A stretch of DNA of 51,794 nt, taken from positions 1-51,794 of the forward strand of contig NZ_FNGS01000013.1 of assembly GCF_900103285.1 (NCBI RefSeq), given 5' to 3'. Positions within the stretch are counted from its first letter, which is position 1. Every line of letters starts with the position of its first letter. The notes beneath the pieces are model-generated. The model searched no databases. It had not been told where the DNA came from and saw only the letters and a list, made by a program, of their open reading frames with translations. The position numbers were made by a program, and so were the translations under genes. This document shows positions 1-51,794 of the stretch, in pieces. Source of the DNA: Siphonobacter aquaeclarae (lineage in GTDB: Bacteria; Bacteroidota; Bacteroidia; Cytophagales; Spirosomataceae).

Positions 1-41
1 GATACTGGGTTCGCCCCCGGGAAAGTAGGTAATCGCCTCCC
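1..41 (+). rRNA. rrf: 5S ribosomal RNA, 3' end (partial)
   Basis: The first bases match the 3' third of bacterial 5S rRNA: a GATACTGGG strand, a C-rich loop, then GAAAGTAGG followed by a GCCTCCC end, which lines up with the E. coli 5S tail (GAGAGTAGGGAACTGCCAGG). The 5' part lies outside the window, so 16S and 23S should be just to the left. A terminator follows within about 10 bases. The exact 3' end is uncertain by a few bases. Confidence 0.8.
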
Positions 42-51
42 ATTAATGGAT

Positions 52-88
52 AGCAAAGCTCCTGTAACCGGGAGCTTTTGCTGTTTTT
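52..88 (+). terminator. rho-independent terminator of the rrn operon
   Basis: The arms AAGCTCC and GGAGCTT enclose a short loop and are followed by a run of five T at 84-88. It sits directly after the 5S end, as expected for the end of an rRNA operon. Confidence 0.8.
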
Positions 89-90
89 AG

Positions 91-288
91 GCAGTTGTCG
101 GCTGTCAGCTGTCGGCGATCGGCTGTCGACTTTTAAGCGGTAGGCTGTAAGCTATAGGCGGCAACACGCCCCTTGCGAATTACCCCAGGTGCTCCCCAAA
201 CGGAAGAGCGCCTTTTGCGTGATATACAGGTAGCTGCAACTACCGATATTACCCCCGAGCCCTGATTGCTTTAAGCTGACTGCCGAAA
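91..288. other. gap without a gene
   Basis: No convincing coding region or RNA is visible. The first 80 bases are low-complexity, with repeated GGCTGTC / CAGCTGTC units and a GGCTGTAAGC stretch near 144 that resembles the AGCTTTAAGCC-type repeat found at 343-391 and after dnaE. Confidence 0.5.
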
Positions 289-322
289 TGAAAAACGCCC
301 TCCAGACCGGAGAGCGTTTTTT
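289..322 (-). terminator. terminator of the sulfatase operon
   Basis: The hairpin has arms AAAAACGC.CTCC and GGAG.GCGTTTTT. It is symmetric with A/T runs on both sides, so it can stop transcription from either direction. It lies about 80 bases beyond the sulfatase stop, read on the minus strand. Confidence 0.7.
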
Positions 323-342
323 GATGTAATACTGACACCGCG

Positions 343-391
343 AGCAATAGCTTAAGGCCTAAAGCTTATTGCTTACTGCTTATTGATGATT
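343..391. repeat. AGCTTAAAGCC-type intergenic repeat, hairpin-forming
   Basis: The arms AGCAATAGCTT and AAGCTTATTGCT pair around AAGGCCT, and a further GCTTACTGCTTATTG stretch follows. The same vocabulary (AAGCTTTA, GGCTGTAAGC, CCTACAGCTTA) fills the spacer after dnaE at 30851-31112. Here it abuts the sulfatase stop codon. Confidence 0.55.
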
Positions 392-399
392 GCCTACAG

Positions 400-1863
400 C
401 TACTTCTTCTTAAACTTCGGATCAACAAATTCCCAATCTTGTACTGTTGCCTGGTAATGGTCTTTTTTGAGGATCGCTTCGAAGGCCGCGATATCGGCGG
501 TATGAGAGGTACTCAGGTCCGACGTTTCCTTTTCGTCTTTCCGCAAATCATAGACTTCCCAAATACCCTTTTCTTTCATATTCGTTTTGATAGCCTTCAA
601 ATGGCCGCGGATAATCGCGACCTGGCCTGATTTCTCCGGAAACTCAAAATAGAGATAGGGATGCTGCTTCTGTTTCCCCGACTGGCCCAATAAGGTAGGC
701 AGAAAGGAGATACCATCCGTCGCGCCGGCAGAAACGCCCGTCAGCTCGCTTAGCGTCGCCATCAGGTCAAACTGAACAGAAAGGTGATCCGAAACCACTC
801 CTTTCGCCACTTTCCCCGGCCAGCGTACCAAAAAAGGCGCCCGGATTCCCCCTTCGTACAAATCCTGCTTTCGTCCGCGAAGACCCATCGCACTGTTGAA
901 GTAGTCGGTGTCCGTACCGCCCACGTTGAACGTCGCTCCGTTATCACTACTGAACATCACAATGGTATTCTCGTCGAGATGCAGGTCTTTCAGCAATTGC
1001 ATTACCTTTCCGATCTGCTTGTCGAAATACGTAATCATGGCCGCGTAGGTCGACAACGGGTACTTCGCCGGCGCATAGCCTTTCTGTCCGTAGTACGGCT
1101 TTTCATCAAATTGCCCGATATATTCCTTTACAGCCTCGTCAGGGGCCTGAAGCGAAACATGCGGGCCAGTATAGGGCAGATACAGAAAGAAGGGCTTGTT
1201 GCGGTTTTCCCGGATAAAAGCGACCGTCTTTTCCGCCATCTTGTCGATGGAGTAGTCTTTCCCTTTGTACTGTTCAAACGCCGCGTCGGGAGAGCCGGCC
1301 GGAATCGGCTGATGAACCTTGATATACGGGTTACGAAGGGTATCCCATTTGCCGTTTTCCCACAGGTGTGTCGGATAGAAATTATGCGCCTGTTTCTGAT
1401 CGAGGTAGCCATAGAAATAGTCAAATCCCTGCCGGTTCGGATCTCCGGTGGTATTGTTCATCCCCAGGCCCCATTTTCCGATCGCGCCGGTGACATATCC
1501 TGCCCGTTTCATCAGTTGTGCAATCGTAAACGTACCTTCCGGCAAAGGCATCTGCCCGCCTTCCTTGTCGTCTTCAAATCCACCCATTTCATAATTTCCG
1601 CGGATAAAGGAATGCCCGGCATGCCTGCCCGTCATGAGTGCGCAGCGCGAAGGCGCGCACACCGGAAAGGAAGAATAATGCCGCGTAAACCGCATGCCTT
1701 CCTTCGCGAGCTGGTCCAGCCAGGGCGTACGGATTTTTTGCTGGCCGTAGCTGCCCAGCTCGCCGACGCCCATGTCGTCCGCATAAATGTATATGACGTT
1801 GGGCTTGCGCTGCGCGTGTACCGCCTGAGCAGCGAGCAACAGCAGAAAGAGATAGCGCTTCAT
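400..1863 (-). CDS. secreted S1-type sulfatase (arylsulfatase family)
   Basis: 487 residues. It hydrolyses sulfate esters, here probably on a carbohydrate. A signal peptide (residues 1-17, ending AVHAQ) sends it out of the cytoplasm. C69-A-P-S-R73 is the CxPSR signature whose cysteine is converted to formylglycine by an anaerobic or FGE-type maturase that is not in this window. D29-D30 in YADDMG provide calcium ligands, and a GKWGLG block follows. Length is normal for the family. Its ATG overlaps the stop of the upstream glycoside hydrolase by one base (TAATG), so the two are translationally coupled. The neighbouring GH109 enzyme suggests a sulfated galactosamine or galactose substrate, which is inference. 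Confidence 0.93.
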   Translation of the reverse strand: MKRYLFLLLLAAQAVHAQRKPNVIYIYADDMGVGELGSYGQQKIRTPWLDQLAKEGMRFTRHYSSFPVCAPSRCALMTGRHAGHSFIRGNYEMGGFEDDKEGGQMPLPEGTFTIAQLMKRAGYVTGAIGKWGLGMNNTTGDPNRQGFDYFYGYLDQKQAHNFYPTHLWENGKWDTLRNPYIKVHQPIPAGSPDAAFEQYKGKDYSIDKMAEKTVAFIRENRNKPFFLYLPYTGPHVSLQAPDEAVKEYIGQFDEKPYYGQKGYAPAKYPLSTYAAMITYFDKQIGKVMQLLKDLHLDENTIVMFSSDNGATFNVGGTDTDYFNSAMGLRGRKQDLYEGGIRAPFLVRWPGKVAKGVVSDHLSVQFDLMATLSELTGVSAGATDGISFLPTLLGQSGKQKQHPYLYFEFPEKSGQVAIIRGHLKAIKTNMKEKGIWEVYDLRKDEKETSDLSTSHTADIAAFEAILKKDHYQATVQDWEFVDPKFKKK

Positions 1864-4037
1864 TATTGAACGGTTAATGTCGTGTAACTGCCCGGCGCAA
1901 TGTCTACCTGCACGACTGCCTCATACGACCGGTTCAGGGGATAGGTAACCGCCTTGCCGTCACCAATACGGATAGACGCCTGCTTTTCCAGACCGGTGTA
2001 ATAAAGCGGAATCCGGATCGTACGGGTAATCTTCTCCTTCAGCGGGTTGTACAACAGTGCCATACCTTTCGTCGGCAGGGATGGATTGACGTGGAGAATG
2101 CCGTCCCACTCCCGGCCGTCAGGACGACGCAGGTGAATGATATCCGAATTCAGGATTTCCCGGTTCTGCTTATACCAGCCAACTACCTCCTTTACGACCT
2201 TTTTCGTCGCCTCGGTATCATACAACCGCGGACCACGGTAACAGGCCTGTACGCCGGCTCCGTAGTACTGAACCATCAGCTGTTTGTAGTCTTCGAGGTG
2301 GTCGTTCAGCGGTTCCAGAATCGCTTCCGGTCCGCCGCCCTGATACTTCGTCAGCGGAACAAAACCCCAGCCCATGGACGGCGTTTTTTCCCAGGTACCA
2401 TCGAAAATATTCTGACGGTTCAGGATTTTCTGCTCCGGGCGCGGCAGCGAAAAGTTCACTTCACGATAGCCCAGCGCAATCTTGTGTGAGCCGTCCAGGA
2501 AGTACCAGTCCGGAGCATTGACATACACACCCCGCTCGTTCAGCCAGCGGTAAAACCCTTTCTGCATCTCCATTTGCGTCCACTGCGAATCATGCAGCCC
2601 TTTGTGACCGGGGTGATTGGTCGACGCGCAAACATCTCCCGGATACGGTCCATCGTGTTCCAGCAGGTCAAAACCCGTTTGGGTAATAAACGTTTTCAGC
2701 TTCTTCAGATAAGTCAATCCCCAGTTACTTCCCAGACACGCCGCGGCGCCAAACATGGCATGCTTGTCAGGCAGACCGGTTTTAGGGTCGATGACGTCGT
2801 CGGCATCGCTGATCCTTCGGCTGCTGAACAGCGAGTATCCGCCCAGGAGTATTTTTTTGGAATGGGCATAGTCGGCCAGCGCCTTGAACTTCGCAATATT
2901 GGCAGCGCTGGTATCCTCCATATTCAGTCCGCTGCCGAAACTCAGAATCACCATTTCATACCCTGTTTCGGCGCATTGGTCGATGATCTCGCGCACCTTC
3001 ACCGGATCGGTACTAACCAGGTGCATGAAGATCGGATTCTGCCGGGTCCAGGGAGCGATGGCATTGTACATCCGTCGTTTGGCGAGGCCGTTCCGTTCAC
3101 GGTCATACGAATCCAGCAGTAGTTCATAGGTACGGATGGACTCGAAGGTTTCTCCCGGCGCCAGTGCGATTCCCGGCCCGATGGGCGGGTGAACCTCCAG
3201 TACGCACGGGGTTTGGTAATTGTAGTTGACCTGAGACGTATAGGTACTGTCTGTTTTCCAGTGCGTGGTCTGGTCTGATAAATCAGCCTTCATCGCGTTG
3301 TTGAAGGCATAATTACTTTCGATGTAAATCCGGGACGGCTTCTTCATTTGTTCCGGAGAACCGACCACCGCCGATTCTTCCTCTGGTACGGCGAGGATTT
3401 CGTTGACGACCCCGTCGACCGATACCGCCGTACCACGTTGGTTCCGGATCGATAGCCGCTTGGCAATCAATGGAATACCGTCATACAAATCATACTGAAC
3501 ATCCACCTGAAGCGATCCCCGACCGAATGTGAGCGTCAGCGTTTGTCCGGCGGGACGGGCGGCAGCCGGCGCCCAGGTCGAAGATTTCCAGTTGACCGCC
3601 GGTTTCAGCGGCGAAACCGTTGCTTCTTTCAGAAAAAAATCCGTGTCGTGGGCGGTAAAGCCATCTACCCATTCATTGAGCAGGTAAGCCTGTTGTTTTT
3701 GTCCGTAAAGACCGCCAACGTTAACAGTTTTGCCGTCGAGTATCAGCCGGGCTTCCGGGCGGACCGCCCGGATAAACTGCTCGCCGCTGGTCAGGTTCCG
3801 GAATTCTACAGTCGCGGCATTCGGGGCAATACGAATCCGCCGCATGAGCAGTCCATTCGAAAGAATAAGGTCTTTCCCGTCGGCCGAGCGGTATACCGCG
3901 GCTTTGTAGCCATCGGCGCGGATGAGCCAGTCGCTGGCCGGCGCACCGGGCGTTTTCCACACCGGTAGTCCGGGCGGAAGTTTCTGCGCAATGGAGGTCA
4001 GGGAAAGGCAACAGAAGAATAGGATAGAGCGTATCAT
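1863..4037 (-). CDS. secreted glycoside hydrolase, clan GH-D-like (alpha-galactosidase-like)
   Basis: 724 residues from the ATG at 4037; the frame stays open upstream to 4331, but only this start gives a signal peptide (MIRSILFFCCLSLTSIAQ). The N-terminal half (about 20-330) looks like a beta-sandwich. From about 350 to 620 there is a TIM-barrel-like segment with MVILSFGSG, a GFDLLEHDGPYPGD strand around E460-H461-D462 and a YVNAPDWYFLDGSH strand. The acidic D462 sits where clan GH-D enzymes (GH27/36) carry their nucleophile; this placement is by pattern only. The C-terminus is a small beta domain. It lies between the GH109 gene and the sulfatase, so a role in breaking down the same glycan is likely. 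Exact substrate and GH family are unknown. Confidence 0.6.
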   Translation of the reverse strand: MIRSILFFCCLSLTSIAQKLPPGLPVWKTPGAPASDWLIRADGYKAAVYRSADGKDLILSNGLLMRRIRIAPNAATVEFRNLTSGEQFIRAVRPEARLILDGKTVNVGGLYGQKQQAYLLNEWVDGFTAHDTDFFLKEATVSPLKPAVNWKSSTWAPAAARPAGQTLTLTFGRGSLQVDVQYDLYDGIPLIAKRLSIRNQRGTAVSVDGVVNEILAVPEEESAVVGSPEQMKKPSRIYIESNYAFNNAMKADLSDQTTHWKTDSTYTSQVNYNYQTPCVLEVHPPIGPGIALAPGETFESIRTYELLLDSYDRERNGLAKRRMYNAIAPWTRQNPIFMHLVSTDPVKVREIIDQCAETGYEMVILSFGSGLNMEDTSAANIAKFKALADYAHSKKILLGGYSLFSSRRISDADDVIDPKTGLPDKHAMFGAAACLGSNWGLTYLKKLKTFITQTGFDLLEHDGPYPGDVCASTNHPGHKGLHDSQWTQMEMQKGFYRWLNERGVYVNAPDWYFLDGSHKIALGYREVNFSLPRPEQKILNRQNIFDGTWEKTPSMGWGFVPLTKYQGGGPEAILEPLNDHLEDYKQLMVQYYGAGVQACYRGPRLYDTEATKKVVKEVVGWYKQNREILNSDIIHLRRPDGREWDGILHVNPSLPTKGMALLYNPLKEKITRTIRIPLYYTGLEKQASIRIGDGKAVTYPLNRSYEAVVQVDIAPGSYTTLTVQ

Positions 4038-4094
4038 GTGTGCAAGAGGCTGTGTTTTACCGGAAAAAGAGACGAAAGGGTACCGGTATACCCG

Positions 4095-4130
4095 AAAAAA
4101 ATGCGGCAAAACAGTGATGTTTTGCCGCAT
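4095..4130 (-). terminator. hairpin terminator after the GH109 gene
   Basis: A perfect 12-bp stem (ATGCGGCAAAAC with its complement, loop AGTGAT) is followed on the minus strand by six T. It stands inside the operon, between the GH109 gene and the next hydrolase, so it could reduce expression of the two downstream genes. Confidence 0.75.
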
Positions 4131-4143
4131 GAGAGGAAAAATC

Positions 4144-5502
4144 CTAGCTATCGAGGCCGAAAATCGGTTTGTTCGTTTTCCACTTTCCGCGGGTGAAATC
4201 CGGAATGGGGATGGGTTTCGATCCTTTTTTGATGGAAAGCTCCGACAGCGGTGCGATGGCCGACCAGGCAGCGGCATCGTATACGTCCATCGTCGGGGAA
4301 GTCTTGTTCTGGATCGCGAGGATGAAATCACGGATGACGAAATAGTCCATCCCGCCGTGACCGGCGCCTTTGGCGTCCTTTTCGAACTTTTTCCACAACG
4401 GGTGGTCGTACTTTTCCATGTATGCTTTGTCCGGCTCCCAGGTATGGGGTTTCGGGCTCACTTTCTCCAGGTAAATCTGATCGCCTTCGTCCATCCAGAT
4501 ACCGTTTACACCCTGTACCTTAAAGCCCAGGGAATACGGGCGCGGGCTGTTCGTATCGTGTGTAATGAGAATCGTTTCGCCGTTGTAACACTTCACCATC
4601 GTCTGAACAACATCGCCCAGCTTGAAATCTACCTTGGCATTCGGGTGATTGGGTCCGCCGTTGTCTACTACATATTTGTGAAGACCGCGGGACTTGGTAG
4701 CCATTGACACCAGGTACTCAAACTGGTTACCCCGGTTGATGTTGACCATCTCCGCGACCGGTCCGAGGCCGTGCGTCGGGTACAGGTCGCCATTCCGGGT
4801 AACAGAGTGCTGGGTACGCCATTTCGCTTCCGAGAAAGCCTTCTCTCCGAATTCAACGCCGCCGCCGTAGGCTTTTTTGCCGTCGTTGAATTTCACTTCG
4901 CGCAGGTCGTGCTCATATCCGCACTCGAGGTGGGTAAGTTCGCCGAAAAGACCGCTGCGTACCATATTCAGGGCCGCCATGACGTCCCGGCGGTAGCATA
5001 CGTTTTCCAGAATCATGCAGTGAGAACCGGTCTTTTCATAGGTATTGACCAGGTCCCAGGATTCCTGAAGGGTAACCGTAGCGGATACTTCGACCGCTGC
5101 ATATTTGCCGGCCTTCATTGCGGAAACAGCCATCGGTACGTGCCATTCCCAGGGCGTGGCAATAACGATACCGTCCAGGTCTTCCCGCTTGACCATGTTT
5201 TCAAAATCACGCTCTCCCTTTCCGTAGACCGCGGCTTCCTTCCGGCCGGAGTCCCGGAGCATTTTCTGGGCTTTTTCCACCGCGGCCGGATCGATGTCAC
5301 AGATCGCGTTGATTTCCACCTGGGAGAAAAGGATACTGTTGCGGACGTGTTCACGTCCCCGCAGACCAACACCGATGAATCCGAGCCGAACTTTTCTGTC
5401 GTTGGGAACCGCCTTCAGAATATGAGGGAAAAAAGCGGCTCCAGCGGCAGCCATGGCCGAATTTTTCAGAAAATGCCGACGGTGTTGCGTGTCATTTTTC
5501 AT
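4144..5502 (-). CDS. GH109-type Gfo/Idh/MocA protein (alpha-N-acetylgalactosaminidase-like), exported
   Basis: 452 residues. A Tat-like signal (R8-R9-H-F-L-K followed by an Ala-rich segment) suggests export in folded form with its cofactor. A Rossmann motif GFIGVGLRG (41-49) binds NAD(H). The blocks ATPWEWH, EVSATVTLQESW, LENVCY and Y241-P-T-H244-GLGP with NINRG are those of GH109, a family that cleaves alpha-GalNAc by an NAD-dependent oxidation-elimination route. This separates it from ordinary inositol-type dehydrogenases. It is the third gene after the LacI operator, 21 bases after the nucleotidyltransferase. Substrate by family: terminal alpha-GalNAc; not proven here. Confidence 0.85.
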   Translation of the reverse strand: MKNDTQHRRHFLKNSAMAAAGAAFFPHILKAVPNDRKVRLGFIGVGLRGREHVRNSILFSQVEINAICDIDPAAVEKAQKMLRDSGRKEAAVYGKGERDFENMVKREDLDGIVIATPWEWHVPMAVSAMKAGKYAAVEVSATVTLQESWDLVNTYEKTGSHCMILENVCYRRDVMAALNMVRSGLFGELTHLECGYEHDLREVKFNDGKKAYGGGVEFGEKAFSEAKWRTQHSVTRNGDLYPTHGLGPVAEMVNINRGNQFEYLVSMATKSRGLHKYVVDNGGPNHPNAKVDFKLGDVVQTMVKCYNGETILITHDTNSPRPYSLGFKVQGVNGIWMDEGDQIYLEKVSPKPHTWEPDKAYMEKYDHPLWKKFEKDAKGAGHGGMDYFVIRDFILAIQNKTSPTMDVYDAAAWSAIAPLSELSIKKGSKPIPIPDFTRGKWKTNKPIFGLDS

Positions 5503-5523
5503 AGTAAATAGTCTGTTGTTCAG

Positions 5524-6378
5524 TTAAAGAGAATATTTTTCAGCGAGGTATTTCTGAACCACGGCGATGTCCTTCTTGCTGGTCAGGTCCGGTACGTTTT
5601 CGGACAACGGTATTGCGTATACGCGCTTAGTTTTCGCGAGCTTATTGACCGACGTTGGCAGCTCTTTTTCGTTCCGGACCGGATGGAAAGGCGTTTCCTT
5701 CAGGCAGGGAATGATCTGGCTGGCTTCGAAAGCAAACAGGTTCATGCTGACGCCTACGCGGCCTTCGCGGGCGCGGGCGGCTTCCACTTCTTCTTCGGTC
5801 GGTTTTTCGTGAATGTCGATCAGGAATCCCTCTTCGTCGGTGCGGATCAGGGCGAATCCCTGAATACGTTCGGCCGGAAAATCAAGTGCATCCCGGTCAT
5901 AGCTGATCAGCGCATTGGCCGTTTTGCTGTTCCAGACCAGCTGAAGGGCCCGGGTAGAATACAGGTTGTCGCTGTTGCAGACCACCAGGCGACCTGTTTG
6001 CCAGTCAGCTGTCTGTTCCAGCGCCTGGAGTACTGCGTCGGCGGTTCCGGCTGGTTTGGTCCGGTCTGATGCAATGAATTGCCGTGCAAAACGGACCGTG
6101 AGGCCTCCAAGGCGCGTCCGGGTTTCTTCCGATTCGTAATAGGGCTGCGTGATCCGGTCTTCGGGATGCAGCAGCAGCAGTACTTCTTCGAAGCCGGCTT
6201 CGATCGCATTGGTCAACTGGTAATCGATGAGCGACTTTCCGGCGGCTCCCACACTGATCATGCCTTTGGTAAGGGAGTCGGCCTGTTCGATCAGTTTCTG
6301 GTCGATATCGAGGTCTTCTACCGCTTTTTTCATCCGGGAGGACATTCCTCCGGCGAGAATCAACAGGCGTTTGGACAT
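5524..6378 (-). CDS. sugar-1-phosphate nucleotidyltransferase
   Basis: 284 residues, cytoplasmic. The N-terminus MSKRLLILAGGMSSRM is the glycine-rich nucleotide-binding loop of NTP_transferase enzymes, which join NTP and a sugar 1-phosphate. LIDYQL, a CNSDNLY metal/nucleotide site and an HEKP block agree. There is no left-handed beta-helix, so no acetyltransferase fusion. It starts 35 bases after the GHMP kinase gene and is co-transcribed with it; together they could form a two-step route from free sugar to NDP-sugar, like Fkp of Bacteroides but as two proteins (inference). Sugar and nucleotide cannot be read from the sequence. Confidence 0.82.
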   Translation of the reverse strand: MSKRLLILAGGMSSRMKKAVEDLDIDQKLIEQADSLTKGMISVGAAGKSLIDYQLTNAIEAGFEEVLLLLHPEDRITQPYYESEETRTRLGGLTVRFARQFIASDRTKPAGTADAVLQALEQTADWQTGRLVVCNSDNLYSTRALQLVWNSKTANALISYDRDALDFPAERIQGFALIRTDEEGFLIDIHEKPTEEEVEAARAREGRVGVSMNLFAFEASQIIPCLKETPFHPVRNEKELPTSVNKLAKTKRVYAIPLSENVPDLTSKKDIAVVQKYLAEKYSL

Positions 6379-6413
6379 GGTATTGTTAGTCGTTTATACG
6401 CTTTCAGGAAGGA

Positions 6414-7493
6414 TCAGACCAGCTCGGTCCGCACGCCTTCGTCAATGGTAATGATGTAACTTTTGCCGCCTTCGCGTTCGATGGCTTCGGCGACGGCTTC
6501 GGCGTTATCCGGCGCATAGGCAAACATGCAGCCTCCGCCTCCGGAGCCGTTGATTTTGGCGCCGAGTGCGCCGGCATTGCGTGCGGCGTCGATCATACGA
6601 TCAATCTTCGGCGTGGAAATACGCTTGGCTTCCCGGAGGTTGATCTGGTGCCGGTTCAGCAGGTTGCCGAATACCACCGGATCGACATTGCCTTTTTCCA
6701 GCAGGGTCTTGGCTTCCAGGAGGATATCCCGGTCGGAAAGGTTACCCTTGAAAAGGATGAATTCGTCATCGGTAAGCAGTTGACGAAACTCGTCGGCCTG
6801 TGCTGCGGGGAAGGTATGGAGCGAGAACCCGGGGTTTACTTCCCGGATTTTCCGCACTGCTTCCAGCATACCGTATTTGACGTGTTTTAATACGCCCAGG
6901 GTGTCTTTTGCCGTCTGCGAATCGCCGAGTACGAAGGTTCCGCTGATCGGTTTCAGCGCTTCCACCTTCGGTACCGGCCACGATTCGAGGTAAATGACGT
7001 TTCCGACCGAAATCGAGGTCTGATCCATCCGGCCTCCGGGTTCGCCAAACTCTTCGACTTCGGCACGGTAAGCCAGATCCGCCAGCTCGGCGGCCGTCTT
7101 GATGTGTGCGGTCCGGGCGAGCCGGTCCAGGAAGTAGGCCCAGCCAACCACCAGCGCCGACGAACTGGACGTACCGGCGTTGATAGGGATATTACTCGTC
7201 AGCCGGATGTCATATCCGGACGGAATAACGGCCCCTTCCCGCTGCAGCAGGTTGATGACGCTTTTATAGTAGTCCCGTTGGTTGTCGTACGGGATCTCGG
7301 ATTGAAGGGTGAACGATTCGGTCTGGTGTATGTCGGGCAGGGATATCCGGATCTGCCTGTCCGGACGGGGTTCTCCCTCGATCCGGAGGCGGAGTGAGAT
7401 AGCAGCGGCAATGACGGGAAGTCCCAGGTAATCCTGGTGTTCCCCAAAAAGGCAAATTCGGCCCGGAGCCGAGACGGAGAATCGTTGACTCAT
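6414..7493 (-). CDS. GHMP-family sugar kinase (galactokinase-like)
   Basis: 359 residues from the ATG at 7493; an in-frame ATG at 7502 and a TTG at 7520 also exist. I chose 7493 because the family begins with APGR close to the N-terminus (here A9-P-G-R, then GEHQDY at 17-22). Motif 2, PINAGTSSSSAL, is at 103-114 (ATP phosphate loop) and motif 3, GAKINGSGGGGCMF, begins at 311. The enzyme phosphorylates a sugar at C1 by family expectation. It is the first gene of the glycan operon, after the LacI operator. The companion GH109 and sulfatase make N-acetylgalactosamine or galactose reasonable substrates; glucuronic acid is an alternative. Confidence 0.85.
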   Translation of the reverse strand: MSQRFSVSAPGRICLFGEHQDYLGLPVIAAAISLRLRIEGEPRPDRQIRISLPDIHQTESFTLQSEIPYDNQRDYYKSVINLLQREGAVIPSGYDIRLTSNIPINAGTSSSSALVVGWAYFLDRLARTAHIKTAAELADLAYRAEVEEFGEPGGRMDQTSISVGNVIYLESWPVPKVEALKPISGTFVLGDSQTAKDTLGVLKHVKYGMLEAVRKIREVNPGFSLHTFPAAQADEFRQLLTDDEFILFKGNLSDRDILLEAKTLLEKGNVDPVVFGNLLNRHQINLREAKRISTPKIDRMIDAARNAGALGAKINGSGGGGCMFAYAPDNAEAVAEAIEREGGKSYIITIDEGVRTELV

Positions 7494-7517
7494 GTTGAAC
7501 ATCAAAAAGGATTGTAC

Positions 7518-7525
7518 CAAAGTAA
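7518..7525 (-). promoter_or_regulatory. possible -7 promoter box for the kinase operon
   Basis: On the minus strand this reads TTACTTTG, one mismatch from the Bacteroidota -7 consensus TAnnTTTG. It would place the start of transcription shortly before the ATG at 7493/7502. I see no clear -33 element, so this is weak. Confidence 0.3.
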
Positions 7526-7589
7526 CGTGAAATTCAGGAAACAGGACCCCTTTCGAAGGCCCTCAGAAGGCTGGGAAGCAGGCAAATGA

Positions 7590-7609
7590 CATGCACAATC
7601 GTGTGCATG
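7590..7609. promoter_or_regulatory. palindromic operator, probably for the adjacent LacI regulator
   Basis: The perfect 8-bp arms CATGCACA and TGTGCATG surround ATCG, 20 bp in all, the size and symmetry of a LacI/GalR operator. It lies between the LacI gene and the kinase gene, about 65 bp upstream of the candidate -7 box. A further half-like GTGCAC occurs at 7625-7630. Confidence 0.65.
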
Positions 7610-7660
7610 ACACAATTCAAACGAGTGCACAAATTTTCGGCTTCCCGCAAAAAAGAAAGA

Positions 7661-8656
7661 TCAGGAAAGAACCATCAGTTCGGGTTTCAGGACGACCTTC
7701 TGGGCGGTCTCTTCCCGGTTGCTGATGGCCTGCAGCAGGATTTCAGCGGCAGAGTAGCCCATGCGGTACGGATGCTGTTCGACAGACGCCAGCGGCGGAT
7801 GCTCCAGGTAAGCATTCATGGGCAGGTTGGAAAAGCTGACGAAGGAAATATCCTGATTGATCCGCAGACCTCTGGAACGGCAGATACCCATCGCGTCGAG
7901 CGCGACATAGTCATTGAACGTAAGGACGGAATCCGGGCGGTCGGAGAGAGACAGCAGCAGTTCCATCTTCTTCCGGGAATCTTCCGTCGTCAGGTCTACC
8001 TGCTGAATGAGCTCCGGTACTACCGGCAGGCCTCCTTCCACCAGCGCCCGGCAATACCCCTGGTACCGCTCCTCGCAGGCAACAAGGGAATCCGGACCGT
8101 TGAGCAGGGCTATCTTCCGGAACCCCTTCTGAATCAGGAGGCGGGTAGCCTCATAGGCGCCGGACTCGATATCGCAGGAAACCTGATGGGTATCAATTCC
8201 CGGTGGAATGCGGTCGAATAATACCAGCGGAATGCGGTGGCGGAGCAGTTTTTCCACGTGATCAAACTGCCGGCTTTCCTTCGCAACAGAAAGGATGACG
8301 CCGTCGACCAACTGATGAGAGAGTACTTCGAGTACCTGGCGTTCGCGGTCGTATCGGTCGTGCGACTGGTACAAGGCTACGGTATATCCGTTCTCAAAAG
8401 CGAATTCTTCAATACCGTTGATGGCATTGGAGAAAAAGTTCTCGCGGATTTCGGGGAGGACAACACCGAGCATAAACGTTTTGCCGCTGCGCAGGTTGCG
8501 GGCCGTGGCGCTCGGAATATAATTGAGCTGTTCGGCCAGTTCCTGCACCCGTTCCTTGGTTCGGAGGCCGATCCGCGGATGGTTCTGCAACGCTCTCGAT
8601 ACCGTTGAAGGAGAGATTTTCAGGCGGCGGGCGATTTCTTTGATCGAGACGTTCAT
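7661..8656 (-). CDS. LacI/GalR-family transcriptional regulator
   Basis: 331 residues. The N-terminus SIKEIARRLKISPSTVSRALQ is the LacI helix-turn-helix, followed by the hinge-helix region (TARNLRSGKT) and a periplasmic-binding-protein-like sensor domain (LGVVLPEIRENFF, DGVILSVAKE, IPLVLFDR, VSCDIESGA). Such proteins bind a sugar or sugar phosphate and release a palindromic operator. It is encoded directly upstream of and in the same direction as the sugar operon, with a matching palindrome between them, so local control of that operon is very likely. Effector unknown. Confidence 0.93.
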   Translation of the reverse strand: MNVSIKEIARRLKISPSTVSRALQNHPRIGLRTKERVQELAEQLNYIPSATARNLRSGKTFMLGVVLPEIRENFFSNAINGIEEFAFENGYTVALYQSHDRYDRERQVLEVLSHQLVDGVILSVAKESRQFDHVEKLLRHRIPLVLFDRIPPGIDTHQVSCDIESGAYEATRLLIQKGFRKIALLNGPDSLVACEERYQGYCRALVEGGLPVVPELIQQVDLTTEDSRKKMELLLSLSDRPDSVLTFNDYVALDAMGICRSRGLRINQDISFVSFSNLPMNAYLEHPPLASVEQHPYRMGYSAAEILLQAISNREETAQKVVLKPELMVLS

Positions 8657-8759
8657 ATGCAGGCAATCGGAAAGCGTTCAAACAAAGATAGCATTTTCGG
8701 GGCCATCGCCGCTAGCGCTGCCAACAAGTCCGTTTGCCGGATTATCGCTTCAGCCTGTT

Positions 8760-9665
8760 TCAGGGAAGCGAATCCAGTGCGTCGAGAATGGCGGAGTCTG
8801 CCGTGATATCAAACTTCCGGGCAAACAACTCTCCCGATTGTCGCAGCGCCGGAAGGTCCTGCATGCCGAGCGGAACCCCGTACATTTCCTCCGGCCGATG
8901 CCAGTGGCTGTAGGTAAGGCAGTCGGGGATGATCCGGCCGCGGTCAGCTTCCTCCGCGTTGAAGAGAATCGTGTGGAAAAAATGCTCTTCCGGTACCCAG
9001 GCGGTTTGGTAGTACCGCAGAATTTCCGGATGCTGCGCAGCGTACCGGACCAGATACTCCACTGCGACGGGTGCCAGCCGGAGCCAGTTCGAACCAAAAT
9101 GGTGTTTCAGTTTCCCTGGCAGCACACGCGGAAGGGGTAACCGGCCCGATGCCTTCAGCAGGATACCGGCCAACGCTTTGACGGGATGCTGACGGGGCTC
9201 TCCCGGATACTGCAGTATCTGGTTAAACGGCAGGCGGAAATGATACCGTTCCACACGGGAAAGCAGGTGAGCATTGTTTGTTTCGTCCATACCGGCACGG
9301 TGTACGAAGCTGACTCCCGGATTTTCTGCGAAAAAACGAACAATCGTATCCGTTGGTACCAGCGGATAATCCTGTCCGCTGAGTACGAGTAAGTGATCAT
9401 ACGGAATACCGCTCCGGTGAACTTCGGTGATACCGGCGAGCATAGCAGTCGTCAAACCGGAGTCGCCCCAGCGGCAGCGGTATCTCTGCTGGAGAAAGGT
9501 ACTATCAGATTGCCCGGCGAAAAGCGGCGTGAAGGTATCCAGCGGTACGGAGGCATCAATGTGTATCCAGCAATGGCTTCCTTCCGCCCGCAACCGGTCG
9601 GTCAGCCGTCGTAGCTGCTGCGGGTACCGGTGGGCAAAAATCAGATAGGCAAGGCGATGAGGCAT
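8760..9665 (-). CDS. GT14-type beta-1,6-N-acetylglucosaminyltransferase-like protein
   Basis: 301 residues from the ATG at 9665; the open frame extends to 9845, but that extension overlaps the PhyH gene and lacks family similarity. The pattern LIFAHRYPQQLRRL, HIDASVP, RCRWGDSGL, LVLSGQDYPL, GSNWLRL and VPEEHFFHT is that of the Branch family (core-2/I-branching enzymes). Bacterial members transfer a sugar to surface glycans or exopolymers. No signal peptide or membrane segment is seen. Its start is five bases from the stop of the PhyH gene, so the two form an operon. Confidence 0.85.
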   Translation of the reverse strand: MPHRLAYLIFAHRYPQQLRRLTDRLRAEGSHCWIHIDASVPLDTFTPLFAGQSDSTFLQQRYRCRWGDSGLTTAMLAGITEVHRSGIPYDHLLVLSGQDYPLVPTDTIVRFFAENPGVSFVHRAGMDETNNAHLLSRVERYHFRLPFNQILQYPGEPRQHPVKALAGILLKASGRLPLPRVLPGKLKHHFGSNWLRLAPVAVEYLVRYAAQHPEILRYYQTAWVPEEHFFHTILFNAEEADRGRIIPDCLTYSHWHRPEEMYGVPLGMQDLPALRQSGELFARKFDITADSAILDALDSLP

Positions 9666-9670
9666 AGCGG

Positions 9671-10627
9671 TTATTTTCCGAGAAGACGCCGCACCCGAAT
9701 CCGGAAGGATTCCGGAAACAGACGCTGCAATAGTTTCTTGGGTAATTGGATCGTATAGGAATGACCGGTATGGTTGATTGCCGTACCGAGGTACCGGCTC
9801 GGGACTTCCCTGCCTGTCGCAATGTTGAATACCTGCTGAATGCATACCCGTTCGAGGGCGAGTTCGGTCCGCATCGGCCGGTAGTAGGCGCAGTTTTCGA
9901 AGTAGTAGTGCGTTACCTGCGTATACCGGGAGGAGCCTGCGTCCCGGATTTTCTCGCCTCCGTGCAGGAGGTTGGCCGACCAGATGAGCGCCTGCCCTTT
10001 CCGGAGATTCAGGGTCTTCTTTTGAAGGTGTTTGTGGACGACGAGCTGTTCGATGAAATCCTCGTATTGCGCGTAGTACTTCGAAATGAGTTCCTCGATG
10101 GATTCATGCCGCGCAGAGGGTAAGCCGAGGGACGCCAGGTCGTAAAACGGCAGCCGGTGGCTTCCCGGATAATAATGAAGCGGCCCGTTTCCGTCGTGAA
10201 TATCTTCCAGCGCCACCCAGACTCTCGCGAGGTATCTTTCCGGCAGGGAATGAAAATGGATGGAATCGCTGTGGGTACGCTGCTGGCTTCCCGAACTGAA
10301 ATTAAGCGTTTGGAACGGAATCGGCTCCCGCCGGTAAAGTATTTCCAGCAGTTCCATGACCTTCGGCGCCGCAGCGATCCGGCGGACAGCTGCGACGTCA
10401 GGCCATTCATCCTGCAGCCGGTTGGTCCGGCGTTCGGAAAAGCGGGGTTTCAGGGTTGCTACGGCCTCATCCAATGTCTGCTCATCTATCCCGGGATCGA
10501 TGATGACATAGCCGTTTTCGGAAAAGAAACGGACGAAGGCCTTCATTTCCGGCGAAAGACCGGCCGCTTCCAGCTCCGATTCAAAAAAAGGAGATTCAGT
10601 CCAGGGAACTTGTACGGACAGGTTCAT
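9671..10627 (-). CDS. phytanoyl-CoA dioxygenase (PhyH) family protein
   Basis: 318 residues from the ATG at 10627. It is a non-heme iron, 2-oxoglutarate-dependent oxygenase by family. The metal triad is visible: H119-S-D121 and distal H222 (LLHGG), and R234 (SSRYTQ) can hold 2-oxoglutarate. HYYPGSHRLP is another typical PhyH block. The open frame continues upstream to 10735, but the extra residues are unlike the family. It is paired with the GT14 gene, so the substrate may be a sugar or a lipid of a surface molecule; this is a guess. Confidence 0.87.
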   Translation of the reverse strand: MNLSVQVPWTESPFFESELEAAGLSPEMKAFVRFFSENGYVIIDPGIDEQTLDEAVATLKPRFSERRTNRLQDEWPDVAAVRRIAAAPKVMELLEILYRREPIPFQTLNFSSGSQQRTHSDSIHFHSLPERYLARVWVALEDIHDGNGPLHYYPGSHRLPFYDLASLGLPSARHESIEELISKYYAQYEDFIEQLVVHKHLQKKTLNLRKGQALIWSANLLHGGEKIRDAGSSRYTQVTHYYFENCAYYRPMRTELALERVCIQQVFNIATGREVPSRYLGTAINHTGHSYTIQLPKKLLQRLFPESFRIRVRRLLGK

Positions 10628-10811
10628 GGGTTGAAGGGAGGTATGAGATGAACGCTGCGCGCCGGTACTTTCCGCGGGCAGCCTGTCCGGATATCGCCCG
10701 GGACCCTGAAAGGATAACAGCTGCCGTTCACTCAAGGTCGCGGAATAGCTGGCCTCCCGGACAAACCGGCATCGTGCGGCGGGGTTTGTTGTGCTTCATT
10801 CGCATGGAAAT

Positions 10812-10846
10812 AAAAATCCCCGGCACCTCAGAAGGTGCCGGGGATT
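10812..10846 (-). terminator. terminator of the susCD operon
   Basis: A perfect 13-bp GC-rich stem (ATCCCCGGCACCT with its complement) and a CAGA loop, followed on the minus strand by a T run. It stands 20 bases after the SusD stop and separates this operon from the PhyH/GT14 genes. Confidence 0.88.
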
Positions 10847-10865
10847 GAAAAAGAGTCTACACAAA

Positions 10866-12587
10866 TCAGTAGCCCGGGTTTTGTTTCAACGTCGGCTGCC
10901 CGTTGAGGTAGCTGTTGTTGATTTCATCTACCGGGAGGGGGAAATATTCGTTCCGGCCCTTGGTAAAGACGGCGCCCGTCAGGTAGGCACGTTTCTTGTT
11001 TTCTACCGAGAGATACTTGTTCAGCGTCACGTCGGCGATACCCCAGCGAACGAGGTCGAAGAACCGGTGGCCTTCCATCGCAAACTCCAGGCGCTCTTCC
11101 ATCTGAACCGCTTTCCAGGCTGATGCTTTGTCGGCGAAGGCTGTTGCGCCGGCCGCGTACTCGTTTACCAGGTAGCTGGCGGCCGGAGTACCGTCCGGGT
11201 TAACTACCTGGGTGCTGGTTTTGGCACGGTTACGGATCTGGTTCACCAGCAGGCGGGCCTTGTCGAGCGATCCTACCTCAATCTCACACTCAGCGAGCCA
11301 GAGCAGTACGTGCGAGTAGCGGATCATCCGGTAGTTGTTGGCTACCCGGCGCTTGTTGGTGGAGTGGGTATTGGTTCCTTCTTCAGCCTTGTAGTACATC
11401 CACTTCATGCCCGTGTACGGTCCGGCGTAGTTCTGATCCCGTATCCAGGTTACGCCTGGCATCGGACCCCAGTCGAGGAAGGGGATAGCCCGGCGGCCTA
11501 CGGTCCAGTCGAGGCGCGGATCGACCGGCTTGGTATCCGGCGTAAACGGATCGGTCGCCTTCAGGCCCTGGTCGTTTTTCAGATCGGCATCGTTGAAGGT
11601 ATCGAGCATCGGCAGGCCGTTTGCGTCGGTTTTGTAGGCATTGACGAGGTTCAGGGACGGCTGGTAGAATCCGCAGCAGCCGCCACCCGGCGCGCCGGAG
11701 AAGTACGGCCAGTTGAGCGTTTCGCCGGCATTGCCATTGTTACCGTTGGTTCCGTCGTTTACGGAGAACTGTACTTCGAAAACCGACTCGGCATTGTTGT
11801 TCGTAGCGGCACGGAAATTATCCCGGAAATCCACCAGTTTATACTGATTGGACGCGACGATGGCTTCGAGCAACGGTTTGGCAGCCGCCCATTTTTTCTG
11901 GAACAGATAGGCTTTGGCCAGATAAGCCATAGCGGCATACTTGGTGGCCCGGCCTTTCTGCGACTGGGTAGCCGGCAGGTTGTCGGCGGCAAACTTCAGG
12001 TCGGCTTCGATGTTCGGCCAGATATCCTTGTCGTTGGCTACCTTCACCGAGTTCGGGTCCGACGAGTTATAGGTTTTTTCGTCGATGTACGGCACCATGT
12101 TCCACATCTTCTTGGCTTCGAAGTGGTAGTGACCGCGGAGGAAGCGGGTCTCGGCCGTTACCTGCGTTTTTTCGGCGTCGGTCATGTCCTTGGCGAGCGC
12201 CATGATCTGCAGGATTTCATTACAACGGGAGATACCGTCGTATACCACCCGCCATTTTCCGCGCATGTGGACAAAGCCCGGTTGAACTTCGTAGCGCTCG
12301 ATACCGGTGATTTCCGGCTGGTCACTGGCGTCCGTGCCTTTGTACGCATCGTCCGAAGCCACTCCGCCATATACCCAGTTCGAAACGGCCCCGTGCCAGT
12401 CGGTACCACCCGATCCGATACCATCGAGGAGCGAGTAGGAGCCAATCAGCAGGGCATTTACGCCTGCTTTGTTACTTAGCTGGGACTGTGACGCCACACC
12501 CTGCGGCTTCACATCCAGGAATGATTCGCTGCAGGACGAGATCAGACCCGCCATCAGCAGAGAAGCAAGAATTATATTTCTTTTCAT
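10866..12587 (-). CDS. susD: SusD/RagB-family outer-membrane nutrient-binding lipoprotein
   Basis: 573 residues. A lipoprotein signal (MKRNIILASLLMAGLISSC, lipid-bearing Cys19) is followed by FLDVKPQG, the usual SusD N-terminus. The first half carries the TPR-like helices (CNEILQIMALAKDM, TRFLRGHYHFEAKKMW) and the C-terminal half the SusD motifs WLAECEIEVG, NQIRNRA, EERLEFAMEGHRFFDLVRWG and FPLPVDEINNSYLNGQPTLKQNPGY. It caps the SusC channel at the cell surface and binds the substrate. It follows SusC by 41 bases. No glycosidase sits in this operon, so the ligand may be a glycan or a peptide. Confidence 0.96.
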   Translation of the reverse strand: MKRNIILASLLMAGLISSCSESFLDVKPQGVASQSQLSNKAGVNALLIGSYSLLDGIGSGGTDWHGAVSNWVYGGVASDDAYKGTDASDQPEITGIERYEVQPGFVHMRGKWRVVYDGISRCNEILQIMALAKDMTDAEKTQVTAETRFLRGHYHFEAKKMWNMVPYIDEKTYNSSDPNSVKVANDKDIWPNIEADLKFAADNLPATQSQKGRATKYAAMAYLAKAYLFQKKWAAAKPLLEAIVASNQYKLVDFRDNFRAATNNNAESVFEVQFSVNDGTNGNNGNAGETLNWPYFSGAPGGGCCGFYQPSLNLVNAYKTDANGLPMLDTFNDADLKNDQGLKATDPFTPDTKPVDPRLDWTVGRRAIPFLDWGPMPGVTWIRDQNYAGPYTGMKWMYYKAEEGTNTHSTNKRRVANNYRMIRYSHVLLWLAECEIEVGSLDKARLLVNQIRNRAKTSTQVVNPDGTPAASYLVNEYAAGATAFADKASAWKAVQMEERLEFAMEGHRFFDLVRWGIADVTLNKYLSVENKKRAYLTGAVFTKGRNEYFPLPVDEINNSYLNGQPTLKQNPGY

Positions 12588-12628
12588 ATGCTTTCGATAT
12601 AAAAATGTCGATGGAATGATACCGGATA

Positions 12629-15600
12629 TCAGAAGCTGAGTCGCAATCCGACGAGCATGGTCTTCGCTACCGGGTAAGCGCCTTCGTCTACGCCCAGGTG
12701 CGTGTCCTGGCCGCTTTCGCCGGAACGGCGCAGGTTGATTTCCGGATCAAGACCGGTGTATTTCGTGAACGTAAACAGGTTCTGGCCCTGGATGTAGATC
12801 TGGGTAGCGCCGAGACCGAGGTGTTTCTGCAGTCCGGCAGGCAGAGAGTACGACAGCTGGATGTTCTTCAGGCGCAGGTAGGATCCCTTTTCGATGAAAT
12901 AGGTCGAAATCTGGGCGCTGGTGGCGTCGGTTGAGCGCAGCTGGGGCAGCTTCGCGTTGGTCTTGCCGGGTTCCCAGGAATCATACAGCATGCGGGTACT
13001 GCGGTTACCCTGGAAGGTGTTGAAATCGGTCCAGTACCGCATGTAGTTGAAGAGGTCGTTACCGTAGACACCCTGACCAAAGAGGGTCAGGTCGAAGTTT
13101 TTCCAGCCTACGCTGACGTTAAGCCCATACGAGAAGTCGGGGTGCGGGTTACCGATGAAGGTACGGTCAGCCGTGGTGACCTTGCCGTCGCCGTCTACAT
13201 CCCGGAAGATGAAGGAACCGGCCCGGTTATAGGTGCCGAATTGAGGAGCTTTCTGCGCCTGCTCGTCGGTCTGGAAGATGCCGTCGATGATATAACCGTA
13301 GAACGAAGATACCGGCATGCCTACCTTCGTCGCGCTCATCGCCGGGAGACGTGTACTGAAACCGAACTTGATGGAGTTCGGGTCATTGTTGATCTTCAGT
13401 ACTTTGTTGCGGTACGTCGAGAAGTTGGCGCCTACCGAGAAGCGGATTTTGCCGTCAGCAGCCTTGCCGTTGTAGTTCAACGAGACATCCACCCCTTTGT
13501 TCTGCATGTCCCCGATGTTGGTGTAGGGGATCGTTGCCTGGCCCATTGCCCAGGGAACGTCGATCTGGCTCAGCATGTCTTTGGTCTTCTTGATGTACCA
13601 GTCGAACACAAACTGAACCTTGTTGTTGAAGAGGCTGGCGTCGAACCCGATGTTGGTCGAGGTCGTCGTTTCCCACTTCCCGTTCGAGTTGCCGAACTGT
13701 ACCAGGTCGAAGCCGGGTACGATAGACGTCTTCGCACCGTTGATGTCGTAGTGGTTTTCCACCGGCCGCGATTCGTACAGCGTGTAGGCGTTGTAAATGT
13801 TCGGGATATTCTGGTTTCCGGTGCTGCCCCAGCCGGCGCGGATCTTCAGATCAGACAGCCAGCTGATGTTTTTCATGAATGCCAGCTCCGACAGACGCAG
13901 ACCCACGCTGGCAGCCGGGAAAACGGCGTAGCGGTTGGCCGCGCTGAAACGGGAAGAACCGTCCCGGCGGAGGGTAAAGTCAGCCAGGAAGATATCCTTG
14001 TACGAGTAGTTGACCTTGCCAAAAATGGAGAACAGGCGGGTACGGTTGGCGCCGCGGCCGGAGTTCTGCAGACCCAGCGGGCTGCCGGCGTTCAGGTAGA
14101 GGTAGTTCGGATCTTCGAACGCATAGTTGCTCCGCGTCGCATCAAAAATGAAGTCATACGTCGCGATGGCTTCGGTACCGGCGAGAACGTTGATGTTGTG
14201 ATCGCCGAACGACTTCCGGTAGGTCAGCGTGTTGTACCAGGTCCAGGAGTTGTCGTACCGGTTTTCGACGCGCAGGTTGTTCGTATTCCGTGCTTCCGGC
14301 GATTCGGGATCGAGCGGGGTAAACGGCGCGAAGTTGTAGAGGTTGTATTCTACCCCGAAGCTTGTCCGGAAGGTCAGGTTCTTGAGGAGATCAGCTTCCA
14401 GAAAAGCGTTTCCGAAGAGGTGAACGCCTTTGGTGACGTTGTCCTTGTTCCGGTAAAGTTCAGCCACCGGGTTCCGGGCGTTGCCGAGGTTGAGACCTTT
14501 GGCGCCGGCCCAGTTACCTGCCACGTCATATACCGGGATCAGCGGGTGCATCCGCACGGCAAAAGCAATCGGGTTCGATTCGTCGTTGTTCGTGATACCA
14601 ATGCGCTCGTCATACGATACCGTGAAGTTTTCACCGACGCGTACCCGGTTCTTCACCTTGAATTCGGTGTTAGCCCGGAGAGAGTAGCGCTTATAGCCGG
14701 TATACTTCATGATCCCCTTCTGGTTGAAATAGTTGAAGGAAATCGCATAGGCACCTTTATCGGTACCGCCGCTGGCGCCCAGCTGGTAGTTCTGACTCAC
14801 GGCCTGGTTGAAGATTTCCTTCTGCCAGTCAGTACCCTGCTTGTTGGCTTTGGTGATCATGAACTTCGTGCTGCCGAGACCCGGATCGCGGAGATCGTAC
14901 GTGTAGTTGATGTAGTTGCCGCTGGCATCCTTGGCCAGGCGGGGATCTCCTTCAAATGCGCCGGATGGGTAGATGTAGTCCGGGATAACCGGGTTGGCGC
15001 CGCTGCCGTACTGCCCGTTGGTCGGAACGAGACCAGCATTCTTGGTCGACGTCCAGATCTGCTGCCCCAGCTCCTGTGAATTGAGCAGGCTCAGGAACTT
15101 GCCCGGACGCTGGATACCCGTGTACATGTCGAACGTGATCTTCGTTTCACCGGCAGAACCTTTTTTCGTTGTGATGATCACAACGCCGTTTGCTGCCCGC
15201 GCGCCGTAGATGGAAGCCGCCGATGCATCTTTCAGTACCTGAAGACTTTCGATGTCATTCGGGTTGATGTTGGTCAGGTTCCCCTGCGTCGGTACGCCGT
15301 CGACGATGTAGAGCGGAGAGTTGTTGTTGATCGTCCCGAAACCCCGGATACGCACCATCGTGCCACCGCCCGGAGAGTTGTCGTTTCCGACCGTCACCCC
15401 GGCCGCGCGGCCCTGAAGCGCCTGGGTCAGCGAGGCGGCGGGCAGCGCCGTCAGTTCGGCGCCTTTTACCACCGTTACCGCACCCGTAATGTCCTTTTTA
15501 CGCTGGGAACCATAACCGGTGACAACCACTTCGTCGAGCGCTTTGGACGCTTCGGTAAGGGTAACATTGATAATGGTTTGATTGGCAACGGTGACCTGCG

Positions 15601-15844
15601 TACTCTGATAACCAACCGCAGTGAAGACAAGAACGTCAGCCGTACTGGAAGAAGAAATAACATAGTTTCCGGAGGCATCGGAGTTTACCCCCCGGGTTGT
15701 GCCTTTGATCTGGATACTCACCCCGGGAACGCCGGTCCCGTCTGGTCCCGATACTTTCCCCGAAATCCGGCGATCTTGTGCGTAGACTACTTGAACTGTC
15801 CCCAAAAGCAGGACAGCCCACACCAGGTGTAGGAGTCTTTTCAT
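12629..15844 (-). CDS. susC: SusC/RagA-family TonB-linked outer-membrane receptor
   Basis: 1071 residues from the ATG at 15844; the longer frame to 15973 lacks a signal peptide at its start. Signal peptide 1-23 (ending VVYAQ), a carboxypeptidase-D-like domain (about 26-105), the linking motif LDEVVVTGYG, the plug domain (VRIRGFGTINNNSPLYIVDGVP, DIESLQVLKDASAASIYGARAANGVVIITTKKG) and a long beta-barrel ending in LRLSF. It imports oligomers with TonB energy together with SusD. No anti-sigma or sigma gene precedes it and the barrel has no extra N-terminal signalling domain, so it is not of the FecA-like signalling type. Confidence 0.97.
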   Translation of the reverse strand: MKRLLHLVWAVLLLGTVQVVYAQDRRISGKVSGPDGTGVPGVSIQIKGTTRGVNSDASGNYVISSSSTADVLVFTAVGYQSTQVTVANQTIINVTLTEASKALDEVVVTGYGSQRKKDITGAVTVVKGAELTALPAASLTQALQGRAAGVTVGNDNSPGGGTMVRIRGFGTINNNSPLYIVDGVPTQGNLTNINPNDIESLQVLKDASAASIYGARAANGVVIITTKKGSAGETKITFDMYTGIQRPGKFLSLLNSQELGQQIWTSTKNAGLVPTNGQYGSGANPVIPDYIYPSGAFEGDPRLAKDASGNYINYTYDLRDPGLGSTKFMITKANKQGTDWQKEIFNQAVSQNYQLGASGGTDKGAYAISFNYFNQKGIMKYTGYKRYSLRANTEFKVKNRVRVGENFTVSYDERIGITNNDESNPIAFAVRMHPLIPVYDVAGNWAGAKGLNLGNARNPVAELYRNKDNVTKGVHLFGNAFLEADLLKNLTFRTSFGVEYNLYNFAPFTPLDPESPEARNTNNLRVENRYDNSWTWYNTLTYRKSFGDHNINVLAGTEAIATYDFIFDATRSNYAFEDPNYLYLNAGSPLGLQNSGRGANRTRLFSIFGKVNYSYKDIFLADFTLRRDGSSRFSAANRYAVFPAASVGLRLSELAFMKNISWLSDLKIRAGWGSTGNQNIPNIYNAYTLYESRPVENHYDINGAKTSIVPGFDLVQFGNSNGKWETTTSTNIGFDASLFNNKVQFVFDWYIKKTKDMLSQIDVPWAMGQATIPYTNIGDMQNKGVDVSLNYNGKAADGKIRFSVGANFSTYRNKVLKINNDPNSIKFGFSTRLPAMSATKVGMPVSSFYGYIIDGIFQTDEQAQKAPQFGTYNRAGSFIFRDVDGDGKVTTADRTFIGNPHPDFSYGLNVSVGWKNFDLTLFGQGVYGNDLFNYMRYWTDFNTFQGNRSTRMLYDSWEPGKTNAKLPQLRSTDATSAQISTYFIEKGSYLRLKNIQLSYSLPAGLQKHLGLGATQIYIQGQNLFTFTKYTGLDPEINLRRSGESGQDTHLGVDEGAYPVAKTMLVGLRLSF

Positions 15845-16244
15845 GTGAAGTAATTGTTTAGTGAATAGAGTATGTATTAGAATCAGGCCGAAATATCTGC
15901 ATAAATTCAAATTATTTATACGAATTGTTGAATTTTCGCGATGAAACAGGAAAAAATCAGGGAATATTCCCAAATGGAATGTGATTTTTCCTGAACAGAT
16001 TCGGGTAGGTAGGAATCGGATATTTCGAAAGAAAATTTGGTATTTTTTGAATAGCGAAAGACAGGTTAGGTATTTTCGGAAGAAAATTCGGCTGAAATGG
16101 GTTTTAGGACGTGCCGCTCCGCCCGCCGGGACCCGCTTCTGAAAGCGAAAATGTTTTTCGGTAACCTACCCGGAAATTGACGCCAGTCTGCTTTCCGTGT
16201 CCTAACTAATCGCCCTTTTCTCACTTCATGCACACCAGAAACAG
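15845..16244. other. divergent intergenic region between susC and the S9 peptidase
   Basis: About 400 bases without a gene. The part near susC is AT-rich (around 15901-15940) and the middle has several TATTTT stretches; both are reasonable places for promoters, but I find no full TTTG/TAnnTTTG pair on either strand. Near 16228 there is CATGCACA, equal to one arm of the palindrome at 7590, but without its partner. Confidence 0.4.
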
Positions 16245-18158
16245 ATGATCAGACAAGTATCGATCGCCTGCGGCCTTGCCCTGCTTTCCCTCGCAGCGGG
16301 CGCCCAGTCGTCACTCACCCCCGAACAACTCTGGAAATTGGGCCGGGTATCCGGCCTGGGACTGTCGAAAGACAAACAATATGTCCTCTACGCCGTCAGT
16401 ACTCCCGATGTCGCCGCCAACAAAAGTCAGCGCAAGCTGTACCGGATCCCGCTGAACGGAGGCGCCGCCGTGGAAATCACGGATACCGCCGAGTGGCTCA
16501 CTGATCCCAAAATCTCGTCCGACGGCAAGCATATCCTGTCCAGCGAACCGGTCAAAATCAAGAATATCATCGGGGCCGACAAGTACCCCGATCTCCCGAA
16601 ATCCAACGCCTATGTATTCGAATCGCTGAACTACCGGCACTGGGATACCTGGGAAGACGGCAAGTTTGACCACGTACTGGTGGCTCCCTATGCCGACGGC
16701 AAAGCGGGAGAAGCCAAAGACATCATGGAAGGCGAGGCGTATGACTGCCCGCAGAAGCCTTTCGGCGGCGATGAGGATTTTATCTGGCATCCCGACGGGA
16801 AGCGTGTGATCTACGTTACGAAGAAGAAATTCGGGACCGCATACGCCGTCAGCACCAATACAGACCTGTTTGAATACGATATCACGACCGGCAAAACCCG
16901 TAACCTGACCGAATCCAACAAAGGCTACGACATCGCCCCCGAATTCAATGCCAAAGGCCAGCTGGCCTGGTTGCAGATGAAGCGTGATGGATACGAGGCT
17001 GATAAACAGGATATTATTGTTTCGGATGGCGTATCGTCGATGAACCTGACAGCTCAACGCGACGATATCCATGTAGAAGGATTCAAATGGGCCGAAGATG
17101 GTCGTTCTCTCTTTTTCTGGGCGCCGATCGACGGGACGCTGCAGGTTTTCCGGGTAACCTATCCCGGTCTGACCAAAATGATGCCTGTCATCACCCAGCT
17201 GACGAAAGGTGACTTTGACATCAATGGCATTGTCGGACAATCGGGGAATACGCTCGTCGTCAGCCGTACCGACATGAACCATGCAGCCGAGCTGTTTACG
17301 CTTGACATTACCTCCGGAGTCATGCAACCGCTGACCCACGTCAACGACGACGCCAACCGCGGTCTGGCGACCTGCAAAACCGAACGCCGGTATGTCACCA
17401 CGACCGACGGCAAGCGGATGCTCGTCTGGGTTATTTTTCCCCCAAACTTCGATCCGGCGAAAAAGTACCCGACCCTGCTGTACTGCCAGGGCGGACCGCA
17501 ATCGCCACTGACGCAATCCTATTCCTTCCGCTGGAATTTCCAGCTGATGGCCTCACAAGGCTATATCGTCGTAGCGCCGAACCGCCGCGGTATGCCCGGC
17601 CACGGTACGAAATGGAACGAGCAGGTCTCCAAAGACTGGGGCGGGCAAGTCATCAAAGACTACCTGAGTGCCATCGACGCCGTTTCGAAGGAAGCCTATG
17701 TGGATAAAGATCACCGCGGATGCGTCGGCGCCAGCTTTGGCGGCTTCTCCGTTTTTGCCCTGGCGAGCGTTCACCAGAAGCGCTTCAAAACCTTCATCGC
17801 GCACGACGGCGTGTTTGATTTCCGCAGTATGTATGGCACGACGGACGAGCTGTTCTTCGAAAACTGGGAAAAAGGCGGCCCGTACTGGGATAAGAAGAAT
17901 GCAATTGCACAGCGGTCGTTCAGCCAGTCGCCCAGCAACTTTGTGGAAAAGTGGGACACGCCGATTTTCATTATTCAGGGAGGAAAGGACTACCGTGTCC
18001 CCATTGAGCAGGGGCTTCAGGCGTTTCAGGCGGCGCAGCTTCGCGGTATCAAAAGCAAGCTGCTGTACCTGCCGGATGAAAACCACTGGGTGCTGAATCC
18101 GCAAAATGCGCAGGTTTGGCAGCGGGAGTTTTTCGGGTGGTTGAAGGAGACGTTGTAG
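16245..18158 (+). CDS. secreted S9-family peptidase (acylaminoacyl/dipeptidyl peptidase type)
   Basis: 637 residues. Signal peptide 1-20 (LSLAAGAQ). Residues about 25-380 form a WD40/beta-propeller-like half with repeated DPKISSDGKHIL, FIWHPDGKRVIYV and FKWAEDGRSLFFW units. The C-terminal alpha/beta hydrolase has all three catalytic residues: S497 in GASFGG, D582 in GGKDYR and H614 in ENHWVL. The upstream block APNRRGMPGHGTKWN is typical of S9C. The enzyme trims oligopeptides in the periplasm. It is divergent from susC and ends in a large hairpin repeat. Confidence 0.93.
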   Translation: MIRQVSIACGLALLSLAAGAQSSLTPEQLWKLGRVSGLGLSKDKQYVLYAVSTPDVAANKSQRKLYRIPLNGGAAVEITDTAEWLTDPKISSDGKHILSSEPVKIKNIIGADKYPDLPKSNAYVFESLNYRHWDTWEDGKFDHVLVAPYADGKAGEAKDIMEGEAYDCPQKPFGGDEDFIWHPDGKRVIYVTKKKFGTAYAVSTNTDLFEYDITTGKTRNLTESNKGYDIAPEFNAKGQLAWLQMKRDGYEADKQDIIVSDGVSSMNLTAQRDDIHVEGFKWAEDGRSLFFWAPIDGTLQVFRVTYPGLTKMMPVITQLTKGDFDINGIVGQSGNTLVVSRTDMNHAAELFTLDITSGVMQPLTHVNDDANRGLATCKTERRYVTTTDGKRMLVWVIFPPNFDPAKKYPTLLYCQGGPQSPLTQSYSFRWNFQLMASQGYIVVAPNRRGMPGHGTKWNEQVSKDWGGQVIKDYLSAIDAVSKEAYVDKDHRGCVGASFGGFSVFALASVHQKRFKTFIAHDGVFDFRSMYGTTDELFFENWEKGGPYWDKKNAIAQRSFSQSPSNFVEKWDTPIFIIQGGKDYRVPIEQGLQAFQAAQLRGIKSKLLYLPDENHWVLNPQNAQVWQREFFGWLKETL

Positions 18159-18162
18159 TACC

Positions 18163-18230
18163 TTCTGTGAAGTCTGTGTAGTCTGTGAGAGACTTATTTT
18201 TTTCTCACAGACTACACAGACTTCACAGAA
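18163..18230. repeat. CACAGA-type palindromic repeat (28-bp perfect arms)
   Basis: The arms at 18163-18190 and 18203-18230 are exact reverse complements and enclose a T-rich 12-base loop. Each arm is made of three units of about nine bases that share TCTGTG/CACAGA. It begins four bases after the peptidase stop and lies between convergent genes, so it could end transcription from both sides. A second copy of the family is at 44090-44216. Confidence 0.85.
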
Positions 18231-18269
18231 AGCAAGGAAAAAAGGCTGTTTCATACGAGACGGCCTTTC

Positions 18270-18800
18270 TCATTTGGCGTTCAACATAGAAAGCAGCTCA
18301 TTGACTGATTTCCAGTTTCTCGTCGTAGCCCGGACGCCGAGCTTCTTCTCAAAAAACATATTGTGAATTTTGGTATTCCCGTACCCATCCGGGCAGTAAA
18401 CATATACCTCCTTGCCGGAAATGATAAATCGGTCAGGCAGAAAGGAAAGCGTTTCCAGGCGGGAAACGGCGTCTTTCGCCGGTAGCTCTTCCAGAAACGT
18501 GACATGAAGTTTATCCGTGGCGATGTCTTCTTCCAGTAAAAAAGGATTATTGGCGACAAGTGCTTCCATTTCCGGCGTTGTGCGCATCAGGACCGGAATC
18601 TCAAATCCGAAATGTCCTGAAAGCTGACTTTCGAGCTGGGAGAGCGAGGCTCCGGGAGAAAAGACCACGTTCCCGCTCTGGATATACGTCCGGACGTCGG
18701 TATGGCCCTGCGCTTCGAAAAAAGCTTTCAGGTCAGCCATCGGTACCCGGTTTCGTCCGCTGACATTGATACCGCGAAGCATTGCAAGGACTCGTTTCAT
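18270..18800 (-). CDS. DUF1697-family protein
   Basis: 176 residues from the ATG at 18800; upstream in-frame residues up to 18857 do not fit the family. The start MKRVLAMLRGINVSGRNRVPMADLK and TYIQSGNVVF are the hallmarks of DUF1697, and the length fits. Cytoplasmic, function not established. The gene follows the AhpD-like gene by 11 bases, so the two probably share a transcript with the Crp/Fnr gene further upstream. Confidence 0.88.
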   Translation of the reverse strand: MKRVLAMLRGINVSGRNRVPMADLKAFFEAQGHTDVRTYIQSGNVVFSPGASLSQLESQLSGHFGFEIPVLMRTTPEMEALVANNPFLLEEDIATDKLHVTFLEELPAKDAVSRLETLSFLPDRFIISGKEVYVYCPDGYGNTKIHNMFFEKKLGVRATTRNWKSVNELLSMLNAK

Positions 18801-18811
18801 GTCAATAGGTA

Positions 18812-19249
18812 TCAAAGGGTCGGTGCCAGCTTCGTCGCTACGCCGATGCGGTTCCACGCGTTAATGGTGACAGCAGCCATGAGAATTTTCGCAATATACG
18901 ATTCATCGAAGAGGGCGATTGCCTCCTGCCAGGTAGTTTCGGAAACCTGGCCGGTGATGAGCGTAATTTCCTCGGTAAGAGCGAGAATAGCGCGTTCCTC
19001 CGGTGAGAAAAACGGCGTTTCCCGCCAGGCGCTCAGGGCATAGATCCGGCGCTCGGTTTCACCCAGGCGGCGGGCGTCTTTCGTATGCAGGTCGATGCAG
19101 TAGGAGCAGCCGTTGATCTGAGAGGCTCGGATTTTAATCAATTCATAATGAAGGGGTTGTAGTCCGGAGTTACGGACGTAGGCGTCGAGGTCAACGACGG
19201 CTTTATAACCGGCAGGCTCGACCGTACGGAGATTGAATCGGGGTTCCAT
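18812..19249 (-). CDS. carboxymuconolactone decarboxylase / AhpD-like peroxidase-family protein
   Basis: 145 residues from the ATG at 19249. The redox motif C48-S-Y-C51 with H55 (INGCSYCIDLHTKDAR) is the AhpD-type active site, which reduces peroxides or disulfides. The helical remainder (FSPEERAILALTEEITLI, AVTINAWNRIGVA) is usual for the family. It sits 67 bases downstream of a Crp/Fnr regulator on the same strand; such regulator-AhpD pairs are common in this phylum, which suggests an oxidative-stress switch. Confidence 0.9.
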   Translation of the reverse strand: MEPRFNLRTVEPAGYKAVVDLDAYVRNSGLQPLHYELIKIRASQINGCSYCIDLHTKDARRLGETERRIYALSAWRETPFFSPEERAILALTEEITLITGQVSETTWQEAIALFDESYIAKILMAAVTINAWNRIGVATKLAPTL

Positions 19250-19316
19250 AGAATTGCATGTGAAATATGAACAGGACAAAGGTCCCCGTCCCGATCCGGG
19301 AAAAAATTAATCTGGA

Positions 19317-19916
19317 TTAAGAAACGCGCTCGGCCCGGATTTTGCTCAGAAATTCGGGCGTGAAACCCAAATAAGAGGCCAGCATGTACTGGGGGATACG
19401 CTGCACGAAAGCCGGAAACGACTCGCTGAAATGCCGGTAGCGTTCGCGCCCGGTGAGGGTGAAAAGAAACTGAATCCGGTAGTGGTCTGCGGCAACGGTC
19501 TTCTGAAGCAGAATACGGAAATACCGCTCCAGGCACGGCAGTTGCGCAAACAGTTCCTCCCGTTCGTTCCGGTCAAGGCAGAGAACGACGGTATCTTCCA
19601 GCGCCTGAATGGAAAAAGGAGAAGGTTTTCCGGTATCCAGGCTGTGGTAGTCGCTCATCCACCAGTTCTCGATTCCAAACTGAATGGTTTGTTCAACACC
19701 CTTCGCATCGAGAAAATACTTCCGGACACATCCCTGTACCAGAAAGAAGTCAGCAGGGCAGATTTGTCCGTCCTGAAGCAGGAAGTCCTTCTTTATCAGC
19801 TCTTTCACACGGAGATAAGCGCCCATCTGCTCGTTTTCTTCCGCTGAAAACGGCATAAACCGCCGGATATGGGCGGTGAGTGTTGCATAGGATTCCGGTG
19901 ACAGCGGCGTGTGCAT
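19317..19916 (-). CDS. Crp/Fnr-family transcriptional regulator
   Basis: 199 residues from the ATG at 19916; the open frame begins at 19946. The N-terminal part is a cyclic-nucleotide-binding-like beta-roll (VKELIKKDFLLQDGQICPADFFLVQGCVRKYFLD). The C-terminus has a short winged-helix region ending IPQYMLASYLGFTPEFLSKIRAERV, the recognition helix of this class. There is no Fnr-type cysteine cluster, so an iron-sulfur sensor is unlikely. It probably controls the AhpD-like and DUF1697 genes behind it. Confidence 0.88.
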   Translation of the reverse strand: MHTPLSPESYATLTAHIRRFMPFSAEENEQMGAYLRVKELIKKDFLLQDGQICPADFFLVQGCVRKYFLDAKGVEQTIQFGIENWWMSDYHSLDTGKPSPFSIQALEDTVVLCLDRNEREELFAQLPCLERYFRILLQKTVAADHYRIQFLFTLTGRERYRHFSESFPAFVQRIPQYMLASYLGFTPEFLSKIRAERVS

Positions 19917-20212
19917 ACCGGTAAAGGTAGCGGAAACGCATAGCAAACGGCTACAGATTCAGGTGGTACATAGCCAAAATCAGGGTCATCGCAGTAATTC
20001 CGTTTTGCGGTTGGCAAAATCCTCTACATTCACATTGTCTTTTGCGTATTCTCTTCTCAGAGACGGCCGTGTTTGGCCGGTATTCTTTCCCCGAAACAAA
20101 TCCTTGAAAAAACAGAACCTCCATGCGGAGGGCCGGTAATCTGTTTGCCGGTTGATGGTTGTACAGGACGGCGGCTTCTGTGCCAGGAAGCGCTTTGCCT
20201 AAACGGAAAAAC

Positions 20213-21034
20213 ATGCAAAAAAGTAAGATGCTGGTTGTGATCGGGATGTCCCGTTCCGGTACGTCGTTCCTTTCGGGCTGGCTGCACCGCAGCGGTATAC
20301 CGATGGGAAGCCGTTTTCTTGAAGCCGATGACATCATGAATACACGCGGATTTTTTGAAGACATGGATTTTCTCGATATCCATCTCGCGATAAGCGCCCG
20401 GAACAAAGACCGCGTAGAACGTATGTACGAATACGGCGATCCGGGATTTACGTTTTCAAAAGAGGATATACAGCGGGCGCAGGCCGTACTCAGCCGGCGG
20501 ACGGAAGCGCAATGGGGCTGGAAAGTAACCGCAAAACCCCACGAAATGTGGTCGCTTTTCTGGAAGCCGCTGCTGGATACCAAGGGTCTGAACTACACCG
20601 TGATGGCTTCTTTCCGGCACTATGAAAGCTGCATCCGTTCGTGTATGCGGGTGAAATACCTGAAACGGCAGGCAAAAGGAGGGATGGGTTTTCTCAAACT
20701 GAAATGGTTTCCGGACCGGTATGCCAACCGCCACCTGAAAGAATGGATCATCGCCAACCGGGAAATACTCCGCCATGCGAAGGCGTATGACAACATACTC
20801 GTTACGGACTCTGCCGAACTGCTTGAAAACGGCGCGAAAGTAGCCGGTATTCTCCGGGAGAAATTCGGATTTGAACTGGCGGAGGTCGACCCGAAATCCT
20901 TATATGAAAAAGAGCTGATGGACCGCCCGGTTGACATCCGCTATACCCTCGACCCGACATTGGAAGCCGAGGCCCGGAATATCTACGAGCAACTGATTCA
21001 ACTGAAGGAAGCCTATGTCTGTTACGAAAACTGA
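20213..21034 (+). CDS. sulfotransferase-family protein
   Basis: 273 residues from the ATG at 20213. The N-terminus MLVVIGMSRSGTSFLSGWLHRSG contains the 5'-phosphosulfate-binding loop (about 11-20) of PAPS-dependent sulfotransferases, with a family-like GRFLEADD and ARNKDRVERMYEYGD region behind it. The 3'-phosphate loop is likely around FRHYESCIRSCMR. No membrane segment is seen. Its last 20 bases overlap the APS kinase gene that makes its donor PAPS, which supports the assignment. The acceptor (surface glycan, lipid or metabolite) is unknown. Confidence 0.82.
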   Translation: MQKSKMLVVIGMSRSGTSFLSGWLHRSGIPMGSRFLEADDIMNTRGFFEDMDFLDIHLAISARNKDRVERMYEYGDPGFTFSKEDIQRAQAVLSRRTEAQWGWKVTAKPHEMWSLFWKPLLDTKGLNYTVMASFRHYESCIRSCMRVKYLKRQAKGGMGFLKLKWFPDRYANRHLKEWIIANREILRHAKAYDNILVTDSAELLENGAKVAGILREKFGFELAEVDPKSLYEKELMDRPVDIRYTLDPTLEAEARNIYEQLIQLKEAYVCYEN

Positions 21035-21599
21035 TACGTCCAGGATCATCTGGATGACGGGTCTGTCGGGAGCAGGGAAAACCACACTCGCCCGGGGCCT
21101 CAAAAACCGGCTGGAACGCGAGCGTATTCCGGCCATTATCCTCGATGGCGACGAGCTCCGCACCGGACTCAATCAGAACCTCAGCTTTACGGCCGAAGAC
21201 CGCCTGGAAAATGTGCGCCGGACTGCGGAAGTCGCCAAACTGTTCGCGCAGGAAGGATACTGCGTCATTGTCAGCCTGATTACCCCGGGCGAGTGTATGC
21301 GGGAGAAAGCCAGGGAAATTACCCGGGGAGCGTCATCCTTTATCCTTACCTATGTCAATGCGCCCCTGGCTGTTTGTCGCAAACGGGATGTCAAAGGACT
21401 CTATCAAAAGGTAAACGACGGCGCCATTCAGCAGTTTACCGGGATTTCGTCGCCGTTTGAAGAGCCGGTAAGCTGCGATCTGGAGATAAGGACAGACCGT
21501 CTGACGACCGGTGAAGCCGTCGAAAAGCTCTATTCTTTCTGTTACGGAAAAAAAACGATACTGGCGCAAACAGGTACCCGCCTGGCATCCGTAAGTTAA
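21015..21599 (+). CDS. cysC: adenylylsulfate (APS) kinase
   Basis: 194 residues. It phosphorylates adenosine 5'-phosphosulfate to PAPS. The P-loop GLSGAGKTT is at 16-24, and DGDELRTGLNQNLSFTAEDRLENVRR, the APS-binding signature, follows. VSLITPGECMREKAR and a KGLYQKVNDGAIQQFTGISSPFEEP block complete the pattern. The gene overlaps the sulfotransferase by 20 bases in another frame. No ATP sulfurylase (cysDN) or PAPS reductase is nearby, so the pair serves sulfation rather than sulfate assimilation. Confidence 0.95.
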   Translation: MSVTKTDTSRIIWMTGLSGAGKTTLARGLKNRLERERIPAIILDGDELRTGLNQNLSFTAEDRLENVRRTAEVAKLFAQEGYCVIVSLITPGECMREKAREITRGASSFILTYVNAPLAVCRKRDVKGLYQKVNDGAIQQFTGISSPFEEPVSCDLEIRTDRLTTGEAVEKLYSFCYGKKTILAQTGTRLASVS

Positions 21600-21729
21600 A
21601 AAACGGAATTCATCCGCCAGAAACCGGGATCCGGTCAGGTTGGTTTGGGCAGGGGCCGGATACCGGCCACATTTGAATCAACCGACGGACAAAAACCCCG
21701 GAATTCCCCTTTTAAACCATGTTTCAGCC

Positions 21730-22275
21730 ATGAAAAAGTTCATCGTTGCCCTCAGCCTCCTCGTCGGCCTGCAGCAGGCCGCTCAGGCACAGATCAGTGT
21801 TAACATCAACATCGGCGCTCAGCCTGTATGGGGGCCGGTAGGATACGACTACGTCGATTACTATTACATGCCTGACCTGGGTGCTTACTATTATGTACCG
21901 AGACGGGAGTGGACTTATTTCGATCGCGGACGCTGGATTACCACAACCATTGTTCCTCCCCGCTTTCAGAACTATGATTTGTACCGGGTGCATAAAGTAG
22001 TTATCAACGAACCGAGACCCTGGCTCAAAGACCAGTTCTATCGCCAGAAATACGTAAGCTGGAAAGGTAAATACGACCAGGTGGCAATCCGCGACAGCCG
22101 CGATTCCAAGTATTACGTCGTCAAAGGCCATCCGAACTACGGCCGCGGAAACGATAAGCCCGGCCGCGGATATGATCACCCCGGTCGCGGAAACGGCCGT
22201 GACAAAGACCATGGAAACGGGCATGGTAAAGGCCACGGAAACGGCCATGACAAGGGCCACGGAAAAGGTCACTGA
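21730..22275 (+). CDS. secreted protein with a Gly/His-rich tail
   Basis: 181 residues from the ATG at 21730, with signal peptide MKKFIVALSLLVGLQQAAQAQ. I do not recognise the family by name. The middle is rich in Tyr and Trp (YDYVDYYYMPDLGAYYYVPRREWTYF). The last 45 residues are repeats of GRGN/GRGY and then GHGKGHGNGHDKGH. His-rich tails often bind metals, but that is only a possibility. It stands alone between cysC and a strong bidirectional terminator. Confidence 0.75.
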   Translation: MKKFIVALSLLVGLQQAAQAQISVNINIGAQPVWGPVGYDYVDYYYMPDLGAYYYVPRREWTYFDRGRWITTTIVPPRFQNYDLYRVHKVVINEPRPWLKDQFYRQKYVSWKGKYDQVAIRDSRDSKYYVVKGHPNYGRGNDKPGRGYDHPGRGNGRDKDHGNGHGKGHGNGHDKGHGKGH

Positions 22276-22280
22276 TCATA

Positions 22281-22329
22281 GCAAAAAAAGCGCCCCCAAA
22301 GTCAGGTACTTTGGGGGCGCTTTTTTTGC
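22281..22329. terminator. strong bidirectional terminator
   Basis: The perfect 22-bp arms contain AAAAAAAGCGCCCCCAAAGT and its complement, with a five-base loop. Since A7 and T7 runs flank a GC core, it works on both strands. It lies between two converging genes. Confidence 0.93.
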
Positions 22330-22337
22330 GGAATACG

Positions 22338-25300
22338 TTACTTATGTCTGACGACCAGCTTTCGCGTATGCGTGGCGATACCGTCCTGAACCTGAATCTG
22401 ATACACGCCGTCGGTGAGCTCGGCGGTCGGGATGTCGGTCTTTCCGCCGGTCAGGGTTCCTTTCCACACCAGGGCGCCGGTGGTGGAGTAGAGGGAGACT
22501 TGTACCGGTGAAGTACCGGGATTCACCTCCCGGACGCTCACGGTGGTAGCCCGGTGCGCCGGGTTCGGGAACGCTTTCATGTCGTAGGTCGGCGCGAGCT
22601 GCAGGGAGATCGTCGGGCTGTAATGATCCGGATCGTTTTGTTCGTGGATTTTGAGCCGGTAGTACGTATTACCCACCTGCAGGGTAGGGTCGTATAGCGA
22701 ATAGAAGACGGACGCCGCGTTTTTCGCCGGAACAAATCCGACGCTGGTCCAGGCTTTGAAGTCCATTGTCTTTTCGAGCGTATACCCGTTAAGGGTTTCC
22801 TCGCTGGCGGTATTCCAACGAAGCAAACCGACTTGCTCCGGAATCCGGGCCGGGTCGATGCCTGTCAGCACCGCGGTTTTACCGTCGACAATACTTCCCG
22901 TAAAACTGATCAGGCGAACGGGCAGGGCCGCGGTGATTTCGAAAGCTATACCGGAAGAAGTATTGTTATCTTTCTTCGATTCATCGATCAGATTATTGGG
23001 GTCAACAACTGCAGTAAGCAGCATTGGCGTATTGACAGGGAAGGCACTCTTCGGAATCGTGATGAAGAGCGAGTCCATCTGTTTGGTTGGGTTAAAGGTA
23101 AACGTAGCGATATTGGTAGCAGTGGTACGACCTCCGGGTGTTGAACGTTGAAGTACTACGTTCATTTGCGCCGGAGGTACAATGCCAAAGTTGCTGATTA
23201 CCAATCCGAAACGGACAGAGTCCTTATCGACCAAATTATCGGCTATTTTGTAAAAGTTGCCCTTCTTATTGATGGAGAAATCCGGTTTTGAAATAGGAAA
23301 AGGAATAATTGCCGGATCTCCTTGTACTACAGCATCCAGCGCGTGGCCCAGCCCCATGGCGTTGTTTGGAAATAGATCCATGTAGTCAGTAACAGTTTTA
23401 ACAAGTACTGTGCCAAAGGTCTGGTTTGGCATCGAACCGAAATTCGAAAATAGCTTTGTCGAAAATGCATTCAGATACGAAGGCCAGCCGAGAAAAGTAT
23501 TACCAATGAAGGCGATGGAACCTTTATTCGCAGTATTAATCCAACTACTGCCAAGAGTTTCGGGCTGCCCGTCAAGGAAGATGTTTCCTGCTTCACAGCC
23601 ATTGATGAACATGATTGGGTACTTGCCTTGATTGGTAAGACTAGTTAAAGTATCTGCCTTACCGACATTGATGTCAGTGTGATTGGCTCCGGAGTGTCCG
23701 AAGAAGGTAATAAAGCTGAGGCCGGAGTTGACTTGTGCAGAAATATTGATAGTTTCTATGGCAGCATCGGTTTCTTTGGAAATGATACTTCCTTTTCCAC
23801 CAAGCAGAGAATTGGCCTGAATATTGGCATAGTTTTGGGCATACCCTTTGAAGGTAACTCGTTCGTCGAGTGTATGTCCCCCGCTCATGTCCAAGAAATT
23901 CTTGCGCCATAAATCAAACGGTGCACTTTCGTATTCCTTGATTTTATTGAGATAGCTAACGACCTGCTCGGAGGTGGTGATATTGAGTCGGCCAACAGCG
24001 ATAGAAGGTACATTTGCTGGCTTCCCGTTCAATCCGTTCACCAGCATCCAGTCAGAACCCGGCCAGCCGCCGGTCGGAACGAAGTTCTTGGCATCGTACG
24101 TGCTTTGCGGGAAACTCTGCCGGAAGTACTGAGCATATACCCCGCGTCCGATCAGAAAGAGGTGTTTCGGCGTGCCGTTTTTCAGCATGAAGTCTGTAAA
24201 CCGACGAATCGCGAGGCCGCTTTTCTCTCCGTAATTAAACTGATCGGAGATAAGATCGATGTTGACAATCAGAGGCGAATGGCTGCCGCCGGCCGCAGAC
24301 GCACGGTAATTGGCGTAATCCTGCACCGGATTAGCTGAACCGGGAACCGCTACCTGTAGCGCTTTATTCGTCACAATGAGGTAGTTGTAACTCGCCGCAT
24401 TGATGTTCTGAAATGAAACCGGCGCAATTGAAGACTGGGTAACAGTCACCGGCGCGCGGCTTACCCAAAGCTTACGTGCCTGCGTGGTATTGCCGACGAC
24501 CGTCTCCAGCGTAGTTGCGTTGAGCGTGCCGGTAATCCGCTGGACACCGTCGGGATCGGTGATATCGTAGATCTGGTCACCGGCAGTGGCATTGGCCAGT
24601 TGTACGAGCGAGTTACCGACGCCGTTTGCACGCAGGTTAATGGCCTTTCCGGCAGAGACGCCGCTCAGGTTCAACTGCTGGGGATAACCGAATTTATAAT
24701 AGATGAGGGAAACCTGATCACCGGCAGCAGCGGCAGAAACCAGCTTCATTACGCCGGAACTGGCTCCGAACTTGTCCCAGCCGACCGACTGCGTACCGTT
24801 CTGGAGCGCATAGTTGCTGAACGTGAAATTCTGGATAACGGTCTGAGTAGCGGCGTCGGGCCCGACCGACCAGTTCAGGTTGTGATTCGTGAGGGTAGCT
24901 CCGTAAATCGAAATAGAGAGCGATGGCGTTACGCCGGGCTGATTGGTAACCGGGTTGGTCAGCGCCAGTGAATAGGACTTGACATTGGCTACATTATTAA
25001 CGGGGTCCCCCTTGACCGGGTCCTGCAAATAACCTTTTCCGATATCATACTGGCTGAGCGAAATGCCCAGCTGATACTTCGTCGGCGAATAGTCGGCGTT
25101 ATATGCCGGTCCGACGTGGTAGTAGTTGGAATAGGCCTGGATGACTTCTTCGTTGTGGTACGGCTCAGCAGTCAGTCCGTTTTTGGAAGGAGGCGTCGGG
25201 TTTGCCATCCGCTTAACAGCACCACCACCGGTTTTAACCGTCAGGAAGTAGTACGACTCGTCTGTAAACAAACTGACGTAGGGGTTGGTATGTGAATCCG

Positions 25301-25652
25301 AACCGCGCCGGGCCGTTTGCGGGTCATACCACTCCTTGTCTCTCGCGCCGTCATTCGGGACGCCGTAAAATTCGATGTATTCACCGGAACTAAAGACGCC
25401 GTCGGCCTCGCCCTGTACGTAAATTGCCTGTTCAACGCCTCTGCGGAACAACTGAAAGTTACGCGGGTCACCGGAAACCGGAAATCCTTTCGCCTGAAGA
25501 TCGGAATAGTAAATGCGGAAAATACCCTTCTGTGTGATCGGAATTTTAACGTATACCTGCGAGTAGTTAATCCACTCATTGCCGTATTGCTGGGCTTGAG
25601 CCCCGCCGGCAAACACAAGAAGGAAGGTCAGGAATAGGTAAAGTTTATTCAT
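22338..25652 (-). CDS. C25-type peptidase with T9SS sorting domain, PorU-like (PorU2 type)
   Basis: 1104 residues from the ATG at 25652; upstream in-frame residues up to 25712 are not signal-like. Signal peptide 1-19 (FAGGAQAQ). The gingipain-like peptidase domain has the catalytic pair H653 (TFFGHSG) and C686 (NGCEAGN). The C-terminus (KAFPNPAHRATTVSV to GIATHTRKLVV) is a type A C-terminal domain for type IX secretion. PorU is the sortase that cleaves such domains; long C25 proteins of this kind in Cytophagales are usually described as putative PorU2. A secreted gingipain-like protease is the alternative. It needs the Sov/PorV machinery, not in the window. Confidence 0.8.
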   Translation of the reverse strand: MNKLYLFLTFLLVFAGGAQAQQYGNEWINYSQVYVKIPITQKGIFRIYYSDLQAKGFPVSGDPRNFQLFRRGVEQAIYVQGEADGVFSSGEYIEFYGVPNDGARDKEWYDPQTARRGSDSHTNPYVSLFTDESYYFLTVKTGGGAVKRMANPTPPSKNGLTAEPYHNEEVIQAYSNYYHVGPAYNADYSPTKYQLGISLSQYDIGKGYLQDPVKGDPVNNVANVKSYSLALTNPVTNQPGVTPSLSISIYGATLTNHNLNWSVGPDAATQTVIQNFTFSNYALQNGTQSVGWDKFGASSGVMKLVSAAAAGDQVSLIYYKFGYPQQLNLSGVSAGKAINLRANGVGNSLVQLANATAGDQIYDITDPDGVQRITGTLNATTLETVVGNTTQARKLWVSRAPVTVTQSSIAPVSFQNINAASYNYLIVTNKALQVAVPGSANPVQDYANYRASAAGGSHSPLIVNIDLISDQFNYGEKSGLAIRRFTDFMLKNGTPKHLFLIGRGVYAQYFRQSFPQSTYDAKNFVPTGGWPGSDWMLVNGLNGKPANVPSIAVGRLNITTSEQVVSYLNKIKEYESAPFDLWRKNFLDMSGGHTLDERVTFKGYAQNYANIQANSLLGGKGSIISKETDAAIETINISAQVNSGLSFITFFGHSGANHTDINVGKADTLTSLTNQGKYPIMFINGCEAGNIFLDGQPETLGSSWINTANKGSIAFIGNTFLGWPSYLNAFSTKLFSNFGSMPNQTFGTVLVKTVTDYMDLFPNNAMGLGHALDAVVQGDPAIIPFPISKPDFSINKKGNFYKIADNLVDKDSVRFGLVISNFGIVPPAQMNVVLQRSTPGGRTTATNIATFTFNPTKQMDSLFITIPKSAFPVNTPMLLTAVVDPNNLIDESKKDNNTSSGIAFEITAALPVRLISFTGSIVDGKTAVLTGIDPARIPEQVGLLRWNTASEETLNGYTLEKTMDFKAWTSVGFVPAKNAASVFYSLYDPTLQVGNTYYRLKIHEQNDPDHYSPTISLQLAPTYDMKAFPNPAHRATTVSVREVNPGTSPVQVSLYSTTGALVWKGTLTGGKTDIPTAELTDGVYQIQVQDGIATHTRKLVVRHK

Positions 25653-25838
25653 CTGTTTTTGGGGGAGCGAACTGCCGGGATTACGTCGGAGGCAGCGCAT
25701 ACTCGATTCCATTCGTTCGCCTAAAGGTAGGCAGGATCGGGGATTGTGTAATCACAATTCCACAAGAATCAGTCATAAAAATCAGAGATTTTCCCCCCTA
25801 AATACTTACTATATTGTTGGTAATGGTCTACCCGGTGC

Positions 25839-27092
25839 CTACCGGGAGATACGGAATGTTTTCGAACCCGACGGGCCGGTAATCGTGAGGTAAAAATAGG
25901 AAACACGTCCCGGCGACTGGCTCACCAGCTCGGCGGCAAAGATGGAGCCGTCGTAGTCCAGAAACCGGTGCCAGGTCTCTCCGTCGTCGCGGGTATAGAG
26001 CAGCACACAGCGGTTTGTTCCGCCGATGCTGTAGTACGCCGACGCCCAGATTTCCGGCCCCTGGACGGTATCGATCCGGACCATGTTCATGATCGGCGCA
26101 CGGCGGTACGGGTCGGGAAGAATGCGGCTGTCAAAACGCCGGCCATCGCGGGTCCGGACGATGAAGTTGGTACCTCCCATGTAATCTGACCCCAGCAGCA
26201 GCGTCGACCGCCCGTCGATAGCCGACGTATACCCGCCTTTCGAGAGGTGTAACTGGTTGACGAGTTTCCAGCCTTCTCCCGGAAGAAAACGTGCAAACCG
26301 GTCGAATGCCGAAAGGGAGTGGTTAAACCACAGTTTCTTATGGTTGTCGCCATCGGTAAGCAGGAGGGATTTGGTCGTTTCGCTGTACCGGACGACGTGG
26401 ATATGCTTGTTGACACCGCGGCGGACGAGGGAATCGATTTTTTCCCAGGTCCGGCCGCCGTCGGCCGAACGATACAAATACGCAATACTTTGCCACCGGT
26501 CTCCGAGCCAGATCGAACCGTATTCGCCGAGCAGTAGCCCGCCGTCGGGCAGTTCGGCCAGGCCGTTGTTAAACAGAAACCAGCTGATCTCGGAAGCGAG
26601 GGAAAGAACGGGCTCGAAGCTGACCCCGTCTTCGCTCCGGTAGATTACCCCGCGGGAAGCGAGAAAAAGCACGCCGCTGCGGCAGCGATGCAGGCTTTTG
26701 ATAGCCCCGGGGAAAGTCAGGAGCCGGATCGGAAGCGAACCGGCGGTAGGACGGTAATAGAGAATTTCAGGACCTTCGTGGAGGACGCCCCACTCCCGGC
26801 CTTCCGGTGAAATAACAAGCCATTTCCAGGCCAGCGGCATTTCTTCGACACCGGGAAGGTCGGTCACGAGGGTGCTGTCGGGCGCTACGGAAGACGACGC
26901 GCCGGGAAGAATCACCACATACTTGCGCCGCGGCGCAAGCCGGAGGCGGTGTTGCACTTCCCAGATGATGAAAGACAGGAGTTCGACACTTTTTCCGGAA
27001 CGGTGTACGTCCCGCAGAAAATCATACAGAAAACGGACCAGGAGGACAGGACTGCGGAGCGGCAGAGTGGAGTACTTGGAGGACAGGGCCAT
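25839..27092 (-). CDS. BNR/Asp-box beta-propeller protein
   Basis: 417 residues from the ATG at 27092, the start being uncertain (an upstream in-frame start lies at 27191). Asp-box motifs SADGGRTW and TRDDGETW and the related RSEDGVSF mark blades of a sialidase-like propeller. No signal peptide or transmembrane segment is clear; the N-terminal 60 residues are rich in Leu, Arg and Lys. Catalytic residues of true sialidases (Arg triad, Tyr/Glu pair) are not apparent, so an enzymatic role is unsupported. It is divergent from dnaE. Confidence 0.65.
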   Translation of the reverse strand: MALSSKYSTLPLRSPVLLVRFLYDFLRDVHRSGKSVELLSFIIWEVQHRLRLAPRRKYVVILPGASSSVAPDSTLVTDLPGVEEMPLAWKWLVISPEGREWGVLHEGPEILYYRPTAGSLPIRLLTFPGAIKSLHRCRSGVLFLASRGVIYRSEDGVSFEPVLSLASEISWFLFNNGLAELPDGGLLLGEYGSIWLGDRWQSIAYLYRSADGGRTWEKIDSLVRRGVNKHIHVVRYSETTKSLLLTDGDNHKKLWFNHSLSAFDRFARFLPGEGWKLVNQLHLSKGGYTSAIDGRSTLLLGSDYMGGTNFIVRTRDGRRFDSRILPDPYRRAPIMNMVRIDTVQGPEIWASAYYSIGGTNRCVLLYTRDDGETWHRFLDYDGSIFAAELVSQSPGRVSYFYLTITGPSGSKTFRISR

Positions 27093-27193
27093 GGGCGGAG
27101 ACAACAGATCAGGTTGGGTATAACCGGTTATCGCCGAAGGCGCCGCGAGGTTATCACCAGGGACGGAAAAAACTTTCTGTTCCGGAACCATCC

Positions 27194-27224
27194 TTGACCC
27201 CGCTCTATTTTCCTTGTATCTTCA
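27194..27224 (+). promoter_or_regulatory. possible dnaE promoter
   Basis: TTG at 27194-27196 and TATCTTCA at 27217-27224 are about 20 bases apart, the usual spacing for TTG/TAnnTTTG promoters of Bacteroidota, with two mismatches in the second box. It is about 24 bases before the dnaE ATG. Confidence 0.3.
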
Positions 27225-27247
27225 AGGTTGAATTACCTCAGCAGCAC

Positions 27248-30200
27248 ATGCATTTTTCTCATCTTCACTGTCATACCAAGTTTTCCCTGCTCGACGGCGC
27301 CGCCGACATCGGCGATATGTTCAAGAAAGCCAAAGCCGACGGGCATTCAGCGGTGGCCATTACCGACCACGGCAATATGTTCGGGGTTTTTAAGTTTGTT
27401 TCGGAGGCAGGGAAACACGGTGTGAAACCGATCGTCGGCTGTGAGTTTTACGTTGTCGAAAGCCGGCATGAGAAGAAATTCACCAAAGAGAAAAAGGACG
27501 TCCGCTACCACCAGCTCATGCTCGCCAAAAACGACATCGGCTACCGTAACCTGGTGAAATTGTGCTCCCTCGGCTTTCTGGAGGGGATGTACAGCAAGTA
27601 TCCGCGGATCGACAAAGAGCTTGTTGAAAAGTACCACGAAGGACTCATCGCGACGACCTGCTGCATCGGCGCGAGCGTTCCCAAGGCTATCCTCCGCAAA
27701 GGCGAGGAAGAAGGCGAGAAGGAGTTTCTCTGGTGGCTCAACCTCTTCGGTGAAGATTATTATGTAGAGCTTCAGGACCATGAAATTCCCGATCAGAAGC
27801 GCGTCAACGAAGTGCTGCTGAAGTTCGCCCGAAAGCATAATGTGAAGGTAATTGCCTCGAACGACAGCCACTATGTCGATCAGGAAGATGCCAACGCCCA
27901 CGATATTCTCCTCTGCGTCAACACCGGCGAAAAGCAGAGTACGCCGTCGGCAAAAGATTTCAACGACGACGAAGCCATGCCCAAGGGAACCCGCTTCGCG
28001 TTTTACAACGACCAATTCTACTTCAAGACCCGGGCCGAAATGCTACAGGTCTGGGGCCATATACCGGAAGCGCTCGACAATACCCAGGAGATTGTGGATA
28101 AGTGTTTCGATCCCAAGCTCAAGAAGGATATTCTCCTGCCGAACTTCCCGATTCCGGACGAGTTCAAGGTACACGCCGACGATACCCTCAACCAGTGGGA
28201 ATACCTCCGGCACCTGACTTTTGAAGGCGCCCGGCGCCGCTACGAGACCATTTCGGCGGAAGCCGAAGAGCGCCTCAATTTTGAGCTCCATACCATCAAA
28301 ACGATGGGTTTTGCCGGATACTTCCTCATCGTGATGGACTTCATCAAGGCGGGGCGGGATATCGGCGTGTTTGTCGGCCCGGGGCGGGGCTCCGCCGCCG
28401 GCTCGGCCGTTGCCTACTGCATCGGCATTACCAACATCGACCCGATCAAGTATAACCTGCTGTTTGAGCGTTTCCTGAACCCCGACCGGAAGTCCATGCC
28501 CGATATCGATACCGACTTTGATGACGCAGGTCGTCAGAAAGTCATCGATTATGTAGTGGATAAATACGGACGAAACCAGGTCGCCCAGATCGTCAGCTAC
28601 ACGGGTATGAAGGCGAAGTCGGCCATCAAGGACGTCGGCCGGGTACTCGACCTGCCGCTGGATGAGACGAATATGCTCACCAAGCTCATCCCGGAAAAAC
28701 CCCTGGACCTGAACCTGAACCGGGTACTGCTGGCGCCGATCGACGGCCCCGGCGGCGTCAAGGACAAGGAAGGCTGGGCGGCGGAAGAATTGCAGGGCGT
28801 GATGAAATTGCGGGAAACGATGGCCTCCAGGACCGTCGCCGGCAAGGTACTGACCGAAGCGCTGAAGCTCGAAGGCTCCGTCCGCGGGACCGGTATCCAC
28901 GCAGCGGGGATTATCATCGCGCCGATGGACCTGACCGAAATCATCCCGGTTTGTACCTCCAAGGACTCAGACTGGTTGATTACCCAGTTTGAAGGAAAAG
29001 TCATTGAAGACGCCGGCGTTATCAAGATGGACTTTCTGGGATTGTCGACCCTGACCATCCTCAAAAATGCCCTCGCGCTGATCAAACAAAACCACGGTAT
29101 CGACATCGATCTCGACGGACTACCCCTCGACGACGCCAAGACCTACGAACTCTTCCAGCGCGGCGAAACCTACGCGATCTTCCAGTACGAAAGTGCCGGG
29201 ATGCAGAAGTACATGAAGGAACTCAAACCGACTCGTTTTGAGGACCTTATCGCGATGAACGCCCTGTACCGCCCGGGGCCGATTGCCTATATTCCGGAGT
29301 TTATTGACCGGAAGCACGGCCGCAAACCGGTGGTATACGATTTGCCGGAAATGGAGGAATACCTGGCCGATACCTACGGCATCACGGTATACCAGGAGCA
29401 GGTGATGCTCCTGTCCCAGAAGCTGGCGGGTTTCTCAAAGGGAGACGCCGACGTCCTGCGGAAGGCGATGGGGAAAAAGGACCGCGCCACGCTCGACAAA
29501 ATGAAGGGCAAGTTCATGGAAGGGGCTATCGCCAAAGGACTCGACGCCAAAAAGCTGGAAAAAGTCTGGACCGACTGGGAGGCATTCGCGCAGTATGCCT
29601 TTAATAAATCGCACTCGACCTGCTACGCCTTTGTTGCCTACCAGACCGCCTACCTCAAGGCGCACTACCCGGAAGAGTACATGGCGGCCAACTTGACGAA
29701 CGAGCTCGGCGATATCAAGAAGATTACGGCTTTCATGGAAGAAACCCGGCGGATGGGCCTCGACGTGCTCGGGCCCGACGTCAACGAATCCATCAAGGAA
29801 TTCAACGTCAACAAGAAAAAACAGATCCGTTTCGGGCTCGGTGGTATCAAGGGTACCGGCGACGCCGCCGTCGACAGCATCATCGAAGAGCGGAATACGA
29901 ACGGGCCTTTTACCGATATTTTTGATTTCGTGCGACGGATTAACCTCCGGACCGTCAACAAGAAAACCATTGAATCCCTGGCGTACGCCGGTGCGTTCGA
30001 CAGCTTCGAGATCGGCCGGGCGGCCTACTTTGCCGAGGCCGGCGCCGGTACCTTCATCGAAACGCTGATCCGGTATGCCAACAAACACCACGAAATGAAG
30101 TCGGCGGCGCAGGTATCCCTCTTCGGAGGCATGGGCGGCGAGGGCGGAGGCGACATGATGACGCCGAAGATTCCGGTCGTCGAGCCCTGGGCGCGTATGT

Positions 30201-30850
30201 ACGAACTCAACCAGGAACGGGACGTCATCGGCGTCTACATTTCCGGCCACCCGCTGGACGACTTCCGGGTAGAACTCGATAACTTCTGCGATACTACGCT
30301 CGACAAATTCCGGGATCCCGACGAGGAGAAAAACTGGCAAAACCGGGAAGTTCGCCTGGCAGGGATCGTCACCAAATACCAGGAGCGGTATGCCAAAAAC
30401 GGGAACCCGTTCTGCATTTTTTCGGTCGAAGACTACGCCGGAAGCATGGAAATTGCCCTTTTCGGGGAAGATTTCGTGAAAATGGGACAGTATGTGGCGC
30501 AGGATCGCTTTTTGTACATCCGGGGAAAACTCCAGCCAAGCTGGCGGAATCAGGGGCAGTTTGAGTTCAAGGCTACGCAGATTCAGTTGTTGCAGGAAGT
30601 ACGCGAAAAGCTGTGCAAGGCCCTGAACGTCGAGATTGATCTCCAGTCGATCAGCCAGGAGATGGTAGCAAGCCTGACGGAATTATTCCGGCAGAACCCG
30701 GGCGGATGTAACTTGTTTGTCAAGGTACGTGACCGGGAAAGCCCGGTGGAAGTAACGCTGCAAAGCCGTTTCAATAAAATCAACGTATCGAACGAAGTCC
30801 TCCGGGGACTCGATCAGTTGGTCGGGAAGAATAGTTACAGGCTTAATTAG
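27248..30850 (+). CDS. dnaE: DNA polymerase III alpha subunit
   Basis: 1200 residues from the ATG at 27248, because MHFSHLHCHTKFSLLDGA is the usual DnaE start (PHP domain, H6 and H8). The catalytic palm holds PDIDTD (D419, D421, D423). GRGSAAGS, SYTGMKAKSAIKDVGR, RGTGIHAAG and NKSHSTCYAF are typical polymerase blocks, followed by the helix-hairpin-helix part (LGGIKGTGDAA) and an OB-fold (REVRLAGIVTKYQERY). It is the replicative polymerase, housekeeping and probably single. Odd: the final codons are repeated in the spacer behind it (see 30816-31112). Confidence 0.98.
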   Translation: MHFSHLHCHTKFSLLDGAADIGDMFKKAKADGHSAVAITDHGNMFGVFKFVSEAGKHGVKPIVGCEFYVVESRHEKKFTKEKKDVRYHQLMLAKNDIGYRNLVKLCSLGFLEGMYSKYPRIDKELVEKYHEGLIATTCCIGASVPKAILRKGEEEGEKEFLWWLNLFGEDYYVELQDHEIPDQKRVNEVLLKFARKHNVKVIASNDSHYVDQEDANAHDILLCVNTGEKQSTPSAKDFNDDEAMPKGTRFAFYNDQFYFKTRAEMLQVWGHIPEALDNTQEIVDKCFDPKLKKDILLPNFPIPDEFKVHADDTLNQWEYLRHLTFEGARRRYETISAEAEERLNFELHTIKTMGFAGYFLIVMDFIKAGRDIGVFVGPGRGSAAGSAVAYCIGITNIDPIKYNLLFERFLNPDRKSMPDIDTDFDDAGRQKVIDYVVDKYGRNQVAQIVSYTGMKAKSAIKDVGRVLDLPLDETNMLTKLIPEKPLDLNLNRVLLAPIDGPGGVKDKEGWAAEELQGVMKLRETMASRTVAGKVLTEALKLEGSVRGTGIHAAGIIIAPMDLTEIIPVCTSKDSDWLITQFEGKVIEDAGVIKMDFLGLSTLTILKNALALIKQNHGIDIDLDGLPLDDAKTYELFQRGETYAIFQYESAGMQKYMKELKPTRFEDLIAMNALYRPGPIAYIPEFIDRKHGRKPVVYDLPEMEEYLADTYGITVYQEQVMLLSQKLAGFSKGDADVLRKAMGKKDRATLDKMKGKFMEGAIAKGLDAKKLEKVWTDWEAFAQYAFNKSHSTCYAFVAYQTAYLKAHYPEEYMAANLTNELGDIKKITAFMEETRRMGLDVLGPDVNESIKEFNVNKKKQIRFGLGGIKGTGDAAVDSIIEERNTNGPFTDIFDFVRRINLRTVNKKTIESLAYAGAFDSFEIGRAAYFAEAGAGTFIETLIRYANKHHEMKSAAQVSLFGGMGGEGGGDMMTPKIPVVEPWARMYELNQERDVIGVYISGHPLDDFRVELDNFCDTTLDKFRDPDEEKNWQNREVRLAGIVTKYQERYAKNGNPFCIFSVEDYAGSMEIALFGEDFVKMGQYVAQDRFLYIRGKLQPSWRNQGQFEFKATQIQLLQEVREKLCKALNVEIDLQSISQEMVASLTELFRQNPGGCNLFVKVRDRESPVEVTLQSRFNKINVSNEVLRGLDQLVGKNSYRLN

Positions 30851-31112
30851 GGCTGTAAGCGATAGGCTTTAAGCCATAAGCTTTAGGCTGTAAGCAGTTC
30901 GCAACCGGTCGATAACCTATGGCGTAAAGCTTATAGTTGGTCGGGAAGAATAGTTATAGGCTTAATTAGGGCTGTAAGTGATAGGCTTTAAGCCATAAGC
31001 TTTGTAAGCAATAGGCTTTAAGCCATAAGCTTTAGGCTGTAAGCAGTTCGCAACCGGTCGATTACCTATGGCATAAAGCTTATAGCATAAAGCTTAAAGC
31101 CTACAGCTTAAA
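30816..31112. repeat. tandem duplication of the dnaE 3' end with AGCTTTAAGCC-type repeats
   Basis: The segment 30816-30934 (last dnaE codons, stop and spacer) recurs at 30935-31085 with four or five base changes and an extra internal block of about 32 bases. It contains AAGCTTTAGGCTGTAAGC, AGGCTTTAAGCCATAAGC and AAGCTTATAG units able to form many alternative hairpins. A related stretch closes it at 31086-31112. The second copy keeps the codons VGKNSYRLN and their stop but is not translated in that frame from dnaE. Confidence 0.88.
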
Positions 31113-31138
31113 GCCTTTCCACTATTTCGCCAATCCAT

Positions 31139-32062
31139 ATGAAACAGGTTCTTTTTACCGGTGGAACCGGCCTGGTTGGTCTGAGACTGACGGAATGGCT
31201 CCTGGGTAAGGGATATCAGGTGGCTTGCCTTACCCGCGGCAGCCGGAGCGAATCGCAGCTGCATCCGGATGTGAAAACCTATACCTGGGATATCCGGAAG
31301 GGGGAACTCGACGAAACCGCGCTGGAGGAGAGCCACTACCTCGTCCACCTCGCGGGCGCGCCGGTAGCCGACAAGCGCTGGACGCCCGAACGCCGGAAAG
31401 AAATCCTCGAAAGCCGCGTCGGCACGCTCGACCTCATCACCGACCGGCTTACTCTCCGCGGCCTCGCCTTTGAGGCCGTCATCTCCGCTTCGGGCATTAG
31501 TTATTACGGGGAAGATACCGGCAATGAACTGCTCACTGAGGAACATCCCCTCGGCAAAGGCTTTCTGGCAGAAGTTTCCCGGCAATGGGAGGAGGCCGTA
31601 GACCGCATCGGCGGGCTCGGTATCCGGACGGTCAAACTGCGGACCGGGCTGGTTCTCAGCCGGGAAGGCGGCGCGCTACCTGCCTTTCTGACGCCTGTCC
31701 GCTGGGGCGTAGGCTCGCCGCTCGGTACCGGAAAACAGTATCAGAGCTGGATTCACCTTGACGACCTCTGCCGGATGTATGCCGATGCCATCGAAAACCC
31801 GTGGTCAGGAGCATACAATGCCGTAGGGCCGCAACCGGTGACGAACGAAGAACTGATCCGGACCATAGCGCAAGTACTCCGCAAACCCTTCTGGGCGCCG
31901 AATGTACCGGTTTGGGCGCTGCGGTTGCTGCTTGGCGAACGGGCCTCGCTCGTAGCTGGCGGGAATCGTGTGGATAACCAGCGTATCCGGAAAGAGACAG
32001 GTTTTCAGTACCTTCACACCGATCTGCGCCCTGCCCTGGAGGCGTTGCTGATCGACCGATAA
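31139..32062 (+). CDS. TIGR01777-family epimerase (extended SDR)
   Basis: 307 residues. The N-terminal FTGGTGLVGLRLTEWLL is a Rossmann NAD(P)-binding loop (GGTGLVG). HLAGAPVADKRWTPERRKEI, ASGISYYGE (YxxxK replaced by the family-specific YYG), RTGLVLSREGGALP and WIHLDDLC are the marks of TIGR01777, related to YfcH/SulA-like proteins. The activity is not known. It overlaps nothing and ends 19 bases before the crotonase gene, so the two form an operon. Confidence 0.9.
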   Translation: MKQVLFTGGTGLVGLRLTEWLLGKGYQVACLTRGSRSESQLHPDVKTYTWDIRKGELDETALEESHYLVHLAGAPVADKRWTPERRKEILESRVGTLDLITDRLTLRGLAFEAVISASGISYYGEDTGNELLTEEHPLGKGFLAEVSRQWEEAVDRIGGLGIRTVKLRTGLVLSREGGALPAFLTPVRWGVGSPLGTGKQYQSWIHLDDLCRMYADAIENPWSGAYNAVGPQPVTNEELIRTIAQVLRKPFWAPNVPVWALRLLLGERASLVAGGNRVDNQRIRKETGFQYLHTDLRPALEALLIDR

Positions 32063-32081
32063 TGCCCTTGCTCACTTCATC

Positions 32082-32879
32082 ATGCGCTATTTCGATCTAC
32101 CTCTTGAGACCTATTCCTTCCGGCACCTGCTGGTGTTTCAGGAAGGACACGTACTGACCATCGTCCTTCACCGTCCCGAAAAGAAAAACGCGCTCAATAA
32201 CCTGATGGTCAAGGAGCTGGCGCTGGCTTTTCAATATGCCCGTACCGCGGAATCCGTGTGGGTGGTTATGCTGAAAGCAGAAGGCGATATCTTCTGCGCC
32301 GGAATGGATCTCCGCGCCCCCGAAGAGGGCAGCGAAGCCCTGCCGGAGCCGGCCCATCCCATTCGCCTGTTTGAACTCGTATACGGGCTGCGGAAGCCCT
32401 GTATCGGGGTAGCGCAGGCGCCCGTGCTGGCGGGAGGTATCCTGCTGCTGGCGGGATGCACGCAGGTAATCGTCTCGGAGAAGGCGACTTTCAGCCTGCC
32501 CGAAGTCAGGCGGGGACTGTTTCCCTTCCAGGTACTCGACGCCCTCGTGCGCATCGGATGCCCCGAGCGGAAAGTACTCGACTGGTGCATGCGCGCCACT
32601 GTACTTTCTGCCGGTGAAGCGGCCCGCCTGGGTTTGGTAACCGAAGTAACGACTCAGCCCGGTGAACGGGCCGGTGAGCTCCTCACCGAGTATATGGCCC
32701 TTTCGCCGGCTGCCATCCGTCTCGGGCTCGCGGCGTATCAGGAATCCCGCAAGCTCGGCGTGAAAGAACGGCAGGCATATCTTTTCGATCAGTTTCAGCT
32801 GATTCAGAAAACAGAGGATGCACAGGAAGGTATCGCGGCCTTCGCCGAAAAACGGTCGCCGGTCTGGAAAAACCGCTGA
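32082..32879 (+). CDS. enoyl-CoA hydratase/isomerase (crotonase) family protein
   Basis: 265 residues. The crotonase fold is shown by VLHRPEKKNALNNLMVKEL, the first oxyanion-hole block FCAGMDLRAP (about 69-78), and LAGGILLLAGCTQVIVSEKATFSLPEVRRGLFP, which carries the second oxyanion-hole glycine and the Glu position of the hydratases. It acts on an acyl-CoA; which one cannot be told. Its stop at 32879 abuts the stop of the converging DUF418 gene with no spacer. Confidence 0.87.
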   Translation: MRYFDLPLETYSFRHLLVFQEGHVLTIVLHRPEKKNALNNLMVKELALAFQYARTAESVWVVMLKAEGDIFCAGMDLRAPEEGSEALPEPAHPIRLFELVYGLRKPCIGVAQAPVLAGGILLLAGCTQVIVSEKATFSLPEVRRGLFPFQVLDALVRIGCPERKVLDWCMRATVLSAGEAARLGLVTEVTTQPGERAGELLTEYMALSPAAIRLGLAAYQESRKLGVKERQAYLFDQFQLIQKTEDAQEGIAAFAEKRSPVWKNR

Positions 32880-34181
32880 TTACCTGCGGATGGGGAACCG
32901 TTTCCAGTAGGTCAGGCACCGCCAGACCCATTCCAACGGCCCGAACCGGAACGATTGCAGCCACAACGGACTAATAATCAACTGGAATATCCAGATTGCC
33001 ACAACAACGTAGTAAAGCTGGTAATACTCCAACCGTGCATACCAGCCGAAACCGTAGCCAAAAAACAACAGGGTACAGATAACCGACTGCATGACGTAGT
33101 TCGTAAACGCCAGTTGTCCTACGGCAGCCAACCGGCGCCATAGTTTCGCGGCGATGCCCGAACGGATCAGCAGGATAATCAGGCTGATATGCGCGACTGT
33201 CAGGGAGATCCGCTGAATCTCGTAAAACGTATCCACCCATTCAAACCAGCTTGTTTCGAGGCGGTGAATAATCTCGGCCTGGGAATGAAACCGGCCGAAA
33301 TAGTAAAAATGATCAATAGCGGCGAGGGGAAGACCGACCAGATAACCATACAGCGCCGTTTTTCGATACGTCCGGGAGGAAAGTGAGCCCGTCAGAAAAC
33401 CCCATTTGAACAGGGCCATACCCAGCAACATCAGCCCCAGCGGATCCCAGATGGTAATGAGGAGGTAGGTCGACTGCGTCTCCCACGTCAGCGGGCGAAG
33501 GTACGCGGCGATGGCAGAGTAGGTAGACCGCATCGTTGCCGTGTGAGCGGCCGCTTCTTCGTTGCTGGGAAGGAATAGTTTTTCGAGATCCATCCATTCC
33601 TTTTTCGCGGCTTGCTGCGCAGGCGTCAGCGGCTGATGGCGGCGCTCGATGGCCACGGCCTCGTTGTACGCCAGTCGTTTCTGCTGATGTCCGTAAGCAT
33701 ACCAGGCATCCGTTGCGATACCGGCTATGGCGACAAGCGGAGTTGCCCAGACCAGGTACCGCGCCGGCAGTTTCCGGAACCAATAGGCGATCATCCCGAT
33801 AAGGCCGTAGAAATAGAGGATATCGCCGCCCCAAAGCAGTAAATGCGCATCGGCGAGACCGAAGAGTGTCAGCCAGATCATTCTCCGGTAAAACAGACCG
33901 GTCGGATTCATGCCGTCACTTTCTTTCGAAGCAGTAAAAAGCAGAATACCCGCGCCGAAGATGATGGAGAACAAGGCGCGCATTTTCCCCGAAAACACAA
34001 TCTCGATAATTGCGCTGACCCAGTAGCTCGGGTCCGAAGGATTTCGGTCAAACTGCCACTCATAGTACTCCGGCATGGCAAAAACCGGGATGTTCATGAG
34101 GAGAATACCTAACAGGGCGACACCGCGAAGGGTGTCAAGGAGCACGATCCGCTCGGCTTGAGTGACAGGTTGGGTGGACAT
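32880..34181 (-). CDS. DUF418-family integral membrane protein
   Basis: 433 residues from the ATG at 34181 (open frame to 34310). LLDTLRGVALLGILLMNI and IFSGKMRALFSIIFGAG near the N-terminus and a C-terminal block ending GPLEWVWRCLTYWKRFPIRR are DUF418 hallmarks. About ten hydrophobic segments are seen. The family is distantly related to acyltransferase-3-type membrane proteins and its function is not settled. A polar segment around 190-240 (TPAQQAAKKEWMDLEKLFLPSNEEA) probably forms a loop. Confidence 0.9.
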   Translation of the reverse strand: MSTQPVTQAERIVLLDTLRGVALLGILLMNIPVFAMPEYYEWQFDRNPSDPSYWVSAIIEIVFSGKMRALFSIIFGAGILLFTASKESDGMNPTGLFYRRMIWLTLFGLADAHLLLWGGDILYFYGLIGMIAYWFRKLPARYLVWATPLVAIAGIATDAWYAYGHQQKRLAYNEAVAIERRHQPLTPAQQAAKKEWMDLEKLFLPSNEEAAAHTATMRSTYSAIAAYLRPLTWETQSTYLLITIWDPLGLMLLGMALFKWGFLTGSLSSRTYRKTALYGYLVGLPLAAIDHFYYFGRFHSQAEIIHRLETSWFEWVDTFYEIQRISLTVAHISLIILLIRSGIAAKLWRRLAAVGQLAFTNYVMQSVICTLLFFGYGFGWYARLEYYQLYYVVVAIWIFQLIISPLWLQSFRFGPLEWVWRCLTYWKRFPIRR

Positions 34182-34234
34182 GGGGCGAATGGCGGTACGC
34201 GTTTCAGTGGGATTAGTGGTGAAAAGGTAAACAA

Positions 34235-34267
34235 AAAAACAGGCCGTCGGTAGGACGGCCTGTTTTT
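34235..34267 (-). terminator. terminator after the anti-sigma/barrel gene
   Basis: A perfect stem (AAAAACAGGCCGTC with its complement), a five-base loop and flanking A/T runs. It lies 18 bases after the stop of the gene that starts at 35898, upstream of the DUF418 ATG. Confidence 0.9.
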
Positions 34268-34284
34268 GTATAGGAAAACGGTTG

Positions 34285-35898
34285 TCAGAATTCCCGGCGG
34301 ATACCTGCACCTACGCCGATCGTCAGCGGATGGATCTGGAGATAATCTCCGTGAATACCGCCGGTAAAGTTCTTCCGGATGAACGATTTCAGCGACAGCG
34401 ACCAGCGCGGGCGAACCCGGTAGTTGACCCCCGCTGCACCGGTACCGCTGAAACTGAGGTTTTTATAGACTCCGTCAGCCGGATAGTACTCGGCCGTCGG
34501 AATCGCAATGTCTGAATCATCCTTAAGCGTATTCCGGATGAAGAAATCCGCCGATAGCCCCGCCGAAACAAAGTAATCGAGGCGTTTTTCAGGCCGGAAC
34601 CGATAGCCGACCGACACCGGCACCGACAGGTACTCGAAGGTATACCGGAACGGGTTGGCCGAGGTATAGACGACGACGTTTTTGGACGACAGATAGCCGG
34701 AACCCGTACTCGGCGAGTTCTGGTAATTCTGCGAACCCGCCTTCGAATCCATCAGGTACTGGTTGTAAATACTGCTGCGGGTACTCGACGACCGGTCGAT
34801 GAGGACAATGTTATCCGTAATAGTCGAATGTCCCCGCAAAAACGAAACGCCGCTCTCCAGGTACCAGTGGCGCGAGAACGCGTATCCTCCGGTGACTTCC
34901 GCCATAAAGGAAATATGGGAACCCTTGCGGTCGTATCCGGCCTTTGACCGGGATACGCCGTTGGCGGGTACGTAGGCAGAACCCAGCGACTGGTTGAAGC
35001 CTGCATAGAGATTATTGACGGTAGAGACGTAATCGTTGCTGAGCGTCAGATGCGGGTCAAACCGGATGAGGCTGGCACTGGCGCCGATCCAGAACGTCGG
35101 TCTCCATGTTTTTTTCTTCAGGGACGGGAGTGCCGCTGCCGGCGCTTCCAGGTGCTTATTGACCGGAAGCAGCGACCAGGGCTTACCCGCAGCCGCATGC
35201 ACGTCGAGGGTAACGGGGCGTTCGGTGGCGACGGCAATAGACGAAACAGCAGGAATTGTAGGGTCCGCAACAGTAGTTTCCGGCAGTGTCGGAACAGGTT
35301 GCGGCATTATATCCCGGTTAGCAGCAAAGCTACCCGGTCCTCCCTGTGCGTGAAGCCTGCGGGCAGAACGTGCGATTCCGGTATGCGAAGCGCTGGTATT
35401 TTCCAGAGAAGCGGATTTCACTGTATGTTTGACGGCAGGAGCTTTTGCCTGAGTGGCAGCTCCCAGAGTGGCAGATCCCGGAGTGGCAGCTTCATGAGTC
35501 GCGACTCCCGGAGTAGCGACTCCCGGATTCGCGACTTCCAAATCAGAACCGGCTGATGGACTACCCGATACAGCCGCGTCCGTTTTGTCCGCCGTATTTT
35601 TTGCCTTATCGCCGGAAGCGGCGTCCGTTGCCGGGCCTGTAGAGGGCCGGCTGGCCGAAGGCGCTGTATGCGTGATAGCCGGGGAGGGCGTTACTGCATC
35701 GCGGGAAGCCATCCACCACCAGCCGAGACCGAGCAGAAGCAGTACCGCACCAACCCAGAAAAAGGGCAAGCCGATGGGGCGCTCGGGCAACAGCTGTCGC
35801 TCGATTCCATCCCATAGCTTGTCCGACGGGGGTTCGGAAGCTTCTTCGAACGCTTTTCTCCAGCGTTCTTCAAAATCATTCGGTTCGATCTGGCTCAT
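34285..35898 (-). CDS. anti-sigma-like N-terminus fused to an outer-membrane beta-barrel
   Basis: 537 residues. Residues 1-43 are a charged cytoplasmic segment (DFEERWRKAFEEASEPPSDKLWDGIERQL), 44-63 a single membrane helix (GLPFFWVGAVLLLLGLGWWW), 64-260 a long Pro/Ala/Thr/Ser-rich linker, and about 265-537 a beta-barrel-like domain with alternating aromatic strands (FWIGASASLIRFD, GYAFSRHWYLESGVSFLRG, FSGTGAAGVNYRVRPRWS) and a final F. It directly follows an ECF sigma gene, so it probably holds that sigma factor and senses an envelope signal. The two-membrane topology is unusual but recurring in this phylum. A 15-bp repeat encodes part of the linker. Confidence 0.75.
   Translation of the reverse strand: MSQIEPNDFEERWRKAFEEASEPPSDKLWDGIERQLLPERPIGLPFFWVGAVLLLLGLGWWWMASRDAVTPSPAITHTAPSASRPSTGPATDAASGDKAKNTADKTDAAVSGSPSAGSDLEVANPGVATPGVATHEAATPGSATLGAATQAKAPAVKHTVKSASLENTSASHTGIARSARRLHAQGGPGSFAANRDIMPQPVPTLPETTVADPTIPAVSSIAVATERPVTLDVHAAAGKPWSLLPVNKHLEAPAAALPSLKKKTWRPTFWIGASASLIRFDPHLTLSNDYVSTVNNLYAGFNQSLGSAYVPANGVSRSKAGYDRKGSHISFMAEVTGGYAFSRHWYLESGVSFLRGHSTITDNIVLIDRSSSTRSSIYNQYLMDSKAGSQNYQNSPSTGSGYLSSKNVVVYTSANPFRYTFEYLSVPVSVGYRFRPEKRLDYFVSAGLSADFFIRNTLKDDSDIAIPTAEYYPADGVYKNLSFSGTGAAGVNYRVRPRWSLSLKSFIRKNFTGGIHGDYLQIHPLTIGVGAGIRREF
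35451..35540. repeat. six tandem 15-bp units in the linker of the fused anti-sigma protein
   Basis: The units begin GAGTGGCAG, GAGTCGCGAC, GAGTAGCGAC or GATTCGCGAC and encode five-residue repeats (VATPG, VANPG, AATPG). Length changes in steps of five residues would keep the frame. Confidence 0.9.
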
Positions 35899-35922
35899 GC
35901 CACGTTAAAAGACTGTTTTTAT

Positions 35923-36009
35923 GTTTGGGAGTTTAGCGTTTGAAGTTTAGCGTTGGGACTTCCGTTCGGAGACGGGAACTCTAAACCCTAAACTTCAAAC
36001 CCTAAACCC
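35923..36009. repeat. TTTAGGG-type palindromic repeat
   Basis: The left arm has GTTTAGCG units and the right arm CTAAACCC units; the arms (about 34 bases) match with a few mismatches around TTCGGAGACG. The right arm contains the TAG stop codon of the sigma factor gene. Copy two is at 42661-42745. Confidence 0.8.
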
Positions 36010-36556
36010 TTCCATTCTCAGACAGCCGGTATGGAAAACTCGTCAGCATGCGCTGAAGCAGGCTTTTCGCCCGGCTGTATTGCGATTTCGATGTTCCCTC
36101 CGAGATGCCCAGCATCTCGGCGATTTCCTGATGTTGATATCCTTCAATAGCATAGAGGTTAAAGACGGCCCGGCATCCGGGAGGTAAATCCTGCACGAGT
36201 TGCAGCAGGTCTTTCCAGTTGAGATCGTCCGAGACAGGAGCGGTTACTTCTTCCTGTACGCTGTCGAGCTCCTCCGCGAAGCGGTACCGGCGGTTATCCC
36301 GCAAAAAATTAAGGGCGGTGTTGACGACGATCCGTTTGATCCACGCACTGAGCGGGCATTCAAACCGGAAGGTGTCGATCTTTTCGAATACTTTGATGAA
36401 TGACTCCTGGAGAATGTCTTCGGCTTCGTCCCGGCTCTTGACATACCGGAGACACACCACCATCATACGGCCCGCATAGGCGTCATAAAGACGCCGCTGC
36501 GAGACGCGGTCGTTCCGGCGGCAGCCTATTACCAGCTCATGATCGTTAAAAGTCAT
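36002..36556 (-). CDS. ECF-type RNA polymerase sigma factor
   Basis: 184 residues. Region 2 is seen in LYDAYAGRMMVVCLRYVKSRDEAEDILQESFIKVFEKIDTF (residues about 23-64), and region 4 in CRAVFNLYAIEGYQHQEIAEMLGISEGTSKSQYSRAKSLLQ (about 125-168). Both regions are complete and there is no long linker. It is probably held by the single-pass protein encoded immediately downstream. The stop codon lies inside a palindromic repeat. The start MTFNDHELV is the usual one for this class. Confidence 0.95.
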   Translation of the reverse strand: MTFNDHELVIGCRRNDRVSQRRLYDAYAGRMMVVCLRYVKSRDEAEDILQESFIKVFEKIDTFRFECPLSAWIKRIVVNTALNFLRDNRRYRFAEELDSVQEEVTAPVSDDLNWKDLLQLVQDLPPGCRAVFNLYAIEGYQHQEIAEMLGISEGTSKSQYSRAKSLLQRMLTSFPYRLSENGRV

Positions 36557-36671
36557 TCGTACAGGTTAAACCATATCGTCTTTCCCTCCCGGTCAGGACA
36601 CGGGCAGAAGGCGAATGGTTGGAATAGAGTTGAAAAATCACCCTTAGAACGAATAAGGGAGAATTCCCGTC

Positions 36672-36679
36672 TATTTTTG
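36672..36679 (+). promoter_or_regulatory. possible -7 box for the M20 amidohydrolase gene
   Basis: TATTTTTG agrees exactly with the TAnnTTTG consensus, 65 bases before the ATG. A -33 element at the right distance is not clear, so this is tentative. Confidence 0.35.
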
Positions 36680-36743
36680 TGCGAAAGAAACGGGAACCCG
36701 GTTGGGTGAACGATCAAAACGGGCATTTCGCTCCCCTGCTGGA

Positions 36744-37925
36744 ATGAAAGAGAAAATAAAATCCCTGGCATCGACCTATGCGGCCGATTTTGTGGCCAAT
36801 CGCCGCCACTTACACAGTCATCCCGAATTGTCTTTTCAGGAATTTGAAACCCAGAAGTTTGTCGCCGCGCAGCTCCGCACCCTCGGGCTCGAACCCGTTT
36901 CAATGGCCGATACCGGCCTGGTAGCGCTGGTCGAAGGGAAAAACCCGCATAAAAAGGTAGTTGGCCTCCGCGCCGACATGGACGCGCTGCCGATTGTCGA
37001 AGCCAACGACGTTTCCTATAAAAGCCAGAACCCCGGCGTCATGCACGCCTGCGGGCACGATGTACATACCGCGTCCCTGCTGGGCGTGGCGCGTATTCTC
37101 ACCGAGCTGAAGGACGAGTTTGAAGGTACCGTGAAGCTGGTGTTCCAGCCCGGCGAAGAAAAAGCGCCCGGCGGTGCTTCGATGATGATCCGGGAAGGCG
37201 TTCTGGAAAACCCTGCGCCGGCCGGTATGATCGGCCAGCACGTCGCGCCGCAGATTCCGGTCGGGAAAATCGGCTTCCGTGAAGGCATGTACATGGCTTC
37301 TACCGATGAAATTTATATCACCGTGAAAGGAAAAGGAGGGCATGGCGCAGCGCCGGATTCGGTTGTTGATCCGGTGCTGATCTCTTCCCACCTGATCGTC
37401 GCCTTACAGCAGATTATTTCTCGCAACCGCCCACCGAAATCGCCTTCGGTGCTTTCCTTCGGGAAGGTGATTGCCAACGGGGCGACCAACGTCATTCCCG
37501 ACAACGTCTACATTGAAGGTACCTTCCGCTGCATGGACGAAACCTGGCGGGCCGAAGGTCTCCGCCGCATACAGAAGCTCGCCGAGGGCCTTTGCGAAAG
37601 CATGGGCGCCACGTGCGAATTTGAAGTCATCAAAGGGTATCCCTACCTCGAAAACCACCCGGAGCTGACGCGACGCCTGCGCGCCGGAGCGACGGAATAC
37701 ATGGGCGAGGAAAACATCGTCGACCTCGATATCTGGATGGCGGGCGAAGATTTTGCGTTCTACTCCCAGGTCGTTGATTCCTGCTTTTACCGCCTCGGTA
37801 CCCGCAACGAAGCCCGGGGTATTGTTTCCGGGGTTCATACACCGACGTTCGACATCGACGAGCGCGCGCTGGAGATCGGCGCGGGGCTGATGAGCTGGTT
37901 AGCGGTGGAGGAGTTGGGGAGGTGA
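36744..37925 (+). CDS. M20-family amidohydrolase (N-acyl-amino-acid / hippurate hydrolase type)
   Basis: 393 residues from the ATG at 36744 (the frame is open from 36702). It hydrolyses N-acyl amino acids. The first metal block H101-A-C103-G-H105-D-V-H108 is typical of the M20D group, where the cysteine and histidines bind a metal pair. LVFQPGEEKAPGGA supplies the catalytic and metal-binding glutamates, and MAGEDFAFYSQ near the end the last ligand region. GHGAAPD marks the dimerisation lid domain. No signal peptide: cytoplasmic. A terminator follows. Confidence 0.92.
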   Translation: MKEKIKSLASTYAADFVANRRHLHSHPELSFQEFETQKFVAAQLRTLGLEPVSMADTGLVALVEGKNPHKKVVGLRADMDALPIVEANDVSYKSQNPGVMHACGHDVHTASLLGVARILTELKDEFEGTVKLVFQPGEEKAPGGASMMIREGVLENPAPAGMIGQHVAPQIPVGKIGFREGMYMASTDEIYITVKGKGGHGAAPDSVVDPVLISSHLIVALQQIISRNRPPKSPSVLSFGKVIANGATNVIPDNVYIEGTFRCMDETWRAEGLRRIQKLAEGLCESMGATCEFEVIKGYPYLENHPELTRRLRAGATEYMGEENIVDLDIWMAGEDFAFYSQVVDSCFYRLGTRNEARGIVSGVHTPTFDIDERALEIGAGLMSWLAVEELGR

Positions 37926-37937
37926 TTATACAAAAAG

Positions 37938-37983
37938 CAGAGGTCTTTGATCGAGAGATCGGAGATCTCTGTTGTTATTTTTT
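37938..37983 (+). terminator. terminator of the M20 gene
   Basis: Nearly perfect 15-bp arms (CAGAGGTCTTTGATC and GATCGGAGATCTCTG), loop GAGA, then a T-rich stretch. It lies 12 bases past the stop. Confidence 0.8.
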
Positions 37984-38033
37984 ATAGACTGCGCGTCAGT
38001 AAGAATGAAATGCTGTAGAAGCTGCTGAAATTT

Positions 38034-39230
38034 TCAAGGCACATAGTATAAACTGTCTAGAAACGCCATTCTTGCATTACTTACAGTTTGCTCTTCTTCG
38101 GTTTTTGGGTCAGGATTTTGCCACCAATTGCTATCTAATATTCTTTCAATTATATCGTTCCAGTACCTTTCATAGCTCATCCCAAATTTTTTTATTCCGA
38201 AATCGTCGCAGAGGGCACTTTGGTTTTTGCTATTAAGGCATATAAACATATCCGGTCGCTTCATTGATAATAGTCGTGTAGCACTTGCAAGTTTTTCGCC
38301 AGCGAGTGATTCGCAGAATAGCTTTTTGAAGTTTTCATAATGCGCTTTCGTTACTTGCCCGGATGGCGGGATTTCATCGAGTGCTCTTGATATTAATTCG
38401 TCATTTTGGCTGATTTTTCCGCTGAAGTAGCCGCTTGCACTCATGTTTCCGAAGTAGTCCCAGTTACCTGCGCCCTCTATATTTAACTTATTTCTAAGAC
38501 CTGCAATAAATTTTCTTTCGTCGGCTGTCATTTCGCGAAAATGAAATCGTGTTTTAAATAATTGTTGTGCTATTCTGATAACAGACAACCTTTTCTCAAA
38601 CCCGTCGTTTGGTTCTTTTTTTATTTCGCTGATGAAGTCATTCCAGCTTTTGGTAATAACTGGAACATTATGAATGGCTATACTTTTATTTCCGGAATTT
38701 CCATATCGACCTGAAAGGCTTTCAATTTTTCGTTGATGGGTTTGCCATATAACTTTATAGTCGTTAAGCATTTTCGCGTCGAATGATACACCTTCATTGT
38801 ATGTACTGCTAATCAAATCCAGTGTATCTGAGTGGATTTTGTTAGAAACGTCATCTTCATTGCAAATGAGCAGACTTGCTTCAATATTTCTCGAAAAGGC
38901 CTCTTTTGTAAAATTGGTGCTACCGAGCAGTAATTCCCATTCTTGATCTGAATTTGAGAACAAATAAAGCTTCGGATGAAAGGTACCCTCTGGCTGTTGA
39001 ATAAAACGAACCCGCGGATCGTCGAGAAATTCTTGAATAAAATCGGGATGAGTTTGATAAAAATGAATACCTACTATAAGACTATGGATTTTTTCTTTGT
39101 ATTTGACGAGTTCTTGAAAAAGAGTAGGTACAGGACTAGCCCAAGCTATTGCCCACCGAAAATGTCGGTACTGGTGCATCAATCTCTGAAATTCCGCTTT
39201 CTGGATTCTTGCGTCAGATATTAGTTTCAT
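38034..39230 (-). CDS. PLD-superfamily nuclease-like protein, probably acquired
   Basis: 398 residues. The N-terminal half is a phospholipase-D-like domain: H85-P-K87-LYLF and L102-G-S-T-N106-F form one HxK/GSxN motif of the nuclease type; the usual Asp after the lysine is replaced (S92). A single such motif means it would work as a dimer. The C-terminal half (SASGYFSGKISQ, SLAGEKLASATRLLSMKRPDMFICLNSKN, DDFGIKKFGMSYERYWND) is of no family I can name. Base composition is clearly more AT-rich than its neighbours, and it stands alone between a metabolic gene and pit. PLD nucleases are frequent in restriction and phage-defence loci; a defence role is inference. Confidence 0.75.
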   Translation of the reverse strand: MKLISDARIQKAEFQRLMHQYRHFRWAIAWASPVPTLFQELVKYKEKIHSLIVGIHFYQTHPDFIQEFLDDPRVRFIQQPEGTFHPKLYLFSNSDQEWELLLGSTNFTKEAFSRNIEASLLICNEDDVSNKIHSDTLDLISSTYNEGVSFDAKMLNDYKVIWQTHQRKIESLSGRYGNSGNKSIAIHNVPVITKSWNDFISEIKKEPNDGFEKRLSVIRIAQQLFKTRFHFREMTADERKFIAGLRNKLNIEGAGNWDYFGNMSASGYFSGKISQNDELISRALDEIPPSGQVTKAHYENFKKLFCESLAGEKLASATRLLSMKRPDMFICLNSKNQSALCDDFGIKKFGMSYERYWNDIIERILDSNWWQNPDPKTEEEQTVSNARMAFLDSLYYVP

Positions 39231-39291
39231 AAGGACGGTATTTTTACAAAAAGTAGTGAAAGAGATTAGAAGCCTGGATATTATTTCAAAT

Positions 39292-39327
39292 AAAAAAAGC
39301 GCGACAGTCTTCTGCCGCGCTTTTTTT
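39292..39327 (-). terminator. terminator after the phosphate transporter gene
   Basis: A hairpin AAAAAAAGCGCG.CAG / CTG.CGCGCTTTTTTT with one A-C mismatch, T-run on the minus strand, 17 bases after the stop. A7 on the other side also lets it act on plus-strand transcripts. Confidence 0.88.
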
Positions 39328-39343
39328 ATTCGAAATATATAGC

Positions 39344-40744
39344 CTACAAAATCGTCCTGAAGAAAATAAACAACGTCCCCGCCAGAAACATCGACACCGG
39401 AAGCGTCAGCACCCAGGCCAGTACAATGTTTCGGATGGTACCTGCCTGGAGGTTTTTGATGCCCTTGTTGGCCACCATACTACCGGCGATACCCGAAGAA
39501 AGTACGTGTGTCGTCGATACCGGCAGACCGAGCCCGGAAGACATTCCGATGGTGCTGGCTGCGACGAGCTCGGCGCTCGCGCCCTGTGCATAGGTCAGGT
39601 GCTGCTTGCCGATTTTTTCGCCGACGGTCACCACGATCCGCTTCCAGCCGACCATCGTACCCAGGCCGAGGGAGAGCGAAATCAACAGAATAACCCAGGT
39701 CGGCGCATACTCTGTATAGGACTTCAGGGCTTTGAGCGACTCGCTCAGCTTGGCCGTTTCATCGCGGTTGAGCGTCAGCGCGCCGTCTTTCTGAATCTTG
39801 GAAAGATCGCGGGAAATAAGGAGAATATCCTTGCGGGATTCGAGGCGCAGCTGCGGAGGAATCTTGCCGTTGCTCACCGTCAGCACACTATCGAGATCGG
39901 TGATGCTGGACTTGACAATTTTCAGCTTTTCCTTGTCCACTTCCGCCAGGCGGCCTTCTTCGATGCGGTTGACCAGCGTTTCGATCTGGACAAGGTTAGT
40001 GTGGAGGTGCGACGTATCCCGGCTGGCGTCCAGCGCGAAGTACGCCGGCGTAATCCCGATGAGGATAAGCATGATCAGGCCGACGCCCTTCTGCCCGTCG
40101 TTCGAGCCGTGGAAGAAACTCACCCCGGTACACGTCAGGATCAGGATACCCCGGATCCAGCCCGGAGGCGTCTGGTTTTTCTTCGGCTCTTTAAAGATGA
40201 TATCATTTTTTACCGTCCGCTTCAGGATGAACATCAGGATGATGACGAGGCTGAAACCGACCAGGGGCGAAAGCAGCAGGGCGAAGCCCGTTTCCTTGGC
40301 CTTGTCCCAGTTGACCGAGCTCGTACCGGCCGTGTTTTCCGGAAGCAGGGCATAGGCGAGGCCTACGCCGAGAATCGAACCAATAAGTGTATGGGAAGAA
40401 GAGGACGGAAGTCCGAAATACCAGGTACCGAGGTTCCAGATGATGGCGCTTATGAGTAGCGATAGCACCATCGCCACGGCATGGTAGACATTTTGGTCTA
40501 TTAGCAGTTCAACAGGCAGTAGGTTCACAATCCCCATTGCTACGCTGATTCCCCCGAAAAATACCCCGAGAAAGTTGCAGAATCCGGACCAGATAACGGC
40601 GATATTCGGTTTCAGCGAGTTGGTGTAAATCACCGTTGCCACTGCGTTGGCCGTATCGTGAAACCCGTTGACAAACTCGAACGCACAGGCGCAGAAAAGG
40701 CAGATACACAGAAGAATAAAAATTCCAGTCTCTAAGCCGAACAT
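39344..40744 (-). CDS. pit: inorganic phosphate transporter, PiT/PHO4 family
   Basis: 466 residues, around ten membrane segments. The two PHO4 signatures are FEFVNGFHDTANAVATVIYT near the N-terminus and LGLPVSTTHVLSSGIAGSM near the C-terminus; a central GVSFFHGSNDGQKGVG repeats the first, showing the internal duplication of the family. A polar central region (about 250-350, SHLHTNLVQIETLVNRIEEGRLAEVDKEKL) is a cytoplasmic loop. It imports phosphate with a cation. No phoU-like or DUF47 partner gene is next to it. Confidence 0.95.
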   Translation of the reverse strand: MFGLETGIFILLCICLFCACAFEFVNGFHDTANAVATVIYTNSLKPNIAVIWSGFCNFLGVFFGGISVAMGIVNLLPVELLIDQNVYHAVAMVLSLLISAIIWNLGTWYFGLPSSSSHTLIGSILGVGLAYALLPENTAGTSSVNWDKAKETGFALLLSPLVGFSLVIILMFILKRTVKNDIIFKEPKKNQTPPGWIRGILILTCTGVSFFHGSNDGQKGVGLIMLILIGITPAYFALDASRDTSHLHTNLVQIETLVNRIEEGRLAEVDKEKLKIVKSSITDLDSVLTVSNGKIPPQLRLESRKDILLISRDLSKIQKDGALTLNRDETAKLSESLKALKSYTEYAPTWVILLISLSLGLGTMVGWKRIVVTVGEKIGKQHLTYAQGASAELVAASTIGMSSGLGLPVSTTHVLSSGIAGSMVANKGIKNLQAGTIRNIVLAWVLTLPVSMFLAGTLFIFFRTIL

Positions 40745-40978
40745 AAAGTTAGGGGGCTATTTTGACGCAAAACTACCGAAAGGGATCGGGCCGTATGTTA
40801 AGGAATTGTTAAGACTCGGATACTTCTCCGGGTCGCAAAAGGCGGCCGAAACCGGAAATGTAAGGGAAACAGCTGATTGGCTTCCTCCCGAATAAAGAGA
40901 CTGCGGTATGTGCCCGCAATCCTTCCGGGAGGGACGGGAAATACAGAATTTTTATCGGAACAAGCAAATACGGGGAAA

Positions 40979-42055
40979 TTATTGTGTTTTCCCGGCCAGC
41001 TGACCGCAGGCGGCGTCGATGTCCTTTCCACGGCTGCGGCGGACCGTAATCGGAATACCTTTCTGCTCGATAAACCGGGCAAAGCGCGCGAGCGTCTGCG
41101 GGTCGGTATTCTTATAGCTGGCGTTCTCGATGGGGTTATACTCGATGATGTTGATGTGTACTGCCGGAACCTGCTTGGCGAAGTTCCACAATTCCCGGGC
41201 ATCCTCCTCAGAGTCATTGAAGTTGTAAAAGAGGATGTACTCGAGGGTAATCTTGTTCCCGGTCTTTTTGTAGAAGTATTTCAGGGCGTCCCGTAAGGCA
41301 ACGAGGGTATTGGTCTCGTTGATGGGCATGATCTGATTCCGCTTGGCGTCGTTGGCGGCGTGCAGGGACAGTGCCAGGTTGAATTTGACGTTGTCGTCGC
41401 CCAGCTTGGTAATCATCTTGGCGATACCGGCGGTACTGACGGTAATCCGCTTGGGCGACATACCCAGGCCTTCGGGCGAGGTAATGTAATCGACCGATTT
41501 CAGTACGTTGGCATAGTTGAGCAGGGGCTCGCCCATGCCCATGTATACGATATTGGAGAGCGGCTGCTGGTAATGCTTTTCAGCCTGGTCACGGATCGTG
41601 ACAACCTGGTCATAGATTTCGGCAGGATCAAGGTTCCGTTCCCGGTCCATATAGCCCGTCGCGCAGAATTTACACGTCAGCGAGCAGCCTACCTGGCTCG
41701 AAACACAGGCCGTCATGCGGTCGTCAGCAGGGATCAATACCCCTTCAATCAGCTTACCGTCAAACAGGCGAAAGGCCGATTTGATCGTCTTATCCTGCGA
41801 AATCTGCATGTTCGAAACCGACAGCGGCCGGATTTCGAAGTGCTCGTCGAGCAGCTCGCGCGTTTTTTTCGAGAGATTGGTCATCTCGTCGAAACTGCGC
41901 GCCGACTTCTTCCAGAGCCATTCCAGGATCTGCTTGGCCCGGAATCCCTGCTCGCCGTGGGTGACCAGAAAGGTCTTCAGGTTCTCTGCGGTCGTTTTCC
42001 GGATGTCCTGTTTCTGAATGACTGCTGTTTCCATATCGTTTTCGTGCTCTTTCAA
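40979..42055 (-). CDS. rlmN: 23S rRNA (adenine-2503-C2)-methyltransferase, radical SAM
   Basis: 358 residues. It methylates A2503 of 23S rRNA and A37 of some tRNAs. The radical-SAM cluster ligands C124-S-L-T-C128-K-F-C131 are in place, C117 precedes them, and C350 near the end (AACGQLAG) is the methylated cysteine of the mechanism. NIVYMGMGEPLLN and ITVSTAGI are RlmN hallmarks. The start may also be the internal Met of METAVIQ, eight residues in. Confidence 0.96.
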   Translation of the reverse strand: MKEHENDMETAVIQKQDIRKTTAENLKTFLVTHGEQGFRAKQILEWLWKKSARSFDEMTNLSKKTRELLDEHFEIRPLSVSNMQISQDKTIKSAFRLFDGKLIEGVLIPADDRMTACVSSQVGCSLTCKFCATGYMDRERNLDPAEIYDQVVTIRDQAEKHYQQPLSNIVYMGMGEPLLNYANVLKSVDYITSPEGLGMSPKRITVSTAGIAKMITKLGDDNVKFNLALSLHAANDAKRNQIMPINETNTLVALRDALKYFYKKTGNKITLEYILFYNFNDSEEDARELWNFAKQVPAVHINIIEYNPIENASYKNTDPQTLARFARFIEQKGIPITVRRSRGKDIDAACGQLAGKTQ

Positions 42056-42112
42056 CTCTCGGGGCGGTAAATCAGTTCATTAACAGCTGATTACCAATAA
42101 AAAATACGCGTT

Positions 42113-42649
42113 TCAGTGATCGGCGCGCCACTGGTCGACTTTCTCAATCAGCCTGTCCTGCTTCGGAATGGCGCTCGCTACTTTGTCCATCACCTTGGGC
42201 GCGAGCGGCCGGATGACGGGGTACACCATGCTGGCAGCCGCCTGCCGCTTATCGGGATAGCCTACGTGCAAAGCGCTCAGGAGCCATAGAAACAGGCTGA
42301 CGCCGAACGCATAAGTAAACAGCCCGACGACGGCCCCCGCCATGCTGTCGAAACTGCCCATCAGCGTATACCGGATGCTTTTCCGCAGGAGCCAGCCGAA
42401 CCGGTTGATCGTAAAAATCACCAGCACAAAGACCCCCGAAAACCCGATATAGGGCAGAAACTTCCGGGCAATGGTTTCGCTGACATACGGGGAGATGAAC
42501 GCAATCGCCTCGTTGAGCAGCTTGAATCCCAGGATGATGGATACCACAAACGCCACCACCGCGATGATTTCGACCAATACACCCCGCTGAAACCCCGTAT
42601 ACGCGCCATAGGCGAGGGGAAGGAGGAGGAAGAGGTCGAGGAAGTTCAT
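42113..42649 (-). CDS. CvpA-family membrane protein
   Basis: 178 residues from the ATG at 42649 (the frame is open to 42709, but through repeat sequence TTTAGGG, so that extension is not real). Four hydrophobic segments are seen: LFLLLPLAYGAYTGF, LVEIIAVVAFVVSIILGF, FLPYIGFSGVFVLVIFTI and AVVGLFTYAFGVSLFLWLLS. GFQRGVL after the first segment is the CvpA mark. The family is linked to colicin V production and to envelope stress; the role here is unknown. Confidence 0.87.
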   Translation of the reverse strand: MNFLDLFLLLPLAYGAYTGFQRGVLVEIIAVVAFVVSIILGFKLLNEAIAFISPYVSETIARKFLPYIGFSGVFVLVIFTINRFGWLLRKSIRYTLMGSFDSMAGAVVGLFTYAFGVSLFLWLLSALHVGYPDKRQAAASMVYPVIRPLAPKVMDKVASAIPKQDRLIEKVDQWRADH

Positions 42650-42660
42650 TCGGTTTGGAA

Positions 42661-42745
42661 GTTTAGGGTTTGGAGTTTTGAGTTTAGGGTTTAGAGTTAT
42701 CACAGTCAACTCTAAACCCTAAACTCAAAACTCTAAACTCAAAAA
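42661..42745. repeat. TTTAGGG-type palindromic repeat, perfect 26-bp core
   Basis: The arms 42673-42698 and 42708-42733 are exact reverse complements built from GTTTAGGG and GAGTTTTGAG units; the loop is nine bases. Pairing continues outwards with a few mismatches to about 36 bp. It lies between the yqeY stop and the cvpA ATG. The first copy is at 35923-36009. Confidence 0.9.
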
Positions 42746-42749
42746 CAGG

Positions 42750-43199
42750 TTACGCTGAAAGCAAGGATTTTGCTGTAGCCGAAATCGCCTTCCCTTCCGC
42801 CAGGCCGGCGAGTTCTTTGGTGGCTGTGCCCATGACTTTGCCGATGTCGCCGGGGCCGGTAGCGCCGACGCGGGCGATGATGTCTTTCAGGCGTTCCGTC
42901 AATTCTGCCTCCGAAAGCATTTTCGGGAGAAACTCTTCAATGACCGCTACTTCGGAAAGTTCCTTTTCGGCGAGTTCCTGACGGCCGTTGGCGACATAGG
43001 TTTCCGCAGATTCCTTCCGCTGCTTGACGGCCTTCATCAGGATTTTCATTTCCTGGTCGGACGTCAGCTCGTGCGCCGTTCCCGCGGTTTCCTCCAGGAG
43101 GATAGCAGATTTTATTGCCCGGAGGGCCAGCAGCCGGGGCTGGTTCTTGGCCAGCATGGCTTGTTTGATTTCGGATTCGATGGTTGCTTTTAAGGCCAT
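42750..43199 (-). CDS. yqeY: GatB/YqeY domain protein
   Basis: 149 residues, full family length. [33 protein letters not shown] is the standard beginning, and [46 protein letters not shown] the rest of the first helical domain. The C-terminal part ([16 protein letters not shown]) resembles the tail of GatB, suggesting tRNA or RNA contact. The gene is divergent from pdxJ. Confidence 0.94.
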
Positions 43200-43366
43200 T
43201 TCGAAAACAATTAGGACCGGGGATTAGGAATTCCTTGTCCGGTCATCGATTTTTGGTGCGTTATTTAGAACTGTTCTTTGGAAAGAATGGTTCTCGGGCG
43301 TACAAAGCTACAAAATCTCAAGGGCATAGTCGCCGAATATACGTCGCTCCCTGCTGTTCCTGCCTT

Positions 43367-44089
43367 ATGTCTACCCGTCTTTCAGTCAACATCAATAAGA
43401 TCGCCACCCTGCGGAATTCGCGTGGCGGTAACAACCCTGACGTCGTAAAAGCCGCGCTCGATTGCGAGCGTTTCGGAGCCGAAGGAATCACCGTGCACCC
43501 GCGTCCGGACGAGCGCCACATCCGCTACCGGGATGTGCTCGACCTTCACGAAGTACTCACGACCGAATTCAACATCGAAGGAAATCCGACGGAAGCGAAG
43601 TTTGTCGACCTGGTTCTGAAGGTAAAACCGGCTCAGGTGACGCTTGTACCCGATGCGCTCGGGGCCGTTACGTCCAACGCCGGCTGGGATACAATTACCC
43701 ACCGCGAACGCCTCATCGATCTGGTGGGACTGTTTAAAGATGCCGGTATCCGGACGTCTATTTTCGTGGATGCCGATGTACGGATGGTCGAAGGCGCCGC
43801 CGAAACCGGTACCGATCGCATCGAACTCTACACCGAACCCTATGCGCATGGCTATGGTAGCGACCGGGAAACCGCGATTGCGCCGTTTGTTCAGGCCGCT
43901 ATCCGCGTCGGAGAGCTCGGCCTCGGCCTGAATGCCGGGCATGACCTGAGCCTCGAAAACCTGCGGTACTTCCGCCAGCATATTCCCGGCCTGCTGGAGG
44001 TATCGATCGGCCATGCGCTGATTTGCGATGCGTTGTATTATGGGTTGGAGAATACGATTCAGTTGTATTTGAGGGAGGCGAAGGCGTAG
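43367..44089 (+). CDS. pdxJ: pyridoxine 5'-phosphate synthase
   Basis: 240 residues from the ATG at 43367; the open frame extends further upstream without similarity. [34 protein letters not shown] (catalytic His of the dimer lid), [20 protein letters not shown] and GLNAGHDL are the PdxJ blocks. It joins 1-deoxyxylulose 5-phosphate and 3-amino-2-oxopropyl phosphate to give vitamin B6 phosphate. The stop is followed within a base by a compound hairpin. Confidence 0.97.
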
Positions 44090-44216
44090 TTTTTCTCACA
44101 GACTTCACAGAATACACAGACAAAAAATTAAGACAGAGGACGCCTGCTCAACTCAATAGGAGAGGCGTCCTCTGTCTTTTATGCTACCTAAATTTCTGTG
44201 TATTCTGTGAGAAAAA
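44090..44216. repeat. CACAGA-type palindromic repeat with a nested hairpin
   Basis: The outer left arm (44090-44120) is TTTTTCTCACAGA + CTTCACAGA + ATACACAGA; the right arm (44195-44216) is the complement of the same string but without the middle nine-base unit. Inside sits a second perfect 15-bp hairpin (44131-44145 / 44163-44177; AGACAGAGGACGCCT) followed by TTTT. It fills the space between two converging genes. Confidence 0.87.
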
Positions 44217-44218
44217 GA

Positions 44219-44587
44219 CTACTCATTAAACTCAATCCAATACCCATCCGGATCCTGCAAAAAGATCTGCCTGATTCCGTCCGGCCGGGCTTTCGGTCCC
44301 CGGAAAGCCAGACCCTTGCTTCTGAGAAAAGCTTCCGTTTCCAGGATATCCGGAACCTTGATGGCGAAGTGATTTTTGCGGGAACCCAGGGTACCTTCGT
44401 GCAGCGGCTCGGTGCGCGCTCCGAGGAGATGCAACTGCTTGTTGCCCCCCAGGCTGAACCACGCGCCGGGAAAATCAAACGCCGGGCGCGGCAGGGATTT
44501 CCATTCAAGGATTTCCCCGTAAAAATGAATACTCTTTTCCGTGTCGGCCACATACAGGGCCACGTGATCAAGTTCGAGAATCTTCAT
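44219..44587 (-). CDS. VOC-superfamily protein (glyoxalase/dioxygenase fold)
   Basis: 122 residues. LDHVALYVADTEKSIHFYGEILEW with H8 is the first beta-alpha-beta metal-ligand unit, and LQDPDGYWIEFNE with E119 the last. Thus a single module with typical metal positions; it would work as a dimer. Function could be lactoylglutathione lyase or any other VOC activity. The ATG is seven bases after the stop of the large fusion protein, so it is expressed with it. Confidence 0.9.
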   Translation of the reverse strand: MKILELDHVALYVADTEKSIHFYGEILEWKSLPRPAFDFPGAWFSLGGNKQLHLLGARTEPLHEGTLGSRKNHFAIKVPDILETEAFLRSKGLAFRGPKARPDGIRQIFLQDPDGYWIEFNE

Positions 44588-44593
44588 ACGTCG

Positions 44594-47500
44594 TTAAAAC
44601 AAAAAGCCCAGACGAATCATCGGGATGTTTTCCTCGCGGGAGTGCGCGTAGACGAGCGAAATAACCGCCGCCTGATACGGAGCAAACCAAATGCCGCCGC
44701 CTACGCCCCTGTGCCACTGATTGGAATTCTCACCGGGTTGCCACACCCGGCCAATGTCATGGAAGGCCAGCACACCCAGGTATGCCGGGAAGAAGTAGGT
44801 ACGCAGCGTGGCGATTTTCAGGCGGGCCTCCAGGTTGTGGTAGAGGCTGGATTTTCCGGCGAAGCGCGTCCGCCGGAACCCGCGCAGGTTGCTCAGTCCG
44901 CCCAGGGTATTCGACTGGAAAAATTCATAATCGTCAAAGTTCTTGCCTCCGCCCAGGCGCGTGGCGAGGGTCAGGCGGGCCGGCAGCCGGGCCGACCAAT
45001 AAAAAGCCAGCTCTCCCTCCAGCCGGTTCAGGTTTTTCGTGCTTTCCCGCAGGCCTTTGTAAACCAGGTAGTTGGTATTGAGGTAGATACCGCGCGTCGG
45101 ATAGAGCTTGCTGTCCCGGTTGTCGAACGTAAGACCGGCCTTCAGGCCGCCATACCATTTTGTCTTCAGCAGACGGTCGGCTTCCACCGGTCCGACGGTC
45201 TCGAGGTACTGATTGATATACCGGTTTTTGTTTTCCTCCAGTTCAATCTGCTCCACGACCGGACCGGCGAAGAGCGTCAGGTGCGAGCCTACCCGTTTGC
45301 GCAACAGGGCGTCGAGGTGCCATTCTTCGAAACGGGTACGGTAGTAGCGGATTTTTTTGTCCCGGTCAAATACCGTTTCGTTCCCCAGCCCGAAGAAGTT
45401 ACGGACGAAATTCGGTGAGCGTATTTCGGCGTTTACCTGCAGATCCAGAGAGCCGATCAGGTGGGTGAAATCGCCCTGGTAGTCGAAATTATAGGCTTTT
45501 GTTGCAAAGGAGTGGTTGACAGTGATCCGGTGCTGCGCCGCAAACGGATTTTTCCGGAAGCCCTGTTTCCGGATCAATACACCGCCACCGAGGAATACGC
45601 CGTCGTCCGGGTTGAATTGAACCGACACCAGCGGCTGAATCAGGTCATATAAAAACGACTTTCGGTTGTAGAGGTTTACGGATGCATGGTCAGAAAGCTC
45701 TGAACGGGTTTCGTGGCCGCCTTCGAGACGGGTACTGTCTTTGGTGTCATAAACGACGGTCTTTCGCCGTAAGCCATTCACGTGCGACGAATCCCGGATA
45801 TCGTCCATGCCGGTACCGCCGATAATCCGGATGACAGGGCCCCGGACGGCGCTGCCGCCTACCCGGAATACGTCGTTACCGCCGAGGCCGTACAGCCGTA
45901 CTTCGTTGGTTTCTGTCGGGTCAAAAACGCGGGAATAGAGCTCCTTGCCGCCTTTTTTGGTCATGCGGACTTCTGTCTTGCCGTCCGGAAGGCGGTTGAC
46001 GAGGAATAATTCTTCTTTGTCGCTTCCGACGACGTCCACCGCTTTTGCCAGAAACAGGTACTGCTGTTCGGCATAGCGGGTGAGGTCTTCGCGGCGCTGC
46101 CGGAGTTTGGAGGCGATTGTCTCGGCGCTCTGTTTGATGGCGCCGGAGCCATCGGCTGAAACGGGAAACCGGCTCATGGCTTCCGCGATCCGTTCGTCCG
46201 TCAGCCGGTGGCGCAGAGAATCTGCCATCCGGAGCCAGTCGGCCTTGCCGGGTTCGGTCAGGAAGGATCGGTCGAAGTACCGGGCGTTGAAGTTAAAGCC
46301 GGGCACATCCCGGATGGTGAAGCCAAAGCCCTGGAACTTGGGCATAATCCACTTGCGGGAGACGATTTTCGGAAGAATACCTTCGTTGACGAAAAAGGCC
46401 TGGTCCCGGTCCCGCGGAATGGGAATATAGCTCTGGGTCTTTTTGGTTTTTTCAACGGCCCAGCGCCATTGATCGTCGTGGCGGTCCCAGTCGCCCAGCC
46501 ACATATCAAACAACCGGGCGCGGAGTACCTCCTGCTGATTGACCTGATTGTCATTGTCTTCTGCGAGTTTCTGGAGGACTTTATCCGTCGAAATAACCTT
46601 CTTGAATCCGCTGAAGCCATCGTCTCCCCGTTCTTCATACAGAACCATCTGCCCGGCAAACTGGCGCCGGTAAGGACCGAGGGTCGTATCGGCCGGGAGG
46701 CGTACTACTTCGGGATTGGTGTGCAGAACCCCTGCAGCGCCGGCCAGCGGGGGGATCGCGAGCGCGGCATACGGGTGCGAGGCCGATATCTGATCCTGCA
46801 CCAGATCGGCAACAAAGCCGCTGCGCAGGGAGAGGGGAATGGCGTTTTCCGCATACTTTTCCACACTCCGCATGACATACTGCATGCCGCTTTTGGCTTC
46901 CAGCCGCAGGGAGAGCGTCTGCATACCTCCGCCTTTCTGAAGAATTTTCAGGCCGCCGCGTTCGGTAGGGAGATCGACGGTACGGGTCCGGATGGGCGTT
47001 GCCCAAACATCCCGGTAGTTGCTTCCCAGCCACATCCGTTTGCGGAAGCCCGCTCCATAGTGGAGAGAAGCTGCCTGTATTTCAGGTAGTTTGGTTGTTG
47101 TCGGGACGTTGTTAACCGGACGCAGCCGCGGTAACGGAATGACCTGGGAGTAGAGAATACGCCCTTCTGAGAAGGCCGAATCGGGGGCGTAAAACCGGAT
47201 AGTAAGAGAGTCGGCTCCGTAGTCCAGCCGGGCGAACCCTTTGGTACTTTCTGCAAAACGGGAATCGCGGGCTTTCTTTACCGGCGTTTGTTTCGATCCG
47301 CTACCGCTGGTGAGGTAGTAGAGCGAATCCCGCTCGATGAGCTGGAGGTTGTGGTCGTGCCCGTTGGCGTAAAATACATTTCCGTATTGCCGGAGCAGCC
47401 GGACCATTCCGTTGCGGAATAGCTGGTATTTCGGGTGAGGAATATCCTGGATATTACCGATCAGTGTCCGGTAAAGGGGGTAAATAGACCCGATGACGGG

Positions 47501-48223
47501 TAGCGGAACGTACAGCCAGGGTACCTTTTCCGTCAGCGGAAAAAGGTGATCTTTCCAGGTATAATACCCGCCGTGATCCCCGTGGGAGTACATCGGATGG
47601 TGGCCGAGTACGAGTACCTGCCTGTGCTGGTTGCGTTCGAGAATATCTTCGACGGCGATGAAGAACGAAGCGATGTCGGTGGTACCGCAGTCGGACGTTT
47701 CATCCGGTTTGTCCCACGGGTGCAGCCAGTACTGGCTGTCGAAGGCCAGAATGGTCAGTTCAGGGCTGACCGGGATTTCAACCGGCCCCGGGCATCCGCC
47801 TTCCGGTACGAAGACATCGTCCCGGCCGGTGAGCTGGCGGATGTAGTCGGCCTGGTTCCGGACGCGGTTCCAGCCATCCTTATGTCCCTGCTGCCAGTCG
47901 TGATTGCCGGGAATGACGAGGGTTTTTCCCTTGAAATCCCGGATAATGGCCAGTTGGTCTTTGAGTTTCTGTTCGAGCGGAGCGCGGCCCGGTCCGGGAG
48001 CGGGCAGACCGGACGGATAGAGATTATCTCCAAGAAAAGCCATCAGCGCATTAGGTCCGGCCGTGGTCAGCTGTTTCTGCAAGGTGGAGAGTACCGGGTC
48101 GTGCCCCGGTACGGGGTTTCCGGCGTCGCCAAGGAGAAAGACCGAATAGCGGGGGGCCTGCTGTGCCAGGGCGGCGGTCCACCCCAAAAACCAGAAAACC
48201 AATAAAAGGAGACGTTTCGTCAT
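44594..48223 (-). CDS. metallophosphoesterase / kinase-like / outer-membrane barrel fusion protein
   Basis: 1209 residues. Signal peptide 1-20 (TAALAQ). About 25-350: a calcineurin-type phosphoesterase with all metal blocks, GDAG (32-35), GDN (65-67), GNHD (106-109), GHH (207-209) and GHDHN (288-292). About 420-630: an unassigned region with LQKGGGMQ, YVMRSVEK (449-456), LGDWDRHDD (576-584) and PIPRDRDQAFF (601-611), in the order of a Fam20/HipA-type atypical kinase. About 850-1209: a BamA/TamA-like outer-membrane barrel (LRGFRRTRFAGKSSLYHNLEARL). It probably sits in the outer membrane with its enzymes in the periplasm or outside. The phosphatase and barrel calls are firm; the kinase resemblance is my inference. 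Confidence 0.85.
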   Translation of the reverse strand: MTKRLLLLVFWFLGWTAALAQQAPRYSVFLLGDAGNPVPGHDPVLSTLQKQLTTAGPNALMAFLGDNLYPSGLPAPGPGRAPLEQKLKDQLAIIRDFKGKTLVIPGNHDWQQGHKDGWNRVRNQADYIRQLTGRDDVFVPEGGCPGPVEIPVSPELTILAFDSQYWLHPWDKPDETSDCGTTDIASFFIAVEDILERNQHRQVLVLGHHPMYSHGDHGGYYTWKDHLFPLTEKVPWLYVPLPVIGSIYPLYRTLIGNIQDIPHPKYQLFRNGMVRLLRQYGNVFYANGHDHNLQLIERDSLYYLTSGSGSKQTPVKKARDSRFAESTKGFARLDYGADSLTIRFYAPDSAFSEGRILYSQVIPLPRLRPVNNVPTTTKLPEIQAASLHYGAGFRKRMWLGSNYRDVWATPIRTRTVDLPTERGGLKILQKGGGMQTLSLRLEAKSGMQYVMRSVEKYAENAIPLSLRSGFVADLVQDQISASHPYAALAIPPLAGAAGVLHTNPEVVRLPADTTLGPYRRQFAGQMVLYEERGDDGFSGFKKVISTDKVLQKLAEDNDNQVNQQEVLRARLFDMWLGDWDRHDDQWRWAVEKTKKTQSYIPIPRDRDQAFFVNEGILPKIVSRKWIMPKFQGFGFTIRDVPGFNFNARYFDRSFLTEPGKADWLRMADSLRHRLTDERIAEAMSRFPVSADGSGAIKQSAETIASKLRQRREDLTRYAEQQYLFLAKAVDVVGSDKEELFLVNRLPDGKTEVRMTKKGGKELYSRVFDPTETNEVRLYGLGGNDVFRVGGSAVRGPVIRIIGGTGMDDIRDSSHVNGLRRKTVVYDTKDSTRLEGGHETRSELSDHASVNLYNRKSFLYDLIQPLVSVQFNPDDGVFLGGGVLIRKQGFRKNPFAAQHRITVNHSFATKAYNFDYQGDFTHLIGSLDLQVNAEIRSPNFVRNFFGLGNETVFDRDKKIRYYRTRFEEWHLDALLRKRVGSHLTLFAGPVVEQIELEENKNRYINQYLETVGPVEADRLLKTKWYGGLKAGLTFDNRDSKLYPTRGIYLNTNYLVYKGLRESTKNLNRLEGELAFYWSARLPARLTLATRLGGGKNFDDYEFFQSNTLGGLSNLRGFRRTRFAGKSSLYHNLEARLKIATLRTYFFPAYLGVLAFHDIGRVWQPGENSNQWHRGVGGGIWFAPYQAAVISLVYAHSREENIPMIRLGFLF

Positions 48224-48314
48224 AACGGGACGGAAGTAAAGTCCTGGTACAAAGAAACGCGCTTCCCTCCATAAAAAAAGCGAAGGAGGTGAGTAGGAGG
48301 GACATTTCGACCCG

Positions 48315-49364
48315 TCAGGCTGTCAGCAGTTCGGCCGCGCGTGCCGCTACCTGGCTGGCGCTGATTCCGGTCATGCAGGCCAGGTCTCCGCGCCAGCAGG
48401 GCTTGTTGCCAAAAACGGAGCAGGGGCGGCAGGTGAGTTCTTCGGCAGGTATCTGAAGGATATGCGGACCGGTTTGCCCCCAGGGACCAAACCCGGCGAA
48501 TGGATGCGTTCCTCCCCAGATCGACAGCACCGATACTCCGCTGAGGGCAGCCAGGTGCATGTTTCCGGAGTCCATGCAGATCATCAGGTCGAGGCGGGGC
48601 AGAAAAGCCAGCTCGTCTGCCAGCGAGAGTTGGCCCGCTACTACCGTCGTATCCGGTACCTGCGCCCGGAGTTGTTCCAGTTGTTCGATCTCGGCTTTTC
48701 CCCCGCCAAACAGAAAGAAATGGACATCGTGCCGTTTCTGAAGCTGCCGCATAGTTTCCGGAAAGCGGTCGAGCGGCCACATTTTCGCTTCATGCTGGGC
48801 AAAAGGCGCAATACCTACCCATTTTTTGGTTTTCGTGGACAGGCCGTTCCGGGCCAGGAAAGCGTCTGTGCTGCCGGGAGAAAAGGAAGGAAAATAGGGT
48901 GCATTCCCCGGTTTGGCCGAAAACCCGGCCCGGGCGAAAGTGGCCAGGTACCGTTCGACGCTGTGAGGAAGTTGCCGGAAGACTTTATTTTCTTTCCGGG
49001 TGAGGGCTTTTTTCTCGTCCCGCCCTTTGTCGAGTGTCACAGAAGGCACTCCCGCCAGACGGAAGAACAGCTTGAGGATAGACGTCCGCAGGTTTTGATG
49101 GGTATCGATGACGTATTCTACGGGGCCTTCCCGGAGTAGTTCGCGGAAGAGGCGGTAGAGTCCCGGAATGCCTTTGTGGATGCCGTCGAGGTCGGCAGCT
49201 GCCACACGCACGCCGGGAATACCCTCAAAAAACGCCCCAAAGCGGGCGCGGGTAACGACCGTCAACTCGCGATCAGGGTAAGCCGCCGCGATGGCCCGCA
49301 CGGCGGGTGCGAGCAGGGCGACGTCCCCCATCGCGGAAAAGCGGAAAACGAGTAAACGCTTCAT
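48315..49364 (-). CDS. GT9-family glycosyltransferase (heptosyltransferase type)
   Basis: 349 residues. LLVFRFSAMGDVALLAPAVRAI at the start and VGIAPFAQHEAKMWPLDRF and CMDSGNMHLAALSGVSVLSIWGGTHP in the C-terminal half match the ADP-heptose:LPS heptosyltransferase family. It has the two Rossmann-like halves (GT-B). It probably extends the lipid A core; donor and acceptor are unknown. The last residues carry CRPCSVFGNKPCW, several cysteines in a row. It follows the DUF4254 gene by four bases. Confidence 0.92.
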   Translation of the reverse strand: MKRLLVFRFSAMGDVALLAPAVRAIAAAYPDRELTVVTRARFGAFFEGIPGVRVAAADLDGIHKGIPGLYRLFRELLREGPVEYVIDTHQNLRTSILKLFFRLAGVPSVTLDKGRDEKKALTRKENKVFRQLPHSVERYLATFARAGFSAKPGNAPYFPSFSPGSTDAFLARNGLSTKTKKWVGIAPFAQHEAKMWPLDRFPETMRQLQKRHDVHFFLFGGGKAEIEQLEQLRAQVPDTTVVAGQLSLADELAFLPRLDLMICMDSGNMHLAALSGVSVLSIWGGTHPFAGFGPWGQTGPHILQIPAEELTCRPCSVFGNKPCWRGDLACMTGISASQVAARAAELLTA

Positions 49365-49368
49365 TCGG

Positions 49369-49971
49369 CTATTTCTGCTGGTAGAGCACCGGGTTGAGCG
49401 TCGGATCGTTATACATTTTCATTTGCCGGTAGACCTTCATGTACCGCACGCCGGCACGGATGTCTTCGGCCAGTTCGTCGAAACACATCGCCAGATCCTG
49501 TTCCTGCTCCAGCAGGATGCGGAGCTTTTGCTCGGCTTTGCTGCGGTGCTCTTCGGAAGCGTCACTCCGTTCGGCCTGCTCCCGGAAATGGTAGATTTTA
49601 AGCTGAAGGATCGACATGCGGTCGAGCAGCCAGGCAGGCGTTTCGGAGTTAAGACGGGCGCCGGGTTTACGCTCGATCGTCCCGAAAAAAGAAAGAAACC
49701 AGTCGTCAATCCGCTCTACGGTATCCGTGCGGTCCTGGTTGGACTGGTCAATGCGGCGTTTAACGGCAACGAGCTCTTCCGGCGCGATCTGCGGGCTCCG
49801 GATGATGTCTTCCAGGTGCCATTGTACCGTGTCGATCCAGTTTTTTAAGTAAAGCAGCTGGGATATTGTTCCGTTTTCGTACGGATTGGGAATGGGGGTA
49901 TCGATGTCGTCCGTCAGGTGGTAGTCCTGAATGCTCTTCCGGAAAATGTCGTTGGCTGCTTGTGCGTTCAT
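49369..49971 (-). CDS. DUF4254-family protein
   Basis: 200 residues, mostly helical, charged and without signal or membrane segments. The pattern N-P-Y-E-N-G-T-I-S-Q-L-L-Y-L-K-N-W-I-D-T-V-Q-W plus the central RIDQSNQDRTDTVERID and the C-terminal block QMKMYNDPTLNPVLYQQ are those of DUF4254. The family is often next to a GT9 gene in Bacteroidota, as here, which links it to envelope glycan synthesis. No activity is known. Confidence 0.88.
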   Translation of the reverse strand: MNAQAANDIFRKSIQDYHLTDDIDTPIPNPYENGTISQLLYLKNWIDTVQWHLEDIIRSPQIAPEELVAVKRRIDQSNQDRTDTVERIDDWFLSFFGTIERKPGARLNSETPAWLLDRMSILQLKIYHFREQAERSDASEEHRSKAEQKLRILLEQEQDLAMCFDELAEDIRAGVRYMKVYRQMKMYNDPTLNPVLYQQK

Positions 49972-50078
49972 ACGGGTAAACTTTCCGCAAAGCTACCGAA
50001 AAGAAATCAAGTATGCCCGCTGACAGGCCGGAGGACGGCAGTTAGCGGGCATCTGAATGGGTTTTATCGACGTAGAAC

Positions 50079-50600
50079 TCAGGCCTTCGGTTTTTTGTAC
50101 AGCGGAACCGTACTGCACGGTTCGCCAAAAAGAAGCGACTGAACAACAGGCCGGAGCAGGCGCGAAACCTCCACATAAGCGGATACGGGTACCGGGTAAT
50201 TGCTGCACCCTTTCACGACCACGCGGGTGCCCTGGTAATCTTCCGGGTTGATCCGCGAAAGCGCATCGTAAAACAGCTTGTCTTCCAGGGTCTGTAAGTC
50301 CCCGAATACCACCATGTTGGCATAGGGTTCAAGGTGCACGGCGAGGAGCATGTAGGCCCAGGTCGGGACAATGGCGTCTGCCGAGCAGATGACGGCTACG
50401 TTTTTACCTGTGTACTGACTCCAGTCGTGACTTTTGAGAAATTCCCGGAAGTCTTTCTCCCGCAGGATGGCCTCCATGAAAAGGTTGTCTTTCAGGTCAT
50501 AGACGACCCGCTCCCCGGGGTGGTAATACGATTCCAGGTCCAGCGTCACCAGACCGGAATTAGCCACGCGATTGACGATTTCCAAACTTTCCTGCATCAT
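50079..50600 (-). CDS. DUF2480-family protein
   Basis: 173 residues from the ATG at 50600; a further ATG precedes in the frame up to 50654. EIVNRVANSGLVTLDLESYYHPGERVVYDLKD, EKDFREFLKSHDWSQYTGK and CSADAIVPTWAYMLLA are the three DUF2480 blocks. Soluble, cytoplasmic. Found mainly in Bacteroidota; function unknown. Confidence 0.92.
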   Translation of the reverse strand: MMQESLEIVNRVANSGLVTLDLESYYHPGERVVYDLKDNLFMEAILREKDFREFLKSHDWSQYTGKNVAVICSADAIVPTWAYMLLAVHLEPYANMVVFGDLQTLEDKLFYDALSRINPEDYQGTRVVVKGCSNYPVPVSAYVEVSRLLRPVVQSLLFGEPCSTVPLYKKPKA

Positions 50601-50681
50601 TTTCAAAGCCTGTATGGAAGGACGAATGTATACAGCTTCTGTTAAAACAAGCAAGGTTTTTCGACAAACGAAAGTTCCTTA

Positions 50682-51794
50682 TCAGGGGCCTTTCAGAAGA
50701 AGCATTCCTCCCGAAGTATAATCGAGCCGGGCGTTGGCTTCGAGTTGCAGGTTTCGGGCTTCGGCATTCGCAATGGTGATAACGTGTCCGTTTTTGATCA
50801 CGACGTCGTCGCAAACCGACGGTACCCGCCCGCAGCTCCAGGTCGTTTTGACCTGCCAGCTTCCCGATGCCACGCTCTCGCATTTATCCCTGGAAACAAC
50901 AATATCGTCGATCCGAAGCTGATCCCTCGACCCCGACGTGCCTATGCCCGTGTAATAATACTGCCACAGTAATTGTACGTAAGGCTGGTTGAGCAACGCC
51001 GCCGGCAGCGCCACCGGGCCGAAGGTCTGGCTATGGCCGGCAGTAGTATTCCGGACGTATTCGACGGGATTACCGCCGCCGTCGGTCAGGTCCTGAAACG
51101 GGCCGGTATCTCCGATCCGGTAGCGCAGGCGGATGCGGTACTGCCGGCTGTTGGGCGTGACTGTCCCGCCGGTCCACTGCACAAAGGCCTGGTTGAGCCC
51201 GAGCGTCCGCAGGGCCAGCAGCGCACCTCCCAGGCGGCTCGGTACATACCCCGGATTGGTATTGTCGTTGCCGGTATTGATAAAGGCGATTCCGTTACTA
51301 CCCAGGCCGTTGATGCGGGTGCGGGAGGAGTAGTTGTAGGCGCCTTTAACCGTATCGGCAGGAACCGCAGTAAGGCCCGGATCGTCCTGATTCATCGAGA
51401 CAAACTGCATATTGGGCGGATAGGTACCGGCCGGCGCGGCAGCATCCCAGCTCTGGAAACGGTAGTCGCACAGGACCAGGTTATAGGCCGGCGGCTTGCT
51501 GTTGAAGGCCGAGTCGACGACGAAAACGGCCAGCAGGGTGCGGTCGGCAGTAAGCGATGCCAGCGTCAGCGTCGTATCTGTCGTCAATATCGTTGCTCCG
51601 TCTTTCCAGTGTTGAAATTTGTAGCCGCGATTGGGTTTGGCGACCACCGTTACCGGCACGCCCTGAAAGTAGATACCGGTCCACGGGTATGGATTGGCGG
51701 GTACACCGGGAGTAGCAGGCAGTACATCGATGGTATTGACTTTGACATATCCCTGAGCCGCGTCGGAGACATTGACGGTCAGGTTTCGGTTGGA
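50682..51794 (-). CDS. C-terminal part of a large secreted protein (CotH-type tail), runs out of the window
   Basis: The frame is open to the last base, so the start is missing; at least 370 residues are visible. The first part (GYVKVNTIDV, PYPWTGIYFQGVPVTVVAKPNRGYKFQHWKDG) is a bacterial repeat-type domain that in this phylum is common after CotH kinase-like domains. Next comes a carbohydrate-binding-like or lectin-like sandwich (YRIRLRYRIGDTGPF, QLRIDDIVV). The end (SWQVKTTWSCGRVPSVCDDVVIKNGHVITI) is a G8-like strand repeat. I see no T9SS domain, and the stop follows soon after LLLKGP. The CotH link is inference. Confidence 0.75.
   Translation of the reverse strand, partial: SNRNLTVNVSDAAQGYVKVNTIDVLPATPGVPANPYPWTGIYFQGVPVTVVAKPNRGYKFQHWKDGATILTTDTTLTLASLTADRTLLAVFVVDSAFNSKPPAYNLVLCDYRFQSWDAAAPAGTYPPNMQFVSMNQDDPGLTAVPADTVKGAYNYSSRTRINGLGSNGIAFINTGNDNTNPGYVPSRLGGALLALRTLGLNQAFVQWTGGTVTPNSRQYRIRLRYRIGDTGPFQDLTDGGGNPVEYVRNTTAGHSQTFGPVALPAALLNQPYVQLLWQYYYTGIGTSGSRDQLRIDDIVVSRDKCESVASGSWQVKTTWSCGRVPSVCDDVVIKNGHVITIANAEARNLQLEANARLDYTSGGMLLLKGP

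What the first reader, a model, noticed from the sequence alone, without database searches (positions are those of the whole stretch)
44594..48223. Phosphatase, atypical-kinase-like region and Omp85 barrel in one protein
Seen: between the phosphoesterase (to about 350) and the barrel (from about 850) there is a region with a Gly-rich turn (GGGMQ), a Lys in YVMRSVEK, then LGDWDRHDD and PRDRDQAFF 22 residues later. Known: Fam20-type kinases have GNxDRH followed by a D-N-G-x-x-F, and HipA-type kinases a similar pair. Inference: a secretory kinase fold is combined with a phosphatase at the outer membrane, perhaps to add and remove phosphate on surface glycans, lipids or proteins.
Basis: partly seen in the sequence, partly recalled or inferred. 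Interest (0 to 1): 0.8.

Follow-up and report, generated by a model that had tools for sequence, protein, structure and literature searches.

The report
Outer-membrane protein with predicted kinase, phosphatase
An apparently unrecognised family of bacterial envelope proteins carries a predicted kinase fold next to a phosphatase and an outer-membrane barrel, which hints that some bacteria may add and remove phosphate outside the cytoplasm; no enzyme activity has been tested.

Summary
The ORF is real: 44594-48223 (-), 1209 aa: signal peptide, purple-acid-phosphatase-like metallophosphoesterase (MPE), unannotated middle domain, beta-domain, 16-strand BamA-type barrel. The middle domain has no Pfam match but is predicted with confidence (pLDDT 92) as a protein-kinase-like fold: all 17 PDB matches at E<=0.001 are kinases, nearest CtkA, HipA and PI4KII, then CotH and Fam20C; a sequence profile also puts CtkA first. 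Architectures: MPE-kinase-beta-barrel 75, kinase-beta-barrel 40, kinase-beta 2, kinase alone 5; 113 of 122 begin with an export-type hydrophobic segment. In this set all 75 MPE forms keep the kinase site; the 11 degenerate kinases lack MPE. One MPE form outside it (L022) has both sites degenerate. A 2014 Omp85 survey listed a PF00149-Omp85 class as 'metalloprotease'. Catalysis, donor and substrate are untested.

The parts
44594..48223 (-). Whole gene, 1209 aa: signal peptide, MPE, kinase-like domain, beta-domain, Omp85 barrel
48161..48223 (-). Signal peptide, about residues 1-21, judged by eye
   Evidence: a hydrophobic segment precedes the first domain in 113 of 122 homologous ORFs
47129..48157 (-). 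Purple-acid-phosphatase-like metallophosphoesterase, residues 23-365 (D33, D66, Y69, N107, H108, H208, H289, H291)
   Evidence: Pfam Metallophos; TRAP/PAP and GAP50 matches; the eight positions all intact in 70 of 75
46040..47080 (-). Kinase-like (PKL) domain, residues 382-728
   Evidence: AlphaFold2 pLDDT 92.4; Foldseek; CtkA top of PDB sequence profile search
46916..46936 (-). Gly-rich loop KGGGMQT, residues 430-436
   Evidence: G431 111, G432 113, G433 91, Q435 108 of 122
46856..46870 (-). R452 to K456, candidate nucleotide-binding basic residues
   Evidence: R452 112, K456 117 of 122
46460..46492 (-). Predicted catalytic loop, residues 578-588 (D578, D580, R581, H582, Q585, W586, W588)
   Evidence: D580 116, Q585 117 of 122; in register with the HipA_C catalytic loop, 0 of 100 shuffles as good, but not with a full-length HipA alignment (7 of 60 shuffles); aligned with CtkA
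46391..46417 (-). Predicted metal-binding segment, residues 603-611 (D605, R606, D607)
   Evidence: D605 114, R606 111, D607 112 of 122
45674..46039 (-). All-beta linker domain, residues 729-850 (in the place of POTRA domains)
   Evidence: secondary structure of both models; not found in the 5 kinase-alone ORFs of 122
44597..45652 (-). 16-stranded Omp85/BamA-type barrel, residues 858-1209
   Evidence: Pfam Omp85 54.1 bits; 16 long strands; Foldseek BamA E 1.6e-10

Best explanation
It is an outer-membrane-anchored protein that faces the periplasm and carries two opposed enzymes: a kinase-like domain of a new, unannotated family nearest to the HipA/CtkA/PI4KII part of the protein-kinase-like fold, and a purple-acid-phosphatase-like phosphatase. 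Shown by computation: predicted fold, conserved active-site residues, export-type N-termini, barrel, architectures. Inferred: the barrel fixes the enzymes under the outer membrane; the kinase (Gly-loop 431-433, R452/K456, base D580, metal ligands Q585 and D605/D607) transfers phosphate from a nucleotide or other donor to a protein, lipid or glycan of the envelope; the MPE removes phosphate from the same or a related substrate, or clears spent nucleotide.
For: Kinase-like model at pLDDT 92.4. 17 of 17 PDB matches at E<=0.001 are kinases, best CtkA 1.1e-5. The profile's top hit among 177,635 PDB sequences is CtkA, E 0.006. Catalytic segment against the HipA_C alignment: 0 of 100 shuffles as good. 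K456+D580+D605 intact in 111 of 122 ORFs; nine catalytic-site residues intact in 75 of 75 MPE-bearing ORFs; the 11 degenerate kinases of that set are all among the 40 MPE-less barrel forms. MPE ligands intact in 70 of 75. Hydrophobic export-type segment in 113 of 122. Present in 113 of 296 genomes of the phylum, own included.
Against: No activity data. The periplasm is normally held to be poor in ATP (recalled); bacteria do release ATP (PMC3882102, abstract), but the donor is unknown. The metal-binding Asn of HipA (recalled) is Gln here, and the beta-3 Lys position may hold R452. Profile-profile support is weak: against HipA_C the whole domain is reached by 4 of 100 shuffles and the N-lobe by 86 of 100; against full-length HipA the whole domain by 1 of 60, the catalytic segment by 7 of 60, and the N-lobe by 0 of 60 but at a non-equivalent place; against CotH 7, 23 and 27 of 60; the first hhalign runs gave probabilities under 1%. 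TM-scores to the 17 kinases are modest (target-normalised at most 0.52). Five MPEs of 75 have lost ligands. L022, an MPE form outside the 122, has lost D580 and MPE ligands together.
Confidence: 0.62

Rival explanations
1. Pseudokinase sensor: the domain binds a nucleotide or other ligand and gates the phosphatase or the barrel, without phosphotransfer.
For: Degenerate forms exist: 11 of 40 MPE-less barrel forms, the stand-alone L023 and the MPE form L022; Gln in place of the usual metal-binding Asn and Arg near the beta-3 Lys position.
Against: Nine catalytic-site residues are intact in 75 of 75 MPE-bearing ORFs, 2 of 2 kinase-beta and 5 of 5 kinase-alone ORFs, as expected of an active enzyme; solo forms have no phosphatase or barrel to gate.
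Confidence: 0.17
2. A kinase fold with other chemistry (AMPylation as in SelO, or glutamylation as in SidJ; both recalled), using the same metal-nucleotide site.
For: PKL folds have been re-used this way (recalled); active-site residues differ from canonical kinases.
Against: No SelO or SidJ among the 50 Foldseek rows listed of 946; a phosphatase partner fits phosphorylation more simply.
Confidence: 0.08
3. Phosphate-scavenging enzyme: the MPE releases phosphate and the kinase-like domain is a substrate-handling or regulatory module; neighbours PPK and a phytase-like propeller fit phosphate metabolism.
For: PPK near 19 of 122 ORFs, SdiA-regulated/phytase-like lipoprotein near 48; a PHO4 phosphate transporter gene lies at 39344-40744 in the window.
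Against: 47 of 122 homologues lack the MPE but keep the domain, 36 of them with an intact kinase site; five keep the kinase and lose MPE ligands.
Confidence: 0.1
4. Type Vd-like export: the barrel moves the enzymes to the cell surface.
For: PlpD was first described so (PMC4104836, passages).
Against: PlpD's enzyme domain was later found to stay in the periplasm (PMC11116518, abstract and passages); some homologues are kinase-alone ORFs with an anchor-like N-terminus and no barrel.
Confidence: 0.1

Closest known systems
CtkA (Helicobacter pylori) and HipA/HipT kinases
   Same: Best structural matches; CtkA also the best sequence-profile match, catalytic loops aligned
   Different: Here exported and fused to MPE and barrel; Gln for Asn; no HipA_C match for the window protein; extra beta-domain
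PI4K type II
   Same: Fold match E 5.5e-5; similar catalytic-loop pattern (recalled)
   Different: Eukaryotic lipid kinase; no sequence hit
CotH and Fam20C secretory kinases
   Same: Kinase fold used outside the cytoplasm; Foldseek E 1.3e-4 (CotH) and 9.2e-4 (Fam20C)
   Different: No significant profile match to CotH; motifs differ; the genome has three separate CotH genes
Omp85 'Metallo' subfamily of Heinz and Lithgow 2014 (PMC4104836, passages read)
   Same: PF00149 domain plus Omp85 barrel; their 'noNterm' class with a similar barrel may include the MPE-less kinase forms (my inference)
   Different: They call PF00149 a metalloprotease; the word kinase has 0 occurrences in the main text
PlpD patatin-Omp85 (PMC11116518, abstract and passages)
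   Same: Enzyme domain on an Omp85 barrel, periplasmic
   Different: Phospholipase-like, has a POTRA domain; here a kinase-like domain, an MPE and no POTRA detected
Tartrate-resistant purple acid phosphatase
   Same: MPE signature (recalled) and nearest PDB sequence hits
   Different: The solved proteins are separate enzymes without kinase or barrel

Membership tests
Protein-kinase-like (PKL) superfamily | Two-lobed kinase fold | tested here: met
   AlphaFold2 plus Foldseek, 17 of 17 matches at E<=0.001 are kinases
Protein-kinase-like (PKL) superfamily | Gly-loop, basic nucleotide-binding residue, catalytic Asp, metal Asp conserved | tested here: met
   K456 117, D580 116, D605 114 of 122; assignment of roles is inferred
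Protein-kinase-like (PKL) superfamily | ATP-dependent phosphotransfer | not testable with these tools
   needs biochemistry
HipA/CtkA | HipA_C Pfam match | tested here: not met
   no HipA_C match for the window protein; HipA_C is not among the 25 families shown (of 33) for the 74 members at E<=1
HipA/CtkA | Catalytic Asp with metal-binding Asn five residues on (recalled) | tested here: not met
   Asp met; the Asn is Gln in 117 of 122
Fam20C | Fam20C profile match and D-N-G motif (motif recalled) | tested here: not met
   no Pfam hit for the window; motif is D-R-D
CotH | PF08757 match | tested here: not met
   scan of the own genome at E<=10 finds three other genes, not this one
Omp85 superfamily | 16-strand C-terminal barrel with Omp85 profile match | tested here: met
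   54.1 bits against a cut-off of 24; BamA match; 16 strands
Omp85 superfamily | At least one POTRA domain | tested here: not met
   no POTRA family listed; residues 729-850 are predicted nearly all-beta
Purple acid phosphatase-like MPE | GD, GDxxY, GNH, H, GHxH metal signature (recalled) | tested here: met
   window intact; 70 of 75 homologues intact

The most novel reading that the evidence does not exclude
Bacteroidota run a reversible phosphorylation system in the periplasm at the outer membrane: a single BamA-barrel protein holds a kinase and its opposing phosphatase, uses ATP, polyphosphate or another exported donor, and is tied to a cyclic-nucleotide/polyphosphate module (PycTM-HD protein, cyclase, PPK) across the inner membrane.
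Probability: 0.3. Interest if true: 0.92.

Novelty: new variant of a known kind. Interest (0 to 1): 0.76.

Why it matters
A predicted kinase domain found in over a third of the sampled genomes of the phylum (113 of 296, own included) has no match in the Pfam and NCBIfam copies searched. Its fusion to a phosphatase and an outer-membrane barrel gives a concrete, testable candidate for phosphorylation chemistry outside the cytoplasm, where the phosphate donor is an open question, and it gives a class of Omp85 proteins once described as metalloproteases (PMC4104836) a different likely chemistry.

Tried and rejected
Fam20 and CotH kinship: weaker structural matches, CotH profile match not significant. 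HipA membership: catalytic segment 0 of 100 shuffles against the HipA_C alignment, but 7 of 60 against full-length HipA; whole domain 4 of 100 and 1 of 60; N-lobe 86 of 100, and 0 of 60 at a non-equivalent place; no HipA_C match. 'The kinase domain is the most conserved domain': so in the pattern-selected set (51.7% against 37.7-43.0%), not in the phylum-wide set (34.7, 35.1, 32.5 and 32.2%; kinase without the motif stretches 31.7%), so it was an ascertainment effect and was dropped. The Riemerella metallophosphoesterase paper (AEM 2021) is not held; a review lists that protein as a type IX secretion effector (passage), so I take it as a different protein, not checked by sequence. Window neighbours (glycosyltransferase 9, DUF4254, glyoxalase, PdxJ) gave no lead. 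PADLOC: no hit for the protein.

Rows left out: A1 holds the window plus 23 of the 24 other places (L013 left out, near-copy of L012); A2 the window plus 73 of 80 loci (L042, L075, L077, L088, L095, L101, L106 left out; L075's frame stops early); A3 the window plus 40 of 80. The 122 ORFs come from 120 stretches of 109 genomes (of the 113 positive, the own genome and the three weakest, G071, G263, G295, were not fetched); 11 stretches are further copies from the same genomes, and not every further copy was fetched. A few of these genomes also occur. The HipA and CotH comparison sets were 16 and 21 sequences (L122 dropped).
Full report
Observation. Pfam finds Metallophos (29-225) and Omp85 (924-1174) and nothing between; NCBIfam finds only two Omp85-type models, both under their cut-offs. 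For the 74 aligned homologues of the middle region, scanned singly at E<=1, no kinase family is among the 25 of 33 families shown.

Fold. AlphaFold2 on residues 370-860 with 73 homologues gave mean pLDDT 92.4 and pTM 0.92. Foldseek against the PDB: 17 matches at E<=0.001, all kinases (16 so named in the title, one HipA): CtkA 1.1e-5, HipA 1.4e-5, PI4KII-alpha 5.5e-5, CotH 1.3e-4, COQ8A, Wee1, Fam20C 9.2e-4. TM-scores normalised by target are at most 0.52 there, as for a distant relative with inserts. By sequence, a profile searched against 177,635 PDB sequences returned two matches at E<=10, the first CtkA at 0.006 with the catalytic loops aligned, the second an unrelated protein at 0.32. Profile-profile comparison was weaker. 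Against a HipA_C-domain alignment from related genomes, the catalytic segment (555-615) scored above all 100 column shuffles in register with the HipA catalytic loop, but the whole domain was reached by 4 of 100 and the N-lobe by 86 of 100. Against full-length HipA, 1 of 60 shuffles reached the whole domain and 7 of 60 the catalytic segment; the N-lobe beat all 60, but at a non-equivalent place; CotH was not significant.

Full protein. A second model (residues 21-1209, 40 homologues) gave pLDDT 86.6 and pTM 0.81, with 16 long barrel strands at residues 861-1207. Its listed PDB matches are BamA-type barrels (best 1.6e-10) and GAP50, a purple-acid-phosphatase-like fold (1.0e-9). The phosphoesterase also hits tartrate-resistant acid phosphatase by sequence. 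No POTRA was found; the kinase-like and beta-domains lie where POTRAs would be. The distances of active-site residues could not be measured, since the tools give no coordinates.

Conservation without motif selection. In 25 places in 59 near genomes, own included, K456, D578, D605, R606 and D607 are invariant and D580 is 23/25. The two exceptions come from one genome with five copies: L023 (stand-alone) and L022 (an MPE form in which the MPE has lost ligands too). In a phylum-wide sample 113 of 296 genomes, own included, have the domain. From 120 stretches of 109 genomes, 122 ORFs carry it: MPE-kinase-beta-barrel 75, kinase-beta-barrel 40, kinase-beta 2, kinase alone 5. Catalytic residues: R452 112, K456 117, D578 119, D580 116, R581 119, H582 111, Q585 117, D605 114, D607 112 of 122. 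K456+D580+D605 are intact in 75/75, 29/40, 2/2 and 5/5 of the four architectures. MPE ligands are intact in 70/75; the five exceptions keep the kinase site. So in these sets no intact phosphatase occurs with a dead kinase, while a live kinase does occur with a dead or absent phosphatase; the sequences are related, so these are not independent events. On a FastTree of 145 kinase domains (the window, 120 of the 122 ORFs, 24 other places; some long branches) three architecture classes need at least 9 changes.

Location. A hydrophobic 12-residue segment precedes the first domain in 113 of 122 ORFs; a lipobox-like motif follows it in 36 of 75 MPE forms, 4 of 40 barrel forms, 2 of 2 kinase-beta forms and 0 of 5 kinase-alone forms (simple rules, not SignalP). 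The five kinase-alone ORFs start with a long hydrophobic anchor-like segment. Three stand-alone copies that look like lipoproteins by eye lie side by side in one genome (L023-L025). So in nearly all forms the domain looks exported. In Omp85 proteins the N-terminal part is periplasmic, and PlpD's enzyme domain was shown to be so (PMC11116518, abstract and passages).

Surroundings. In 80 motif-selected loci, recurrent neighbours were an HD protein with a Pycsar-effector (PycTM) domain (45 loci), an SdiA-regulated/phytase-like lipoprotein upstream on the same strand (36 loci, 31 within 150 bases), cyclases (24), PPK1 (13), a GAF protein (12) and a histidine phosphatase (7). In the phylum-wide set: HD-PycTM near 76, SdiA-like near 48 (26 upstream on the same strand, 21 downstream on the other, 1 downstream on the same), GAF near 39, cyclase near 30, PPK near 19 of 122 ORFs. 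These loci are related, so the counts are not independent. The window's genome has one close and one remote HD-PycTM match in 6.19 Mb, so a chance neighbour within 16 kb would be expected at under 1% (my estimate). In the window none of these families lies near the gene; the genome's SdiA-like and HD-PycTM genes lie side by side on contig C18 without it, its PPK on C12. In seven of seven relatives looked at, all of the same family, the gene lies within about 1.2 kb of HD-PycTM. The gene has therefore apparently moved in this lineage, or been replaced. What the linkage means is unknown.

Known work. Heinz and Lithgow 2014 (PMC4104836, passages) listed an Omp85 subfamily with PF00149 and named it metalloprotease; PF00149 is the calcineurin-like phosphoesterase family. 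'Kinase' has no occurrence in its main text. They note that barrels of Omp85 proteins without an N-terminal extension resemble it, which would fit the MPE-less kinase forms (inference). Searches of the paper library for a kinase in such proteins listed no paper that, by title and abstract start, describes one; a HipA-family phylogeny (PMC8262856) holds none of the terms CtkA, Bacteroid, signal peptide, periplasm or outer membrane. Most subscription papers and all preprints are outside that library.

Judgement. The kinase-like fold is about 95% likely; an active phosphotransferase about 65%; a kinase and phosphatase acting on one envelope substrate perhaps 35%. The donor is the main weakness: the periplasm is thought poor in ATP (recalled), although ATP release by growing bacteria is reported (PMC3882102, abstract). 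The genome's three CotH genes mean that other kinase-fold proteins of a type that works outside the cytoplasm elsewhere exist in the same organism; their location here was not tested.

Noticed in passing
L029-L108 and L174-L293 (e.g. L299:4772-11912): Recurrent Bacteroidota module: HD-PycTM protein, cyclase that matches PADLOC PycC models, SdiA-regulated/phytase-like lipoprotein, PPK1 and GAF protein around the kinase-barrel gene; Pycsar-like parts in a locus that recurs across the phylum.
   Followed up: partly
L298 (G000:C18, about 242118-244257): In the window's own genome the SdiA-like and HD-PycTM genes sit together without the kinase gene, which is in the window on another contig.
   Followed up: partly
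L023, L024, L025 (one genome, G047:C27:62203-67114): Three stand-alone copies of the kinase-like domain side by side within 5 kb; L023 lacks the catalytic Asp and His.
   Followed up: no
L273-L282 and the first ORF (4713-7373) of L270: Eleven degenerate (pseudo)kinase versions, all MPE-less barrel forms; four share D605R and D607Y.
   Followed up: partly
L010, L215, L237, L283, L284, L285; L022: Three-module proteins whose MPE has lost metal ligands while the kinase site is intact; in L022 both are degenerate.
   Followed up: partly
window 45674-46039 (-): All-beta domain with GGxGxD-type stretches between kinase and barrel; two of 74 homologues weakly hit an RTX calcium-binding repeat (best E 0.024).
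   Followed up: no
window 39344-40744 (-): PHO4-family phosphate transporter gene about 4 kb downstream; link to the finding unknown.
   Followed up: no
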